Virus record (IMG/VR): IMGVR_UViG_3300046690_000356
Coordinates: 1-44,464 of that record
Direction: 5' to 3' (one strand)
From: a virus
DNA: 44,464 nt
A program made the position numbers and the translations under genes. The notes beneath the pieces were generated by a model. That model saw only the letters and a list, made by a program, of their open reading frames with translations, was not told where the DNA came from and ran no database searches. Of this stretch, positions 1 through 44,464 are shown piece after piece. The stretch's first letter is position 1. Each line of letters begins with the position of its first letter.

Positions 1-64
1 CAGTTGGTAGAGTCCAGGATTGTGATTCCTGTTGTCGTGGGTTCGAGCCCCATCAGCCACCCCA
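1..64 (+). tRNA. tRNA-His (GTG anticodon), 5' end outside window
   Basis: The sequence reads from the D-arm (CAGTTGG) through an anticodon arm with GTG at 22-24, a normal T-arm (GGGTTCGAGCCCC) and the acceptor strand CAGCCAC, then C (discriminator, typical of tRNA-His) and an encoded CCA at 62-64. About 12 bases of the 5' acceptor strand lie before the window. This is the functional copy: integration replaced the 3' part with the phage-borne identical sequence. It is followed by its own terminator. Confidence 0.93.
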
Positions 65-142
65 AAGAATGCCGAAGTATCAAGCAGTTAAGCATTAAGA
101 GCCGTTCCGGAATATGAAATTCGGAACGGCTTTTTTGTTTTC
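17..142 (+). repeat. attL: left copy of the 126-bp att direct repeat
   Basis: Bases 17-142 are identical to 44339-44464. The repeat starts with GGATTGTGATTCCT in the tRNA-His anticodon arm and contains the rest of the tRNA, a short spacer and the whole terminator hairpin. The base before it differs (A at 16 against T at 44338), so 17 is the exact left limit of identity. The right limit cannot be set because the window ends inside the second copy. This is the usual signature of tyrosine-integrase insertion into the 3' end of a tRNA gene. Confidence 0.93.
100..140 (+). terminator. Intrinsic terminator of tRNA-His
   Basis: AGCCGTTCCG at 100-109 pairs perfectly with CGGAACGGCT at 122-131 and is followed by TTTTTTGTTTT. 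It lies inside the att repeat, so the phage carries the host terminator as well as the tRNA 3' end and integration leaves the host transcription unit intact. Confidence 0.88.
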
Positions 143-152
143 GGAATCCCGG
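143..152 (+). repeat. Possible integrase arm-type repeat (left)
   Basis: GGAATCCCGG occurs just inside attL (143-152) and again as a direct copy just inside attR (44298-44307). Direct repeats on both sides of a core are what arm-type integrase sites look like. With only one copy per side this is suggestive only. Confidence 0.35.
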
Positions 153-168
153 TTTCCTCCCGCGGCGC

Positions 169-196
169 GTTAGACTGTATATCCATACAGTATCTA
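169..196 (+). promoter_or_regulatory. LexA (SOS) box over the promoter of the attL-proximal gene pair
   Basis: CTGTATATCCATACAG at 175-190 fits the proteobacterial LexA consensus CTGT-N8-ACAG exactly and is followed 30 bases later by the start of the first gene. A possible -35 (TTAGAC at 170-175) and a TATCTA at 191-196 flank the box, so bound LexA would cover the promoter. A strong ribosome binding site (AGGGGGGG, 207-214 region) follows. The box match is direct; SOS control is inferred. Confidence 0.75.
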
Positions 197-220
197 AGCG
201 AAACGAGGGGGGGGTCAGAA

Positions 221-415
221 ATGGCGGCGATGTCGTGTCCAATTTGCGCACGCAGGCTCGCGCGGGACGAGTTCCGGCCGGCCGTCGGCGACGTGCCGAA
301 TCGTTGGATGTGCGGTGACTGCGATTGCGTCGTGAACGAAAATGACGACGAGTACGAGTCGCCAGAGTGGACTGCCGATACGGACGCAACGGCGCTGGCG
401 CGCGGTACCGCATGA
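221..415 (+). CDS. Small zinc-ribbon-like protein, SOS-box gene 1
   Basis: A 64-residue acidic protein with two Cys pairs, CPIC near residue 6 and CGDC near residue 31, spaced like a single treble-clef or zinc-ribbon unit, followed by an acidic tail (NENDDEYESPEW). The ATG follows a very strong G-rich ribosome binding site and lies downstream of a LexA box. The last bases form an ATGA overlap with the next gene, so the two are translationally coupled. The pair faces the lysis cassette head-on beside attL, a common place for genes added to a phage that do not serve particle production. No function is recognised; DNA damage-induced expression is inferred from the box only. Confidence 0.75.
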   Translation: MAAMSCPICARRLARDEFRPAVGDVPNRWMCGDCDCVVNENDDEYESPEWTADTDATALARGTA

Positions 416-702
416 AAAAGGGAAGTGTTTCCCTCGGCGAAGTAGCGGAACGGGCGAGCTACCTCGATGTGGCGTGTTCTCGTTGCGAACGGAAGGGCCG
501 CTATCGCGTTGCCAAATTGGTGGCCGACTTTGGTCAGGACTTCCCGATGACGGATCTCGGTTCCGAGTTGTCGGCGTGCCCACGCCTGAGCGCTGCCGCC
601 CATCATGATCGATGCGACGTCTACTTTCCGGAGCTTCCCAGGATCATGCGTGGCGACGAGCCATTGGCGCCGTCGGAGCCTGACCCGGCGCCGCGCGACT
701 AA
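412..702 (+). CDS. Conserved small protein with CxxC motif, SOS-box gene 2
   Basis: 96 residues beginning MKKGSVSLGEVAERASYLDV, with a CSRC pair near residue 26 and two further Cys (SACP, RCD) towards the C-terminus. The layout (S-x-L-GEVAERxSYLxVxCSRCxRKGRYRVAKL) is one I associate with small uncharacterised proteobacterial proteins that often sit in prophages. The start at 412 is chosen because it makes an ATGA overlap with the upstream gene; a longer frame to 367 would run deep into that gene. It ends with TAA immediately next to the stop of the convergent Rz1 gene, with no terminator visible between them. Function unknown. Confidence 0.75.
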   Translation: MKKGSVSLGEVAERASYLDVACSRCERKGRYRVAKLVADFGQDFPMTDLGSELSACPRLSAAAHHDRCDVYFPELPRIMRGDEPLAPSEPDPAPRD

Positions 703-963
703 CTACTTGCCCGTCGGCTTCCATCCGCATTGCTTCGCACCCGCAAGGTTGTGCGCCAAAATCGCCTTGGCCGTCTCGTCGGTTAAGACATCGCCCTTGC
801 TGACGAAAATCGGCTTGGTCCAATCGCAGCCGGTGTCAACGAACCGGGTCTTGACCTGCACCAACGGCTCCGCGGCCTGCGTCTTCGCCTGGCCGGCTCC
901 ATTCGCTGCGCAGCTGATCAGCAGCGGCGCCAGCGGGCAAAGTAGCAACGTCGTTTTCCACAT
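703..963 (-). CDS. Rz1-like o-spanin lipoprotein
   Basis: 86 residues with a lipoprotein signal (MWKTTLLLCP...LLISC, predicted lipidation at Cys18) and a small Ala/Gln-rich mature part with two Cys. It begins inside the preceding Rz-like gene in another frame (overlap 836-963), the classical Rz/Rz1 embedded arrangement. By analogy the mature protein is anchored in the inner leaflet of the outer membrane and joins the inner-membrane partner to fuse the two membranes at lysis. The mature part is not very proline-rich, so assignment rests on position, overlap and lipobox. Start at 963 chosen because it gives the signal sequence directly. Confidence 0.75.
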   Translation of the reverse strand: MWKTTLLLCPLAPLLISCAANGAGQAKTQAAEPLVQVKTRFVDTGCDWTKPIFVSKGDVLTDETAKAILAHNLAGAKQCGWKPTGK

Positions 964-1201
964 CGGTTCGCTCCTTTTGTGCGGTGGCACCCTGCTGGGC
1001 GGCCGCCGCGTTCGCTTGGGCCTCGGCGTCGCGCACCTCGGCGGTTTGGGTTTGCGCCTGCGCGGCGCTCGTTTGGGCCTCGGCCATCTTCTGGCCTGCC
1101 GCCGCGACTTTAGCTTTCGAGTTCGCGCGAGTGATCAGAGCGAACACGCCGGCGAGCGCCGTGAGAATCCACGGCCCGAATTGCAGAAGCAGTGCGATCA
1201 T
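836..1201 (-). CDS. Rz-like i-spanin
   Basis: 121 residues: one N-terminal transmembrane segment (ALLLQFGPWILTALAGVFALI) followed by a long Ala/Gln/Glu-rich coiled coil (KMAEAQTSAAQAQTQTAEVR and onward). This topology is that of inner-membrane spanins of the Rz type. The start codon overlaps the stop of the lysozyme gene (ATGA at 1198-1201) and the C-terminal half contains the start of the Rz1-like gene in another frame. It would act in the last step of lysis with the o-spanin. Confidence 0.8.
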   Translation of the reverse strand: MIALLLQFGPWILTALAGVFALITRANSKAKVAAAGQKMAEAQTSAAQAQTQTAEVRDAEAQANAAAAQQGATAQKERTDVENDVATLPAGAAADQLRSEWSRPGEDAGRGAVGAGQDPVR

Positions 1202-1668
1202 TTCCCGTCCCTCATCATGGTTGCGAGCCGCAGCGCGCGGCCCGGCTGTCCGTTCTTGTCGCGTATGCCGACCTGGCTCGCCCACGCGGAATTCAACATG
1301 CCGTTCGCGGCGTCGGCGTACCGCCCCTGCCGCATCGCGGCAAGCGTGTTGACGAAGCCGAGCAGCCTCGTGATGCCGAGGTTGAAGCACATGTTGCAGA
1401 TCACCCGCTGGCGGGCGTAGTTGAGGTCGCGCCACCACGGCAGGTTGCGATCGAGGTCCGAGTAGACCGATTCGAGATCCTGCTCGAGCAGTTGGTCGAC
1501 CTGTTCATCGGATAGCGGATAGGTCCACGCGGCCGGCAGCGGCGATGCGCGCAGGTTGTGGCCGACGCCAGTCGTCGGGATGCCCTTCGTGTCGAGGTAG
1601 ACGATGTAGCGCACGCCCTCGTCGCGGCGCAACTCACAGACGAGTTGCAGTTCGTTATTGGGGGCCAT
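1198..1668 (-). CDS. Endolysin, T4-type lysozyme (glycoside hydrolase 24)
   Basis: 156 residues. The catalytic block of T4 lysozyme is visible: E17, D26 and T32 in RRDEGVRYIVYLDTKGIPTT, with the same spacing (9 and 6) as E11, D20, T26 of T4. The following TGVGHN and, further on, the helix-rich C-terminal domain (ARQRVICNMCFNLG, LLGFVNTL) fit the family. It cleaves the MurNAc-GlcNAc bond of peptidoglycan. There is no signal peptide or SAR segment, so export should depend on the holin encoded just upstream. It overlaps the holin gene by 14 bases and the Rz gene by an ATGA. Confidence 0.93.
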   Translation of the reverse strand: MAPNNELQLVCELRRDEGVRYIVYLDTKGIPTTGVGHNLRASPLPAAWTYPLSDEQVDQLLEQDLESVYSDLDRNLPWWRDLNYARQRVICNMCFNLGITRLLGFVNTLAAMRQGRYADAANGMLNSAWASQVGIRDKNGQPGRALRLATMMRDGK

Positions 1669-1921
1669 CGCCTGGCCCCCGCGGCACGCGCCGCACCGAC
1701 GTGTAACGCAGCGCGAGGAACGTCGCGCACAGGATCGTGTAGCTGATTGCCTGCTGCACGCTGTGCGGCAGGTACTGCTTCAGGTCGTCGGGCATACCGT
1801 TCCACGTCTCGCGCAGCACCGCGCCGAGCGGCGCGACGACGCCGACGGCGGTCGAGAAAATGACCGTGCCGCGCGTATGCAGCTTTTGCCAGCCGTCGGC
1901 CAGCGTGATTTTCAATTTCAT
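1655..1921 (-). CDS. Holin
   Basis: 88 residues, two hydrophobic stretches: GTVIFSTAVGVVAPLGAVL (about 18-36) and AISYTILCATFLALRY (about 58-73), with a short polar N-terminus and a basic C-terminus (RRVPRGPGDG). Size, topology and placement directly before the lysozyme gene identify a holin, which would form the inner-membrane holes that release the lysozyme. The start at 1921 makes an ATGA overlap with the upstream gene; longer in-frame extension is coding for that gene in another frame. Confidence 0.85.
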   Translation of the reverse strand: MKLKITLADGWQKLHTRGTVIFSTAVGVVAPLGAVLRETWNGMPDDLKQYLPHSVQQAISYTILCATFLALRYTSVRRVPRGPGDGPQ

Positions 1922-2235
1922 TTGGTCCACCCCCGCGTTTCCGGGCGCACGCCAGCGCGGTCGTAGAGAAGCCGGTCCAGCTTCTCGTTGATCGCCTTGA
2001 GCTGCTCCTTGTTGTCGGACTTCTGCTCGCTCTGGTCTTTCTCGACGTGGCTCGTCCGATCCTCCAGGCTGCTGATGCGCCGGTCGAAACTCAGATACAG
2101 GCCGAAGCCCGAACCCAAGCAGCCCGCCAGCAACGCAACCAGCGTCATAAGCGTCGGGATGTTCACCGACCTGTCGAACGACCATTGCCGCCCACCTGCC
2201 TGCAGCACCGCCCCCGGTTGCCGTTCTTGATTCAC
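1918..2235 (-). CDS. Lysis-cassette membrane protein with coiled coil (holin accessory)
   Basis: 105 residues from a GTG start preceded by AAAGGAGGG, the best ribosome site here. One transmembrane segment (PTLMTLVALLAGCLGSGFGL) is followed by a predicted coiled coil (SSLEDRTSHVEKDQSEQKSD). Proteins of this design precede holin genes in many phages and resemble XhlA-type partners, but I do not recognise a named family. It is the first gene of the lysis operon and overlaps the holin by ATGA. It may modulate the holin or be a second holin. Confidence 0.7.
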   Translation of the reverse strand: MNQERQPGAVLQAGGRQWSFDRSVNIPTLMTLVALLAGCLGSGFGLYLSFDRRISSLEDRTSHVEKDQSEQKSDNKEQLKAINEKLDRLLYDRAGVRPETRGWTK

Positions 2236-2264
2236 GCGCCCTCCTTTGAAAATCGCGCGGACAT

Positions 2265-2318
2265 AAAAAAGGCCACCCGAAGGCGGCCAATAAAAAAGCC
2301 AGCTCGAAAGCTGGCTTT
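2265..2318 (-). terminator. Tandem intrinsic terminators after the antirepressor gene
   Basis: Read on the minus strand, AGCCAGCT-TTCG-AGCTGGCT followed by TTTTTTA (stem 2297-2316) is followed at once by GGCCGCC-TTCG-GGTGGCC and TTTTTTAT (2265-2288). Two efficient hairpins in a row insulate the lysis operon from the ant/arc transcript. The lysis genes must then be reached by antitermination or from their own start between 2236 and 2264. Confidence 0.85.
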
Positions 2319-2337
2319 GCTTGATACTCAATCTCCC

Positions 2338-3204
2338 TCAGTGCCGTGGTTGTCCAAGCAAACCTGATCCGCCGATTCGTTCGGCGCACGCGGCCATGAT
2401 GTCCGGCAGAAAGCGAAGCGGCACGTCGCCGGGCGCACGTATCATCTCCGCGATCTGCTCGTTACGAATCGCATAGGTTTGGCTGTCCATGGGATACAGA
2501 AATGTGGCAATTCGCTCGACCTTGAGAAGGTACGCCCCTTCCCGTATATCGCCGGGCGCCAAGCGCCAGCTCGGCACGTCATCGACAACTTCCCATTCAG
2601 AGGCCGTCCGCGTCACGATGCTCACAGCTTCCGAGAATTCCGCCTGCGGAATCTGCCGGTACGCGACCTTGAAATGGGCCTTCAACTTCGACCACATCCT
2701 GATAGTCGCCGGCCCCTGCTTCTCCCTGGGCAGTCGCTCGACCAGCGTTTTCACCATGAGCCGCAATGTCTCCTGCTGGTCGCCGGTCAACACGTCACTC
2801 GGATTTACCGAAAAGCCGATACGCGGGTTGACCGCAAACCCGTCGTTCCAGTATTGCCAGAGGACGTCGTCGCACTCGTTCTGGTATTGCACGATGCGTT
2901 CGCGAAGCTCGGGCCGAACTCGGGTGGCGTGAACAGTCATCAGCCAGCCGCCTAGTTTGCGCAGCGGGAGGCACAAAGCCGATTGAGAGCCACCCGCCGA
3001 AGGCATCTCCATAATGGAGACACCCCAACGGTCTTGATTCGCAGCAAGCTTCTTGTGTTGGCCGCCCCAATCGAGGCCCATACCCTCAACTATGGGCTTC
3101 ATAGGCGTGTACGGCTGGCCGTTGTGCTCGACGATATACAACTCGGCGCCATGGAACGGCACACTCACCTGGACTTTTCTGACCGTTTTGGTAGTATTCA
3201 GCAC
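2338..3204 (-). CDS. ant: Antirepressor, P22 Ant-like
   Basis: 288 residues from a GTG at 3204, preceded by AAAGGAAAC. The N-terminal part (VSVPFHGAELYIVEHNGQPY ... KPIVEGMGLDW ... KKLAANQDRWGVS ... CLPLRKLGGWL) is the P22_AR_N antirepressor domain. The C-terminal half is not assigned beyond its helical composition. In P22, Ant binds and inactivates the c2 repressor, allowing lytic growth of superinfecting phage. An upstream in-frame extension to 3330 would overlap the arc-like gene entirely, so the GTG is preferred. Together with the arc-like gene (26 bases upstream) and the divergent mnt-like gene it forms an ImmI-type module. It is followed by tandem terminators. Confidence 0.82.
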   Translation of the reverse strand: MLNTTKTVRKVQVSVPFHGAELYIVEHNGQPYTPMKPIVEGMGLDWGGQHKKLAANQDRWGVSIMEMPSAGGSQSALCLPLRKLGGWLMTVHATRVRPELRERIVQYQNECDDVLWQYWNDGFAVNPRIGFSVNPSDVLTGDQQETLRLMVKTLVERLPREKQGPATIRMWSKLKAHFKVAYRQIPQAEFSEAVSIVTRTASEWEVVDDVPSWRLAPGDIREGAYLLKVERIATFLYPMDSQTYAIRNEQIAEMIRAPGDVPLRFLPDIMAACAERIGGSGLLGQPRH

Positions 3205-3230
3205 GATTTGGTGTTTCCTTTGGTAGGGTT

Positions 3231-3419
3231 TCACTGCGTCATCAACGCCTGACCGGTTGCAGCCGGTTGGGCGTTTTCTTTTTCCAAGCTCTCGACGAGC
3301 CTGCGAACAATCTCCGAATTCATGCTGCAAAACCGATCCGCTGCTGCTGCTTGAATCCGCTGCTTTATTGATGGCGGCATCTTCACAAGCACACCGGGCA
3401 TCGACCGCGCTCCTTTCAT
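3231..3419 (-). CDS. arc: Arc-family ribbon-helix-helix repressor
   Basis: 62 residues; a central ribbon-helix-helix fold is visible: strand GVLVKMPPSIKQRIQ, then RFCSMNSEIVRRLVESLEKE, very close to the P22 Arc/Mnt pattern (M-x-S-E-I/L-x). In P22 Arc represses ant. Here it is co-directional with ant, 26 bases upstream, and divergent from the mnt-like gene across a palindrome-rich region, so a role in limiting ant expression is inferred. The likely start may be MPGVLVKM (3401) rather than the upstream ATG at 3419; both keep the fold. Confidence 0.85.
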   Translation of the reverse strand: MKGARSMPGVLVKMPPSIKQRIQAAAADRFCSMNSEIVRRLVESLEKENAQPAATGQALMTQ

Positions 3420-3430
3420 AGATCCTCCAT

Positions 3431-3510
3431 TAGGGCATTTCGCCCTAGGTCCGTGCTAACATTGTGCTAGCACGGAGCAATAGTAGTACGGTGGTAGCAC
3501 CAACGCAAGC
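3431..3510. promoter_or_regulatory. Divergent operator region between arc-like and mnt-like genes
   Basis: Three palindromic elements are packed here: TAGGGC-ATTTC-GCCCTA (3431-3447), CCGTGCTA-N9-TAGCACGG (3451-3475) and, within the latter, the perfect 10-mer GTGCTAGCAC (3464-3473). Related half-sites recur at 3490-3501 (CGGTGGTAGCAC). Since both flanking genes encode ribbon-helix-helix proteins transcribed outwards, these are the probable operators of the module. Which protein binds which element cannot be told from sequence. Confidence 0.7.
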
Positions 3511-3529
3511 AATATTTTTGGATAAGCCC

Positions 3530-3784
3530 ATGGCTCGCTCAGATCCCCAAGTCAACATCCGCATGCCTGCCGAATTGAAATCCTTATTGGAGACTGCTTC
3601 AGCGGAGAGCAAGCGTTCGCTGAACCAAGAAATCGTGTCTCGGCTGCTGCAATCGTTCAATCCTCAACCGGGTAAGCCGTTCGATATGGAGCAGTACCAG
3701 ACGCTGAAGCACGACATCATGAAAGATATGGTTGATTTTTTAGAGCAACGCGAGAAAACCAAAAACAAAAAAGCCAGCGATTAG
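3530..3784 (+). CDS. mnt: Mnt-like ribbon-helix-helix repressor
   Basis: 84 residues beginning MARSDPQVNIRMPAELKSLL, strikingly parallel to P22 Mnt (MAR-D-P-x-x-N-x-RMP-x-E). The helix SKRSLNQEIVSRLLQSF completes the fold, and a C-terminal helix (HDIMKDMVDFLEQRE) would serve oligomerisation as in Mnt. In P22 Mnt keeps arc/ant silent in the lysogen. The ATG at 3530 is chosen for this match; a longer frame from 3464 would run through the operators. Its last codons lie inside a hairpin, giving the C-terminus KKASD. Confidence 0.85.
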   Translation: MARSDPQVNIRMPAELKSLLETASAESKRSLNQEIVSRLLQSFNPQPGKPFDMEQYQTLKHDIMKDMVDFLEQREKTKNKKASD

Positions 3785-3788
3785 CTGG
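3761..3788 (-). terminator. Minus-strand hairpin terminator overlapping the mnt stop
   Basis: GCCAGC-GATTA-GCTGGC with a run of A on its left on the plus strand reads on the minus strand as a hairpin followed by TTTTTTGTTTTTGG. It would stop minus-strand transcription coming from the lipoprotein/tail side before the arc/ant operators. It is a near copy of the hairpin at 4165-4199. Confidence 0.6.
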
Positions 3789-3800
3789 CCACCCTCGGTC

Positions 3801-4187
3801 ATGAGCACTACTGTGAATTTCGCACGGATCGCTTGCGCAGCCGTTCTTCTTATCGGTGCCTGCACCTCTGTTGACGACGACGAAAAAGCCGCTGCACAAA
3901 CCGCCGTCAAACGGCACCTCAGCGATCCCGGTTCTGCGCAGTTCAGCGACGAAGCCGTTATCTGGAATAGGAACTCGCAAGGCAACGTTATGGATGTGAC
4001 TGTCTGCGGCTGGGTCAATTCTAAAAATATGTTCGGTGGTTACACCGGAAAAACTCGGTATGTTGCGACGTCGGATTCTGACGTGCTCAAATTCACGCAT
4101 GTCAGATTGGAATCGGACAGCCCATCGACAGTGTTCGAGCTTTATTGGAAGCCCATCTGCGCTGGCGTAAAAAAAGCCAGCGATTAA
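3801..4187 (+). CDS. Small lipoprotein, possible lysogenic-conversion gene
   Basis: 128 residues with a lipoprotein signal (N-FARIACAAVLLIGAC, lipidation predicted at Cys21). The mature part has the pattern TAVKRHLSDPGSAQFSDEAV ... VCGWVNSKNMFGGYTGKTRY, which I associate with small bacterial envelope proteins of unknown function. The gene stands alone on the plus strand 17 bases after mnt, base composition is more AT-rich than the tail genes, and it ends in a terminator. Expression together with mnt in the lysogen is plausible, which would suit an envelope protein excluding other phages, but no sequence feature proves that. Confidence 0.7.
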   Translation: MSTTVNFARIACAAVLLIGACTSVDDDEKAAAQTAVKRHLSDPGSAQFSDEAVIWNRNSQGNVMDVTVCGWVNSKNMFGGYTGKTRYVATSDSDVLKFTHVRLESDSPSTVFELYWKPICAGVKKASD

Positions 4188-4199
4188 GCTGGCTTCTTT
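4165..4199. terminator. Bidirectional terminator between convergent lipoprotein genes
   Basis: AAAAAAAGCCAGCGATTAAGCTGGCTTCTTTC: stem GCCAGC(TT)/(AA)GCTGGC. The plus strand has TTCTTTC after the stem and the minus strand has a run of seven T. The plus-strand gene's last codons (KKASD, stop) are part of the stem. It separates the + lipoprotein from the - lipoprotein and blocks late transcription from entering the ImmI-like block. Confidence 0.75.
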
Positions 4200-4215
4200 C
4201 GGTCTCTCGCTGGAG

Positions 4216-5052
4216 TTACGCTCCTGGGGATGACGCCCCGCTTGCGGCGGCGGCCGCCTCTTTATATCCCGCGGCAATCGCGTCGGCCACCGACTGCACC
4301 TGTAGGTTCTGCACGTATGCGTCCGGCGTGCGGCAGTCCGCGCCGAAGTGCTCAAGCCCTGGCGACGTGGCAGCGGCCTTCGGCGGCCCATCGCCAAACA
4401 CGAATGTCACTCCGGTCTGACCGATGAAGCGTAGAGGTGCGCCATTTATCAACGCTTGGTTCATCGCAGCGCTCAGGCCGGACGCCGCGGAATATTGCGT
4501 GTCGCAGGTCGGGATCGGCACCACCGCGAAGACGGCCTTGCCGGCTACTGCCGCCCACTGAGAAAACACCAGCAGATCTTGTGCGAACTGCGACATCGCG
4601 GCTTGCTGCGCGGGATCGCTGGCCGGCGTCACCATATCGTCGAGTTGGAAGTTGACGACCAGCCACGAGCTCGGATCTGTTTTGAATTGGTCTGCCGTGG
4701 GTGCGACGCCGTTGTGCTCGGTCGTCACGATTTCGTGGAGCGTCGTGCCGTCCATCACCTGCGCTGTGATGTCTGCGGTCACGCCGCGCGCGGCGAGCGC
4801 ATCCGTTAAGCTCTGCACCGTATCGTTCACATCAGAAGTACCGGATGCCGGCGTGGCCGCCTCAGCCTTTGAGATGACGCTCAACTGCACCTTCGCGACC
4901 GTGGCCGACGTACTCGATACCAGCGGCTTTCCGTACATCGAGATCGTTAGCGGTTTCGCCGTCGGCTGAGGGGTGCCACCATCACCCCCGCCGCCGCCGC
5001 ACGCCACAAGACTCCCTGCTGCCAACATCACTACCGCCAATGCTCTAATCAC
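4216..5052 (-). CDS. Lipoprotein with possible SGNH-hydrolase-like domain
   Basis: 278 residues, GTG start after CGGGGGCAAC. Lipoprotein signal (MIRALAVVMLAAGSLVAC, Cys18) followed by a glycine spacer (GGGGGDGG) as in many Burkholderiales lipoproteins. Pieces reminiscent of SGNH hydrolases are TTEHNGVAPTAD, a block like the family's NxxxxND region (LVVNFQLDDM) and KAVFAVVPIPTCD, but the GDS serine block is not clear (VISMYGKPL at the start lacks it). It is last in the tail-gene direction, 59 bases after the 103-residue gene, with a terminator after it. Surface-exposed or outer-membrane location is likely. The enzymatic assignment is weak; it could be a non-catalytic relative. Confidence 0.65.
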   Translation of the reverse strand: MIRALAVVMLAAGSLVACGGGGGDGGTPQPTAKPLTISMYGKPLVSSTSATVAKVQLSVISKAEAATPASGTSDVNDTVQSLTDALAARGVTADITAQVMDGTTLHEIVTTEHNGVAPTADQFKTDPSSWLVVNFQLDDMVTPASDPAQQAAMSQFAQDLLVFSQWAAVAGKAVFAVVPIPTCDTQYSAASGLSAAMNQALINGAPLRFIGQTGVTFVFGDGPPKAAATSPGLEHFGADCRTPDAYVQNLQVQSVADAIAAGYKEAAAAASGASSPGA

Positions 5053-5111
5053 CGTTGCCCCCGATTGAAGTGTTTCTTTAGTCTGACAAAAGCTTACATT
5101 GAATTACGGCA

Positions 5112-5423
5112 TCATGCGACGATTTCGGCGCCAGCGAAAACGAAACGGTTCGCATAGGTCGGCGCGGCGTCGTCAGGCCGAGTGACGGCCAACTGCTGAT
5201 CCGCATAAGTGAATGGGTTCAGACCATCTTCGGGAAGTCCGTCGACAACGATCTGCTGGGTATAGAGCGGAGCCTTGCCGGCCGCTCGCATGTCGGCGTT
5301 CAGGTACGACGCGACCGAAATCGAGGTGTTGTTGCCGTCGAGGTCTAACGTCACAAGCTTGGTGACGTGATAGCTAGCCGTCGCGCCGGTCGCCGGCGTC
5401 ACATAGTCTTTCTGAAGAGGCAT
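5112..5423 (-). CDS. Tail-cluster protein of unknown function
   Basis: 103 residues, no membrane segment or Cys. Beta-rich composition (VTKLVTLDLDGNNTSISVAS) is consistent with a small structural or chaperone protein. It follows the 247-residue tail protein after 12 bases and has GGGAATAACC before the ATG, so it belongs to the tail operon. I do not recognise the family. Proteins downstream of gpJ in lambdoid phages are often fibre or fibre-assembly proteins. Confidence 0.65.
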   Translation of the reverse strand: MPLQKDYVTPATGATASYHVTKLVTLDLDGNNTSISVASYLNADMRAAGKAPLYTQQIVVDGLPEDGLNPFTYADQQLAVTRPDDAAPTYANRFVFAGAEIVA

Positions 5424-5435
5424 GGTTATTCCCGC

Positions 5436-6179
5436 TCAAATGTTGCTTAGGTCAATTGCCATAAATCGCCAGTCATATTGCGATCCAAAGGCCACATTGT
5501 TGTTGGGGTGCGACGGGGTACCGTTCTGGTAGTACTGGTATTTGAAGTTCACGGTGTTGCCAACAGTCTGAAGACCGCTCATGTTGTACCAGCTGTTGCT
5601 GCCGCCACCTTCAGTGCAGATGAATGCAGTGCCGATTGCCGCGACGCCGATCTTACTCACCGAAGGGTAGCTCCACGAGTAAGTGCGAGTGTCGACCTGC
5701 GCCCACTGCCCCCAGCCCGGCCCGGCGTTGTTGATATTCCCGGACTGAGTGTCGATAACGCGTGCAATACGCTGGCGCGAGTCGAAGATCAGAACGGCGT
5801 TCTGATCGAACACTTGCAGGCCGTAGCCTGGTCCGGTCGGAGCCGCGGCGGGTGCTTGATCGAAGATATAGACGGACACCGTCGCGACGGCGCTGCTCCA
5901 GATCTTCACGGTCCAAGTGCCGTTATTGTTGTTGAGGCACTGCAGGATGGTCGCGAATGCGGTCGCGGAATAGAGCGCGATCAACGGTTGCACGGCGGCG
6001 ATCGTGAAGGTGGCAACGGGTGCCGTGTAGTAATACATGGTGCCGGCGTTCGACTTGCTACCATTCATATTGCCCGATGCAGTCGTGACGTCGAACTTCT
6101 GGCGCAATGCGTAGTTCGGCGTCGTTCCGTCGATCTGCACCAGGCCGGTATCGGTGAAAGCCTGAAACCCGACCGTCAT
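5436..6179 (-). CDS. Putative tail tip or fibre protein
   Basis: 247 residues, rich in Asn, Gly, Thr and aromatic residues (GNINNAGPGWGQWAQVDTRT, YQYYQNGTPSHPNNN), typical of beta-structured phage appendages. A segment resembles part of the neighbouring 106-residue protein (VFDQNAVLIFDSRQRIARVI against CWDENGNLTFDATYRVLRII), so the two probably arose by duplication of a short adaptor domain. Start and stop overlap neighbours by one base (TGATG). Likely exposed at the tail tip. Confidence 0.7.
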   Translation of the reverse strand: MTVGFQAFTDTGLVQIDGTTPNYALRQKFDVTTASGNMNGSKSNAGTMYYYTAPVATFTIAAVQPLIALYSATAFATILQCLNNNNGTWTVKIWSSAVATVSVYIFDQAPAAAPTGPGYGLQVFDQNAVLIFDSRQRIARVIDTQSGNINNAGPGWGQWAQVDTRTYSWSYPSVSKIGVAAIGTAFICTEGGGSNSWYNMSGLQTVGNTVNFKYQYYQNGTPSHPNNNVAFGSQYDWRFMAIDLSNI

Positions 6180-6499
6180 CAGCTTGCTCCGTAAAACAGT
6201 GTGCCCACCTGATAGGCGTCGTAGGTGGAGTTATGCTTCGCGGCATAAGACCAGCTGAGAATCCCGGTGCTCGGATCGATCGAGAACTGCGGAATAATGA
6301 CGCCGCCCGAGAGATAGCCGTCGCCGCACGTGTTATTCGGCTGGAACGAAATGAATCCGCCCTGCTTGAGCCGATCATCTGCGGGCAAGCTACCGCTGTT
6401 TCCGTCCATGCTCACCGAGCCTATGATCCGCAGCACCCGATACGTCGCGTCGAAGGTCAGGTTGCCGTTTTCGTCCCAGCATTGAAGTCCGGCCGGCAT
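6179..6499 (-). CDS. Small tail tip-associated protein
   Basis: 106 residues starting MPAGLQCWDENGNLTFDATY; the W/FDENGxLxFD-x-x-YRVLRIIG pattern also occurs in the next gene. Small proteins of this type follow the J gene in many lambdoid phages of beta-proteobacteria. The ATG at 6499 overlaps the TAA of the J-like gene (TAATG), so translation is coupled. A longer frame to 6703 would only re-read J. Confidence 0.7.
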   Translation of the reverse strand: MPAGLQCWDENGNLTFDATYRVLRIIGSVSMDGNSGSLPADDRLKQGGFISFQPNNTCGDGYLSGGVIIPQFSIDPSTGILSWSYAAKHNSTYDAYQVGTLFYGAS

Positions 6500-9400
6500 T
6501 ACCAGACTCCCCAGCGCACGCGCAGCGTGCCGTTGTTGTCGTACGCGCGGCCGCCGCTGTTGTCGCTCACCGCATACCCGCTGCCGGCGTTCGCGCCATT
6601 GAAGGTGAGGCCGGAATTCTTGTTGAGCACCCAGAGCGGCTGGCCGTTCGCGCCCAGCGCCGTGGACTGGATGATGTCGCCGATGTTGGCGTTCTGAATC
6701 CATGCGATGCCGATCAGCGCTTGGCTGATAAAAACCTGCCCGCCTTGCACCACGAACGGCGAGGTCACCGCGCTACCGTTCGGGTCAAGGACCGCGAAGC
6801 GGCTCGCCGAGACCAGCACTTGCGATTCGACGGTGCCGCTGCTGTTGTCGACGCCGACGCCGATGCCGGCGATGTACGTGCGCCCGTTCGCCGTGATCTG
6901 CGTTTTGATCTGGTACGAGGCAGCGACGCGCCCGTTCAGGTCGGCGTACGAGTTCGCAACCGTCTGCACCGCTGCCGCGTTCGCGTTCGCCTGCGCCTGC
7001 ACGGTCGTGATCTGCGACGCCTGCGCGGTGTCGGCATCGATACGCGCCTGCGTTTCGGTCTGCACTGCCGCCTGCAGCGTGGTCGCCGTCGACGAGATCT
7101 GCGCCGTGACCGTCTGGACGTTCTGAGCGAGCGCGAGATCAGCCTCCGCGCGCGCCGACTGCTCCGACCAGACCCCTGCATAGACTTCCGTCGAGCCCGC
7201 GTAATCGTCGGTGCTCCCGGCCATATCCGGGATAAGGACTTGCGCCGAGACTTGGTCGAGCCGCTCCGACAGCGCGGTGTCGCCATCGACCCGCGCCTGC
7301 TGCTCGATCGTGATCGCGGCGGCGGTGGCCTCAACATCCTGCTGCAAGTCAGGGATTAGCTCGATCGTCGAAAGCAGATCGGCACCGAGCGCGGTCTGCG
7401 TGATGTGGCCGGCAAAGTACGCTTCGTACTCGGTTTCGTCGCTGCTGCTCTGACCGTTCACCCCGACGCCGGCCGGATACCACGGGCCGACATTTCCGGA
7501 CGTGTCAACGAGGCGCGCCCAGAAAAAGAACGATTGCCCGGCGGCCAGCCCCTGATACGAAGTGGCCGCCTGCGGGTACGCGAAGTCGGAAAACTTGATT
7601 GCGTCTGCCAGCGCATTCGTGCGGCTGTACCAGATCTCAGTCCGCTGCGTGTCGCCGGCGGAGCCATCGGCCGGAAATGTCCACTTCAGGTTGATACCGA
7701 ACACAATCGATTCAGTCGTCAGCGACGTGACCTGCGGAGGCGGGCTCGTTTTGCCGGTGAGATTCGTGTCGACGCCATACGCCGGAATCGACGTCACACC
7801 CATAGCGTTGACCGCGCGCACGCGGGCGAGATACGTGCCCTGATAGATGCCGATGACTTCCGCCTGCAGGCCGCCGACGGCGTTCATCGTCACCCACTCG
7901 CCGTTGTCCTTGCGCCACTCGGGCAGGTACGAAACGCCGTTGGTCGCCGCGTTCCATGCGATGACCATCACGGTTTTCGAAATGCCCTGATCGATGACCG
8001 AGTACGTCGACACCGTGACGCCGGTCGGCGGCGCCTGCGCCGACGGCGGGACCACTGTCACCGGCCGCACCTGAATGGCCGCGCCGTTGTCGATCGCCGC
8101 GTATTTGCCTGGCTCGTACTGCGTCGCGTTGACCGTGTAAGTGATCTGGCCGCCGTCGTCGCCTTCCTGCACACTCACGACGCGGAACAGTTGCGACGCG
8201 AGGTCCGCACTTTCCAACATCCACACAGCGCCCGGCACCGGAGTCGTGTCGAATGCCTCAGACACGGTCACTGTGTCGCCAGCCGCAGATGCCACCGTTC
8301 GCTTTTGCGCGATGCCCGTGGGCAGGATCACGGTGAGCTCGTCGCCGGCGGCAACCGTCGGCGCCTTATCGAGCGTGATGGCTCGCCCTGCCACGGCGCG
8401 CATGCGGCCGCCCATCCGTTTGCCAGCCTTCGCCGGATCGGCCACCGCAATAATCTGCCCCGGTGCGCACGCCGTGCCGTCGAGTCCGATCTGAAACGAA
8501 ACCGTGCCGGTCTCATAGCGGCTGGTCAGGCACGTCCACATGCCCAGACGGTGGGCCTGCCCTTGCGAAGTGGTGCCGAAGGCAGTGACCTGCGCCTTGA
8601 CGACGCCGTAACGCGAGACGCCGTCGTCATCAATGTATGGCTCGACCGTCTGCTTATAGGCGTTCGCCGGATCATTCCAACTTACGAGCGCTGTCGTGTA
8701 GCGCGTCTTGCGCTCCGAGCCGACATATTCGAACTTGCCGCCGACCACGTTCGCGGCGGTGTAGACATACTTCGCATCGGCCGGCATGTCCGCATTTGCC
8801 AACACCGCCCCCGGCCCCCAGTAGGCGATACCGCGGAATACCGACGCCAGATCCTGCAGCACTTTGTATGCGTCGGCCTGCGACTGGATGACGGCATTGC
8901 AGGTGAAGCGCGGCTCCTGCCCGCCCTGCCCATCCGACACCATCACATCGCAGTAGACGCCGATTTCGTATAGCCCCCACTTGTCGACCATCGACGCGTC
9001 GAGGCGCTGCCCACACCCGTATCGCGTGTTCAGTACGAGGTCGTAGAAGACCCACGCCGGGTTGTTCGACCATGCCGTCTTGAATGTGCCGTCCCACGTC
9101 CCCGAATACGTTCGCAAATCCGGGTCGTAGTTCGAAGGGATGCGGATCAGCAGGCCCTTGATGTCGTACGCGCGCGTCGGCACCGAACTGAATGACTGCG
9201 CGTCAAACGACAGACCGAACAGCGCGCTCATCGGATAGCGCAGCTTGCGGTCGATGATTTCGGTGATCGCTTCGATGTTCGTCGTATCGGCGATCAGCGA
9301 ACTATGGGCATTCGCCGTCAGCCGCCGCACGCGCACCAGCCAGCCGGTCGTTGCCGCCGGCAACTCGATTCGCACGCTGCGCTCGTAAAGCGTCGTCGTC

Positions 9401-9891
9401 TTGCCGTCGAACGCGCCCGTCACGACCTGCGAATAGGAGCCGCCGTCGGTCGCCAGATCGATCGCATACTCGATACGGTAGCCAGTGACATTGCCCGTCG
9501 TCGAATCGGACTTCTGAAGCGCCGGCAGCCCGAAGCGCACGCGTACCGCGGTGAGCTGCGTGTTCTCGACCTGATGAACCCAAGGCGCATCCGAAGTGAG
9601 TGCGACGCTCACCGCAACCTCGTTCTCCACGGCCGGGAAGCCAGACAGATACGTCTGATCCTGTGTGCCGAGGCGATAGTCGACGCTGTAGGTCGTGAAG
9701 TTGCTCGAGCCGTCGCCATTCAGAATCGGCGTGTCGTCGAGATAGACTGACTGCAGGCCGTTGACCAGCCCATAGATCGGCCCTTCCGACACCAGGTCGA
9801 GCACGCGCGCGTAAGCGATCGAGTGCAGGCTATCCGGCGACTCTGTTGGCGTGCTGCTCGAGTCGCTGCCCTTCGAACCTTGAATGCGCAT
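6499..9891 (-). CDS. J: Central tail tip / host-specificity protein, lambda J-like
   Basis: 1130 residues, the length of lambda gpJ. The N-terminal half has J-family landmarks (LVSEGPIYGLVNGLQSVYLD, DIKGLLIRIPSNY, AWVFYDLVLNTRYGCG, PRFTCNAVIQSQADAYKVLQ). The middle carries fibronectin III-like repeats (PPTGVTVSTY..., PPQVTSLTTESI...), and the C-terminus a coiled-coil part and the conserved tip region seen in DUF1983-containing J proteins (QALIGIAWIQNANIGDI). gpJ forms the tail tip and binds the receptor; the last residues are expected to be the most variable. Placed after the I-like gene as in lambda. Confidence 0.93.
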   Translation of the reverse strand: MRIQGSKGSDSSSTPTESPDSLHSIAYARVLDLVSEGPIYGLVNGLQSVYLDDTPILNGDGSSNFTTYSVDYRLGTQDQTYLSGFPAVENEVAVSVALTSDAPWVHQVENTQLTAVRVRFGLPALQKSDSTTGNVTGYRIEYAIDLATDGGSYSQVVTGAFDGKTTTLYERSVRIELPAATTGWLVRVRRLTANAHSSLIADTTNIEAITEIIDRKLRYPMSALFGLSFDAQSFSSVPTRAYDIKGLLIRIPSNYDPDLRTYSGTWDGTFKTAWSNNPAWVFYDLVLNTRYGCGQRLDASMVDKWGLYEIGVYCDVMVSDGQGGQEPRFTCNAVIQSQADAYKVLQDLASVFRGIAYWGPGAVLANADMPADAKYVYTAANVVGGKFEYVGSERKTRYTTALVSWNDPANAYKQTVEPYIDDDGVSRYGVVKAQVTAFGTTSQGQAHRLGMWTCLTSRYETGTVSFQIGLDGTACAPGQIIAVADPAKAGKRMGGRMRAVAGRAITLDKAPTVAAGDELTVILPTGIAQKRTVASAAGDTVTVSEAFDTTPVPGAVWMLESADLASQLFRVVSVQEGDDGGQITYTVNATQYEPGKYAAIDNGAAIQVRPVTVVPPSAQAPPTGVTVSTYSVIDQGISKTVMVIAWNAATNGVSYLPEWRKDNGEWVTMNAVGGLQAEVIGIYQGTYLARVRAVNAMGVTSIPAYGVDTNLTGKTSPPPQVTSLTTESIVFGINLKWTFPADGSAGDTQRTEIWYSRTNALADAIKFSDFAYPQAATSYQGLAAGQSFFFWARLVDTSGNVGPWYPAGVGVNGQSSSDETEYEAYFAGHITQTALGADLLSTIELIPDLQQDVEATAAAITIEQQARVDGDTALSERLDQVSAQVLIPDMAGSTDDYAGSTEVYAGVWSEQSARAEADLALAQNVQTVTAQISSTATTLQAAVQTETQARIDADTAQASQITTVQAQANANAAAVQTVANSYADLNGRVAASYQIKTQITANGRTYIAGIGVGVDNSSGTVESQVLVSASRFAVLDPNGSAVTSPFVVQGGQVFISQALIGIAWIQNANIGDIIQSTALGANGQPLWVLNKNSGLTFNGANAGSGYAVSDNSGGRAYDNNGTLRVRWGVW

Positions 9892-9893
9892 GC

Positions 9894-10469
9894 TTATGCC
9901 TGATCCTGGGCGTAGATACCCGCGCTGATGACCTTCGAGCCAACGCGCATGCGGCCATAGACGAGCGGTACCGGCTCGCCTTGCGCCGAGCTGTTGACCG
10001 CGCCATTGAAGTAGTACGAGGTGCCGTTATCCGGGCCGGTACCGGCGAGACCTGACGTCTGCGGGCTGAGCATCTGCACGACGCCGCCGAGCGCGAGCGA
10101 CGCGCCCAGACCGATCAGCGAGCCGCCGCCGTATGCGCTGGTCAGGACGCCGACCACTACGAGCGCGGCGCCGAGGATCGTCTGGAAGAGGCCCGCGTGC
10201 TTGCTGCCGACCAGCACAGGCGCGATGCGGATCTCGTCGGCGCCGACCGGATACTCAAGCTCTTTTTCGTCGAGGTTCCGGCGGCCCATGAAAACGGCGA
10301 ACGTCAGGCCGTTGTCTTTGGCGTTCATCAGGAATTTCTCGAAGCCCGGCACCATGACGCACAGCGCACGGATCGCTTCGCGCGGCGACGACACAGCGAG
10401 ACGATGGACGCGGCCGTACTTATTCCCCGCCGCGCCATAAAGACGCACGGTACGAAGCGTTTCGCTCAT
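9894..10469 (-). CDS. I: Tail assembly protein, lambda I-like
   Basis: 191 residues. TVRLYGAAGNKYGRVHRLAV at the N-terminus, a central hydrophobic glycine-rich segment (LGAALVVVGVLTSAYGGGSLIG) and PVPLVYGRMRVGSKVISAGI at the C-terminus are hallmarks of the lambda gpI family. gpI is needed for tail-tip assembly and is absent from the virion. It lies between the K- and J-like genes as in lambda, with two bases before J. Confidence 0.9.
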   Translation of the reverse strand: MSETLRTVRLYGAAGNKYGRVHRLAVSSPREAIRALCVMVPGFEKFLMNAKDNGLTFAVFMGRRNLDEKELEYPVGADEIRIAPVLVGSKHAGLFQTILGAALVVVGVLTSAYGGGSLIGLGASLALGGVVQMLSPQTSGLAGTGPDNGTSYYFNGAVNSSAQGEPVPLVYGRMRVGSKVISAGIYAQDQA

Positions 10470-10473
10470 TGAT

Positions 10474-11217
10474 TTATCCCCGGTATCGCAGGACGGTTCG
10501 CAGGCTGTGCGCCCACATGCCGCCCCAGACGGTGCGGCCAGAAAGCTGCCCGTACATGTGGTGCAACAGAACGTTGTCGCCCAGATAGACGCCGGCGTGA
10601 TTCGGCACGCCGTTCTTGCTGCGGATTTGCATCAACAGGACATCGCCGACTTCGAGCTCGGCGTCTTGGCCCATGTCCGCGAAGCCAGCCTTCTCGAAGT
10701 TATCGAGATAGAGATTCGACTTGCCGTCTTCCCACCACTTATCCGGGCGCTCAAAGTCGGGCAGCGTCACGCCGCGCTCTAGCTGGTAGTGGCTGCGGAT
10801 CAGGTCATAGCAGTCGTGCACACCATGGACGAAGCGCCGGCCAATCAGCGGCGCGATGTAGCCACTCGGGCCGAACTCGAACCAGTCGTCGAGCGCAATC
10901 GAGCCATCGCCCTGCACGCCGAGCGACACGATGACCCATTTGTCGACGCCACTCTGCTCGCACGTCTTCAGGTCTGCGCCACTCGGCCGCGCCGATCCGC
11001 CCGGATGCGAATGCACCACTGTCACGATCGACCCCATATCCTCGGCGCGCGCGTAATCCTCGGGCGCCATGCTGAAATTGTCGGTCGGTTTCGTGGCAGT
11101 GTTGCGGCACGGCACATACACTTCGCTACCGTCCTGCAGCACCACCAGCCCGCAGCACTCGCGCGGGCATTCCGCGAGCGCGTGTTCCGCGATCGCGTTC
11201 TTGATCTGCTCGTTCAT
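10474..11217 (-). CDS. K: Tail assembly protein with JAB and NlpC/P60 domains, lambda K-like
   Basis: 247 residues in two enzymatic domains. N-terminal JAB/MPN metallopeptidase: PRECCG with the acidic residue and VVHSHPGGSARPSGAD, the H-x-H-x7-S-x2-D zinc motif. C-terminal NlpC/P60 cysteine peptidase: HDCYDLIRSHY with the nucleophilic Cys and PNHAGVYLGDN with the His. lambda gpK has the same architecture and acts in tail-tip assembly, probably also in local peptidoglycan cleavage on entry. The ATG at 11217 overlaps the L-like stop (TGATG). Confidence 0.92.
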   Translation of the reverse strand: MNEQIKNAIAEHALAECPRECCGLVVLQDGSEVYVPCRNTATKPTDNFSMAPEDYARAEDMGSIVTVVHSHPGGSARPSGADLKTCEQSGVDKWVIVSLGVQGDGSIALDDWFEFGPSGYIAPLIGRRFVHGVHDCYDLIRSHYQLERGVTLPDFERPDKWWEDGKSNLYLDNFEKAGFADMGQDAELEVGDVLLMQIRSKNGVPNHAGVYLGDNVLLHHMYGQLSGRTVWGGMWAHSLRTVLRYRG

Positions 11218-11900
11218 CAGGAAAGGGTGTCGCTCAGGAAGCCGCCCCAAGAGAGCGGATTGTTGACGCCGAACCGGCATTCGCAACCGGTGGTCTTGAA
11301 GCTGCAGCGATCAAGCGCGGGATCGCTCACCGGCTGGTCGTTTTTGTCGAAGTACGCGATGCCGACATAGCCGCATTCCGGCCCGCGGTATTTCCAAGTG
11401 CACAGTCCCGCGATCTGCCGCGCGGGAACCTGCTGGCCGCCGAAGTCGGTCGGCGACGAAAGCGTGAACTCGACCTGAATGCCAGGCTGCTCTTTGCTCT
11501 TCTGCTCGATGAACCAGATCTCGGTCGCCATGCTTTCGTCCGGATCGGCCGTTGGATTGCCGTCGGGGAAATTCACCGCGTCGAGGTATTGCGCCAGCGT
11601 GCGGCGCCGCGTCACCTTCGCACCAACCATGTCGTCGAGATAGACGCACAGCGCCGTGATGGTGCCGTTGATGTCGCCGACGGCCAGCGTCGGCGATGGC
11701 TGCTGCGCATCCGACGTGTGCTCGAAGCCAGTCGCCTGAATCGGCCACGGCTTGTACTCGTTGCCTTGCCAGAAGATTGACGTCGATTGCAGGTGCGCAT
11801 GGAAGCGCAATATGTCGCCGCCGATCGCCGTGCAGTCGACCTCGAACAATTCGATCTTGCGCCCCGGCTCAAGCTGCTGGATGTCTGCGGCGATCGTCAT
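11217..11900 (-). CDS. L: Minor tail protein, lambda L-like
   Basis: 227 residues. The C-terminal Cys set LCTWKYRGPECGY ... DRCSFKTTGCECRFG matches the four-Cys region that binds a [4Fe-4S] cluster in lambda gpL. The N-terminal LEPGRKIELFEVDCTAIGG and FWQGNEYKPWPIQATGFEH are family landmarks. A GTG directly before the ATG (11903) is in frame; the ATG at 11900 is preferred because it overlaps the preceding stop (TGATG). The L-K-I-J order is preserved downstream. Confidence 0.92.
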   Translation of the reverse strand: MTIAADIQQLEPGRKIELFEVDCTAIGGDILRFHAHLQSTSIFWQGNEYKPWPIQATGFEHTSDAQQPSPTLAVGDINGTITALCVYLDDMVGAKVTRRRTLAQYLDAVNFPDGNPTADPDESMATEIWFIEQKSKEQPGIQVEFTLSSPTDFGGQQVPARQIAGLCTWKYRGPECGYVGIAYFDKNDQPVSDPALDRCSFKTTGCECRFGVNNPLSWGGFLSDTLS

Positions 11901-13018
11901 CACGGCTTCCCGTAGAGCTTGATCGTGCCGCCGGTGAACGTGCCGCTACCTACATACACTTTCATCGCGTTGAACGTCAGTGGAGATGCGGCCGTGACGA
12001 ATCCGAGAATGCCGTCGACAGTGCGCGGCAGATTGTCGCTGAGATAGGCGACGGTCGATATTTTCCCCTGCTTGTTCGTGCTCGACAGACCCATGCCATA
12101 CAGAGAGATGCGACCGTCAAGCCGATTTGGGCCGGCGATCGTACCGACCCCCATGCCGCCTGTGATCAGGCTGTTGGACTGCCCGGTTGCCGAGCCTACA
12201 GCTGGCGCCGTTGCGCCAAGCACCAGCTGATTGAAGCCGTAGTAATAGCCTGCCGCAGTGACCCATGTTGCGCCGCCATCGGCGGAGAACTGCACGTAGA
12301 CGTTCCCGGCGGCCGACGCAGTCATACCGATGATCGACAGCTCATGTTCGAGGTAGGTCGCGCTCAACGGAATTGTTACACTCGAAAGACCAACTAGCGG
12401 ATATGTGCCCACCAAGGAAGTGGGCCCGATCAGGTTCGCGCTATCCCACGGGGTGTTAGCCCCGAACGATGGGCGAGTAGCAAAAGAGGCCGCGCCGGCC
12501 ACCGCGAGACCGGCGAGAGAAGTCGCGCCCGTGACGCCTAACGTACCGCCAATCGTCTCGTTACCACCCACAGCGCAATTGCCGTTCACAACCTCATTAT
12601 CTGAGTTGGTGCGGCCGCGCATCAGGACAGTCCAGGTGTGCACGCCGTCCGTATCCATCAGCACGGACTCGCCCGGATTCAGCTTCGAGAGAGCAACGGT
12701 GTCGCCCGATCCGGTCGTGATGGCGAGCGTGACCACCGTCGTGCCGATGTTGCGCAGATGCAGAACGTTGTCAGCCGTGCACGTCGAGGCGGCCGGCAGG
12801 TTGACGATACCGGCCGCCGCCAGCGCGATATTCACGCGCTTGCCGATATGCGCGACCGTGAGCGCCTGAGCTGCGGTGATCCCCGTTGCGCTAGTGAGCG
12901 CAGCCTGCGCATTCAGCACATCGACATTCGAATTCGCCTTCGTGTTTGCGACGCGCACTGTATCGCCGTCGACCGCGGTAGGTGGAGTACCGAGGACGAC
13001 TTTCTGAAGAGAGGTCAT
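11900..13018 (-). CDS. Fibre-like protein inserted between the M- and L-like genes
   Basis: 372 residues. The centre (VNGNCAVGGNETIGGTLGVT, then GATSLAGLAVAGAASFATRP and FGANTPWDSANLIG) has the repeated G-x-x-x-V-x-G-x-x-x-I/L pattern of phage fibre shafts and the RPSFGANTPWDSANL motif found in tail fibres. The N-terminal part (DTVRVANTKANSNVDVLNAQ) may be the virion attachment domain, the C-terminus a beta-rich head. Lambda has no gene in this position. Coupling to L by a one-base overlap shows it is part of the operon. Probable role: side fibre or decoration of the tail tip. Confidence 0.75.
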   Translation of the reverse strand: MTSLQKVVLGTPPTAVDGDTVRVANTKANSNVDVLNAQAALTSATGITAAQALTVAHIGKRVNIALAAAGIVNLPAASTCTADNVLHLRNIGTTVVTLAITTGSGDTVALSKLNPGESVLMDTDGVHTWTVLMRGRTNSDNEVVNGNCAVGGNETIGGTLGVTGATSLAGLAVAGAASFATRPSFGANTPWDSANLIGPTSLVGTYPLVGLSSVTIPLSATYLEHELSIIGMTASAAGNVYVQFSADGGATWVTAAGYYYGFNQLVLGATAPAVGSATGQSNSLITGGMGVGTIAGPNRLDGRISLYGMGLSSTNKQGKISTVAYLSDNLPRTVDGILGFVTAASPLTFNAMKVYVGSGTFTGGTIKLYGKP

Positions 13019-13024
13019 ATTTGC

Positions 13025-13378
13025 TTAGGAAGCGGAGGTTGTATCGAACGTTTGAGTGAACGTAGCGGTCATCGTGTAGACATTTCCGTCTTTCGACGGG
13101 CGGCTCCACGTTGCGCAGTAGAAGAGCAGTGGCGAAGCTTCGAGCGGTGGGGTCCAATAGAACGACGCCGCGCCGGCGCGCGCGATCAGGAATGCACGAA
13201 TTGCAGAGATCTTCGCGGCGTCGCCGATGAACTGCAGATCGAACGACGCGACGATGTTGTTGAGGCCGTCGGCGGAGCGCTGCTCGTATCCATCGCCAAA
13301 CTTGGCCGCATTCACGCTCGCCGTATCGGTGCCCGACGTTCCTGCCGCGGTCGGTGACCAGGTGAAGGTGTCAGGCAT
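13025..13378 (-). CDS. M: Minor tail protein, lambda M-like
   Basis: 117 residues. The start MPDTFTWSPTAAGTSG, VNAAKFGDGYEQRSADGLNN, and SFYWTPPLEAS ... KDGNVYTMTATFTQTFD are the features of the phage minor tail protein M family. gpM is a small tail-tip component. It follows the tape measure gene with a TGATG overlap. A GTG in frame just before the ATG (13381) is an alternative start. Confidence 0.9.
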   Translation of the reverse strand: MPDTFTWSPTAAGTSGTDTASVNAAKFGDGYEQRSADGLNNIVASFDLQFIGDAAKISAIRAFLIARAGAASFYWTPPLEASPLLFYCATWSRPSKDGNVYTMTATFTQTFDTTSAS

Positions 13379-16215
13379 CACGCGACCCTATTGTTGATTT
13401 TCCAGAGCACACCGCCCTGCTTCGCTTCATTCGCGATCACGGCGCGCACCGCCAAGTTGATCTTTTTGCCGAGCTCAGCAGAGTTCTGCGCATCGACGAC
13501 GCTGTTCGAACTGCCCTCGATCGTTACCGGCACATTCACCTGAAGCCCGGCGTCTCGTGACGCGGCCGGGGTCACGCTGCCGACCGCAGATCCAACAACG
13601 CCACCGGTGGCAAACCTCGCCAGATCGTTGAGCGCCTTTCCCGAATTCAGGGCATCGATCACCGCAGAGCCGCCAAGGCGCTTCGTCGTATCAGCGGTCA
13701 GAATCGACTCGCCATTGCTCGCGCGGATCAGCAGGCTGTCGCTGGTGCCCGTCCCGGCACCGGACAGCACGCCACCCGTTGCATGAGCGCCCGCGTAGTT
13801 GCCAGTCAGCGAAAGCAGGTTGTCCAGCGAGTCACCGGGGAGCGCGTTCGCAACCGTGGTCGCAGCACCGCTGTAGTCGCCGAAATAACTGGACGCGGCG
13901 GAAATGGCGCTGCTGAAGAATCCGCTGATCGCAGCTTTCGCCGACATGCGGGCGAGGTCCGCAATGACCGAGTTCGCCAGCGACGTGAAGCTGAGCTTTC
14001 CGGTCTGAGCGAAATTCACCCACGCATCCTCCATCCCACCGGTGACATCGCTGAAGAGGTGCTCGGTCTGCTTCATCTTGTTGTCGGCTTCCGACACGTA
14101 GTCTGCCCAGCCGGCAGTCACGCCATTGACCCAATCAGCCTGCTTTTCTTTGATCGCGGCGTAGTAATCGGTGTATGCCTTCAACGACGTTTGCAGATCG
14201 GCTTGGATCTTCGCCGACTCGCCGGTGTACACGGCGTTATCCATGCCCGTGTCACGCGCGGCCTTGTTCAGCTTTTCCTGCTCCTGCTGATACTTGGCAT
14301 AGATCGACTTGACTGCCTCGGCTTGCTTTTGGGCATCCGATCCCATACCGATCGAGCTCAATTGACGGTCGTACTGCTCAGCCTGAGATTGCTGATAGCT
14401 GGCAATGTCTGCATCGATCGACGCGGCGGCCGCTATCAGCTTGTTCAGCGCCTCTTGTGCAGCGACCTGCTTCTCGATCTCGACGTTTTGCTTCAGCGCC
14501 GCGTCGATCTCGGCCTGATGCGCGAGCAACGATTTTTGGTCCGCCGTCAGCGTCTTCTTCGTCTTCAGGTCCGCCATCTGCTGGTCGAACTTGAGCAGCT
14601 TCTCGGCTTCCGTACCGATCTTCTCGCGCGTGCCAAGCTGCGCCTGTAGGGCCGCCTGCGTCTGGCTGGCGGCCTGCAATTCGCGCGTCGCAGCGTCGTC
14701 GGTGTACGCCTTCTCGCGCTTCGGCTTTTCGTCCTTGTACTTGTTCTGCGCGTCGGAAATCTCGACGTTGCGCTGGGAGGCGAAGGTCGCGTCGAGCGCG
14801 GGCGTGTATGTGCCGGCCGTCTTTGCGAGCGCGACGCGCTTCGCATACGCGGTATTCGCCTCGTTGATTGCCTTCGTGCGCTTTGTCTCGTTGGTCGCGT
14901 TCTGCTCGAGGATTTTGTTCGAGCGGTCGTCCAACTCCACCAGCTGCGACTTTGCATCGTTGACGGCATCGGTTGCTGCCTTGCTTCGCTGCTGCGCAGC
15001 GACCTGATCGTCAATTGCCGCGATCTGCTTCTTGATCGCATCAGTGTTTCCGCCTAGCGGGTTGGCGCCGTCGGGAGCGGTGTCGTTCAGTTGCGAGACA
15101 AGCGCCGCGCGTTGATCCTGAAGTGTTGACGTCCCCGCGATCGCGCGCTTCGTCGCGTTCCACTTGTCGAGAAACCCATTCCAAAGCGCTGTCATGGCAC
15201 CCACTTGCGTGTCGGTGCCCGACTTCATGGTCTTCAGTTCCTGGTCGTACAGGATCCGGAGCGCGGTCGTGTGCTCGCCAGCCTTGTCGAGCGCCTTGAT
15301 GTGCTCGAGCGTCGCGGAATCCATGTCGTGATGCGCAGACTGCCAGTCATCGGCCGCCTTCGACACGCCATCTTGCTGCTTGAGCACCGAGTCGAGCGCC
15401 TTATCGAAGCTTTCGCCGGTCGACTTCGCCATCAGCAGCGCAAGCTCTGTAACGGCCTGCATGTCGGTGCCGAGCACCTTCCCCGATGCCGCCGTTGCAT
15501 CGACTGCGGCCCTCGCCGCCTCGAAAGACGTTCCCACGTCGCCAGAAATCGTCTTGGCGAGCGTCGCGGCCGTATCGGTCGTTAGATTCGCCCAGTTGTT
15601 CGTGAGCGATAGCGACTGATTGAACTTCGTAAATTCTTCGGTTGCGCCGTGGATTGCCGAATACGTTACATAGCTCGCCGCTGCGACAGTCGCAAGTCCG
15701 AGAGCAACAGGATTGGTCAAATAGGCGAGAAAATCCATACGCTCGCCAAGCACGAGGAACGAGCCGGCGAACTGCTTCCAGCTGCCCTGCGACGCCTCGT
15801 GAGCCAAAACCAGCAATTCGCGCCGCGCTGCGGCCGAGGAATGGCCTACGCCATCGGTCGCCGCACTGGCCGCGGCAAGCGACGCGCGCATTTGTTCGGT
15901 CGATCCCGAAATCCCAGCCTGCGCGGCCTGCATGTCGCGCATGTCTGCTTTCGTGTATTGCAGACGCTGGGATTGCTCAGTCCACGCCTTTACTACACGA
16001 TTGATCTGCGAAACCTGCTGCGCCGATACGGTTTCGCCGTTCGCGGCTGCCGCAGTTTGCGCCTCCATGACTGCCTGCTCTTGCGCCCGCACAACCGACG
16101 CTTTTAGGCGCTCAATCGTCATGAAATCCTGATTGGCCTTGGTCGCCTTTACCATTTCAGCGGTAAATTGCGATGCGTCGGCAACCAGTGACGCTTTGAG
16201 CTGAGAGTCAGACAT
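13378..16215 (-). CDS. H: Tail tape measure protein, lambda H-like
   Basis: 945 residues, overwhelmingly helical with long Ala/Gln/Lys coiled coils (QMADLKTKKTLTADQKSLLA, AHQAEIDAALKQNVEIEKQV). An N-terminal LKASLVADASQFTAEMVKAT and a hydrophobic mid-region (FLVLGERMDFLAYLTNPVAL) precede the typical C-terminal lambda-TMP region (MEDAWVNFAQTGKLSFTSLA, NSVIADLARMSAKAAISGFF). The length would set a tail of roughly 140 nm by the 1.5 angstrom per residue rule. Eight bases overlap the upstream gene. Confidence 0.92.
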   Translation of the reverse strand: MSDSQLKASLVADASQFTAEMVKATKANQDFMTIERLKASVVRAQEQAVMEAQTAAAANGETVSAQQVSQINRVVKAWTEQSQRLQYTKADMRDMQAAQAGISGSTEQMRASLAAASAATDGVGHSSAAARRELLVLAHEASQGSWKQFAGSFLVLGERMDFLAYLTNPVALGLATVAAASYVTYSAIHGATEEFTKFNQSLSLTNNWANLTTDTAATLAKTISGDVGTSFEAARAAVDATAASGKVLGTDMQAVTELALLMAKSTGESFDKALDSVLKQQDGVSKAADDWQSAHHDMDSATLEHIKALDKAGEHTTALRILYDQELKTMKSGTDTQVGAMTALWNGFLDKWNATKRAIAGTSTLQDQRAALVSQLNDTAPDGANPLGGNTDAIKKQIAAIDDQVAAQQRSKAATDAVNDAKSQLVELDDRSNKILEQNATNETKRTKAINEANTAYAKRVALAKTAGTYTPALDATFASQRNVEISDAQNKYKDEKPKREKAYTDDAATRELQAASQTQAALQAQLGTREKIGTEAEKLLKFDQQMADLKTKKTLTADQKSLLAHQAEIDAALKQNVEIEKQVAAQEALNKLIAAAASIDADIASYQQSQAEQYDRQLSSIGMGSDAQKQAEAVKSIYAKYQQEQEKLNKAARDTGMDNAVYTGESAKIQADLQTSLKAYTDYYAAIKEKQADWVNGVTAGWADYVSEADNKMKQTEHLFSDVTGGMEDAWVNFAQTGKLSFTSLANSVIADLARMSAKAAISGFFSSAISAASSYFGDYSGAATTVANALPGDSLDNLLSLTGNYAGAHATGGVLSGAGTGTSDSLLIRASNGESILTADTTKRLGGSAVIDALNSGKALNDLARFATGGVVGSAVGSVTPAASRDAGLQVNVPVTIEGSSNSVVDAQNSAELGKKINLAVRAVIANEAKQGGVLWKINNRVA

Positions 16216-16702
16216 TCTTCGCCTCGTTAAGCTTTGCCTGCATTACATCCGTCATCGCCTGAATGGCCGCATCGGCTTTCGCATCCACCGCCGGACGGAA
16301 AAATGGATGCGCGCCGACCGCCGACGTGCCGTGCTCCACGTCGCTGACATGCTTTGCAAATGCGCCGGACAACGGATGTCCCTTTTCGACGATGCGGCCG
16401 TAAAATCCGTCACTCGAAAGGACGACGCTGTACACCTGAAGGGCACCCGGAACGCTCGACTTTTCGGCGTCGTGGTAGGTGATCACGCTTTTTTTCAACG
16501 TCCCAGGCGGGTATGTGCGCCCGCTTCGGATGTGCGGGAATGGACCCACAGGTGCACGCAGCCTCACCTCATCCATGATCACGCGCGCGCCAGCTACGGC
16601 CGCCTGACGCAACGTTGATTCGCTTGCGGCGTCTGACATCTTTGCCAGAAGGTCGGCAAACCCTGCCGGGTTGCTGATGGTCGCGGACGGTAGTTTTGCC
16701 AT
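16208..16702 (-). CDS. HK97 gp10-like tail completion protein, displaced
   Basis: 164 residues with the HK97gp10 pattern: QAAVAGARVIMDEVRLRAPV followed by a G-x-LKKSV strand, VVLSSDGFYGRIVEKGHPL and HPFFRPAVDAKADAAIQAMT. This family forms part of the head-tail junction or tail-end completion. In HK97-like genomes its gene normally lies between head-tail stopper and tail terminator; here it sits after the tail chaperones and overlaps the tape measure start. A small 81-residue protein occupies the usual place. Confidence 0.82.
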   Translation of the reverse strand: MAKLPSATISNPAGFADLLAKMSDAASESTLRQAAVAGARVIMDEVRLRAPVGPFPHIRSGRTYPPGTLKKSVITYHDAEKSSVPGALQVYSVVLSSDGFYGRIVEKGHPLSGAFAKHVSDVEHGTSAVGAHPFFRPAVDAKADAAIQAMTDVMQAKLNEAKNV

Positions 16703-16708
16703 GTCGCG

Positions 16709-17400
16709 TCAGTGCGGTTTTCCAAAGAGAGTTGCCACCAGCAGGCGCGACTGCGCTCGCTTATCGGCAAGAAGAATCGGCTCGTTCTTTGCCGCCTCGG
16801 CGCGCTCGTCTACCGACCAAGGCGTGAAGTCGGCTGGCACGAACGGTGTCGGCTTTGCCTTCGCATTGCGATTCACATTCGCAATAACCGCCGCGACCGT
16901 GCCCGCCCGAAGATCCTCGACCTTCTCACCCCACGGCTCGAACTTATAGAGTTCCATCCAATGGGTGAACTCCCACGAACTCATGCCGTGCAACAGTTCG
17001 TCTCGCGTTTTCCCCAGTGCCAGAGCTAGCCGAAATGAAAACAGCAGCTCTGCACTGGACTTCAGTTTTTTGCTGCGGCTTCCTCGGCTTTCTTCCCGAG
17101 CCCGTTCACCTTCTGACAAGCCAGGCCAATGGCGCGAACCATCTCGGCATGACTATGGCGAAGCGTGTCCACCTCTGCCTCGGTGAACATGGGCGAGCTG
17201 TCTTCGTTCAGCACGCACGCAACCGTCAACGCGCCGAAATAAACGCTGTCCGTAATGCCCTGCTGCTGCAACACCTTCTGGAAGGCGTCGCGGTCGTATC
17301 CGCTCATCACCTTGATTCGGATCGTGTCGTTCAGGCCGTCAACCGACACGTCTTCGAAGCGCGTTTGCAGCGCGGAAAGCAGCTGATCCCGATTCAACAT
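16709..17400 (-). CDS. GT: Tail assembly chaperone GT, made by -1 frameshift
   Basis: The downstream frame (16709-17119) has no independent start with a good ribosome site and encodes the T part: SSAELLFSFRLALALGKTRD, ELLHGMSSWEFTHWMELYKF, typical of phage tail assembly chaperone T (DUF4035-like). It is in the -1 frame relative to the G gene. A slippery heptamer A-AAA-AAC occurs in the G frame at 17071-17065 immediately before the G stop TGA. Slippage gives a 230-residue fusion (112 residues of G then LKSSAELL...). As in lambda, G and GT would act in a set ratio to load the tape measure with tail tube protein. Confidence 0.85.
17062..17400 (-). CDS. G: Tail assembly chaperone G
   Basis: 112 residues, MLNRDQLLSALQTRFEDVSV, followed by DTIRIKVMSGYDRDAFQKVL and a Lys/Ala-rich end (GKKAEEAAAKN). 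Position between tail tube and tape measure, size and the frameshift signal at its 3' end identify it as the lambda G analogue. It is the major product; a fraction of ribosomes continue into the T frame. Confidence 0.88.
   Translation of the reverse strand: MLNRDQLLSALQTRFEDVSVDGLNDTIRIKVMSGYDRDAFQKVLQQQGITDSVYFGALTVACVLNEDSSPMFTEAEVDTLRHSHAEMVRAIGLACQKVNGLGKKAEEAAAKN
17065..17071 (-). promoter_or_regulatory. Programmed -1 frameshift slippery heptamer
   Basis: On the minus strand the zero frame reads GCA AAA AAC TGA; A-AAA-AAC is a classical X-XXY-YYZ slippery sequence, here directly followed by the stop codon of G. Re-pairing in the -1 frame yields AAA AAA CTG and enters the T frame. A stop immediately 3' of the heptamer can itself favour slippage. 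No strong downstream stem was worked out by eye. Confidence 0.88.
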
Positions 17401-17405
17401 GCGGA

Positions 17406-17840
17406 TTAGCCCTCCGCCGGAACGTCGGTCACGTCGCCGGTGATCGTCAGCGCGATCGTGCCGGTCAGAACTGTGTCGGTACCGCCAGCGAGCGGGAACG
17501 TCTTCACGTATGCGGCGAACGTCTTGGCCGAGCCGTCGGGCAGCGTGAGCTTGTACTGCTTGACGGTCTTAGCCTTGCAGGAGGCGAGCATCGCAGCCTG
17601 GCCGGCGTCCGTGTAGTTGATGTTCGCGTCGAGCGAGAACGAACCCCAGTCCTGTAGGCCGAGCCGCTTTTCCTTGGCGACGGAATTCAGATCGGTCACG
17701 TCGATTTCGGTTGCGGACCCGTCGAAACCGGAATAGCTCTTGATGTTGCCGACGTTCGTCCACGTCGGCGTACCCGCGCCGTCGGCGGCGGTGTCGACCG
17801 AGAAGGTGCTGCCCTGCGACGAAATAGCGGTGCTGGTCAT
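17406..17840 (-). CDS. Major tail tube protein
   Basis: 144 residues: SSQGSTFSVDTAADGAGTPT ... WTNVGNIKSYSGFDGSATEI, DVTDLNSVAKEKRLGLQDWG and a C-terminal beta region (FPLAGGTDTVLTGTIALTIT). This is the pattern of lambda V/HK97-type tail tube proteins, especially the E-I-D-V-T-D-L segment. It polymerises around the tape measure. Located just before the chaperone pair, as expected. Confidence 0.9.
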   Translation of the reverse strand: MTSTAISSQGSTFSVDTAADGAGTPTWTNVGNIKSYSGFDGSATEIDVTDLNSVAKEKRLGLQDWGSFSLDANINYTDAGQAAMLASCKAKTVKQYKLTLPDGSAKTFAAYVKTFPLAGGTDTVLTGTIALTITGDVTDVPAEG

Positions 17841-17844
17841 CGTT

Positions 17845-18198
17845 TCACTCCTGATACCAAATTGAGAAGTCCTGCCGACTGCCGTAAAGCTTCGTGTCGT
17901 CTTCGTAGACGCTCACAGGCGCGCCGATCGGCACGCCGCGAACAGGCTCGGCAGTCAGCGCAGCACGAACCTGTTGAATGATGGTTGCCGCTTCAGCGCG
18001 CGTGGTGGACCACACGGCGACCTGCATGCGGCTGTTTTGAAGCGTGTCGACGCCGTCGAATGTGGTTTCGTCGACGCCGCCGACAGATTGGTAGACGATG
18101 TACGGCTTTACGGGGCTGCCGGGCGCCACGTCGGGATAGACGCGGCCGCCGGCGAGCGTCTTGATCGCGCCGACGGTGACCGATTCAGCGGTCGCCAT
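17845..18198 (-). CDS. Tail terminator, DUF3168 family
   Basis: 117 residues: GGRVYPDVAPGSPVKPYIVY, then NSRMQVAVWSTTRAEAATII and an ending of the type DTKLYGSRQDFSIWYQE. The P-Y-I-V-Y-Q and R-x-Q-V-A-V-W motifs are typical of DUF3168 tail-completion proteins that cap the tail tube and join it to the head. Start overlaps the upstream gene by 14 bases. Confidence 0.88.
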   Translation of the reverse strand: MATAESVTVGAIKTLAGGRVYPDVAPGSPVKPYIVYQSVGGVDETTFDGVDTLQNSRMQVAVWSTTRAEAATIIQQVRAALTAEPVRGVPIGAPVSVYEDDTKLYGSRQDFSIWYQE

Positions 18199-18430
18199 CG
18201 CACTCGATCAGCTTGAACACGCGCACGTCGCTCGTGACTGGAGTCACATCAACGACACTGCCAGGCTCACCTTCGTGCGGATAGCTGCGCACCGTGACGA
18301 GAATCGCCTCGCCCGCCTCGAAACGGACGTCGAAACCTCTGACGTTTTTCGGAATTCCCAGTTGCTCCATCAGGAGATCAGCCAGAGCCTTCCCTTTTCC
18401 GCCCATCGGCGTACAGATCGAATTAGCCAT
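18185..18430 (-). CDS. Small protein of the head-tail junction region, unknown
   Basis: 81 residues from ATG at 18430, overlapping the stopper gene end by eight bases. Sequence features: GKGKALADLLMEQLGIPKNV, then FDVRFEAGEAILVTVRSYPH. It stands where HK97-like phages carry the gp10-type gene but does not show that pattern. A longer frame to 18616 is merely the stopper gene in another frame. An alternative start at the later Met (MGGKGKAL) is possible. Function unknown, presumably connector-related from position. Confidence 0.6.
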   Translation of the reverse strand: MANSICTPMGGKGKALADLLMEQLGIPKNVRGFDVRFEAGEAILVTVRSYPHEGEPGSVVDVTPVTSDVRVFKLIECDGDR

Positions 18431-18776
18431 TGTTCGCAAAGGCCGAGCAGGCCAGATCCGTGTATTCGCGACTGGCGAGATTCGGCAGCGGCGCGAGAAT
18501 GTTGAAGATGACGTCTTCGACCGGCTGGCCGTCAACGAACTTGAGCAACACAGCCCGCATGCCGTTATCGATATTCGTGCGATAACGAATCCGGATGCTT
18601 GACGTCGCGCTGGCAACGTCAGCGTCTGAGGTGAGCGTTTCTTTGCCGGTGAGCATGCGCACGTTGCACCAGACGGTCGCGACTTCTACCCACGCGTCAA
18701 CCGGCTGGCCGAGATCGTCTTGCGTCTGGCCGCGGCGCTCGATGCGCACGCGACGGTTGAGATCACCTGCGCGCAT
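18423..18776 (-). CDS. Head-tail adaptor (stopper)
   Basis: 117 residues starting MRAGDLNRRVRIERRGQTQD; the RAGDL(N/R)xRVxIExRxxxxDxxGQPxxxW opening is diagnostic of the phage head-tail joining/stopper family (SPP1 gp16-like). It seals the portal after packaging and binds the tail. Start overlaps the gp6-like gene by one base. Confidence 0.9.
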   Translation of the reverse strand: MRAGDLNRRVRIERRGQTQDDLGQPVDAWVEVATVWCNVRMLTGKETLTSDADVASATSSIRIRYRTNIDNGMRAVLLKFVDGQPVEDVIFNILAPLPNLASREYTDLACSAFANNG

Positions 18777-19138
18777 CAGACGCCGAGCCCCACTCTGTAG
18801 GGGAAAAGCAGTTGCTTCGACCCGGCCGGCAACTCCATGACACTCGACGATGTGCCGACAACGACGTCTTCGCGGAACGCATACAGCTTGCCGAGGATCA
18901 GCAGGATTGCCGCGCGCACCACGTCGTTGATCACAATCGGATCGTCGCCGGCGGTATCAGCGAGCACGGCCGCAGCCATGTCGTCAGCGGTCGCGTAGAT
19001 CTTCCGGTCGAGGAAATCGGCGGCTGACTGCACCGCCGCATTGACATAAAGCTGGATCAGGTCGTCGGCGACGCCAGCGTCTTCGCGCAGATGCGCGAGC
19101 GCCTGCGCAGTCGAGATGATTGGCGTCGGATCGGCCAT
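18776..19138 (-). CDS. Head-tail connector, HK97 gp6-like
   Basis: 120 residues: AQALAHLREDAGVADDLIQL, YVNAAVQSAADFLDRKIY, INDVVRAAILLILGKLYAFR. The helical pattern L-x-x-D-x-x-x-D-x-L-I-x-x-x-I-x-x-A and the end (PYRVGLGV) fit the gp6-like connector (adaptor) family which forms a ring beneath the portal. One base separates it from the preceding small gene. Confidence 0.9.
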   Translation of the reverse strand: MADPTPIISTAQALAHLREDAGVADDLIQLYVNAAVQSAADFLDRKIYATADDMAAAVLADTAGDDPIVINDVVRAAILLILGKLYAFREDVVVGTSSSVMELPAGSKQLLFPYRVGLGV

Positions 19139-19345
19139 TTACTTCGCCTTGGCCTTGTTTTCCGGCTCCGGAGCCTTTTTGTTGCTCGGCGCCGGATCAG
19201 CCTTCGTCGAAACAAGGCCGGCTTTTTCCAGATCTGCCAGCACCGTCTCGCTCTCTTCGACGACATCGCCGCGACGATAGCGTTGCCCGTGGTAGAAGCT
19301 GGTCACGGCCCTTGCCTGCACCGGTTCGGCTTGATTCTCTTCCAT
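19139..19345 (-). CDS. Small hydrophilic protein downstream of capsid, unknown
   Basis: 68 residues, start at 19345 with GGAGAGGAAC before the ATG (a TTG at 19357 is possible but would include the ribosome site). N-terminal VTSFYHGQRYRRGDVVEESE looks like a small SH3-like beta fold; the C-terminus is a Lys/Pro/Ala tail (KKAPEPENKAKAK). Similar small genes are common between capsid and connector genes. It is the first gene after the post-capsid terminator. Confidence 0.7.
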   Translation of the reverse strand: MEENQAEPVQARAVTSFYHGQRYRRGDVVEESETVLADLEKAGLVSTKADPAPSNKKAPEPENKAKAK

Positions 19346-19354
19346 GTTCCTCTC

Positions 19355-19391
19355 CAAAGAAAAAGGGCCGACTCTTTCGAGCCAGCCCTTT
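19355..19391 (-). terminator. Intrinsic terminator after the major capsid gene
   Basis: On the minus strand AAAGGGCTGGCTC-GAAA-GAGTCGGCCCTTT folds into a 13-base-pair stem with two G-U pairs, followed by TTCTTTGG. It lies 29 bases after the capsid stop and directly before the ribosome site of the next gene. It can reduce connector and tail gene transcription relative to capsid. Confidence 0.8.
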
Positions 19392-19419
19392 CGCTACATT
19401 TCTCGTGTGCCGTCAGGCG

Positions 19420-20820
19420 TTACGAGACGTTGCCCAGATCGCCCTTGACGAAGGCTTGCGGACGATACACAGCCAGGCCGAGACGCTCTTCAGCCCGGAT
19501 CGTGACCATGTTCTTCGTGAAGTTGTCCGCGTCTTCGGTCGAGACCAACACGTTCGCGTCTTCGCGATCGAACACTTGCGCGCCCAACTTAAACGCACCG
19601 ACGAGAAACTCGTCGATCGTCATCGCCTGCGTGGCGACGATCGGGCGGCCCCACAGAACCGGGCCGGCGATCGATTGCGGATTCGCGAACAGATACGCGC
19701 CCTCGGTCGTCTTCGTCAGTTCGATGCGCGTCCAGTCGGCCGGATGCAGCACGATGCCCGTGGCCGGGAATTCGGCCAATTCGGCCTGCAGCAGAGCGAG
19801 CCGCAACGTGTCGATGTTCGTCGCACCGTCCAGCACGAACGGCGCCGCGTACGCGGTCGCTTGCGTGTAGATGCCGTTCAAGTTGCCGCCGGTGCCCGAG
19901 CCCATCAGCAACTGCATTTCTTGAACAAACGCCAGGCCGTAGCGCAGCCGGCCGTCGATGTACGAGCCCAGCATCGCCGCGTCGTCGAGGATCTGCTTCG
20001 ACGCCTTGACGAAGTGCGCGATCGTCGCGACGGTCGTCGTCTGCAGGTCGAACTTCATCGTCGACTCGGCCTTGGCCGCGCCTTCCGCTGCCTGAATCGC
20101 GGCGTTGTTCGTGAAGCCCGTTTCGCGCATGTACTCGATCGCGTTCGAACCGGTGCGGCCCGGGGTGATCAGGTCGCGAACCGTCATGCGACGCTCCGGC
20201 GGCGCAATGATGCCCTGCAGGCGCTGCGTTTCGACCAATGCGCCGGCCGAGCCATCGGCATTGGTCGTCGCGCTCGTGATGGCCTTCAGCGCGACGCGCG
20301 CCTTGCCTTCACGATTCGCCATCATGGCCTTGATGCCTTCGTTTTCGGTCACCAATTGACCAAGCGATTTCACCTGCTCAGCGGCGTCAGTACCGCGGCG
20401 TGCGAGCTTCTGTTCCGCTTCGGTCAGGCGCGCCTGAAGTTCGCCCTGCTTCACGAGCAGTTCGTCGACGGCTGCCTTCGTCTCGCCGCTCAACTTACCC
20501 GCATCTTTTGCCTCTTTCAGCGCGAGTTCACCCGATTTCTTGACCTCGTCGCCGATCCGCTTCAATTCCGCGGTGACCTGCTCCATCACCTGCTCCGGAT
20601 TGTCACCGCCGCCGGCATTTTTTCGACGGAAACCTTCAGCGGCGGCGACCGAGCCGATACCCGCGAGCGTCCAACCATGACCACCGAGCGCGCCGAGCCA
20701 GTCGGCCTGATGGAGAGCCTGCGCCACGACGACCGACGCGGCGTGCGCATCCACTGCGAATGCCACAGCCAGCAGCGCGCCAACCGCAACGAATACCTTG
20801 CCAAACAGAGTGCGTTTCAT
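19420..20820 (-). CDS. Major capsid protein, HK97 fold, with signal-like N-terminal extension
   Basis: 466 residues if started at 20820 (TGAGGAAACAC-ATG). Residues 1-28 look like a signal peptide (VAVGALLAVAFAVDAHA-A) and 50-62 are again hydrophobic. From Met79 the protein looks like a normal HK97 capsid: a coiled delta domain (VTAELKRIGDEVKKSGELAL), then GSAGALVETQRLQGIIAPPE, the E-loop/P-domain region (STMKFDLQTTTVATIAHFVK, SKQILDDAAMLGSYIDGRL) and the closing IRAEERLGLAVYRPQAFVKG. From Met79 the length is 388, close to the 385 of HK97 gp5. An internal start is therefore a serious alternative. The prohead protease next door should remove the delta domain. Confidence 0.9.
   Translation of the reverse strand: MKRTLFGKVFVAVGALLAVAFAVDAHAASVVVAQALHQADWLGALGGHGWTLAGIGSVAAAEGFRRKNAGGGDNPEQVMEQVTAELKRIGDEVKKSGELALKEAKDAGKLSGETKAAVDELLVKQGELQARLTEAEQKLARRGTDAAEQVKSLGQLVTENEGIKAMMANREGKARVALKAITSATTNADGSAGALVETQRLQGIIAPPERRMTVRDLITPGRTGSNAIEYMRETGFTNNAAIQAAEGAAKAESTMKFDLQTTTVATIAHFVKASKQILDDAAMLGSYIDGRLRYGLAFVQEMQLLMGSGTGGNLNGIYTQATAYAAPFVLDGATNIDTLRLALLQAELAEFPATGIVLHPADWTRIELTKTTEGAYLFANPQSIAGPVLWGRPIVATQAMTIDEFLVGAFKLGAQVFDREDANVLVSTEDADNFTKNMVTIRAEERLGLAVYRPQAFVKGDLGNVS
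20586..20598 (-). promoter_or_regulatory. Candidate internal translation start in the capsid gene
   Basis: On the minus strand CCGGAG-CAGGTG-ATG puts a GGAG Shine-Dalgarno six bases before the ATG of Met79. Initiation here would yield the 388-residue capsid protein without the hydrophobic extension. Confidence 0.5.
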
Positions 20821-20828
20821 GTGTTTCC

Positions 20829-21509
20829 TCAGAAAGTGAGAGATTTGAGGCTGTCCAACAGCCGATTTGCATCGTTCGCCGAGCTGCCAGACTCACTCTG
20901 GAGCAGGTGTTTCAGCCCACGATTGGCGATAACCGCGGACTGTGATTTCGAGAAGCCTGCCTCGCGCAGGAACCGCTCGAATTCGGGTAAAGAGGGAATG
21001 CCGCCATGTGCGATCACTGACTTGACGGCCTCGACGCGCGCCTCGGTGTTTGCCGGGTTCGTGACGATCGAGATCTCGACCAGATCGAGTTCGTTAAGCG
21101 TCCGGATGCCGGTTTTTTCGTTGTAACTGGCGTTGGTGACGTAGTAGCCAATCGACAGACCGGTGATGGCCTTTGCCTTCATGCCGCGATAGGCAATCTT
21201 CGCGTTCGGCGCGTCGTCGAGCCACAGGGAGCCGTCGCCGAACAGGCCCTTGTCGTCTTCTTTCAGGCCCGACCATGATCCGATGGGCGTATAGCTGTCG
21301 TGTTGCCACAGAATCGGCAGGGAGCGGCCGCTCGCCGCGATGTCTTCGAGGCTTTTCGCGAACGCGCCAGGCGCCACGATTTCACCGTAGCTGTCGACGT
21401 TGCCGAACACCGATCCGTAGCCGGAAAACTGCCCCGAGTCGTCGACGGATTTCACATCGAGATCGAATGCGCGGACCTTATAACCGCCTTTTCCGCTCTT
21501 ACGATTCAT
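20829..21509 (-). CDS. HK97-type prohead protease (U35)
   Basis: 226 residues. The catalytic residues of the HK97 gp4 family can be placed: His70 in LPILWQHD, Ser119 in ITGLSIGYYV and Glu145 in NELDLVEISIVTNPAN. The opening (VDDSGQFSGYGSVFGNVDSY) is also typical. It is packaged in the prohead, cleaves the capsid delta domain and then itself. The gene overlaps the portal gene by 11 bases and precedes the capsid by 8. Confidence 0.93.
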   Translation of the reverse strand: MNRKSGKGGYKVRAFDLDVKSVDDSGQFSGYGSVFGNVDSYGEIVAPGAFAKSLEDIAASGRSLPILWQHDSYTPIGSWSGLKEDDKGLFGDGSLWLDDAPNAKIAYRGMKAKAITGLSIGYYVTNASYNEKTGIRTLNELDLVEISIVTNPANTEARVEAVKSVIAHGGIPSLPEFERFLREAGFSKSQSAVIANRGLKHLLQSESGSSANDANRLLDSLKSLTF

Positions 21510-22800
21510 GTTTCTGCTCCTGGCTAAGCCAATTTTTCAGCGCGTCCTGCACCGTCGACGCGGCGGTTTGCTCTCCGAGCTTGTCGATCGGCAAAAGGGC
21601 CGACTGCACCGTTAGGACGTCCGCGTTCCCGCCCATCGTTGCCTTGTTTTCCATCACGCGGCATTCGTCTCGCGTGTAGATGCCGTTGTTGACCATCTGC
21701 GAGTAGAACGCAGCGCGGCCCGCGCTATCGGCGCGCAAAAGACCCTCAACGGCGAATTCCGCGTAGTACGTCATGCGCTCAACTGGGCTCAGGCACCCCT
21801 TCTTGATCGTCTGCTCGATGCGCGTCAGCCACGGGCGCAGCGAGAACGTCAGAAAGCCGATCATTTGCTGTTCGATGCCGGTTCCCCAGCTGGTCGACTT
21901 CTCGCTGTGGCCGACCATGAAGGGCGGAACGCGGAACCAGCGGCAGATTTCCTCGACGTTGAACGCCTTCGTCTCGAGCAATTGCACGTCGCCTGGATTC
22001 ATGGTGATGGCCTGATACTTCATGCCGGCTTCGAGCACCATCGTTTTGCCAGCCTGCATTGCGCCGCCGAACTGCTCGGTCAGGTCCGTGCGAATCTCGG
22101 TGCGCTTCTCTTTCGGCAGGATCTGCTCTGTCGACAGCACGCCAGACGGCCGCAGTCCGTTGCGGAACACGCTGCTGCTGGTTTTGTTCGCTGCGGTCGC
22201 GTTTCCGAAGATCTCGCGCGCATATGCGATCACCGAAAGGCCCATCCAGCCATTCAGGCTGAATCCGCGAAAGTGCAAGACGTCGTCTTCGGTCAGTACC
22301 GAGCTTGAACCGTCGATTTCGGCGTAGGTGTATTGCAATTGCCCAGTGGTCAGCCGCTTCACCTGTGTGCGCTGCGGCAGCATCAACTCAAGGCCGATAA
22401 TCCGGCCCGCCGCACGCAGCTTTCGCGCGTAACCGTTCCCCCACAGGAGCATCGAGGCAACAATCACCTCCCAGAACTCCACGGCGGTGTTATCGGCGTT
22501 CGGCTGATTGTGCAGAACGGAGTAAAGGGGGTGCGCCGTCGCGACAGTGCGCGTGCCGTCGGCCGCTTTCTGGTACAGATTCAGCGGCAGGGTTGCGATG
22601 GTCTCCGCAATTAGACGCACGCACGCCCACGCGGCAGACAGTTGAAGTGCCGAATCGATGGTCACAGACTCGCCGCTCGACGACTGCATGCCGCCGAATG
22701 CCGCCCAAAAACTCCCGTCCGTCAGTGAAATAGGCACGCCAAGCCACTTCAGGACGCTCGCCTTGATGCGCCCTGGCGACTTTTGCTTGCTCTCTTTCAT
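21499..22800 (-). CDS. Portal protein, HK97 family
   Basis: 433 residues. [61 protein letters not shown] and [20 protein letters not shown] are conserved blocks of the HK97 gp3 portal family. It forms the dodecameric DNA entry vertex. Four-base ATGA overlap with the large terminase gene. Confidence 0.95.
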
Positions 22801-24515
22801 ACGATGATGGGACTCGATAAGAAATCGCTGATTGAGCCTGCCTGCCCTTCGAGCATGGCGCGGCCGATTGCCATGATCAGCGCCACGGCGCCGTCAATCT
22901 TGTTGTCGTTGCCCTGCTTGATCGGGCGCACGACGTCGTCGTTGCCCGGCAGGTTCTTGCCGACCACGTTGCTCACGCACCAGGTCATGATCGGGTTGCC
23001 GTCGTGATGGAACCGGCCCGACGTGACCGCGGCCTCCAGTTCCTTCATCGGATCGGACATGTTCGTGTAGTTCTGAACGATGGTGACCGGCGTCAAACCT
23101 TCGTCTTCGAGCTGGTGCGCGAGATTTGTCGCGCCGTGCGGGTCCATCGGGACGCACTGCACTGGGCAACTGTGGTTCGACAAGACCGCCTCGTGCTGGA
23201 TGTCGCGGTAGTCGATTTCCGCGCCAGCCGTTTCGAACAGGTGCCCGGTGTTGACCCACTTCTGATACCGCTCGGCCATCCGGCGGTTTTCGGTGTTCTT
23301 CACCGTGTCTTCGGGCACCCAGAATCGCGGCGCCACGCAGTAGTAGTGCCGCCGACCGTCAATGTCGCGCCAAAAGAGCCGCGCCATACTGTTCAAGTCG
23401 AGTTTTCGCGCCAAGTCCAGCGACAGAATGACGTCCTGCCCTTCAAACTGCTCAAGCGCGAGCGTGGAATCCTCGCAATTCCGCCAGTCTTCGAGGTTGA
23501 AATATCCGGCCTTCGCCGACGTCCACACGTTCAGATGCTTCGTTTTGAACGTATTCGTGAAGCGCGCCGACTTGATCGCACGCTGCTGCTGGCTCTCCAG
23601 ATACTCCTGATAGACCGAAATGCCGATGTTCGGGTTGGCTTTCGCCAGCACTTTCGGGTCTGTCCAGTCGTCGCCTTCGTCGATCGACCATATCCAGCCG
23701 AAAAGCTCGTCGTCGGGCACCGTGCCTTCGAGCATTTCGATGACCTGCCGACGCTTGTCGTAACACGGGCCTTCGATGTTCGCGCCCGCCGTCGTGATGA
23801 CGAACATCAGCGGCTGACGGCGCGCGCCCATGCCGGTCAGCATCGTTTCGTACTGCACGTTCGTGTCGTGCTCGTGGTATTCGTCTTCGATCGCGCAAGA
23901 CGGCGATGCGCCGTCGCCCGGGTTGCCGATGATCGGCTCGAACCGACTGCCGTCTTCCGGTCGGCTCAAGTTCTGAGCATTCACCTCGATTCCGAGATGC
24001 TCGACTAGCATCGGCGAGCGCTTGACCATCAGCCTCGCAGGCCGGAAGACCTCCCACGCCTGCCGCTCTGTGGTCGCGCCGCAATAGACTTCGGCGCCGA
24101 ACTCGTCGTCAGCGGTGAACATCGCTATGCCCACGCCAGCAGCAATCACCGACTTGCCGTTCTTGCGCGGCACCTCCCAATACGACTCGCGGAAACGGCG
24201 AAACCCGCTCTTTTTGCGCACCCATCCAAACGTGCACGCCAATCCGAATTTCTGCCACGGCTCCAGCGTCACGAGCTGGCGCTTGTATGCCCACTCGCCT
24301 TTCGTGTGCGGCATCAATTCGATCAACCGAAGCTTCTTTTCAGCTTTGGCCGGATCGAATTTGTACTTGAACGACGCGGTCTTGCTCGCCGCTAAGTCGT
24401 CTAGGTGTCGCTGGCAGGCGAGAATCACGAATCGGCCGGCGACAATCTTCCCGCGCACGACATCGCGCGCAAACTGGTTCGCCTGGGCTACCAGTGGATA
24501 AGCCTCGCGCGCCAT
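22797..24515 (-). CDS. terL: Terminase large subunit
   Basis: 572 residues from ATG 24515, two bases after the small subunit stop. A longer reading to 24857 would re-use the small-subunit gene and is rejected. Motor: adenine motif region ([16 protein letters not shown]), variant Walker A PRKNGKS at 116-122 and Walker B/catalytic [11 protein letters not shown] at 207-217. Nuclease domain: [16 protein letters not shown] with Asp367 and Asp373, and a late acidic site in [14 protein letters not shown]. This matches the HK97 gp2 type terminase (Terminase_1). HK97 relatives are cos phages, supporting cos packaging here. Confidence 0.95.
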
Positions 24516-24517
24516 GA

Positions 24518-24994
24518 TCAGCCGAGCAATGCCGCGAACGGGTTGCCAGCGCCCGGTTTTTTCGGGCCCGTGAGCCGCTGCCGACTGGACGGATCGAGCC
24601 CGAGCATTGCGCCGAACGTCGCCATCAAGCCGGATGATTCCTTCACAACGGTGGCCGCCGGATTCTTCACAGGTCCGCCTTGTGCGCCAGCCACCACCGG
24701 GCCATTCTTCGCGAGATCCATCTGCGCGCGGCGCCAGTTTCCGTAGGCCGAGCAAAAAACCTCGAGGTTGTGCAGATCGGTGAACTGCAGGATTTTTTGC
24801 TTGCACAACAGCGGCGCGACGCGCTCCCACATATCGACGGCCTCCGCGTCCAGCCATTCCGGCGGATCGATATTCGTGATCAGGCCGAAATCCGGCTCTT
24901 GCGTATTCAGTTGCCGCTTGCCGGGGTTGCCTGCCGCCTCTTTTTTGGCGACGGGCTTGGCGCGACGCCCGGAGCGGCCCGCGACTCCAGGCAT
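24518..24994 (-). CDS. terS: Terminase small subunit, P27 family
   Basis: 158 residues. The basic N-terminus ([20 protein letters not shown]), [20 protein letters not shown], and the ending [20 protein letters not shown] are typical of P27/Terminase_4 small subunits. It recognises the packaging site, expected to be in the adjacent non-coding stretch. Followed after two bases by the large subunit. Confidence 0.92.
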
Positions 24995-25187
24995 TTTTCG
25001 GTCAACCTTTAAATTTCATTTTTCGCGGGCGTAAAAATTTGACGGAACGGTCGGTCCCGAGCCGGATCGCGCTCAAGATTTGACCCACCCCTACCCCCGA
25101 TCGATGCCGCTGGCGCTCACCTCAGAGCCCGCCAGCAGGCTCGCGCGGCGCGCGGAGACCCACGGCGACCACCGAGCAAGCCACCGC
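24995..25187. other. Non-coding segment between HNH and terminase genes, possible cos region
   Basis: 193 bases without a convincing gene: an AT-rich end near the terminase (TTTAAATTTCATTTTT) and a GC-rich part with short inverted repeats (for example GCCGCTGGCG and CGCCAGC near 25106-25136). In HK97-like phages cos lies between the HNH gene and the small terminase gene. No specific nick site can be named from sequence alone. Confidence 0.4.
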
Positions 25188-25547
25188 TTAGCGGCTCGCC
25201 TTTTCGGCCCCCGTCTTCGTCTTGTGACAGGGGTTGCAGATCGACTGTAGGTTGTCGTCTTCATCGGTGCCCCCTTGCGACTTCGGCACGCGGTGATCGA
25301 CTTCGGTCGCGACGGTCACTCGACCATCGCGCTTGCAGACCTGACACAGACCGCAGTCGCGCAACAGGATGCGTGCGCGGCGCTTTGTCCAAGCATTGCC
25401 GTAGCCACGCTCGTGACGATTGCCGCGCACTGCATCAGGCTTCCACTTCACTTCTTCGCTCGCGTGCCGCTCGCAGTACGTCTTGCCATCAGCGACGAGA
25501 GCGCTGCACCCGCGATGCTTACACGGGCGCAGCGGACGACCAGGCAT
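25188..25547 (-). CDS. HNH endonuclease of the packaging module
   Basis: 119 residues. Zinc-binding Cys pairs (CKHRGC, CQVC, CNPC) and the HNH core VATEVDHRVPKSQGGTDEDD, then NLQSICNPCHKTKTGAEK. HNH proteins next to terminase genes in HK97-like phages stimulate cos cleavage and are needed for packaging. One-base overlap with the upstream gene; probable cos region directly downstream. Confidence 0.93.
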   Translation of the reverse strand: MPGRPLRPCKHRGCSALVADGKTYCERHASEEVKWKPDAVRGNRHERGYGNAWTKRRARILLRDCGLCQVCKRDGRVTVATEVDHRVPKSQGGTDEDDNLQSICNPCHKTKTGAEKASR

Positions 25548-25939
25548 CAGGCAGCAGCAGCGACCGGATAAGCAGCGGCAAGCGCCGCGCTGGTTGCGGC
25601 CTGCACTGCTTCGACCGACAGCGATGCATCGATCGACTTCAGCGCAAGCGCGATCTGCACTGCGGTGTTCACGTTGTTGCCGGTCGTTGCGACAGCGGCT
25701 TGAGTGTCTGTTGCGGGAGTGCTCATGTTCGATCCTGTGAGGGATTGCGCCGGTTCGGCGGAAAAGGTGTATCGCCCTGCGAAACTTTCGACCGTCAGCG
25801 TGTCGGCCTTGATAACCGCCCCGATTGCCTCGGCGCCGTGCTCGATGCCGCTGAAATAGGTGGCGGCTTTGGTCTCAACGGCAGCTGCCTCGCTCTTGAA
25901 CCACGAGGCGATCTTCTGAATGATGGCTTTGAGGTTCAT
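25547..25939 (-). CDS. Unknown protein heading the late operon
   Basis: 130 residues, Ala/Thr-rich. The N-terminal part (MNLKAIIQKIASWFKSEAAA) is an amphipathic helix; residues 72 on (MSTPATDTQAAVATTGNNVN) form a compact Ala-rich second part ending PVAAAA. An internal ATG at 25726 has AGGA six bases upstream, so a separate 59-residue product is possible. No family recognised. It is the first gene after the hairpin at 25948-25983 and overlaps HNH by one base. Confidence 0.6.
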   Translation of the reverse strand: MNLKAIIQKIASWFKSEAAAVETKAATYFSGIEHGAEAIGAVIKADTLTVESFAGRYTFSAEPAQSLTGSNMSTPATDTQAAVATTGNNVNTAVQIALALKSIDASLSVEAVQAATSAALAAAYPVAAAA

Positions 25940-25947
25940 GGGCTATC

Positions 25948-25983
25948 TGCAAGAAGAAGCGCCAGCCGGACTAGGGCTGGCGC
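25948..25983 (-). terminator. Hairpin terminator just before the late operon
   Basis: GCGCCAGCC (25959-25967) pairs with GGCTGGCGC (25975-25983), nine perfect pairs with a seven-base loop, followed on the minus strand by TTCTTCTT. Its place upstream of the first packaging gene, in the direction of late transcription, is where lambda has its late leader terminator; that role is inferred. Confidence 0.6.
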
Positions 25984-26072
25984 AAACCACACACGAGGAG
26001 ACAACGACGACAAAAGCAGGCTGTAGAATCGTTGCGCCGGAAGGGCCGGCATAACTAGAAACGGAGAATCAA

Positions 26073-26273
26073 ATGGGGCAATTCACCAGAAGCGGCGCCA
26101 GCCAGATCACCAAAGATGCGATCGTTGCCGCACTGAGCAGCGGATCAATCAAGCTGCTCGGGACGGGAGGCAAAGACTGGGCAGAGGGGAATGCGAAGGC
26201 TGACGCGAAATACCTGAGCACGCTGGCAAACACGTTGCACGAACAACTTCTGTCTGGGGCAGAAGGCGAATAA
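26073..26273 (+). CDS. Small + strand protein of unknown function
   Basis: 66 residues (MGQFTRSGASQITKDAIVAA ...), ATG preceded by ACGGAGAATCAA, a good ribosome site, and followed four bases later by a strong terminator. A possible -10 (TAGAAT, 26024-26029) lies upstream in TGTAGAAT. It is a stand-alone gene divergent from the late operon. No motifs, not membrane-bound. Probably an accessory gene expressed independently of the lytic programme. Confidence 0.65.
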   Translation: MGQFTRSGASQITKDAIVAALSSGSIKLLGTGGKDWAEGNAKADAKYLSTLANTLHEQLLSGAEGE

Positions 26274-26276
26274 CGC

Positions 26277-26312
26277 AAAAGCCCGCGAGGCTTTCACCTA
26301 GCGGGCTTTCTT
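26277..26312. terminator. Bidirectional terminator
   Basis: AAAGCCCGC (26278-26286) pairs with GCGGGCTTT (26301-26309). The plus strand then has CTTT and the minus strand TTTTG. It ends both the + gene at 26273 and the convergent minus operon brnT-brnA-membrane protein. Confidence 0.8.
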
Positions 26313-26337
26313 TGGGCGCACCACGCGCCCGACGTCG

Positions 26338-27195
26338 TCAATATACTTCTTTTTTTGCCGTTTGCAAACGACTTTCTTTCTCGACATTTCCCTGAACCAC
26401 CGAGACCTCTGCCAAGATTTGAGAGGCCTGCTTCACAGCCTCTTTGTTTGACTCGCTGCCCTCAAGCGTAGAACGCAGCTCCGCAAGCAAACGCCCTTCG
26501 AGCTCATCGAGCACGTAGTACACGAACCCGGCGCCGTGCTTGTCCAAATTTATCGCTTGGTGCGGCAGCGCAGTTTTGACGAGCTTGATTATTGACTCAT
26601 CGTCGAGCACGTCGTGATCACCGAGTCCATTAGACAGTATGTGTAATTGCATGACGGCCATCGACACGATCGATTGATACGCAGAGTACAGCGCCCACGC
26701 CATCGGCGTTACATAAGGCTGCGCCTTGAACGCATCGTCCCAGCTGGTCTTGTATTTATCCGGCGGTATTGCGAATAGCTTGAAAACATCTCGGGCGCGC
26801 ACGTCTCGCGCGGTATGCGCGGCCGCTTCTTTATATTTGATGCTCTGCATCGCCTTTGTAGCAATTTTCGCAGACTGCAATGCTGCGACGGCAAGCCACA
26901 TCTGATCTACGGCTTCTAAACGACGCTTGTTCAACGAGTCGCGATTGTTTTGCATCGCCGCTAACGCGCCGGCGCGTAGCGAACTCACCTCCGCTTCTCT
27001 CGCGCGAAGGTCAGTTTTGATCAGTTCCACTCTCTCAGCGGTTTCGATTCTCACCGTCTCGATCTTGACGTTGAACTCATGCGCTACTGATGCCTTTAAT
27101 CTCGTGGAAATTAGCTGCCTGCAGAACCACCCAACGATCAGCAGCAATGCGGCAGGTGTCAAAGAAAAAATGGCAAGAAGGCTTGGGAAATTCAT
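26338..27195 (-). CDS. Membrane-anchored coiled-coil protein downstream of brnTA
   Basis: 285 residues. One N-terminal transmembrane segment (ALLLIVGWFCRQLISTRL) is followed by a coiled coil (ETVRIETAERVELIKTDLRA, EAEVSSLRAG) and a helical domain (KRRLEAVDQMWLAVAALQSA, SWDDAFKAQPYVTPMAWALY, DKHGAGFVYYVLDELEGRLL). Base composition is more AT-rich than the packaging genes. It starts 24 bases after brnA, with no terminator between, so it is probably the third gene of that operon. Family and function are not recognised. Position in a self-promoted unit suggests expression in the lysogen, for example as a defence or exclusion protein. Confidence 0.7.
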   Translation of the reverse strand: MNFPSLLAIFSLTPAALLLIVGWFCRQLISTRLKASVAHEFNVKIETVRIETAERVELIKTDLRAREAEVSSLRAGALAAMQNNRDSLNKRRLEAVDQMWLAVAALQSAKIATKAMQSIKYKEAAAHTARDVRARDVFKLFAIPPDKYKTSWDDAFKAQPYVTPMAWALYSAYQSIVSMAVMQLHILSNGLGDHDVLDDESIIKLVKTALPHQAINLDKHGAGFVYYVLDELEGRLLAELRSTLEGSESNKEAVKQASQILAEVSVVQGNVEKESRLQTAKKEVY

Positions 27196-27219
27196 ATCAT
27201 CTATTCGTGCGGATAACGG

Positions 27220-27498
27220 TTAAGCCGGCGAGTGATCTTTCAGCCAGTCTCGCAAGGCATCATTCATACGCGTCTGCCAACCATCGCCGGATGCCTTGAA
27301 CGCGTCAACGATGTCAGCATCGTACCGAACCGTCAATTGAACCTTCGGCGACTCAGAGCGCGGCCGACCACCTCGACGCTTCATGCGCGCGAACTGTTCA
27401 TCGCTCGGCACGTATGTATCCGGGTCCGCTGCGATGCCGCGATTGATTTCGGCATCCTCTTCCTCGGTCGGCATATAGATTTCACGTTTCTTCGTCAT
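27220..27498 (-). CDS. brnA: BrnA-family antitoxin
   Basis: 92 residues. The C-terminal ribbon-helix-helix (KVQLTVRYDADIVDAFKASG, DGWQTRMNDALRDWLKDH) and N-terminal toxin-binding arm (MPTEEEDAEINRGIAADPDT) are those of BrnA. It neutralises BrnT and, with it, represses the operon. It overlaps brnT by 17 bases and is second in the operon as usual for brnTA. Confidence 0.92.
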   Translation of the reverse strand: MTKKREIYMPTEEEDAEINRGIAADPDTYVPSDEQFARMKRRGGRPRSESPKVQLTVRYDADIVDAFKASGDGWQTRMNDALRDWLKDHSPA

Positions 27499-27751
27499 AG
27501 CGCTTGACCTCCCTTCGATTCGCTTTCCGCAAGCTGATCACATGCATCTTGTCGCCGCGCTGCGTGTAGACCACGCAATACAGACGACCGCTGATGAGCG
27601 CGTATCCGATCTCGCGCAGTTCGCGGTAGTCGGCACGGTCATCAATGTCGAACCACACATCCGACCAATCGATGTTTGCTGCCAGCGCCAACTCAACGCC
27701 ATGCTTCACGATGTTGACTTGGTTTTTTGCGGGGTCGAATGTGATGTCCAT
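27482..27751 (-). CDS. brnT: BrnT-family ribonuclease toxin
   Basis: 89 residues from ATG 27751. The family core is complete: DPAKNQVNIVKHGVELALAA, DDRADYRELREIGYALISGR and YCVVYTQRGDKMHVISLRKA followed by NRREVKRYDEE. BrnT is a RelE-like mRNA ribonuclease that slows growth. A longer frame to 27808 would include the promoter, so the internal ATG is used. Confidence 0.93.
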   Translation of the reverse strand: MDITFDPAKNQVNIVKHGVELALAANIDWSDVWFDIDDRADYRELREIGYALISGRLYCVVYTQRGDKMHVISLRKANRREVKRYDEET

Positions 27752-27758
27752 GTGAGTT

Positions 27759-27805
27759 ATTGTAGTTACGGAAACATGAGAATGCAAGGAGTTTTTGTAA
27801 CTACA
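27759..27805 (-). promoter_or_regulatory. brnTA promoter and operator
   Basis: On the minus strand TTGCAT (27787-27782), 17 bases, TACAAT (27764-27759) form a sigma70-type promoter just upstream of brnT. A perfect inverted repeat TGTAGTTAC (27761-27769) / GTAACTACA (27797-27805) brackets it, one arm covering the -10. This fits autorepression by the BrnTA complex. Confidence 0.82.
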
Positions 27806-28421
27806 CAACGACCTCAGCTTTGATCATGCCTCGGCGCTTCAGTGCTGGGAGCAATGCAAATTTCGCCTCTTGATACATCACGTGGTCCTCGCTGAAATTG
27901 TCCGCGCGCTTGAAGTGCCAAACTTTCGCGCCGCATTCCGCGTTCATGATGGCCTCGCACGCGCTGGCGCGCTCCGGTTGAATTTTCCACTGCATATGGA
28001 GTTGCACGCACGCGCGCTGCTGCCAAGGCAGCGCGTCGACACACAAGTCCACCTGCTCGGCGGTTTTCTTCCGCGCTTTCCGCTCGGCGGCGTCGGTGCG
28101 CTCTTCGATCGTCGAGTGGCGGTCGTTTTCGGCAAAGCCTCGGCACGTCGGATCAACGCGGCCCGCGCCCAGGTCCGGGAAGTATCCGAGTTGCCATTGG
28201 TACCAAACGGTCAACAGTTCTTCGATTTGGTTGCTTTCGTCGAGCGTCATCGCCTTTTTCTCCATATACGCACCGCAGCGCTTGCCATGGCGTTCGCCAA
28301 TTGCGCAAACCACGCGCACATCACCTGCAATACTCAATCTGTCTTCGTTACCGCAGCCGTGGCATGAGCCAGAAATCCACTCAGCCGGGTCCGCATAGTC
28401 ACCTCGCGGTCGCGCGGTCAT
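27801..28421 (-). CDS. Last early-operon protein, putative late-gene regulator (Q-like)
   Basis: 206 residues. N-terminal Cys cluster (GSCHGCGN ... VVCAIGERHGKRCGAY) suggests a zinc ribbon; the rest is helical (ESNQIEELLTVWYQWQLGYF, ALPWQQRACVQLHMQWKIQP). I do not see a defined antiterminator motif, but it is the last gene of the early operon, reads towards the late genes and is followed downstream by a terminator-like hairpin, the place of lambda Q. An internal Met (MTLDESNQ) could begin a shorter product. Start overlaps the DUF2591 gene stop (ATGA). Confidence 0.6.
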   Translation of the reverse strand: MTARPRGDYADPAEWISGSCHGCGNEDRLSIAGDVRVVCAIGERHGKRCGAYMEKKAMTLDESNQIEELLTVWYQWQLGYFPDLGAGRVDPTCRGFAENDRHSTIEERTDAAERKARKKTAEQVDLCVDALPWQQRACVQLHMQWKIQPERASACEAIMNAECGAKVWHFKRADNFSEDHVMYQEAKFALLPALKRRGMIKAEVVV

Positions 28422-28798
28422 CTTGAAGCATCCAAACTGATAACGCCGGTCGCGAGCGCCTCGGCGACGCGCAACCGGCAAACGGCGACCATCGGTTGCT
28501 CGTCGCGGTACATGTCGTGGAATTCCGGGTTCATCTGCGCTTCAGCGATCCACACGCGCCGCGTGCCCGCGCGTTTGCTGCTGATCTCGTCAAGCGGGTA
28601 CAGGGTGTAGCACTGGCGGAACTGGATCGGCGCGGTGATAGTCGGGTTCTGCGTCGGCTGGTAGAACTGGTGGCCGACCGTTTCGACGTCGATGCGGCAA
28701 TACTCCAAGCCATTCGCTTTGACGACTTCAGCCTTGAATCCTTCGGCGCGCGCGACCCAACAGTCGAGTGCTGCGCCCGATAGCTCAGCGATATTCAC
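28418..28798 (-). CDS. DUF2591-family phage protein
   Basis: 126 residues from GTG (GGGAGGCGAA before it). The opening NIAELSGAALDCWVARAEGF and the later CYTLYPLDEIS region match the DUF2591 (NinX-like) family: L-x-G-x-x-L-D-x-W-V-A-x-A-x-G. Function unknown in the family; genes of this kind sit in nin-type regions between replication and late regulator genes. GTGA overlap with the upstream gene. Confidence 0.8.
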   Translation of the reverse strand: MNIAELSGAALDCWVARAEGFKAEVVKANGLEYCRIDVETVGHQFYQPTQNPTITAPIQFRQCYTLYPLDEISSKRAGTRRVWIAEAQMNPEFHDMYRDEQPMVAVCRLRVAEALATGVISLDASR

Positions 28799-29019
28799 TT
28801 CGCCTCCCGCGTCATCTGCTCGTCGCTTGATTGCGCGTCCCCAGCGACAGCGCCCACTACCAGGCCCTCCACCAATCCGACGATCAACGCCTCCACGAGC
28901 GCTTCGATGATCGGGGTTTCGCGAGGCAGTTCACGCATCCGCTTGCTCATCGCACGATGCGACGCCTCGGCATCGAATCGAACAACCTTGCCGGCCTCTT
29001 GGTTTAGTGCTTGACTCAC
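28795..29019 (-). CDS. Small early protein with hydrophobic segment
   Basis: 74 residues from GTG at 29019 (GGGAGGCAGC before it; the frame extends to 29040 but lacks a better start). A basic region (ASHRAMSKRMRELPRETPII) precedes a hydrophobic acidic-tipped helix (EALIVGLVEGLVVGAVAG) that may insert in the membrane. No family recognised. Overlaps both neighbours by four bases. Confidence 0.6.
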   Translation of the reverse strand: MSQALNQEAGKVVRFDAEASHRAMSKRMRELPRETPIIEALVEALIVGLVEGLVVGAVAGDAQSSDEQMTREAK

Positions 29020-29351
29020 GCTGCCTCCCTCACATCCCACTCGAAATCACCACTCTCGACAAACGGCGCCAGCGTGGTGCGGTTGTATTCCACGAACGCC
29101 CGCGCGCGGTAGATGCCCTCACTCACCCAATCGAGATCGCCCGGAAGAAATCCGCCGCGGTGGTGTTCAGGTATCCATGCCTCGGCATAAACGAAGCGCG
29201 GGCCGCGATGCTCGTACATGACCCGCTCAAGCCGGTAGACCATCGTCTCGATGCGCTTGGTCTTGCCGTATGTCAACGATGTCGAGCGCCCTACGCGCCG
29301 ACCGTGCCAGTACCGGCCCACACCGTCCGGTATCTCAATCCACAACCTCAA
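29016..29351 (-). CDS. Early-operon protein of unknown function
   Basis: 111 residues if started at TTG 29351, which overlaps the previous stop as TTGA and has AGGAGG four bases upstream; a second TTG at 29345 is an alternative. Content: WIEIPDGVGRYWHGRRVGRS, YRLERVMYEHRGPRFVYAEA, DWVSEGIYRARAFVEYNRTT. Looks like a compact mixed alpha/beta protein without membrane segments. The frame continues upstream to 29924 but that part only re-reads two other genes. Confidence 0.6.
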   Translation of the reverse strand: MRLWIEIPDGVGRYWHGRRVGRSTSLTYGKTKRIETMVYRLERVMYEHRGPRFVYAEAWIPEHHRGGFLPGDLDWVSEGIYRARAFVEYNRTTLAPFVESGDFEWDVREAA

Positions 29352-29794
29352 GCCGCCTCCTGCATTTCCAATCCCATCTTTCGAGCGCGCCGCACGATCC
29401 AGCGCGCAAACCCCGCGTCGAACCGGGCAAATTTCTCGTCGCGCGGCGCGGCACCCTGATCGAGCCATGCGTGACACAACATGCAACCCGGCAACGTCCG
29501 CTTGTGATCCGCTTTGAGCCCCATACCCTTCCCCGCGCTGAGCCGGTTGTCGTGGCACGGCACCACCGTCGGATCGGCCCAATCGCACCGCGCACACTTC
29601 ACGTTCAGGTAGCAAGGCTCGCCGCGGCACGCCGCGAGATACTTCGAGCCATCGGCGACTGTGACGCGCTTCTTCTTCGACTTCATCGCGCTCTTGCGCA
29701 CCAGCGTCTGCGTGTTGCGGTCGAGTTGCTTTTTGAATGCGCCGGGCTCGGGCCGCTTGAATCCGGTGCGCTTCATCGGTGCCGAACGTTTCAC
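29348..29794 (-). CDS. DUF1364 (YbcO-like) putative nuclease
   Basis: 148 residues, GTG start forming a GTGA overlap with the 56-residue gene. A basic N-terminus (KRTGFKRPEPGAFKKQLDRN) precedes the DUF1364 core: CRGEPCYLNVKCARCDWADP, VVPCHDNRLSAGKGMGLKAD, then H and CMLCHAWLDQG. The Cys/His set and the position in a nin-like region match YbcO-family proteins, considered metal-dependent nucleases acting in phage recombination. Confidence 0.85.
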   Translation of the reverse strand: MKRSAPMKRTGFKRPEPGAFKKQLDRNTQTLVRKSAMKSKKKRVTVADGSKYLAACRGEPCYLNVKCARCDWADPTVVPCHDNRLSAGKGMGLKADHKRTLPGCMLCHAWLDQGAAPRDEKFARFDAGFARWIVRRARKMGLEMQEAA

Positions 29795-29961
29795 GTCGCC
29801 TCCGGCAGGCAGCGCATTTCGACAGGCGAGCCGCTGGCAGCGAGGACAGACCTCCGCCCCTCGCGCCAGAAGTGAAAAGCGAGGTGGCGCAGCGACGGCG
29901 CAACCGCTGCGGCGTTGTACTCACGCTCGAACCACGCGTCGAACTCTTCGAGATCTGTCAT
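29791..29961 (-). CDS. Small protein (56 aa) bridging two early genes
   Basis: Reads MTDLEEFDAWFEREYNAAAV ... LAFHFWREGRRSVLAASGSP and stops at 29791. Start overlaps the upstream stop (ATGA 29958-29961) and its stop overlaps the downstream GTG (29791-29794), exactly filling the space between the two genes. That fit is the main evidence. Acidic N-terminal helix; function unknown. Confidence 0.72.
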   Translation of the reverse strand: MTDLEEFDAWFEREYNAAAVAPSLRHLAFHFWREGRRSVLAASGSPVEMRCLPEAT

Positions 29962-30536
29962 GACGCGCTCCCAAACAACGCCTCGATGATCGGGTCGCGG
30001 CGCACGAGAGTGCCCGCACGATCCGCCCGTTGCACGCGGCGTCGCGCAAGGCGTTGCTCATACCGGTCAGGATCATCAAGCTTCATGCGCTTCATCCGGC
30101 GCCGCTCGCGAACGGCTTGAGTCGGTGGCGTCGGCTTCACAGCATCTTTCTCGGCACCGATAGCCCAGATGCGCGTGTATCGGCCCATAACGCTGAATCT
30201 GTCCCAGCGGGCGACATAGACGTTCCCGGCAGCGTGCATGTCTTTCAGCCGCCGTGAGACGCGGTTTCGCTCGACGCCCGACTTGGCGCTGATCTCCACC
30301 GCGTCCATAGGGCCGATTGCGAGCGCGCGCATGATTGCGGCATTCGTCACATAGCACTGGCTGATAGACCGCTGCGGGCGCTTGCCGAGGCCTATCTCAG
30401 CCGCACGAGACACAACCGCATGCTCGGAACGATTGCTGAATTTCTCCAGATGGGTTTTCATCGGGCCCGGTGCGTTCCAAAGCTCGCGGAGCAGCGCATC
30501 CTCTTCCGGCGTCCACTTTTTCCACGTGCGTGTCAT
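29958..30536 (-). CDS. SANT/Myb-like DNA-binding protein
   Basis: 192 residues. The N-terminus WKKWTPEEDALLRELWNAPG and FSNRSEHAVVSRAAEIGL is a SANT/Myb-like or GcrA-like helix triad. A second winged-helix-like part (ALAIGPMDAVEISAKSGVER, NRVSRRLKDMHAAGNVYVAR) follows, then a very basic end (RRRMKRMKLDD). It is likely a regulator of phage or host transcription. One-base overlap with the DUF1064 gene. Confidence 0.72.
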   Translation of the reverse strand: MTRTWKKWTPEEDALLRELWNAPGPMKTHLEKFSNRSEHAVVSRAAEIGLGKRPQRSISQCYVTNAAIMRALAIGPMDAVEISAKSGVERNRVSRRLKDMHAAGNVYVARWDRFSVMGRYTRIWAIGAEKDAVKPTPPTQAVRERRRMKRMKLDDPDRYEQRLARRRVQRADRAGTLVRRDPIIEALFGSAS

Positions 30537-31099
30537 CAGATTTCCTTCACGGTGATGCCGTGCTTGTCGAGCATTTGTTTGCGCTTCTGGATGTACGTGC
30601 GGTTTTTGCGGGTTGCTTCGGACTTGAAGTCTTCGACGATCTGCTTTCCGGTTGCGACAACGATGTAGACGAAGTCAGCGACGTACTTCGATGCCCGCTC
30701 CCACGTGCCGTCGTCGCGCCGGCGGCGCTCGGTGAGCACGAACGGCACTTGAAGCTGCAGATCGCGGATCTCGCCGCGCACCTGCATTTGGACGAGCTCG
30801 AACCACCGCGCTCGCTCGCCCCGGCTGTCGAACTTGATGCCTTCGTGCTCGCACTTCGTGTTGCGGTACTTCGCTGGCTTCTTTGCGGCCAGCGTCGCGG
30901 GGTGCGGGCGGATCAACGAAGCGTCGAACGGGTCGGTCGGATCGTCCAACGCGCTCGTCTGCGGCGGGTTGCCGGTCGCTTCGTAGATCCGGCGTTGCGC
31001 GGTCGTCATCTTCGGCAGCGCGTCGTCGCGCACGCGGGCGGTACCGACCATCGTCGTGCCCGCCGGGACCACCATCGGCCAGGGTGCGCGCTTCGTCAT
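30536..31099 (-). CDS. DUF1064 putative Holliday-junction-type nuclease
   Basis: 187 residues from ATG 31099, overlapping the previous stop. Core pattern: KYRNTKCEHEGIKFDSRGER, ARWFELVQMQVRGEIRDLQL, KYVADFVYIV, and the strand VEDFKSEATRKNRTYIQKRK. The E-x-x-R-W-x-E-L, D-F and E-D-x-K elements correspond to the PD-(D/E)xK nuclease fold of DUF1064. It would act in recombination or resolution of phage DNA, taking the RusA/NinG place in the operon. In-frame sequence upstream to 31294 is a shadow of other genes. Confidence 0.88.
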   Translation of the reverse strand: MTKRAPWPMVVPAGTTMVGTARVRDDALPKMTTAQRRIYEATGNPPQTSALDDPTDPFDASLIRPHPATLAAKKPAKYRNTKCEHEGIKFDSRGERARWFELVQMQVRGEIRDLQLQVPFVLTERRRRDDGTWERASKYVADFVYIVVATGKQIVEDFKSEATRKNRTYIQKRKQMLDKHGITVKEI

Positions 31100-31257
31100 G
31101 CCTTCGCCATCCATCGAATCGGGTTGAGGTTGCACGCCATATGACCGGGCACGAAGAAGTAATCGGGCTTGTGCGCGCAGTTGCGGTACCCGAGGCGATA
31201 CATCGCTTGGTGACCGGGCGCAGTCGTCGAATGAGTGCACGTGCGGCACGTGTTCAT
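31096..31257 (-). CDS. Small Cys/His-rich protein (53 aa)
   Basis: Reads MNTCRTCTHSTTAPGHQAMY then RLGYRNCAHKPDYFFVPGHM and ends at 31096. Two Cys in CRTC plus NCAH and a later Cys suggest one zinc site. Both ends overlap neighbours by ATGA (31254-31257 and 31096-31099), showing it is a true member of the operon. Function unknown. Confidence 0.75.
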   Translation of the reverse strand: MNTCRTCTHSTTAPGHQAMYRLGYRNCAHKPDYFFVPGHMACNLNPIRWMAKA

Positions 31258-31901
31258 CCGGCCGCCAATCGCGGCATAGGCCGCGCGGCGGCATCGGCCG
31301 GCGTCATCCGCGTGAAACTCAGGATCGGGGTATCGGCGCCGCCGAGCATCACGCGCTTGGCCTTCTCGCTGTCACCGATCAGCACCGGCGGCTGGCTCTT
31401 CTGCCCCATCCGGTTGTTTTGCGCCTCGGCGATGCCAATCAACACGGGCAGGTATTCGGGCGACTCGCTGCGCATCCGGTAGCCGCGGTAGCGGTTCTCG
31501 AATTCCTTGCCGACGAACGGCCATTCCTTTTCGCCTTTGCCGCCCACCAGCGCCCAGCCGCCCATATCGACGATCACGCGGTGAATCAGCGGGTCATCGA
31601 ACACGACGCTGTTGTACGTGCCGCACGAGCGCACTGCGCGATCGACCTTGGCCCACGCCACAAGCGCGGCGTCCTGCGTCGAGCCTTGGAGCATCTTCAC
31701 GATGTCCGCCGGGAACGGCAGGTACTGGCCGGAATCCGGATTGACGCTGTGGCGACCGACGGCATCGCTTACGGCGTCGAATTCGTATGGCTTCAGCGCG
31801 TTCCACCACACGGCAGCGGAAAAGTCAGAGAAGTCGCGCCGGTAGAAAGCGTGGACATCGGCGATGAGCGCAACGAAGGCGCTGTGATCGTTCGGGGTCA
31901 T
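31254..31901 (-). CDS. DUF6475-like phage protein, possible helicase loader
   Basis: 215 residues: FVALIADVHAFYRRDFSDFS, AAVWWNALKPYEFDAVSDAV, SGQYLPFPADIVKMLQG, AWAKVDRAVRSCGTYNSVVF, MGGWALVGGKGEKEWPFVGK. The order (G-x-Y-L-P-x-P-A-D-I-V-K, W-x-K-V) is that of a widespread uncharacterised phage family I know as DUF6475. Being placed directly after the origin-binding protein gene, it may play the part of lambda P. That role is inferred from position only. Confidence 0.68.
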   Translation of the reverse strand: MTPNDHSAFVALIADVHAFYRRDFSDFSAAVWWNALKPYEFDAVSDAVGRHSVNPDSGQYLPFPADIVKMLQGSTQDAALVAWAKVDRAVRSCGTYNSVVFDDPLIHRVIVDMGGWALVGGKGEKEWPFVGKEFENRYRGYRMRSESPEYLPVLIGIAEAQNNRMGQKSQPPVLIGDSEKAKRVMLGGADTPILSFTRMTPADAAARPMPRLAAG

Positions 31902-32758
31902 CAGGCTGCTCCTTGCTGTGCTTGGAACTGCGCGGCCACGCGTTGAGCGACGGCCCGGTTATTGGCTTCGAGTGCCTCCTGCTTGTTCAGCCCGGCGCCG
32001 GCCGGCGCACCGCCAGCGGCACCGCCCGAAATCCACTTGGCCTTGAATCCAGCCCAGTTCGATTCCACGGCGTGCTTCACAGCCTGTGCGGCCGTCATGC
32101 CGCATGCGGCGGCCTCTTCTTTGACGGATTCCCAGGCGGTCTGCGTCAGCGGTAGGCGCTTGGCCTTGCGCAGCGTCAGCCAGTCACGAGCATGCTTGCG
32201 CTCGACGCCTTCAGCGACCAATGCAGATGCGGTCAGGGGCTTGCCTTCATCGCGATCACCGTCCGATTGCTGGGCGGTCGACGAAGAATCAGCAGCGCGC
32301 TTGCGCGTCTGCGTCGTTTTTTCGCCTTTGTCTTTCTCTTCTTCTTTATCTTCTTCTGTATCTGTATCTAGGCCGTTACCGGAACGTTGCGGTAACGTTT
32401 CATTGCCGTTACCAGAACGTTTTGTCTTTTCGCGGTGTGCGCGCACGCGGTCGGTGCTCGAATCGGAACGCATCTGGCGCTTTTCCCATGCGAGCGGCTG
32501 CCAGCTGTCATCGATCAGGCCCACGGCCGCAAGGCGTTTCTTCACCTCGCCAATCACCGCGTAATCGACCCACAGACGCTGCGCGACGATGCGGTTGAGC
32601 AACTCGGGCGCGCATTGGTTGTCGAGCGTGCCGTCGCCCTTGAGAGCCAGCACGCCGATGAAATGACGCTGGTCTTCAAACGCCAGCGTGATCATCTTCG
32701 GGTCGTTCAGGAAGTCCGTGTACATGCGGAACCACGGCATTTTCGGGTTCGTGCTCAC
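31901..32758 (-). CDS. Replication initiation protein, O-like
   Basis: 285 residues, GTG start (GTGA overlap). N-terminal part PWFRMYTDFLNDPKMITLAF, EDQRHFIGVLALKGDG is typical of phage replication proteins with a winged-helix domain; a basic/charged linker (DTDTEEDKEEEKDKGEKTTQ) separates a C-terminal domain (KHARDWLTLRKAKRLPLTQT, AAQAVKHAVESNWAGFKAKW) likely contacting the loader or helicase. The linker coincides with repeats at the DNA level that look like an origin, as in lambda O. The next gene may encode the loader. Confidence 0.8.
   Translation of the reverse strand: MSTNPKMPWFRMYTDFLNDPKMITLAFEDQRHFIGVLALKGDGTLDNQCAPELLNRIVAQRLWVDYAVIGEVKKRLAAVGLIDDSWQPLAWEKRQMRSDSSTDRVRAHREKTKRSGNGNETLPQRSGNGLDTDTEEDKEEEKDKGEKTTQTRKRAADSSSTAQQSDGDRDEGKPLTASALVAEGVERKHARDWLTLRKAKRLPLTQTAWESVKEEAAACGMTAAQAVKHAVESNWAGFKAKWISGGAAGGAPAGAGLNKQEALEANNRAVAQRVAAQFQAQQGAA
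32322..32421. other. Candidate replication origin inside the replication gene
   Basis: Two copies of GCCGTTACCrGAACGTT lie at 32372-32388 and 32405-32421, 33 bases apart (about three helical turns), with an inverted GGTAACG at 32391-32397 between them. Immediately beside them is a strongly strand-biased pyrimidine/AT tract (32322-32370, mostly C/T on the plus strand). Iterons plus a strand-biased easily melted tract inside the initiator gene is the layout of lambda ori. Confidence 0.6.
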
Positions 32759-33033
32759 GCCGTCACCTCAGTCGGCAGACCAACGGTGTCGGCGAACAGG
32801 CCGGTTTCGAGGCATTTGCGCGAGCCACGAACCACGAGCGCGCCCTGCTCAATCAATTCCGGAACGCGACCACACACGCTCCCAAGGCGTATGTTCGTGC
32901 GGTCCGAGATCTCTTGACGCGTCAAAGTCACGTCCCCGCCGTAGAACAGGTCGAGAATGATCTCGTGTTGCGTGCGCTTCTTCGCGCAGGTGACCGAGTC
33001 ATAGCCAGCGAGTTGCGTGTGTGTGGCGCGCAT
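32755..33033 (-). CDS. Winged-helix early regulator
   Basis: 92 residues. KKRTQHEIILDLFYGGDVTL, TRQEISDRTNIRLGSVCGRV, PELIEQGALVVRGSRKC is a clear winged helix-turn-helix. The L-T-R-Q-E-I-S-x-R-T-x-I-x-x-x-x-V-x-x-R-V-x-x-L pattern fits recognition-helix and wing. It precedes the replication gene (GTGA overlap) and may control it or help at the origin. Overlaps the YdaT-like stop by one base. Confidence 0.75.
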   Translation of the reverse strand: MRATHTQLAGYDSVTCAKKRTQHEIILDLFYGGDVTLTRQEISDRTNIRLGSVCGRVPELIEQGALVVRGSRKCLETGLFADTVGLPTEVTA

Positions 33034-33632
33034 CAGGACACCTTCCGGAGTTGTTCGGGTTGGACCGATTCACCGGTCGTGGAAAGCGCCGACTCGACGA
33101 CGCGCAGCGAGCGCTGCTTGATGCGGATGTCTTCGACCAGGCTGCTATGGAGGCGCGGCAGCTCGCCCGGATCTACGCCGTCGAGCAGATCGGCTGCGTC
33201 GGCCTCGGTGCGGTGATTGGCGCGCATGATCGTCTGCACGAGCTCGTGCGCATTGAGTCGTGCCTCGGAGTCGTGATGGCGCGCACGCGCAACGCAATCG
33301 ATCTGGGCAAAGATCTCGTTCAGCAGATCGACGCGGCGCTCGATCGGCAGCGCGGCGAGAATTGAGTTCTCGAAGTTCGCCGGCATCAGGTTGTTGTCTT
33401 TCGACTCGTCGTCGAGCCAGCGCCAGATGCGGTCAGCGTGGTTCTTCTGCGTCGTGTAGACGTCGCCATGCTTGTCGAACACGATCACGCCAGACAGGTG
33501 GCCGCCGATACGCTCGTGCGCCGCGACGATCTCCGCTGCCGCCGTCTCGCGGCTCCAGCCATGGGCCTTGCGCCACGCAGCGATGTGGTCGCGGATGATT
33601 CCGATTCGGGACTTGTGCGAACTGTCTCGCAT
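33033..33632 (-). CDS. YdaT-like regulator (CII-type position)
   Basis: 199 residues. IIRDHIAAWRKAHGWSRETA, AAEIVAAHERIGG, HADRIWRWLDDES and MPANFENSILAALPIERRVD match the YdaT family, first named for a toxic Rac prophage product and later proposed to act like CII in a YdaS/YdaT switch. N-terminal DNA-binding domain, C-terminal helical part. It lies downstream of a YdaS/Cro-like gene, as in those prophages, so a role in lysis-lysogeny choice is inferred. Confidence 0.75.
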   Translation of the reverse strand: MRDSSHKSRIGIIRDHIAAWRKAHGWSRETAAAEIVAAHERIGGHLSGVIVFDKHGDVYTTQKNHADRIWRWLDDESKDNNLMPANFENSILAALPIERRVDLLNEIFAQIDCVARARHHDSEARLNAHELVQTIMRANHRTEADAADLLDGVDPGELPRLHSSLVEDIRIKQRSLRVVESALSTTGESVQPEQLRKVS

Positions 33633-33769
33633 GATCTGTCACTCGTTGTTGGCTACAGTGTCAACGTGCGATAAGGACAACTAACCGGGCACATGTGACA
33701 ACAGGAAAAAGAAAATGAAAACGCTACGGGAAACCTTTGCTGTCGCCGCGCCCGATGGACGCGCGGCAG
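33633..33769 (-). other. Leader upstream of the ydaT-like gene
   Basis: 137 bases with no convincing gene. On the minus strand it contains TTGACA (33664-33659) and three related hexamers GTTGTC/GTTGTC/GTTGAC at 33702-33697, 33681-33676 and 33665-33660, plus the palindrome CACATGTG at 33690-33697. A regulator binding site or secondary promoter is possible. A + strand frame starting at 33715 has a ribosome-site-like AGGAAAAAG but is antisense to the next gene and has no protein-like content. Confidence 0.4.
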
Positions 33770-33937
33770 TTACTTCTTTGCTTCTGCTGGCAGCGCTGCA
33801 ACCACTTTCAGCGCCTCGAACTGCCTCACCAACTCTTTCCGGGCCGTTTCGTACTCTTCCGGGTATCGAGCACCTCGCGCCGCTATCGCGCACAGCGCTT
33901 CACGAATCTGCTTCTGTTCGGTTGCGGTAAGTGCCAT
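33770..33937 (-). CDS. Small early protein after cro (55 aa)
   Basis: Reads MALTATEQKQIREALCAIAA, then RGARYPEEYETARKELVRQF, ending AEAKK. Helical, soluble, no Cys pair. Its ATG begins one base after the cro-like stop (TGA-C-ATG), so it is co-translated with it. The in-frame extension to 34054 is a shadow of cro. Function unknown; cro-adjacent small genes may be toxic or regulatory. Confidence 0.68.
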   Translation of the reverse strand: MALTATEQKQIREALCAIAARGARYPEEYETARKELVRQFEALKVVAALPAEAKK

Positions 33938-33938
33938 G

Positions 33939-34151
33939 TCAAGCTGCCCTGGAGAAAGCGTTGCCGCCACCGGCGTTGAACAGATCGGGGCGCCGCAGCC
34001 GGACGCCGGCGGGGATGCCGCGAACGGTCCAGTTGTGGACGCGCTGGGTTCCACCTCTCTTGAAACCGAGAAGCTTCGCGACGCTCGCGGGGCCGCCGAG
34101 CCGCTTGATCAGAGCCCGGTCGGATTCAACGGAGAAAGTGGGTGTGTTCAT
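33939..34151 (-). CDS. YdaS/Cro-like repressor
   Basis: 70 residues. DRALIKRLGGPASVAKLLGF, KRGGTQRVHNWTVRGIPAGV is a helix-turn-helix of the Cro/YdaS kind (G-G-x-x-x-V-A-x-L-L-G ... V-x-N-W-x-x-R-G-I-P). It is divergent from the repressor gene and first in the early minus-strand operon, the classical cro place. The likely promoter -10 ends only eight bases before the ATG and no Shine-Dalgarno is visible, so the message may be nearly leaderless. Confidence 0.85.
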   Translation of the reverse strand: MNTPTFSVESDRALIKRLGGPASVAKLLGFKRGGTQRVHNWTVRGIPAGVRLRRPDLFNAGGGNAFSRAA

Positions 34152-34244
34152 GAGACATCATTAAACACCATGTTTAGTTTTGCCGCAAGCAATTTAAACG
34201 TGGCGTTGAACAACAAAACGTTTACTTCGGCGACCATTGCGCGC
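34152..34244. promoter_or_regulatory. OR-like operator/promoter region between cro and cI
   Basis: Two sites of the form TAAAC-N5-GTTNA: TAAACACCATGTTTA at 34162-34176 and TAAACGTGGCGTTGA at 34195-34209, 33 bases apart. On the minus strand TTGCGG-17-TTTAAT places the cro promoter -10 (34165-34160) on the first site. AT-rich sequence (ACAAAACGTTTACTT) follows towards cI. The same site type recurs at 37139-37177. Confidence 0.78.
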
Positions 34245-35240
34245 ATGCACGAGACAATGGAACGCTTATACGAAGCCGCGCACCTCCTCCACAAGATCGA
34301 GGGGCCGGCACAACTCGCCAAATTTCTGAATATTTCGGAGCAGCTGGTCAACAACTGGCAGCGCCGAGGCATCTCCAAGGGCGGGATGATCGACGCCCAG
34401 ACGAAGATCGGATGCAGCGCAACGTGGCTCGAAACCGGCGTGCCGCCGATGATGGCCGCCAATGCGCACGCTCACCGCAAGCACGAGCCGGCCGATTCCG
34501 AACCGCCGAAAAGCGACCGAAAGAAAGGCGTAATCAAGTCGCAACCCAGCGGCGACGCCAATACACTAAACGCTGAAGAAACACCTGCGCACCGACTACG
34601 CCGGGCTTTGGGCGATAAGGAAGTGTCGCCGACTGAGCTGGCGTCCGTCGCGGGCGTGGGCGTCGAGACAGCCGCATTATGGCTGGGCGGGATTGGTCCA
34701 GATTTGTCGTTGGTTCAGGCCGTCGCTATACAAAACACATATGGCGTGAATTCGGTTTGGCTGCTCAAGGGCAAGGGAGAGCCCGGGGTAGCCATACGGT
34801 ACGCTGATGCGTTCGACCCGATCACGGATCTTAAATGGCGCGGGGTGCCGGTTGTGGGGTTTGCTCAGTTGGGCGATAACGGACATTTTGTCGACATCGA
34901 ATTTCCGGTTGGTTACGGAGACGGATTCGTTGCGGCGCCGACCGAGGACAAGGACGCGTATGCACTCCGCTGCGTCGGCGACTCGATGCGCCCCAGAATC
35001 AAAGACAGGGAATTTGTCGTTGTCGAGCCGAACCACAAAGTCGAGCCGGGCGATGAAGTCTTGGTCAAGGCGAAAGACGGCCGTGTCATGGTTAAGGAGT
35101 TCCTATACGAGCGCGCGGGCCGCGTGCACCTGAGCTCGGTCAATGAATCGCATCCGCAAATCGCGATCGACAAAGACAATATCGAGAAAATGCACTACGT
35201 GGGATGGATTGCTAAGCCTTCGGCATGGCGACCCGGCTGA
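34245..35240 (+). CDS. cI: Prophage repressor with two HTH domains and S24 peptidase-like domain
   Basis: 331 residues from ATG 34245 (ATG 34257 is an alternative; neither has a strong ribosome site). HTH 1 at about 20-65: GPAQLAKFLNISEQLVNNWQ, RRG, then CSATWLETG. HTH 2 at about 114-177: TELASVAGVGVETAALWLGG, then YGVNSVWLLKGKG. Both show the W-L-x-x-G ending of phage CI-type domains, suggesting duplication. C-terminal S24: VGDSMRPRI (Ser247) and DGRVMVKEF (Lys284), 37 apart as in LexA. At the place of the usual Ala-Gly cleavage site the sequence reads FAQLGDNG, so Leu-Gly. It should hold both operator regions in the lysogen. Confidence 0.88.
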   Translation: MHETMERLYEAAHLLHKIEGPAQLAKFLNISEQLVNNWQRRGISKGGMIDAQTKIGCSATWLETGVPPMMAANAHAHRKHEPADSEPPKSDRKKGVIKSQPSGDANTLNAEETPAHRLRRALGDKEVSPTELASVAGVGVETAALWLGGIGPDLSLVQAVAIQNTYGVNSVWLLKGKGEPGVAIRYADAFDPITDLKWRGVPVVGFAQLGDNGHFVDIEFPVGYGDGFVAAPTEDKDAYALRCVGDSMRPRIKDREFVVVEPNHKVEPGDEVLVKAKDGRVMVKEFLYERAGRVHLSSVNESHPQIAIDKDNIEKMHYVGWIAKPSAWRPG

Positions 35241-35285
35241 TTCGAGCACTTCGGCCTTTGACCAAAAGAAAAAACGGGGGCGGTA

Positions 35286-35759
35286 ATGTTGTTCATTGGG
35301 GTTTGGCTCATCTGCATGATCATCACGGCATTGATCGCGAACTCAAAGAATCGAAGCCCAATTGCTTGGGCAATCTTGGCCATCCCGCTTGGGCTCTTCG
35401 CGACAGTTGTTGTGGCATGCAGTACCAAATTGCCAGATGCCGGCAGTCCAGCGTCCATCGCCGGCGATACCACCAATCCGGTAAAGACGTGTCCGCGATG
35501 CGCAGAAACGGTGAAGGCGGCCGCCCAAGTTTGCCGGTTTTGCCAGCATGAATTTACGAGCGTCGGGTCAACTCCGAGGGCGACGGACGCCGCTCAGCTA
35601 CCGTGGACTCTCGAAGAAGATTGGGGCGATGGATATGGCGTCTACAGTTACAGAGGCCAGCGATTGGCCTACAACAAAAGCGGTGTCAAGTGGCATGCGA
35701 GCACCTTCAATAGCCCAGCGGTCGCCATTGCATCGATCGACTCAGGTCTGGGTAACTGA
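35286..35759 (+). CDS. Membrane protein with zinc ribbon, lysogenic operon gene 1
   Basis: 157 residues, ATG after GGGGGCGGTA. Two transmembrane segments (LFIGVWLICMIITALIA and PIAWAILAIPLGLFATVVVA) are followed by a short zinc ribbon (CPRCAETVKAAAQVCRFCQH) and a small C-terminal domain (WGDGYGVYSYRGQRLAYNKS). It lies 45 bases downstream of cI on the same strand with no terminator between, so it should be expressed in the lysogen. Function unknown; envelope location plus repressor-linked expression suits superinfection exclusion. Confidence 0.72.
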   Translation: MLFIGVWLICMIITALIANSKNRSPIAWAILAIPLGLFATVVVACSTKLPDAGSPASIAGDTTNPVKTCPRCAETVKAAAQVCRFCQHEFTSVGSTPRATDAAQLPWTLEEDWGDGYGVYSYRGQRLAYNKSGVKWHASTFNSPAVAIASIDSGLGN

Positions 35760-35888
35760 GACTTGGGCGAAGGCGTGAGTCGCAGAGCGCCGCCTCGAAA
35801 ACGAACATCCGCCAAATTCTGCTAAAGCTTTTGCCGAAATTGCCGATAGCCAACTAGCGGTTGTTCAACTGAAATTTGCCCCCACGTA

Positions 35889-36200
35889 ATGGACAAGAAC
35901 GAATTCCAATTAGAATCGGCCAAGGTCGAGGCCGTCACCCATCGCTGGGCGATCGCCGGAGACGCGATCAAAGTGGCCCTCACGGTGGCAGGCAGCATTA
36001 TTGCTGTGTACCTTATTATGAAAGGCCTTCCGCAGATTTTTGCAGGTAAGAATGCTAACGACATTGGTGCGATTGCGAAGGTTTTCGAGGCCATGCATTT
36101 TGGGAGCATTGCGGGGTGGGCCGGGAGCGCGGTCATGACCGGCGCTTGGTCACTTGAAAAGTCTAGGCGGAAGCGAGCAGAGAGAAAGCTGGCAAGCTGA
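35889..36200 (+). CDS. Small membrane protein, lysogenic operon gene 2
   Basis: 103 residues with two hydrophobic segments (IKVALTVAGSIIAVYLIMKG and FGSIAGWAGSAVMTGAWSL) and a basic tail (EKSRRKRAERKLAS). Ribosome site is weak. It is 129 bases after the first membrane gene and 38 before the third. The region is more AT-rich than the structural genes, as often seen with recently acquired accessory genes. No family recognised. Confidence 0.65.
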   Translation: MDKNEFQLESAKVEAVTHRWAIAGDAIKVALTVAGSIIAVYLIMKGLPQIFAGKNANDIGAIAKVFEAMHFGSIAGWAGSAVMTGAWSLEKSRRKRAERKLAS

Positions 36201-36238
36201 TCTATAATCAGGTAAATCGTTGTTTTTTGGAGAAAAAG

Positions 36239-36820
36239 ATGGAACTCGTCCTTTCTGGAATAGGTATCCTCTTCCTCCTTTTTGCTTGGAACTGCGCGTT
36301 TCTTCCTGCCCTACGGGGCAGGTGCGTCGACAGATTGCAGGACTTGCAAGAAGAGAATGCTCGTTTTTTCGCGAAAGCGTCGACGGAAGATCGTGCGCGA
36401 GTACGGCGATCGCTAGATAGATTGCTGTCCGCCCAGATCGACAATATCGACCGCGTCTCGCTTGTAGGCTACCTATTATTTTCGCGTTGGCATCGGTCCC
36501 GGCCGCAGTCAGCCACAGCGTTTGACAAAGAAGTTGATGATCGCTTTTCGTCGAATGACGAAAGCGTCAACGAGTTCTCCGAACACATAAGAATGCAGTC
36601 AGCCACGGCCCTCTTCTTGTTCATGGGCAGGAAATATTCTTGGATGTGGGCGGCGGCGGTCTTTGTGGTCCCCTTCCTGCTGATGCATCTTGGCTACCGC
36701 GCTTTTTTACATGCGGCCGATGCCGTCGCCCGGAAGGTACTCCAAGCAACTGGCGCGGAAACCAAACCCGAGGGTACGAAACGCATAATGGAAGACTCTA
36801 TTCTTGCGATGTGCCACTAG
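36239..36820 (+). CDS. Membrane protein, lysogenic operon gene 3
   Basis: 193 residues from ATG 36239 (GGAG six bases before; a TTG at 36227 is rejected because it contains the ribosome site). N-terminal transmembrane segment (LVLSGIGILFLLFAWNCAFL), a charged cytoplasmic-like middle (DRLQDLQEENARFFAKASTE) and a second segment (SWMWAAAVFVVPFLLMHLGY). TATAAT at 36203-36208 could be an extra promoter -10. Terminated by a strong hairpin at 36841-36869. Function unknown. Confidence 0.68.
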   Translation: MELVLSGIGILFLLFAWNCAFLPALRGRCVDRLQDLQEENARFFAKASTEDRARVRRSLDRLLSAQIDNIDRVSLVGYLLFSRWHRSRPQSATAFDKEVDDRFSSNDESVNEFSEHIRMQSATALFLFMGRKYSWMWAAAVFVVPFLLMHLGYRAFLHAADAVARKVLQATGAETKPEGTKRIMEDSILAMCH

Positions 36821-36840
36821 CGCAACGCACGCAAACATCA

Positions 36841-36869
36841 AGGCCCCGCTCAAGCGGGGCTTTTTTTTT
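36841..36869 (+). terminator. Intrinsic terminator of the lysogenic operon
   Basis: GCCCCGCT pairs with AGCGGGGC around a two-base centre and is followed by nine T. It marks the end of the cI operon. Confidence 0.88.
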
Positions 36870-37106
36870 GCCCACAACAGACGCGAAATCTTGTTCTGCA
36901 ACGCCTCTTCCATCGGAACGCACCCGCCGTGCTAACGCCGCGGTGTCGCGGCGCGCCAGCAAACTGACGGTGCGAACAGCTCGCCCATCGACGTCCGCTT
37001 GTCCGCGCCACCCGGCCTACAGCCCCGCATGGTCAATCCCGCACCTCCTAGCCGCGCGAACAATCGAAACGGCGCAGCAATTGTGAGAAGGATCTCTAGC
37101 CAGTTT
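36870..37106. other. Non-coding stretch before the second early promoter
   Basis: About 240 bases in which I see no credible gene on either strand; short minus-strand frames have no ribosome site or protein-like composition. GC-rich (CGCCGCGGTGTCGCGGCG) in its middle. It could hold a small RNA, but nothing definite is visible. Confidence 0.5.
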
Positions 37107-37179
37107 TTGACATGCACATGCTGTCGCACCCATAAAACTAAACATAAAGTTTGACTGAAATATAAACATAGTGTTTAAT
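37107..37179 (+). promoter_or_regulatory. OL-like operators and promoter of the + strand early operon
   Basis: TTGACT (37151-37156), 17 bases, TTTAAT (37174-37179) make a good sigma70 promoter. TAAACATAAAGTTTG (37139-37153) covers the -35 and TAAACATAGTGTTTA (37163-37177) covers the spacer and -10. Both follow TAAAC-N5-GTTTR, as in the cI-cro gap. A further TTGACA at 37107-37112 lies upstream. This should be the CI/Cro-repressed left promoter. Confidence 0.82.
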
Positions 37180-37218
37180 TCGTCTCATGCACTCACCGAC
37201 CTACCGGGAGACTTTGAG

Positions 37219-37428
37219 ATGAGCACCCTGCCTGTATCCGCGCCGCGATTCACCGAAGCAACGCGGGCCGCGAACGAGGTCGATTACTTCGACAACGGCG
37301 GCATGACCGACGCGGAGCTTGAGCAGTACGCGAGCCGCACGACGAAGCGCCCGCTGCTCTGTTTCGCGATCCTCGCCGCTATGCCTTTCATCGCTGAAGG
37401 CGTCTGCCGTTTGTTGGGTGCGTGGTAA
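37219..37428 (+). CDS. Small membrane-associated early protein (69 aa)
   Basis: ATG at 37219 after GGGAGACTTTGAG; an in-frame start at 37171 would lie inside the promoter. A soluble N-terminal part (YFDNGGMTDAELEQYASRTT) precedes a C-terminal hydrophobic helix (PLLCFAILAAMPFIAEGVCR). First gene after the OL-like promoter. Unknown function. TAATG overlap with the next gene. Confidence 0.68.
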   Translation: MSTLPVSAPRFTEATRAANEVDYFDNGGMTDAELEQYASRTTKRPLLCFAILAAMPFIAEGVCRLLGAW

Positions 37429-37562
37429 TGCTCGCTCTCGCCAAATACGTGGCTGTGACGACCTCTGCCCTCGCGGTCGTCGTTCTGCTCTGTGCAACCG
37501 TGCAGCAATGGGATGAGCAGGGCGCGAGTACTGCCCTCACCTGCCTGTCGCACTGCACCTGA
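37428..37562 (+). CDS. Small membrane peptide (44 aa)
   Basis: Begins MLALAKYVAVTTSALAVVVL, an N-terminal transmembrane helix, then a short tail with two Cys (TCLSHCT). The ATG overlaps the previous TAA (37426-37430), so translation is coupled. Unknown function. Confidence 0.6.
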   Translation: MLALAKYVAVTTSALAVVVLLCATVQQWDEQGASTALTCLSHCT

Positions 37563-37580
37563 TCCCGTAAAGGCTCACCT

Positions 37581-37742
37581 ATGCAAGCGCTCTTGATGCC
37601 AACGTTAGTAGTCCTCTGTGCTTTTGTGGTGGGTCTTTGCCTCGGTCTGATTCTCGGCGGCATGAGCCGCGATGCAAAAGCGCACGACGAAGCGTTTGGC
37701 GAACACGAATGCGACGCGCACTACCCGCGTAGCTGGGAATAA
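37581..37742 (+). CDS. Small membrane protein (53 aa)
   Basis: MQALLMPTLVVLCAFVVGLC continues into GLILGGM, a single transmembrane helix, followed by a charged cytoplasmic tail (DAKAHDEAFGEHECDAHYPR). Starts 18 bases after the preceding gene with AAAGG-type sequence upstream. Unknown function. Confidence 0.6.
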   Translation: MQALLMPTLVVLCAFVVGLCLGLILGGMSRDAKAHDEAFGEHECDAHYPRSWE

Positions 37743-37817
37743 ATCTCTCGGTCCTGCGGCCCCCAAGCCGCGGCTCTCGTGGGCGCAGTTCCGGCCCACT
37801 CTTTTTGGATACCTGAC

Positions 37818-38522
37818 ATGAACGCAACCACCGAAAGCGAGCAACTCTCGATCGAAGGCATCGCGGCCGCTGAATCGGAACAAACCGAAGCCCCGCACAT
37901 GATCGCGCGCATCAATGCGCTGGCCGTAAAGATCGCGTTTCCGTTCGCCGCGAAAGACGACATCCGTTTCTATCTCAATGGGCTGAATATCCGCCCGCTT
38001 GAGGACGGCTCGGTGATGATCGTCGCGACCGACGGCCACCGCTATCTGGTCGTGCGCGATCAGAAGGGCTATGCCGAGAAAGAGGTGATCGTGTCGGTGA
38101 AGAAGGATAGCCTCAAGTCTGCCAACAGCAAAAATACCTTCGACGTTATGTCGAATGGCTCGGCGTTTGTGAATGACGAGCACGGCATGCCGCTGTTCGT
38201 TCAGCCGGGTAGCTCGTTAGTCGAAGGCGAATTTCCGCGCATTGAGAGCGTTGTCTCGACTATCGGTTACAAGGAAGGCATTTCCGGCGCAATCAACCCT
38301 TCGTATCTGAAAGACGCGCTCGCACTCGGCCAGCACTTCAACAGCATCCGGTTCTTCACGAAAGACCAGGACGGCGCGCTCGTATTCGTCGTCGGCGGCA
38401 TGGGCGATCTTGAAGTGTTCGGCGGAATCATGAAGCTGCGCGAGAGCTTCGAGCAGTTGCCTGCGTGGTTCCCGAAGCCCGTGCCGTTCAAGCTGGCCGA
38501 ATCGGTCGGGGCGCCGGAATGA
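37818..38522 (+). CDS. Sliding-clamp (DnaN)-like phage protein
   Basis: 234 residues from ATG 37818. The stretch DIRFYLNGLNIRPLEDGSVM, IVATDGHRYLVVRDQKGY resembles a beta-clamp domain, including the A-T-D-G-H-R motif at the end of the strand pair; a further repeat-like part is GEFPRIESVVSTIGY, resembling the clamp's (E/D)(Y/F)P hinge. The bacterial clamp has three such domains in about 366 residues; this protein is long enough for two. It may serve as a phage clamp or bind host polymerase partners. ATGA overlap with the next gene. Confidence 0.72.
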   Translation: MNATTESEQLSIEGIAAAESEQTEAPHMIARINALAVKIAFPFAAKDDIRFYLNGLNIRPLEDGSVMIVATDGHRYLVVRDQKGYAEKEVIVSVKKDSLKSANSKNTFDVMSNGSAFVNDEHGMPLFVQPGSSLVEGEFPRIESVVSTIGYKEGISGAINPSYLKDALALGQHFNSIRFFTKDQDGALVFVVGGMGDLEVFGGIMKLRESFEQLPAWFPKPVPFKLAESVGAPE

Positions 38523-39250
38523 AAGAACGTCCGATCCTCTTCAGCGGCCCGATGGTGCGCGCTCTGCTCGATGGCAGCAAGACGCAAACCCGGCGCATTG
38601 TGAAGCCGCAGCCGTGGGACAGCGCACGGTCTGCCCACTATGGACCGTCGCACCCCAGCGGCTCAGGCGGCATGCACCCGGCGAGCGTCATTTTCTCCGA
38701 GCGAGAAACGTTCGATCCGCCGTGGGCCGCGCCGATGCCGATTGTTTGCCCTTTCGGCGAGCCCGGTGATCGTCTGTGGGTGCGCGAGGCATGGCGCTCC
38801 GTTACCGACCTCGACAAGTCCAGCGGTTCGGGCATCGCCGAACTTTGCACCAATGCCGGGTACCGGACACCTTGGGCGCCCCTGCAATACGAAGCAGACC
38901 GCCGCCGCGTCAACTGGGAACACACCAGCACACCGCCGCACGACGGGGAGCCATTACCTGGCCGTTATCGACATGCCCGGTTCATGCCGCGCTGGGCGTC
39001 GCGCATCACGCTCGAAGTCACCGGCGTGCGCGTCGAGCGGTTGCAGTCGATCACCGAGGCGGATGCACGGCACGAAGGCGCCGTACACAGCGCACTTCTC
39101 CCCATGGGCTGGAATAAGCCCGGCTGCGACCCGCAAGACGGCGCAATGCGATCGCGCTTCGCCGCGCTTTGGGACAGCCTCGCCGCGCCGGGCGCCGATT
39201 GGGACGCCAACCCTTGGGTCTGGGTCGTCGAGTTCAAGCGAGTCACCTGA
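38519..39250 (+). CDS. ASCH-like phage protein
   Basis: 243 residues. KERPILFSGPMVRALLDGSK, TQTRRIVKPQPW at the start and GDRLWVREAW further on are the signature of phage proteins of the ASCH superfamily, thought to bind RNA or nucleotides; RFMPRWASRITLEVTGVRVE is the second conserved strand group, and NPWVWVVEFKR the end. Often carried in early regions of phages; precise job unknown. ATGA coupling to the clamp-like gene. Confidence 0.8.
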   Translation: MKERPILFSGPMVRALLDGSKTQTRRIVKPQPWDSARSAHYGPSHPSGSGGMHPASVIFSERETFDPPWAAPMPIVCPFGEPGDRLWVREAWRSVTDLDKSSGSGIAELCTNAGYRTPWAPLQYEADRRRVNWEHTSTPPHDGEPLPGRYRHARFMPRWASRITLEVTGVRVERLQSITEADARHEGAVHSALLPMGWNKPGCDPQDGAMRSRFAALWDSLAAPGADWDANPWVWVVEFKRVT

Positions 39251-39469
39251 ATGACCGGTATCGAATGGCTCGCTCTCTCCATATTGGGAGCGGTCGCAGT
39301 GGGTGTGGGTCTGGGTTGCCTTGAAAAGAAAAAGCCCGCGTGTGCGGGCTTGGAAGCGACTTCCCAGAAACGGAAATCGGGAGACTCCGGGAACCGTCCA
39401 TCAACCCCTGTCCGGCAGCTCTCCGACGTGAATTGTAGCAAAACACGATCAACAACCCAGTCGAAATAA
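39251..39469 (+). CDS. Small protein with N-terminal membrane helix, uncertain
   Basis: 72 residues from the ATG directly after the preceding TGA. The first half has a membrane helix (IEWLALSILGAVAVGVGLGC) like other small phage proteins; the second half (KRKSGDSGNRPSTPVRQLSD) is low-complexity and overlaps a minus-strand terminator and putative small RNA. The gene may be real only up to the hairpin, or the stretch may primarily serve the RNA. Confidence 0.45.
   Translation: MTGIEWLALSILGAVAVGVGLGCLEKKKPACAGLEATSQKRKSGDSGNRPSTPVRQLSDVNCSKTRSTTQSK
39322..39425 (-). ncRNA. Candidate antisense small RNA, about 104 nt
   Basis: On the minus strand an extended -10 (TGC-TACAAT, 39440-39432) is followed about 100 bases later by a perfect eight-pair hairpin AAGCCCGC-ACAC-GCGGGCTT (39351-39332) and TTTTTCTTTTC, a classic terminator that serves no minus-strand gene. 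The interval can form internal stems (for example TTCCC with GGGAA). No -35 is obvious. It would be antisense to the small gene at 39251-39469. Confidence 0.4.
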
Positions 39470-39471
39470 CG

Positions 39472-40395
39472 ATGGCAATGAGAACGCAACCGGCATTACT
39501 CGCAGTCACGGCGACCGCTACTGCCGCGTGTCTGTCCATCCTCGCAGGCTGGCAGCGCGGCGGATGGATGGCAGAGCGCGCTCTGTGGATCGCCGTCGGC
39601 GTCGTGCTGGTTATTGCCGCTCACCTGCTCCCTGCCCTTTGCCGTCCGCGTGGCTGGCGTCTACGGGTGATCGGCGCGGCGCTCTGGCTCGCATGCATGG
39701 CGGCCACCTGCTACGGCCACGCGGTGTTTTTCGTGATGGCGCAGAAGCACGCCGGCGAACTGCGCGCCGCTGCGGTACCGATGGTCGTTACTCACGGCCG
39801 AGGCCTCTCTGAGATTGCCGCCGACCGCGCAACGGTGGTTGGAAAGCTGGCCCGCGTGACTGAGCGCCGATGCGCCGAGCCGTGTCCGAGCCTGCGCATT
39901 GAGCGCGCAACGCTCGCCGCAAAGCTGGATGCGCTCGACGTCGAGAAGACCGAAGCGATCCGCGCCGAGGCCGCGCAAGACAGCGCCGCCGCCGCGCGCG
40001 CCGCTGCGATGGCTGACCCGGTAACGGGTGCGCTGACCGCGTTTGGAGTCTCAGTCGCGCATGCCGATCTGGTCGCGGGCCTCGCGTTCGCCGCCGTGCT
40101 CGAAGGTGTCGCCTGCTTCGCGTGGCTGCTCGCGACGCGCCCGGACCATGTGACTGAACTCGCGGTAACGCCCGCCACACAGGGCAGTCACGTCGAGCCA
40201 GTCACGGAAGTAACGCCCGCTGGTAACCCGGTCGCGGCTTTGGAGTCACCCGCAACCTACGACGTTACCAAGGTCATGACGGCGATTGCCGCCGGCGCGC
40301 TGCGGCCCACCGTGATCGAAATTCGGAAGTTTTTGGGCTGCTCTCAGGCGACCGCAGCAGCAGTCAGAAAGCAGATTGCGACGCCGACCGGGTAA
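39472..40395 (+). CDS. Polytopic membrane protein with C-terminal HTH-like part
   Basis: 307 residues. Predicted membrane segments: LLAVTATATAACLSILAGWQ, ALWIAVGVVLVIAAHLLPAL, IGAALWLACMAATCYGHAVF and LVAGLAFAAVLEGVACFAWL. Between the third and fourth is an Ala/Glu coiled coil (IERATLAAKLDALDVEKTEA). The end (ALRPTVIEIRKFLGCSQATA) looks like a small helix-turn-helix. A membrane protein of this plan is common in phages of Burkholderiales, function unknown. Confidence 0.7.
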   Translation: MAMRTQPALLAVTATATAACLSILAGWQRGGWMAERALWIAVGVVLVIAAHLLPALCRPRGWRLRVIGAALWLACMAATCYGHAVFFVMAQKHAGELRAAAVPMVVTHGRGLSEIAADRATVVGKLARVTERRCAEPCPSLRIERATLAAKLDALDVEKTEAIRAEAAQDSAAAARAAAMADPVTGALTAFGVSVAHADLVAGLAFAAVLEGVACFAWLLATRPDHVTELAVTPATQGSHVEPVTEVTPAGNPVAALESPATYDVTKVMTAIAAGALRPTVIEIRKFLGCSQATAAAVRKQIATPTG

Positions 40396-40413
40396 CTCGA
40401 TGCGCGCGCAACG

Positions 40414-40465
40414 AATATCTGCCAGACGAATAAACGACAAATATCTGTCACACGAATAAAGCGAG
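40414..40465 (+). repeat. Two tandem 26-bp imperfect repeats before the PGDYG-like gene
   Basis: AATATCTGCCAGACGAATAA at 40414 is followed 26 bases later by AATATCTGTCACACGAATAA at 40440. The pair lies in the short gap before the gene at 40472, whose ribosome site (GAGG) is just inside the second copy. Protein binding site or messenger element possible. Confidence 0.6.
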
Positions 40466-40471
40466 GACACC

Positions 40472-41179
40472 ATGAATCAGACCACTAAAGACGCAGTCAA
40501 CCAGTTCCGGAAGAAGCCGGTTGTTATCGAAGCCGTTCAAATCTCGAAGCGTATGGACCTGACATCCCCCGAATGGTGGGCAGCGGCGGTCCAGTCGAAT
40601 GCCGTCATCGTGCATGGCATGGGCAAGTTCACCCGCGATCAGCCGTGGGTGGAAATCCAGACCCTCGAAGGCACGATGCGCGGCGATGCTGGTGACTGGA
40701 TCATTCGAGGCGTCCAAGGCGAGCTTTACCCTTGCAAGCCGGACATCTTCGACGCCACGTACGAACCAGCCCACATCGCTCCCACTCCCGCCGTGGCGCA
40801 AGCGCCGCTCTATCAGATCCAATTCAAAACGGCCGCAGCAAGTTCGCTCTGGTTTGACGTCCGGCCTGAAGAATGGGAGAGGAAAGACCCGAATGACTAC
40901 GATAAGCGAATCGTCTACGCCGCACCCGCCGCTCCCACTCCCGCCGTGCAGGCAGAGGAAGTGCAATGGGAAGCCCATCTGGCAGAAGTTGTCGAGCACA
41001 CCATCGACACTCTCACGCGGCAACTCGAACTAATCGCCGAACGTGCTCCCGGCTCGTTCCTAGATAAGGTGCCGGTCGTTCGATCGCTCACCGCGCACAG
41101 GCAACGCCTTGAACGCGCCCTAACCGAGCGCAACGCATCTTTCGCCGCTACTGCTCCATCTACCGGGGAACAGGTATGA
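40472..41179 (+). CDS. PGDYG-like phage protein
   Basis: 235 residues. The N-terminal half NQFRKKPVVIEAVQISKRMD ... GDAGDWIIRGVQGELYPCKP, DIFDATYEP is the well-known phage family with K-P-V-x-(I/V)-E-A-x-Q and G-D-W-I-I-R-G-x-x-G-E-x-Y-P-C-K-P-D-I-F. The C-terminal half (EVQWEAHLAEVVEHTIDTLT) is helical. Function unknown in the family. ATGA overlap with the methyltransferase gene. Confidence 0.8.
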   Translation: MNQTTKDAVNQFRKKPVVIEAVQISKRMDLTSPEWWAAAVQSNAVIVHGMGKFTRDQPWVEIQTLEGTMRGDAGDWIIRGVQGELYPCKPDIFDATYEPAHIAPTPAVAQAPLYQIQFKTAAASSLWFDVRPEEWERKDPNDYDKRIVYAAPAAPTPAVQAEEVQWEAHLAEVVEHTIDTLTRQLELIAERAPGSFLDKVPVVRSLTAHRQRLERALTERNASFAATAPSTGEQV

Positions 41180-41691
41180 GCGACGCACTCAAGACGATCC
41201 TCGATCCGTGCTGCGGTGGCCGCATGTTCTGGTTCGACCGCAACCACCCGAGCGCAGTGTTCGGCGACGCGCGGTCCGAATCGATCGTCGTCACCGACCG
41301 CTCACACGACGACCCAGAAGGCACGCGCACGCTCAACATCGAGCCGGACATCCTCATGGACTTCCGCGACCTTCCGTATCCGGATGGCTCGTTCAAGCTC
41401 GTCGTGTTCGATCCGCCGCATCTGGTGCGCGCCGGCCCGCGTAGCTGGCTCGCTGCGAAGTACGGAAAGCTCGGCGCCGACTGGCGTGAGGACATTCGAA
41501 AAGGCTTTGCCGAGTGCTTCCGCGTGCTCGATCAACACGGCGTGCTGATCTTCAAATGGAACGAGACGCAGATCAAGGTCAACGAGATTCTGGCACTCAC
41601 CGAGCGCGCGCCGCTGTTCGGGCACAAGTCTGGAAAGCGCGCCGACACGCACTGGATCTGCTTTATGAAAACGGAGGCCTCCGCGCGATGA
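41176..41691 (+). CDS. SAM-dependent methyltransferase, small
   Basis: 171 residues. Motif I-like ILDPCCGGRMFWF, catalytic-type motif IV LVVFDPPHLV and a later Rossmann strand (CFRVLDQHGVLIFKWNE). DPPH is close to the (D/N)PP(Y/F) of N6-adenine or N4-cytosine DNA methyltransferases, but the protein has no room for a full target recognition domain. It may protect phage DNA from host restriction or modify another substrate. ATGA overlaps on both sides. Confidence 0.8.
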   Translation: MSDALKTILDPCCGGRMFWFDRNHPSAVFGDARSESIVVTDRSHDDPEGTRTLNIEPDILMDFRDLPYPDGSFKLVVFDPPHLVRAGPRSWLAAKYGKLGADWREDIRKGFAECFRVLDQHGVLIFKWNETQIKVNEILALTERAPLFGHKSGKRADTHWICFMKTEASAR

Positions 41692-42497
41692 CCTCACCCA
41701 ATCTCTACGGAGCCGTAATGCTGACCAAACACGAAATTGCGCTGACCGTGAACCGGCTGCGCGACATTGCCAAGGAATACGGCCAGACCCAGCAGCTTCG
41801 CGAGCGCATCGCCGCCGTTGTCGTGCCCCTGCTATCTGCAAGCAAACCTGCCACGCCGGTGGCGATCTGCGACGAGCGCGAAGCGCTTTCGAAATCCGAC
41901 ATGATCGAGCTTTACCACATCGCCCGGGAGAAACCCAAGGGCGAATGGATGCACATCGTCCGCGCCATGCTCGCCGCAGCCCCTGCCGCGACAGCGCAAT
42001 CGGGCGTAGCTCTGACCGATGCCGACTTGAGCGATTTGTATTCGTTTGCGAAAGGCGAGCCACGGCCTGAATGGATCGATCACGCGAAAGAGTTTATTGC
42101 GGCTCGCGCACCCTCTGCCGTGGTGCTGGACGATGAGCGGGCAGCGTTTGAGGCGGCGGTTCAGATACTGGCATCACGGGATGGGGACGAGTTCGAGCAC
42201 CAATACGACGATGATGAACTGGACGCCTTTTGGGCGGTGTGGCGTATCGCCCGCGCCGCATCCCCGCAAGCTGCGGCGACGCAGGCAGACGCGCTCGACG
42301 CGAAGCGCTATCGGTGGCTGCGGGACTGGAAAGCGGACCCATCCGATTTTTGCTGTGCGTCATTGGAGATCTACCTACCAGTGCCGGCGCGCGACAAGAC
42401 AGAGGCTCCCCGAAAGCATTCGGCCTGTTTTGATGCCGCCATCGACGCAGCCATGACCGACTCGCAACCAGCAAGCGGAGGTGCGGGATGTCAGTGA
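41688..42497 (+). CDS. Ea22/Ead-like early protein of unknown function
   Basis: 269 residues from ATG 41688 (ATGA overlap); an internal ATG at 41718 is an alternative. Modular and helical: KHEIALTVNRLRDIAKEYGQ, then segments with a repeated plan (MIELYHIAREKPKGEWMHIV and LSDLYSFAKGEPRPEWIDHA), and a C-terminal DAKRYRWLRDWKADPSDFCC. The D-A-x-R-Y-R-W-L-R motif is frequent at the ends of phage early proteins. The two similar segments suggest internal duplication. Confidence 0.68.
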   Translation: MTSPNLYGAVMLTKHEIALTVNRLRDIAKEYGQTQQLRERIAAVVVPLLSASKPATPVAICDEREALSKSDMIELYHIAREKPKGEWMHIVRAMLAAAPAATAQSGVALTDADLSDLYSFAKGEPRPEWIDHAKEFIAARAPSAVVLDDERAAFEAAVQILASRDGDEFEHQYDDDELDAFWAVWRIARAASPQAAATQADALDAKRYRWLRDWKADPSDFCCASLEIYLPVPARDKTEAPRKHSACFDAAIDAAMTDSQPASGGAGCQ

Positions 42498-42709
42498 GAG
42501 ACCTCGGGCTTGTCCAGAAGCTCCATCAGCGTTTCGTACGTGGCATCCGGCATCACTTCGGCGATCGCACCTTCGACGATTTTGTCGTACAGGGCGCGGC
42601 CCTCTGGAGAGAATTCGTCGATTTCTCTGGCATCCAACACGAGATTAAACAGTGCGTTTGCGGCGTCGAGGATGGCTTCGGCTTGCGCCTTGGTAATGGT
42701 CGTTTTCAT
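42491..42709 (-). CDS. Small antisense-oriented protein (72 aa)
   Basis: From ATG 42709: MKTTITKAQAEAILDAANAL, then FNLVLDAREIDEFSPEGRAL and ATYETLMELLDKPE. Balanced composition and amphipathic helices look like a real protein, unlike the + strand frames here. It is the only minus-strand gene in the + strand early block and overlaps the convergent gene's end by seven bases. Ribosome site weak. Unknown function. Confidence 0.6.
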   Translation of the reverse strand: MKTTITKAQAEAILDAANALFNLVLDAREIDEFSPEGRALYDKIVEGAIAEVMPDATYETLMELLDKPEVSH

Positions 42710-42809
42710 TCCAGCATCTATCGGCACCAAACGGAAGAACTTTAGATGCACCTTTGACCGCAGCAGCACAACGAATTCTAGAAATCACGCGCAAACAGTG
42801 GGGTGTGAA

Positions 42810-43037
42810 TTGAGCGAATACCTAACGTCGCACGAGCTGGCCGACCTCGTCGGCTGCAAACCGAACCAGCGTGCCGCTATGGCGCACTGGCTCACCGCGA
42901 ACCACTGGCGATTCGTCGTCGACAAGAATGGCCTACCCAAAGTTGCGCGCGAATATCGAGACCGCAAGCTTGGCCTCACCACCGAAACGAAGTCAGCGAA
43001 ATACGATGCCGGTCCGAACCTCCAAGCCTTCGCGTGA
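42810..43037 (+). CDS. DUF4224 protein, excisionase-like
   Basis: 75 residues from TTG 42810 with GGGGTG six bases upstream (GTG 42798 is an alternative without ribosome site). LSEYLTSHELADLVGCKPNQ, RAAMAHWLTANHWRFVVDKN is the DUF4224 pattern. Such genes regularly precede integrases in phages of beta-proteobacteria and are thought to direct excision or regulate the integrase. Overlaps the integrase start by 32 bases. Confidence 0.82.
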   Translation: MSEYLTSHELADLVGCKPNQRAAMAHWLTANHWRFVVDKNGLPKVAREYRDRKLGLTTETKSAKYDAGPNLQAFA

Positions 43038-44223
43038 AAGCCATGTCGCCACTAACGAATCGACCGGCATCGATCGACTGTACAAGCGATACGGCGTGCG
43101 GAAGATTTCGTTTTGGTACAAGTACCCCGATGGCCGCAGCGAAACGCTGACGGCCGCGCCGCGGGGCGACCGGGCCGAGATCGCAATCGCGGAGCGCAGC
43201 GCGAAGCGCAAGGCACTCGACATTCAGGCCGGCCAGGTCATCGCGGGATCGGTGGCAGACATGATCGACCGGTTCAAGACGGACATCGCGCCGACCCACT
43301 TCCGCGATCAATCGAAAGACGGCGTGGGCGTGCGCAATGGTGCCTATGAGCGTCTGACCAAATTCTTTGGCCGCATGGCGCCGAAGAGTCTGGAAACCTT
43401 CCATGGTTACCAGTATCTGGATCAACGCGCGAAGGCCGGCGCGCCAATCGGCGCAAATAAAGACATGGCCCTGATGCAGACGATCTGCAACTACGCCGTC
43501 CGGTGGGGCGTGATTAAGGCAAACCCGTTCGTCGGGCTGATGCAGAACCAGGCGGATAAAGACGTTCGAACGATCGAGCGTTCGCAAATCGTCCGGTTTT
43601 ATCTGTGGGCGCTGCGGCAGGACCAAGCCTACCGAACCATGGGGCTCGCCGCGATGTTCTGCTATCTGACGGGATTCCGCGCGGCAGAGATCCGCCCGTA
43701 TCACATGTCGGGCATCACGGACGCTGGCGTGAAGGTCGTCAGCGCCAAGCGGAAGAAGGGGGAAAGCGAGACCTTGAAGCTGCGCCACTGGTCAGTTCGC
43801 TTGCGCGTGGTCGTCGAGCGGGCGAAGCGCGACCGCAAGGTGGCGAGCCTGTTTCTGTTTCCGAATCGCCGCGGGCAACCCTATTCGAAAAGTGGCTGGG
43901 GCTCGGTGTGGCAGGACGCCATGTACGCGTACATCGGCGCATTCGAGCCGGCGATCGCGAAGGAGTTCGCAGAGAAGAAAGAGCGCGAGGCCGCGCAGCG
44001 CATTGCGAAGCGCCGCGACAACCCGATCAGCCTCAACGTCGAATTGCAGATCACGAAGCATCCGGCCTATTTCTCAATGCTCGACATTCGGCCGGCGGCG
44101 ATCACAACGAAGCTCGAAAACCGCGACGACGATGCATACGATTTTGCGGCGCACGCCAATCCAAGCACCACCCATCAGCACTACGATCGGCGCAAGGTCA
44201 AGGCCGCGAAAGCGACGGAGTAA
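43006..44223 (+). CDS. int: Tyrosine recombinase (phage integrase)
   Basis: 405 residues from ATG 43006. N-terminal arm/core-binding parts (YGVRKISFWYKYPDGRSETL; NKDMALMQTICNYAVRWGVI), then the catalytic domain: Arg in CYLTGFRAAEIRPY, a Lys-containing beta hairpin (VVSAKRKKGESETLKLR), the second Arg in LDIRPAAITT and the nucleophile Tyr in TTHQHYDRR. In the H-x-x-R box the first His is replaced by Leu. It ends 115 bases before attR and would recombine the tRNA-His attachment site. Confidence 0.93.
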   Translation: MPVRTSKPSRESHVATNESTGIDRLYKRYGVRKISFWYKYPDGRSETLTAAPRGDRAEIAIAERSAKRKALDIQAGQVIAGSVADMIDRFKTDIAPTHFRDQSKDGVGVRNGAYERLTKFFGRMAPKSLETFHGYQYLDQRAKAGAPIGANKDMALMQTICNYAVRWGVIKANPFVGLMQNQADKDVRTIERSQIVRFYLWALRQDQAYRTMGLAAMFCYLTGFRAAEIRPYHMSGITDAGVKVVSAKRKKGESETLKLRHWSVRLRVVVERAKRDRKVASLFLFPNRRGQPYSKSGWGSVWQDAMYAYIGAFEPAIAKEFAEKKEREAAQRIAKRRDNPISLNVELQITKHPAYFSMLDIRPAAITTKLENRDDDAYDFAAHANPSTTHQHYDRRKVKAAKATE

Positions 44224-44289
44224 TTTCGGAACGGATGCCCGGAGAACCGCATAAAACCGTGGGGTCGAAATGCGGTTTTGTTCCGAAAT
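44223..44289 (+). terminator. Nested inverted repeats and terminator after int
   Basis: ATTTCGGAAC (44223-44232) pairs with GTTCCGAAAT (44280-44289) and inside it AACCGCA (44245-44251) pairs with TGCGGTT (44271-44277), followed by TTG-TT. The inner stem can end int transcription; the outer ten-pair repeat may be a cruciform or binding site near the attachment core. Confidence 0.6.
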
Positions 44290-44297
44290 CAGGAATT

Positions 44298-44307
44298 GGA
44301 ATCCCGG
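44298..44307 (+). repeat. Possible integrase arm-type repeat (right)
   Basis: GGAATCCCGG, the direct copy of 143-152, 31 bases before the att repeat. Confidence 0.35.
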
Positions 44308-44338
44308 CTGGGCGTGGCTGGCACGGCTTTTGACGGAT

Positions 44339-44464
44339 GGATTGTGATTCCTGTTGTCGTGGGTTCGAGCCCCATCAGCCACCCCAAAGAATGCCGAAGT
44401 ATCAAGCAGTTAAGCATTAAGAGCCGTTCCGGAATATGAAATTCGGAACGGCTTTTTTGTTTTC
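44339..44464 (+). repeat. attR: right copy of the att repeat with tRNA-His 3' fragment
   Basis: Identical to 17-142. It contains the 3' 48 bases of tRNA-His (44339-44386) without its 5' half, so it is a remnant and not a functional tRNA; upstream is phage sequence (TTTTGACGGAT). It also carries the terminator hairpin (next entry). The window ends within or at the end of the repeat. Confidence 0.93.
44422..44463 (+). terminator. tRNA-His terminator copy in attR
   Basis: AGCCGTTCCG (44422-44431) and CGGAACGGCT (44444-44453) with a following T-run. It will stop any transcript leaving the prophage past int into host DNA. Confidence 0.85.

Follow-up and report, generated by a model that had tools for sequence, protein, structure and literature searches.

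Predicted operators of a lambda-type OR/OL immunity switch, built on the inverted repeat TAAAC-N5-GTTTA, in a temperate phage and its relatives

What is the role of the matching 15-bp inverted repeats that lie between a divergent repressor (CI) gene and cro-like gene and recur at an opposite early promoter about 3 kb away? The locus belongs to a 44,464-nt viral sequence (IMG/VR record IMGVR_UViG_3300046690_000356), analysed over its full length and referred to here as the window. We assign a probability of about 0.92 to the reading that five 15-bp sites, three at OR and two at OL, serve as operators in an immunity switch of the lambda type. The original prediction had recognised four of them, and all four sequences sit at the coordinates it gave. 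The features of the region are as follows.

31901-32758, minus strand: O-like replication initiation protein, in the same operon as the CII-like activator
33033-33632, minus strand: CII-like activator (phrog_163, 5.4e-18), in the operon predicted to be silenced from OR
33939-34151, minus strand: Cro-like protein, 70 aa, with an HTH in the same family as the first HTH of CI
34160-34165, minus strand: predicted pR -10, TTTAAT, partly formed by the outer arm of OR1; the cro ATG follows 8 nt later
34162-34176, minus strand: OR1, TAAACATGGTGTTTA, perfect arms, exact motif match; arms invariant in the window clade
34183-34188, minus strand: predicted pR -35, TTGCGG, separated from the -10 by 17 bp and located between OR2 and OR1, in their 18-bp gap; its TTGC is conserved in the window clade
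34195-34209, minus strand: OR2, TCAACGCCACGTTTA, with its centre 43 nt ahead of the start codon of CI
34209-34214, plus strand: predicted pRM -35, weak, AACAAC
34210-34224, minus strand: OR3, TAAACGTTTTGTTGT, over the predicted pRM -35 and spacer
34232-34237, plus strand: predicted pRM -10, GACCAT, with 7 nt between it and the CI ATG
34245-35240, plus strand: CI repressor, with a first HTH (residues 3-64), a second HTH (114-175) and an S24 C-terminal domain (198-331)
35286-36820, plus strand: cargo between CI and OL, consisting of three genes, one for a zinc-ribbon protein and two for small proteins that are apparently membrane proteins
36840-36863, plus strand: intrinsic terminator between the CI and cargo genes and pL
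37139-37153, plus strand: OL site at the -35 (also labelled OL1), TAAACATAAAGTTTG; the -35 begins within its last bases
37151-37156, plus strand: pL -35, TTGACT
37163-37177, plus strand: OL site at the -10 (also labelled OL2), TAAACATAGTGTTTA; its last bases lie within the -10
37174-37179, plus strand: pL -10, TTTAAT, 17 bp from the -35
37219-37428, plus strand: first substantial ORF of the operon predicted to be silenced from OL, judged by position

Read in the cro direction, OR consists of OR3 abutting OR2, an 18-bp gap, OR1, and AT-GATGTCTC-ATG, ending in the cro start codon. OR had been described with two operators and contains three, the overlooked OR3 bringing the set to five; its inner arm departs from the consensus, reading ACAAC on the plus strand. 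The sites are not uniformly spaced, with start-to-start distances of 33 bp (OR2-OR1), 15 bp (OR3-OR2) and 24 bp (OL pair).

The motif TAAAC-N5-GTTNA, originally ascribed to all four sites, matches exactly at 34162, 34195 and 37163 (five strand hits in the whole window), far above the chance level in shuffled sequence (mean 0.07, maximum 2); the site at 37139 is one base off, ending in G. With two mismatches permitted, the 55 hits lie at background (44 expected), so the loose motif by itself is insufficient to identify operators and independent evidence is needed. A scoring matrix trained on 470 sites, all from outside the window clade, assigns the window's five sites 26.2, 25.9, 17.9, 17.0 and 15.4 bits, placing all five at or above 15 bits, OR3 lowest. 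Exact matches fall only at OR and OL sites, but the matrix adds a sixth site within a gene (42646-42660, TAAACAGTGCGTTTG, 18.5 bits; next best in the window, 5.4 bits). This site falls close to the integrase, within a coding frame on the minus strand, and nothing comparable appears in those records of the window clade that were scanned, which makes it probably a chance match. In the 20 related phage records scanned, the sites are essentially confined to OR and OL.

In lambda, cI and cro are divergent, three operators lie at OR and, past the genes adjoining cI, a second operator cluster occupies the opposite early promoter; OR2 is centred ~42 nt upstream of the cI start, cI is leaderless, and the repressor combines an HTH with an S24 domain. 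The window shares the divergent repressor/cro pair with operators in between, three OR operators that by sequence overlap pR and pRM, a matching cluster at the distant opposite early promoter (OL/pL), the placement of OR2, a CI mRNA that is probably leaderless, and an HTH + S24 repressor. It differs from lambda in operator sequence and length (15 bp, TAAAC-N5-GTTTA), in operator arms that themselves form the predicted -35 and -10, in a cro that also appears leaderless, in a CI with two predicted HTH domains and L-G at the cleavage position, and in having two OL sites instead of three.

From the observed positions, conservation and layout of the sites and their association with repressor and Cro, we infer that both proteins bind them. 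The inverted repeat TAAAC-N5-GTTTA would be recognised both by Cro and by CI, the latter via its first HTH. During lysogeny, CI bound at OR1 and OR2 would shut down pR (cro, cII, replication), while its binding to the OL pair would shut down pL, which drives an early operon reaching the integrase. OR2 at -43 is placed for CI to activate its own weak promoter pRM, and OR3, over pRM, would allow Cro, or excess CI, to shut off CI synthesis, an order of operator occupancy that we also infer. Looping between OL and OR may occur, given their separation of ~3 kb and the S24 C-terminus of CI. The OR/OL reading thus supports the two operons originally predicted to be silenced, the cro/cII/replication operon on the minus strand and the operon running from 37187 on the plus strand. 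The stretch between CI and OL varies among relatives from 0.6 to 3.4 kb (L186-L264), forming a cargo slot flanked by the operator clusters; the window's cargo genes at 35286-36820 yield no convincing match to a defence system.

The sites lie over the cro promoter and over the promoter of the opposite early operon, as first proposed, and the predicted operator arms double as promoter parts, GTTTG(AC) forming the -35 and GTTTA(AT) the -10. This overlap explains the odd end bases of the operators. OR2 ends in G in 62/62 loci with 24-bp OR2-OR1 spacing, this G being the G of TTG in the -35. At 33-bp spacing, the -35 has shifted into the gap and OR2 ends in A, the symmetric base, in 7/9 loci. The OR2-OR1 gap measures 9 bp in most relatives (24-bp spacing) versus 18 bp in the window (33-bp spacing). 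All 8 distinct members of the window clade carry the 33-bp rather than the 24-bp arrangement, positioning OR2 9 bp further from the -35 than in relatives with normal spacing. Such loci offer a natural test of operator and promoter constraints acting on the same bases, with G at the -35 overlap and A when freed. Outside the window clade, L064 also has 33-bp spacing, apparently via a 9-bp tandem duplication.

The predicted pRM -10 is poor, with 3/6 matches; a hexamer of the form xAnnAT ending 7 nt before the CI ATG recurs across relatives. In 63/~100 loci, 20 nt separate OR3 from the CI ATG; with the hexamer so close to this ATG, the CI mRNA is probably leaderless. The cro mRNA is probably leaderless as well, because its ATG starts only 7-11 nt after OR1 in most loci. 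A leaderless CI start would put the centres of OR2 and OR3 at -43 and -28, respectively, much as in lambda. A candidate leaderless leader ORF at pL (ATG at 37187; 37187-37222, 11 codons, overlapping the next ATG) was dropped because its ATG is absent in most close relatives.

Within the window clade, the arms vary less than the spacers: pooling the five sites over the 8 clade members, 1/50 arm columns vary versus 12/25 spacer columns (Fisher p = 2e-6). The same sites and layout are present in >100 other phages, mostly of Betaproteobacteria. The OL-pair pattern TAAACN5GTTTGAC-gap-TAAACN5GTTTA occurs in at least 119 viral contig stretches and 30 bacterial genome stretches, the bacterial carriers belonging chiefly to Burkholderiales and Nitrosomonadales, alongside a small number of others, e.g., Acinetobacter and Rudaea. 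Among the matches listed, 147 distinct contexts include 125 with sites exactly 24 bp apart and 136 ending in TTTAAT. A complementary sampling started from CI N-terminal domains instead of the motif and gave 73 distinct loci, 72 of which carry TAAAC-N5-GTTTA just upstream of CI. One strict site lies 0.6-3.4 kb downstream of CI in 60 of the 62 loci with at least 3 kb of downstream sequence, and none of the repressor-first loci has a strict site further upstream of CI; OR and OL thus remain paired across 0.6-3.4 kb of intervening sequence. This search used a fixed recognition-helix pattern with seeds from motif-selected loci and, because part of the helix was fixed, speaks for relatives that retain it and is silent on those with a changed helix.

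The AlphaFold model of CI comprises two five-helix HTH domains and the S24 domain, with LexA and lambda repressor as its best fold matches. The profile phrog_8008, of the Cro family, also hits the first HTH of CI, and a recognition helix of the form Q-x-V-x-N-W-x-x-R-G is common to CI and Cro (109 CI and 94 Cro sequences). In three loci (L003, L011 and L012), the C-terminal part of CI is related and the first HTH is different, and no such site occurs in 10-13 kb; the operator sites are retained with repressors that lack the second HTH and with some in which no S24 domain was detected. Both observations point to the first HTH of CI as the likely reader of the operators. For the second HTH, the AlphaFold model and alignment were used, replacing an iterated profile that drifted onto the first HTH and left its 113/113 count void. 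A sequence search of the PDB returned no relative of either CI HTH, and in Acinetobacter relative L184, which lacks TAAAC sites, no clear alternative operator was found.

LexA and lambda CI are cleaved at A-G. The S24 linker of the window's CI reads PVVGFAQLG, with L-G at the corresponding position; this CI does have the GDSM serine motif and a conserved lysine, K284. Because L-G replaces A-G, SOS induction is uncertain, and that of the CI switch may differ from the LexA/lambda CI type.

Against this background, three other readings of the repeats can be weighed. That they are strong conserved promoter sequence only (TTGAC-17-TTTAAT), devoid of operator function, would fit the -35 and -10 elements inside the repeats and the TTTAAT that ends nearly all pairs. 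This account is extremely improbable: the inner TAAAC arms are not promoter elements and are still invariant, OR3 and the window's OR2 lie off the pR hexamers and still keep their arms, and the sites track one repressor HTH, going missing when that HTH is swapped. It is very improbable, too, that CI binds elsewhere and leaves these sites to Cro, CII or a host regulator. A host factor could bind phage promoters, and Cro shares the recognition helix, but the sites accompany the first HTH of CI in all but one of the repressor-first loci, the pair pattern is restricted to one switch locus in each of the host genomes with a match (16/16), and CII-type sites at both pR and pL would be unexpected.

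Doubt of a narrower kind attaches to OR3, whose divergent inner arm and lowest score among the five sites would suit an OR with two functional operators and a remnant at 34210-34224. We regard this as unlikely, given that the site is identical in 8/8 clade members, abuts OR2 at the same position in most other relatives, and lies as expected for an OR3. The lambda-type switch with three operators at OR and two at OL is therefore the reading we retain.

The closest characterised relative in style is the CP-933P cryptic prophage, in which PaaR2, a short regulator (~15 kDa) of a toxin-antitoxin operon, and the Cro-like YdaS bind overlapping operators at PR, PRM and PL; PR and PL share identical -35/-10 elements, and the repressor gene is leaderless by 5' RACE (PMC8630535). 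The CP-933P operators are 18-bp palindromes with the consensus GTTTAGTAA (PMC8630535), unlike the window's TAAAC-N5-GTTTA sites with their variable spacers. The window's Cro is weakly YdaS-like, scoring 19.3 bits against YdaS (Pfam PF15943), below the cut-off of 30. Among named phages, a search with a 41-bp consensus gave weak matches only. Shewanella phage vB_Sb_QDWS (OK094664) carries a full OR1-3 + OL set with arms and layout as in the window and a CI whose first HTH is 52% identical to the window's, differing in its OR2-OR1 spacing of 24 bp, as in most relatives; we found no published account of its operators.

Overall, the predicted layout is an ordinary lambda-type one, and its operator code is shared unusually widely. 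No published description of the TAAAC-N5-GTTTA code was found in a search that lay mostly outside the subscription literature, and the sole paper matching the operator sequence strings is an unrelated poxvirus study. The code, derived from sequence alone, would serve a large and uncharacterised set of temperate phages. In unannotated prophages, the pair pattern would locate pR, pL, CI, Cro and the CI-OL cargo slot, and the operator code would predict which phages are cross-immune. A bolder conjecture, possible though on balance doubtful, is that >100 diverse temperate phages, mainly of Betaproteobacteria, form one cross-immunity group in which CI and Cro are both made from leaderless messages and the repressor of one branch has a second HTH recognising something other than these operators. 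If true, operator specificity would be uniform across this group, unlike in lambdoid phages, whose operator specificities have diversified. The presence of one switch per host genome is too weak an argument for cross-immunity because the prevalence of the switch in host genomes is only ~5% (7/148).

Elsewhere in the window, Rfam identifies positions 1-61 as the 3' portion of a tRNA gene, with the integrase at the opposite end, as expected for a prophage inserted at a tRNA. Within the pL operon, the early protein encoded at 37818-38522 is similar to the DNA polymerase III sliding clamp (central domain) and belongs to a family filed as RusA-like resolvase in PHROGs, and 41176-41691 is a type II/orphan methyltransferase-like gene.
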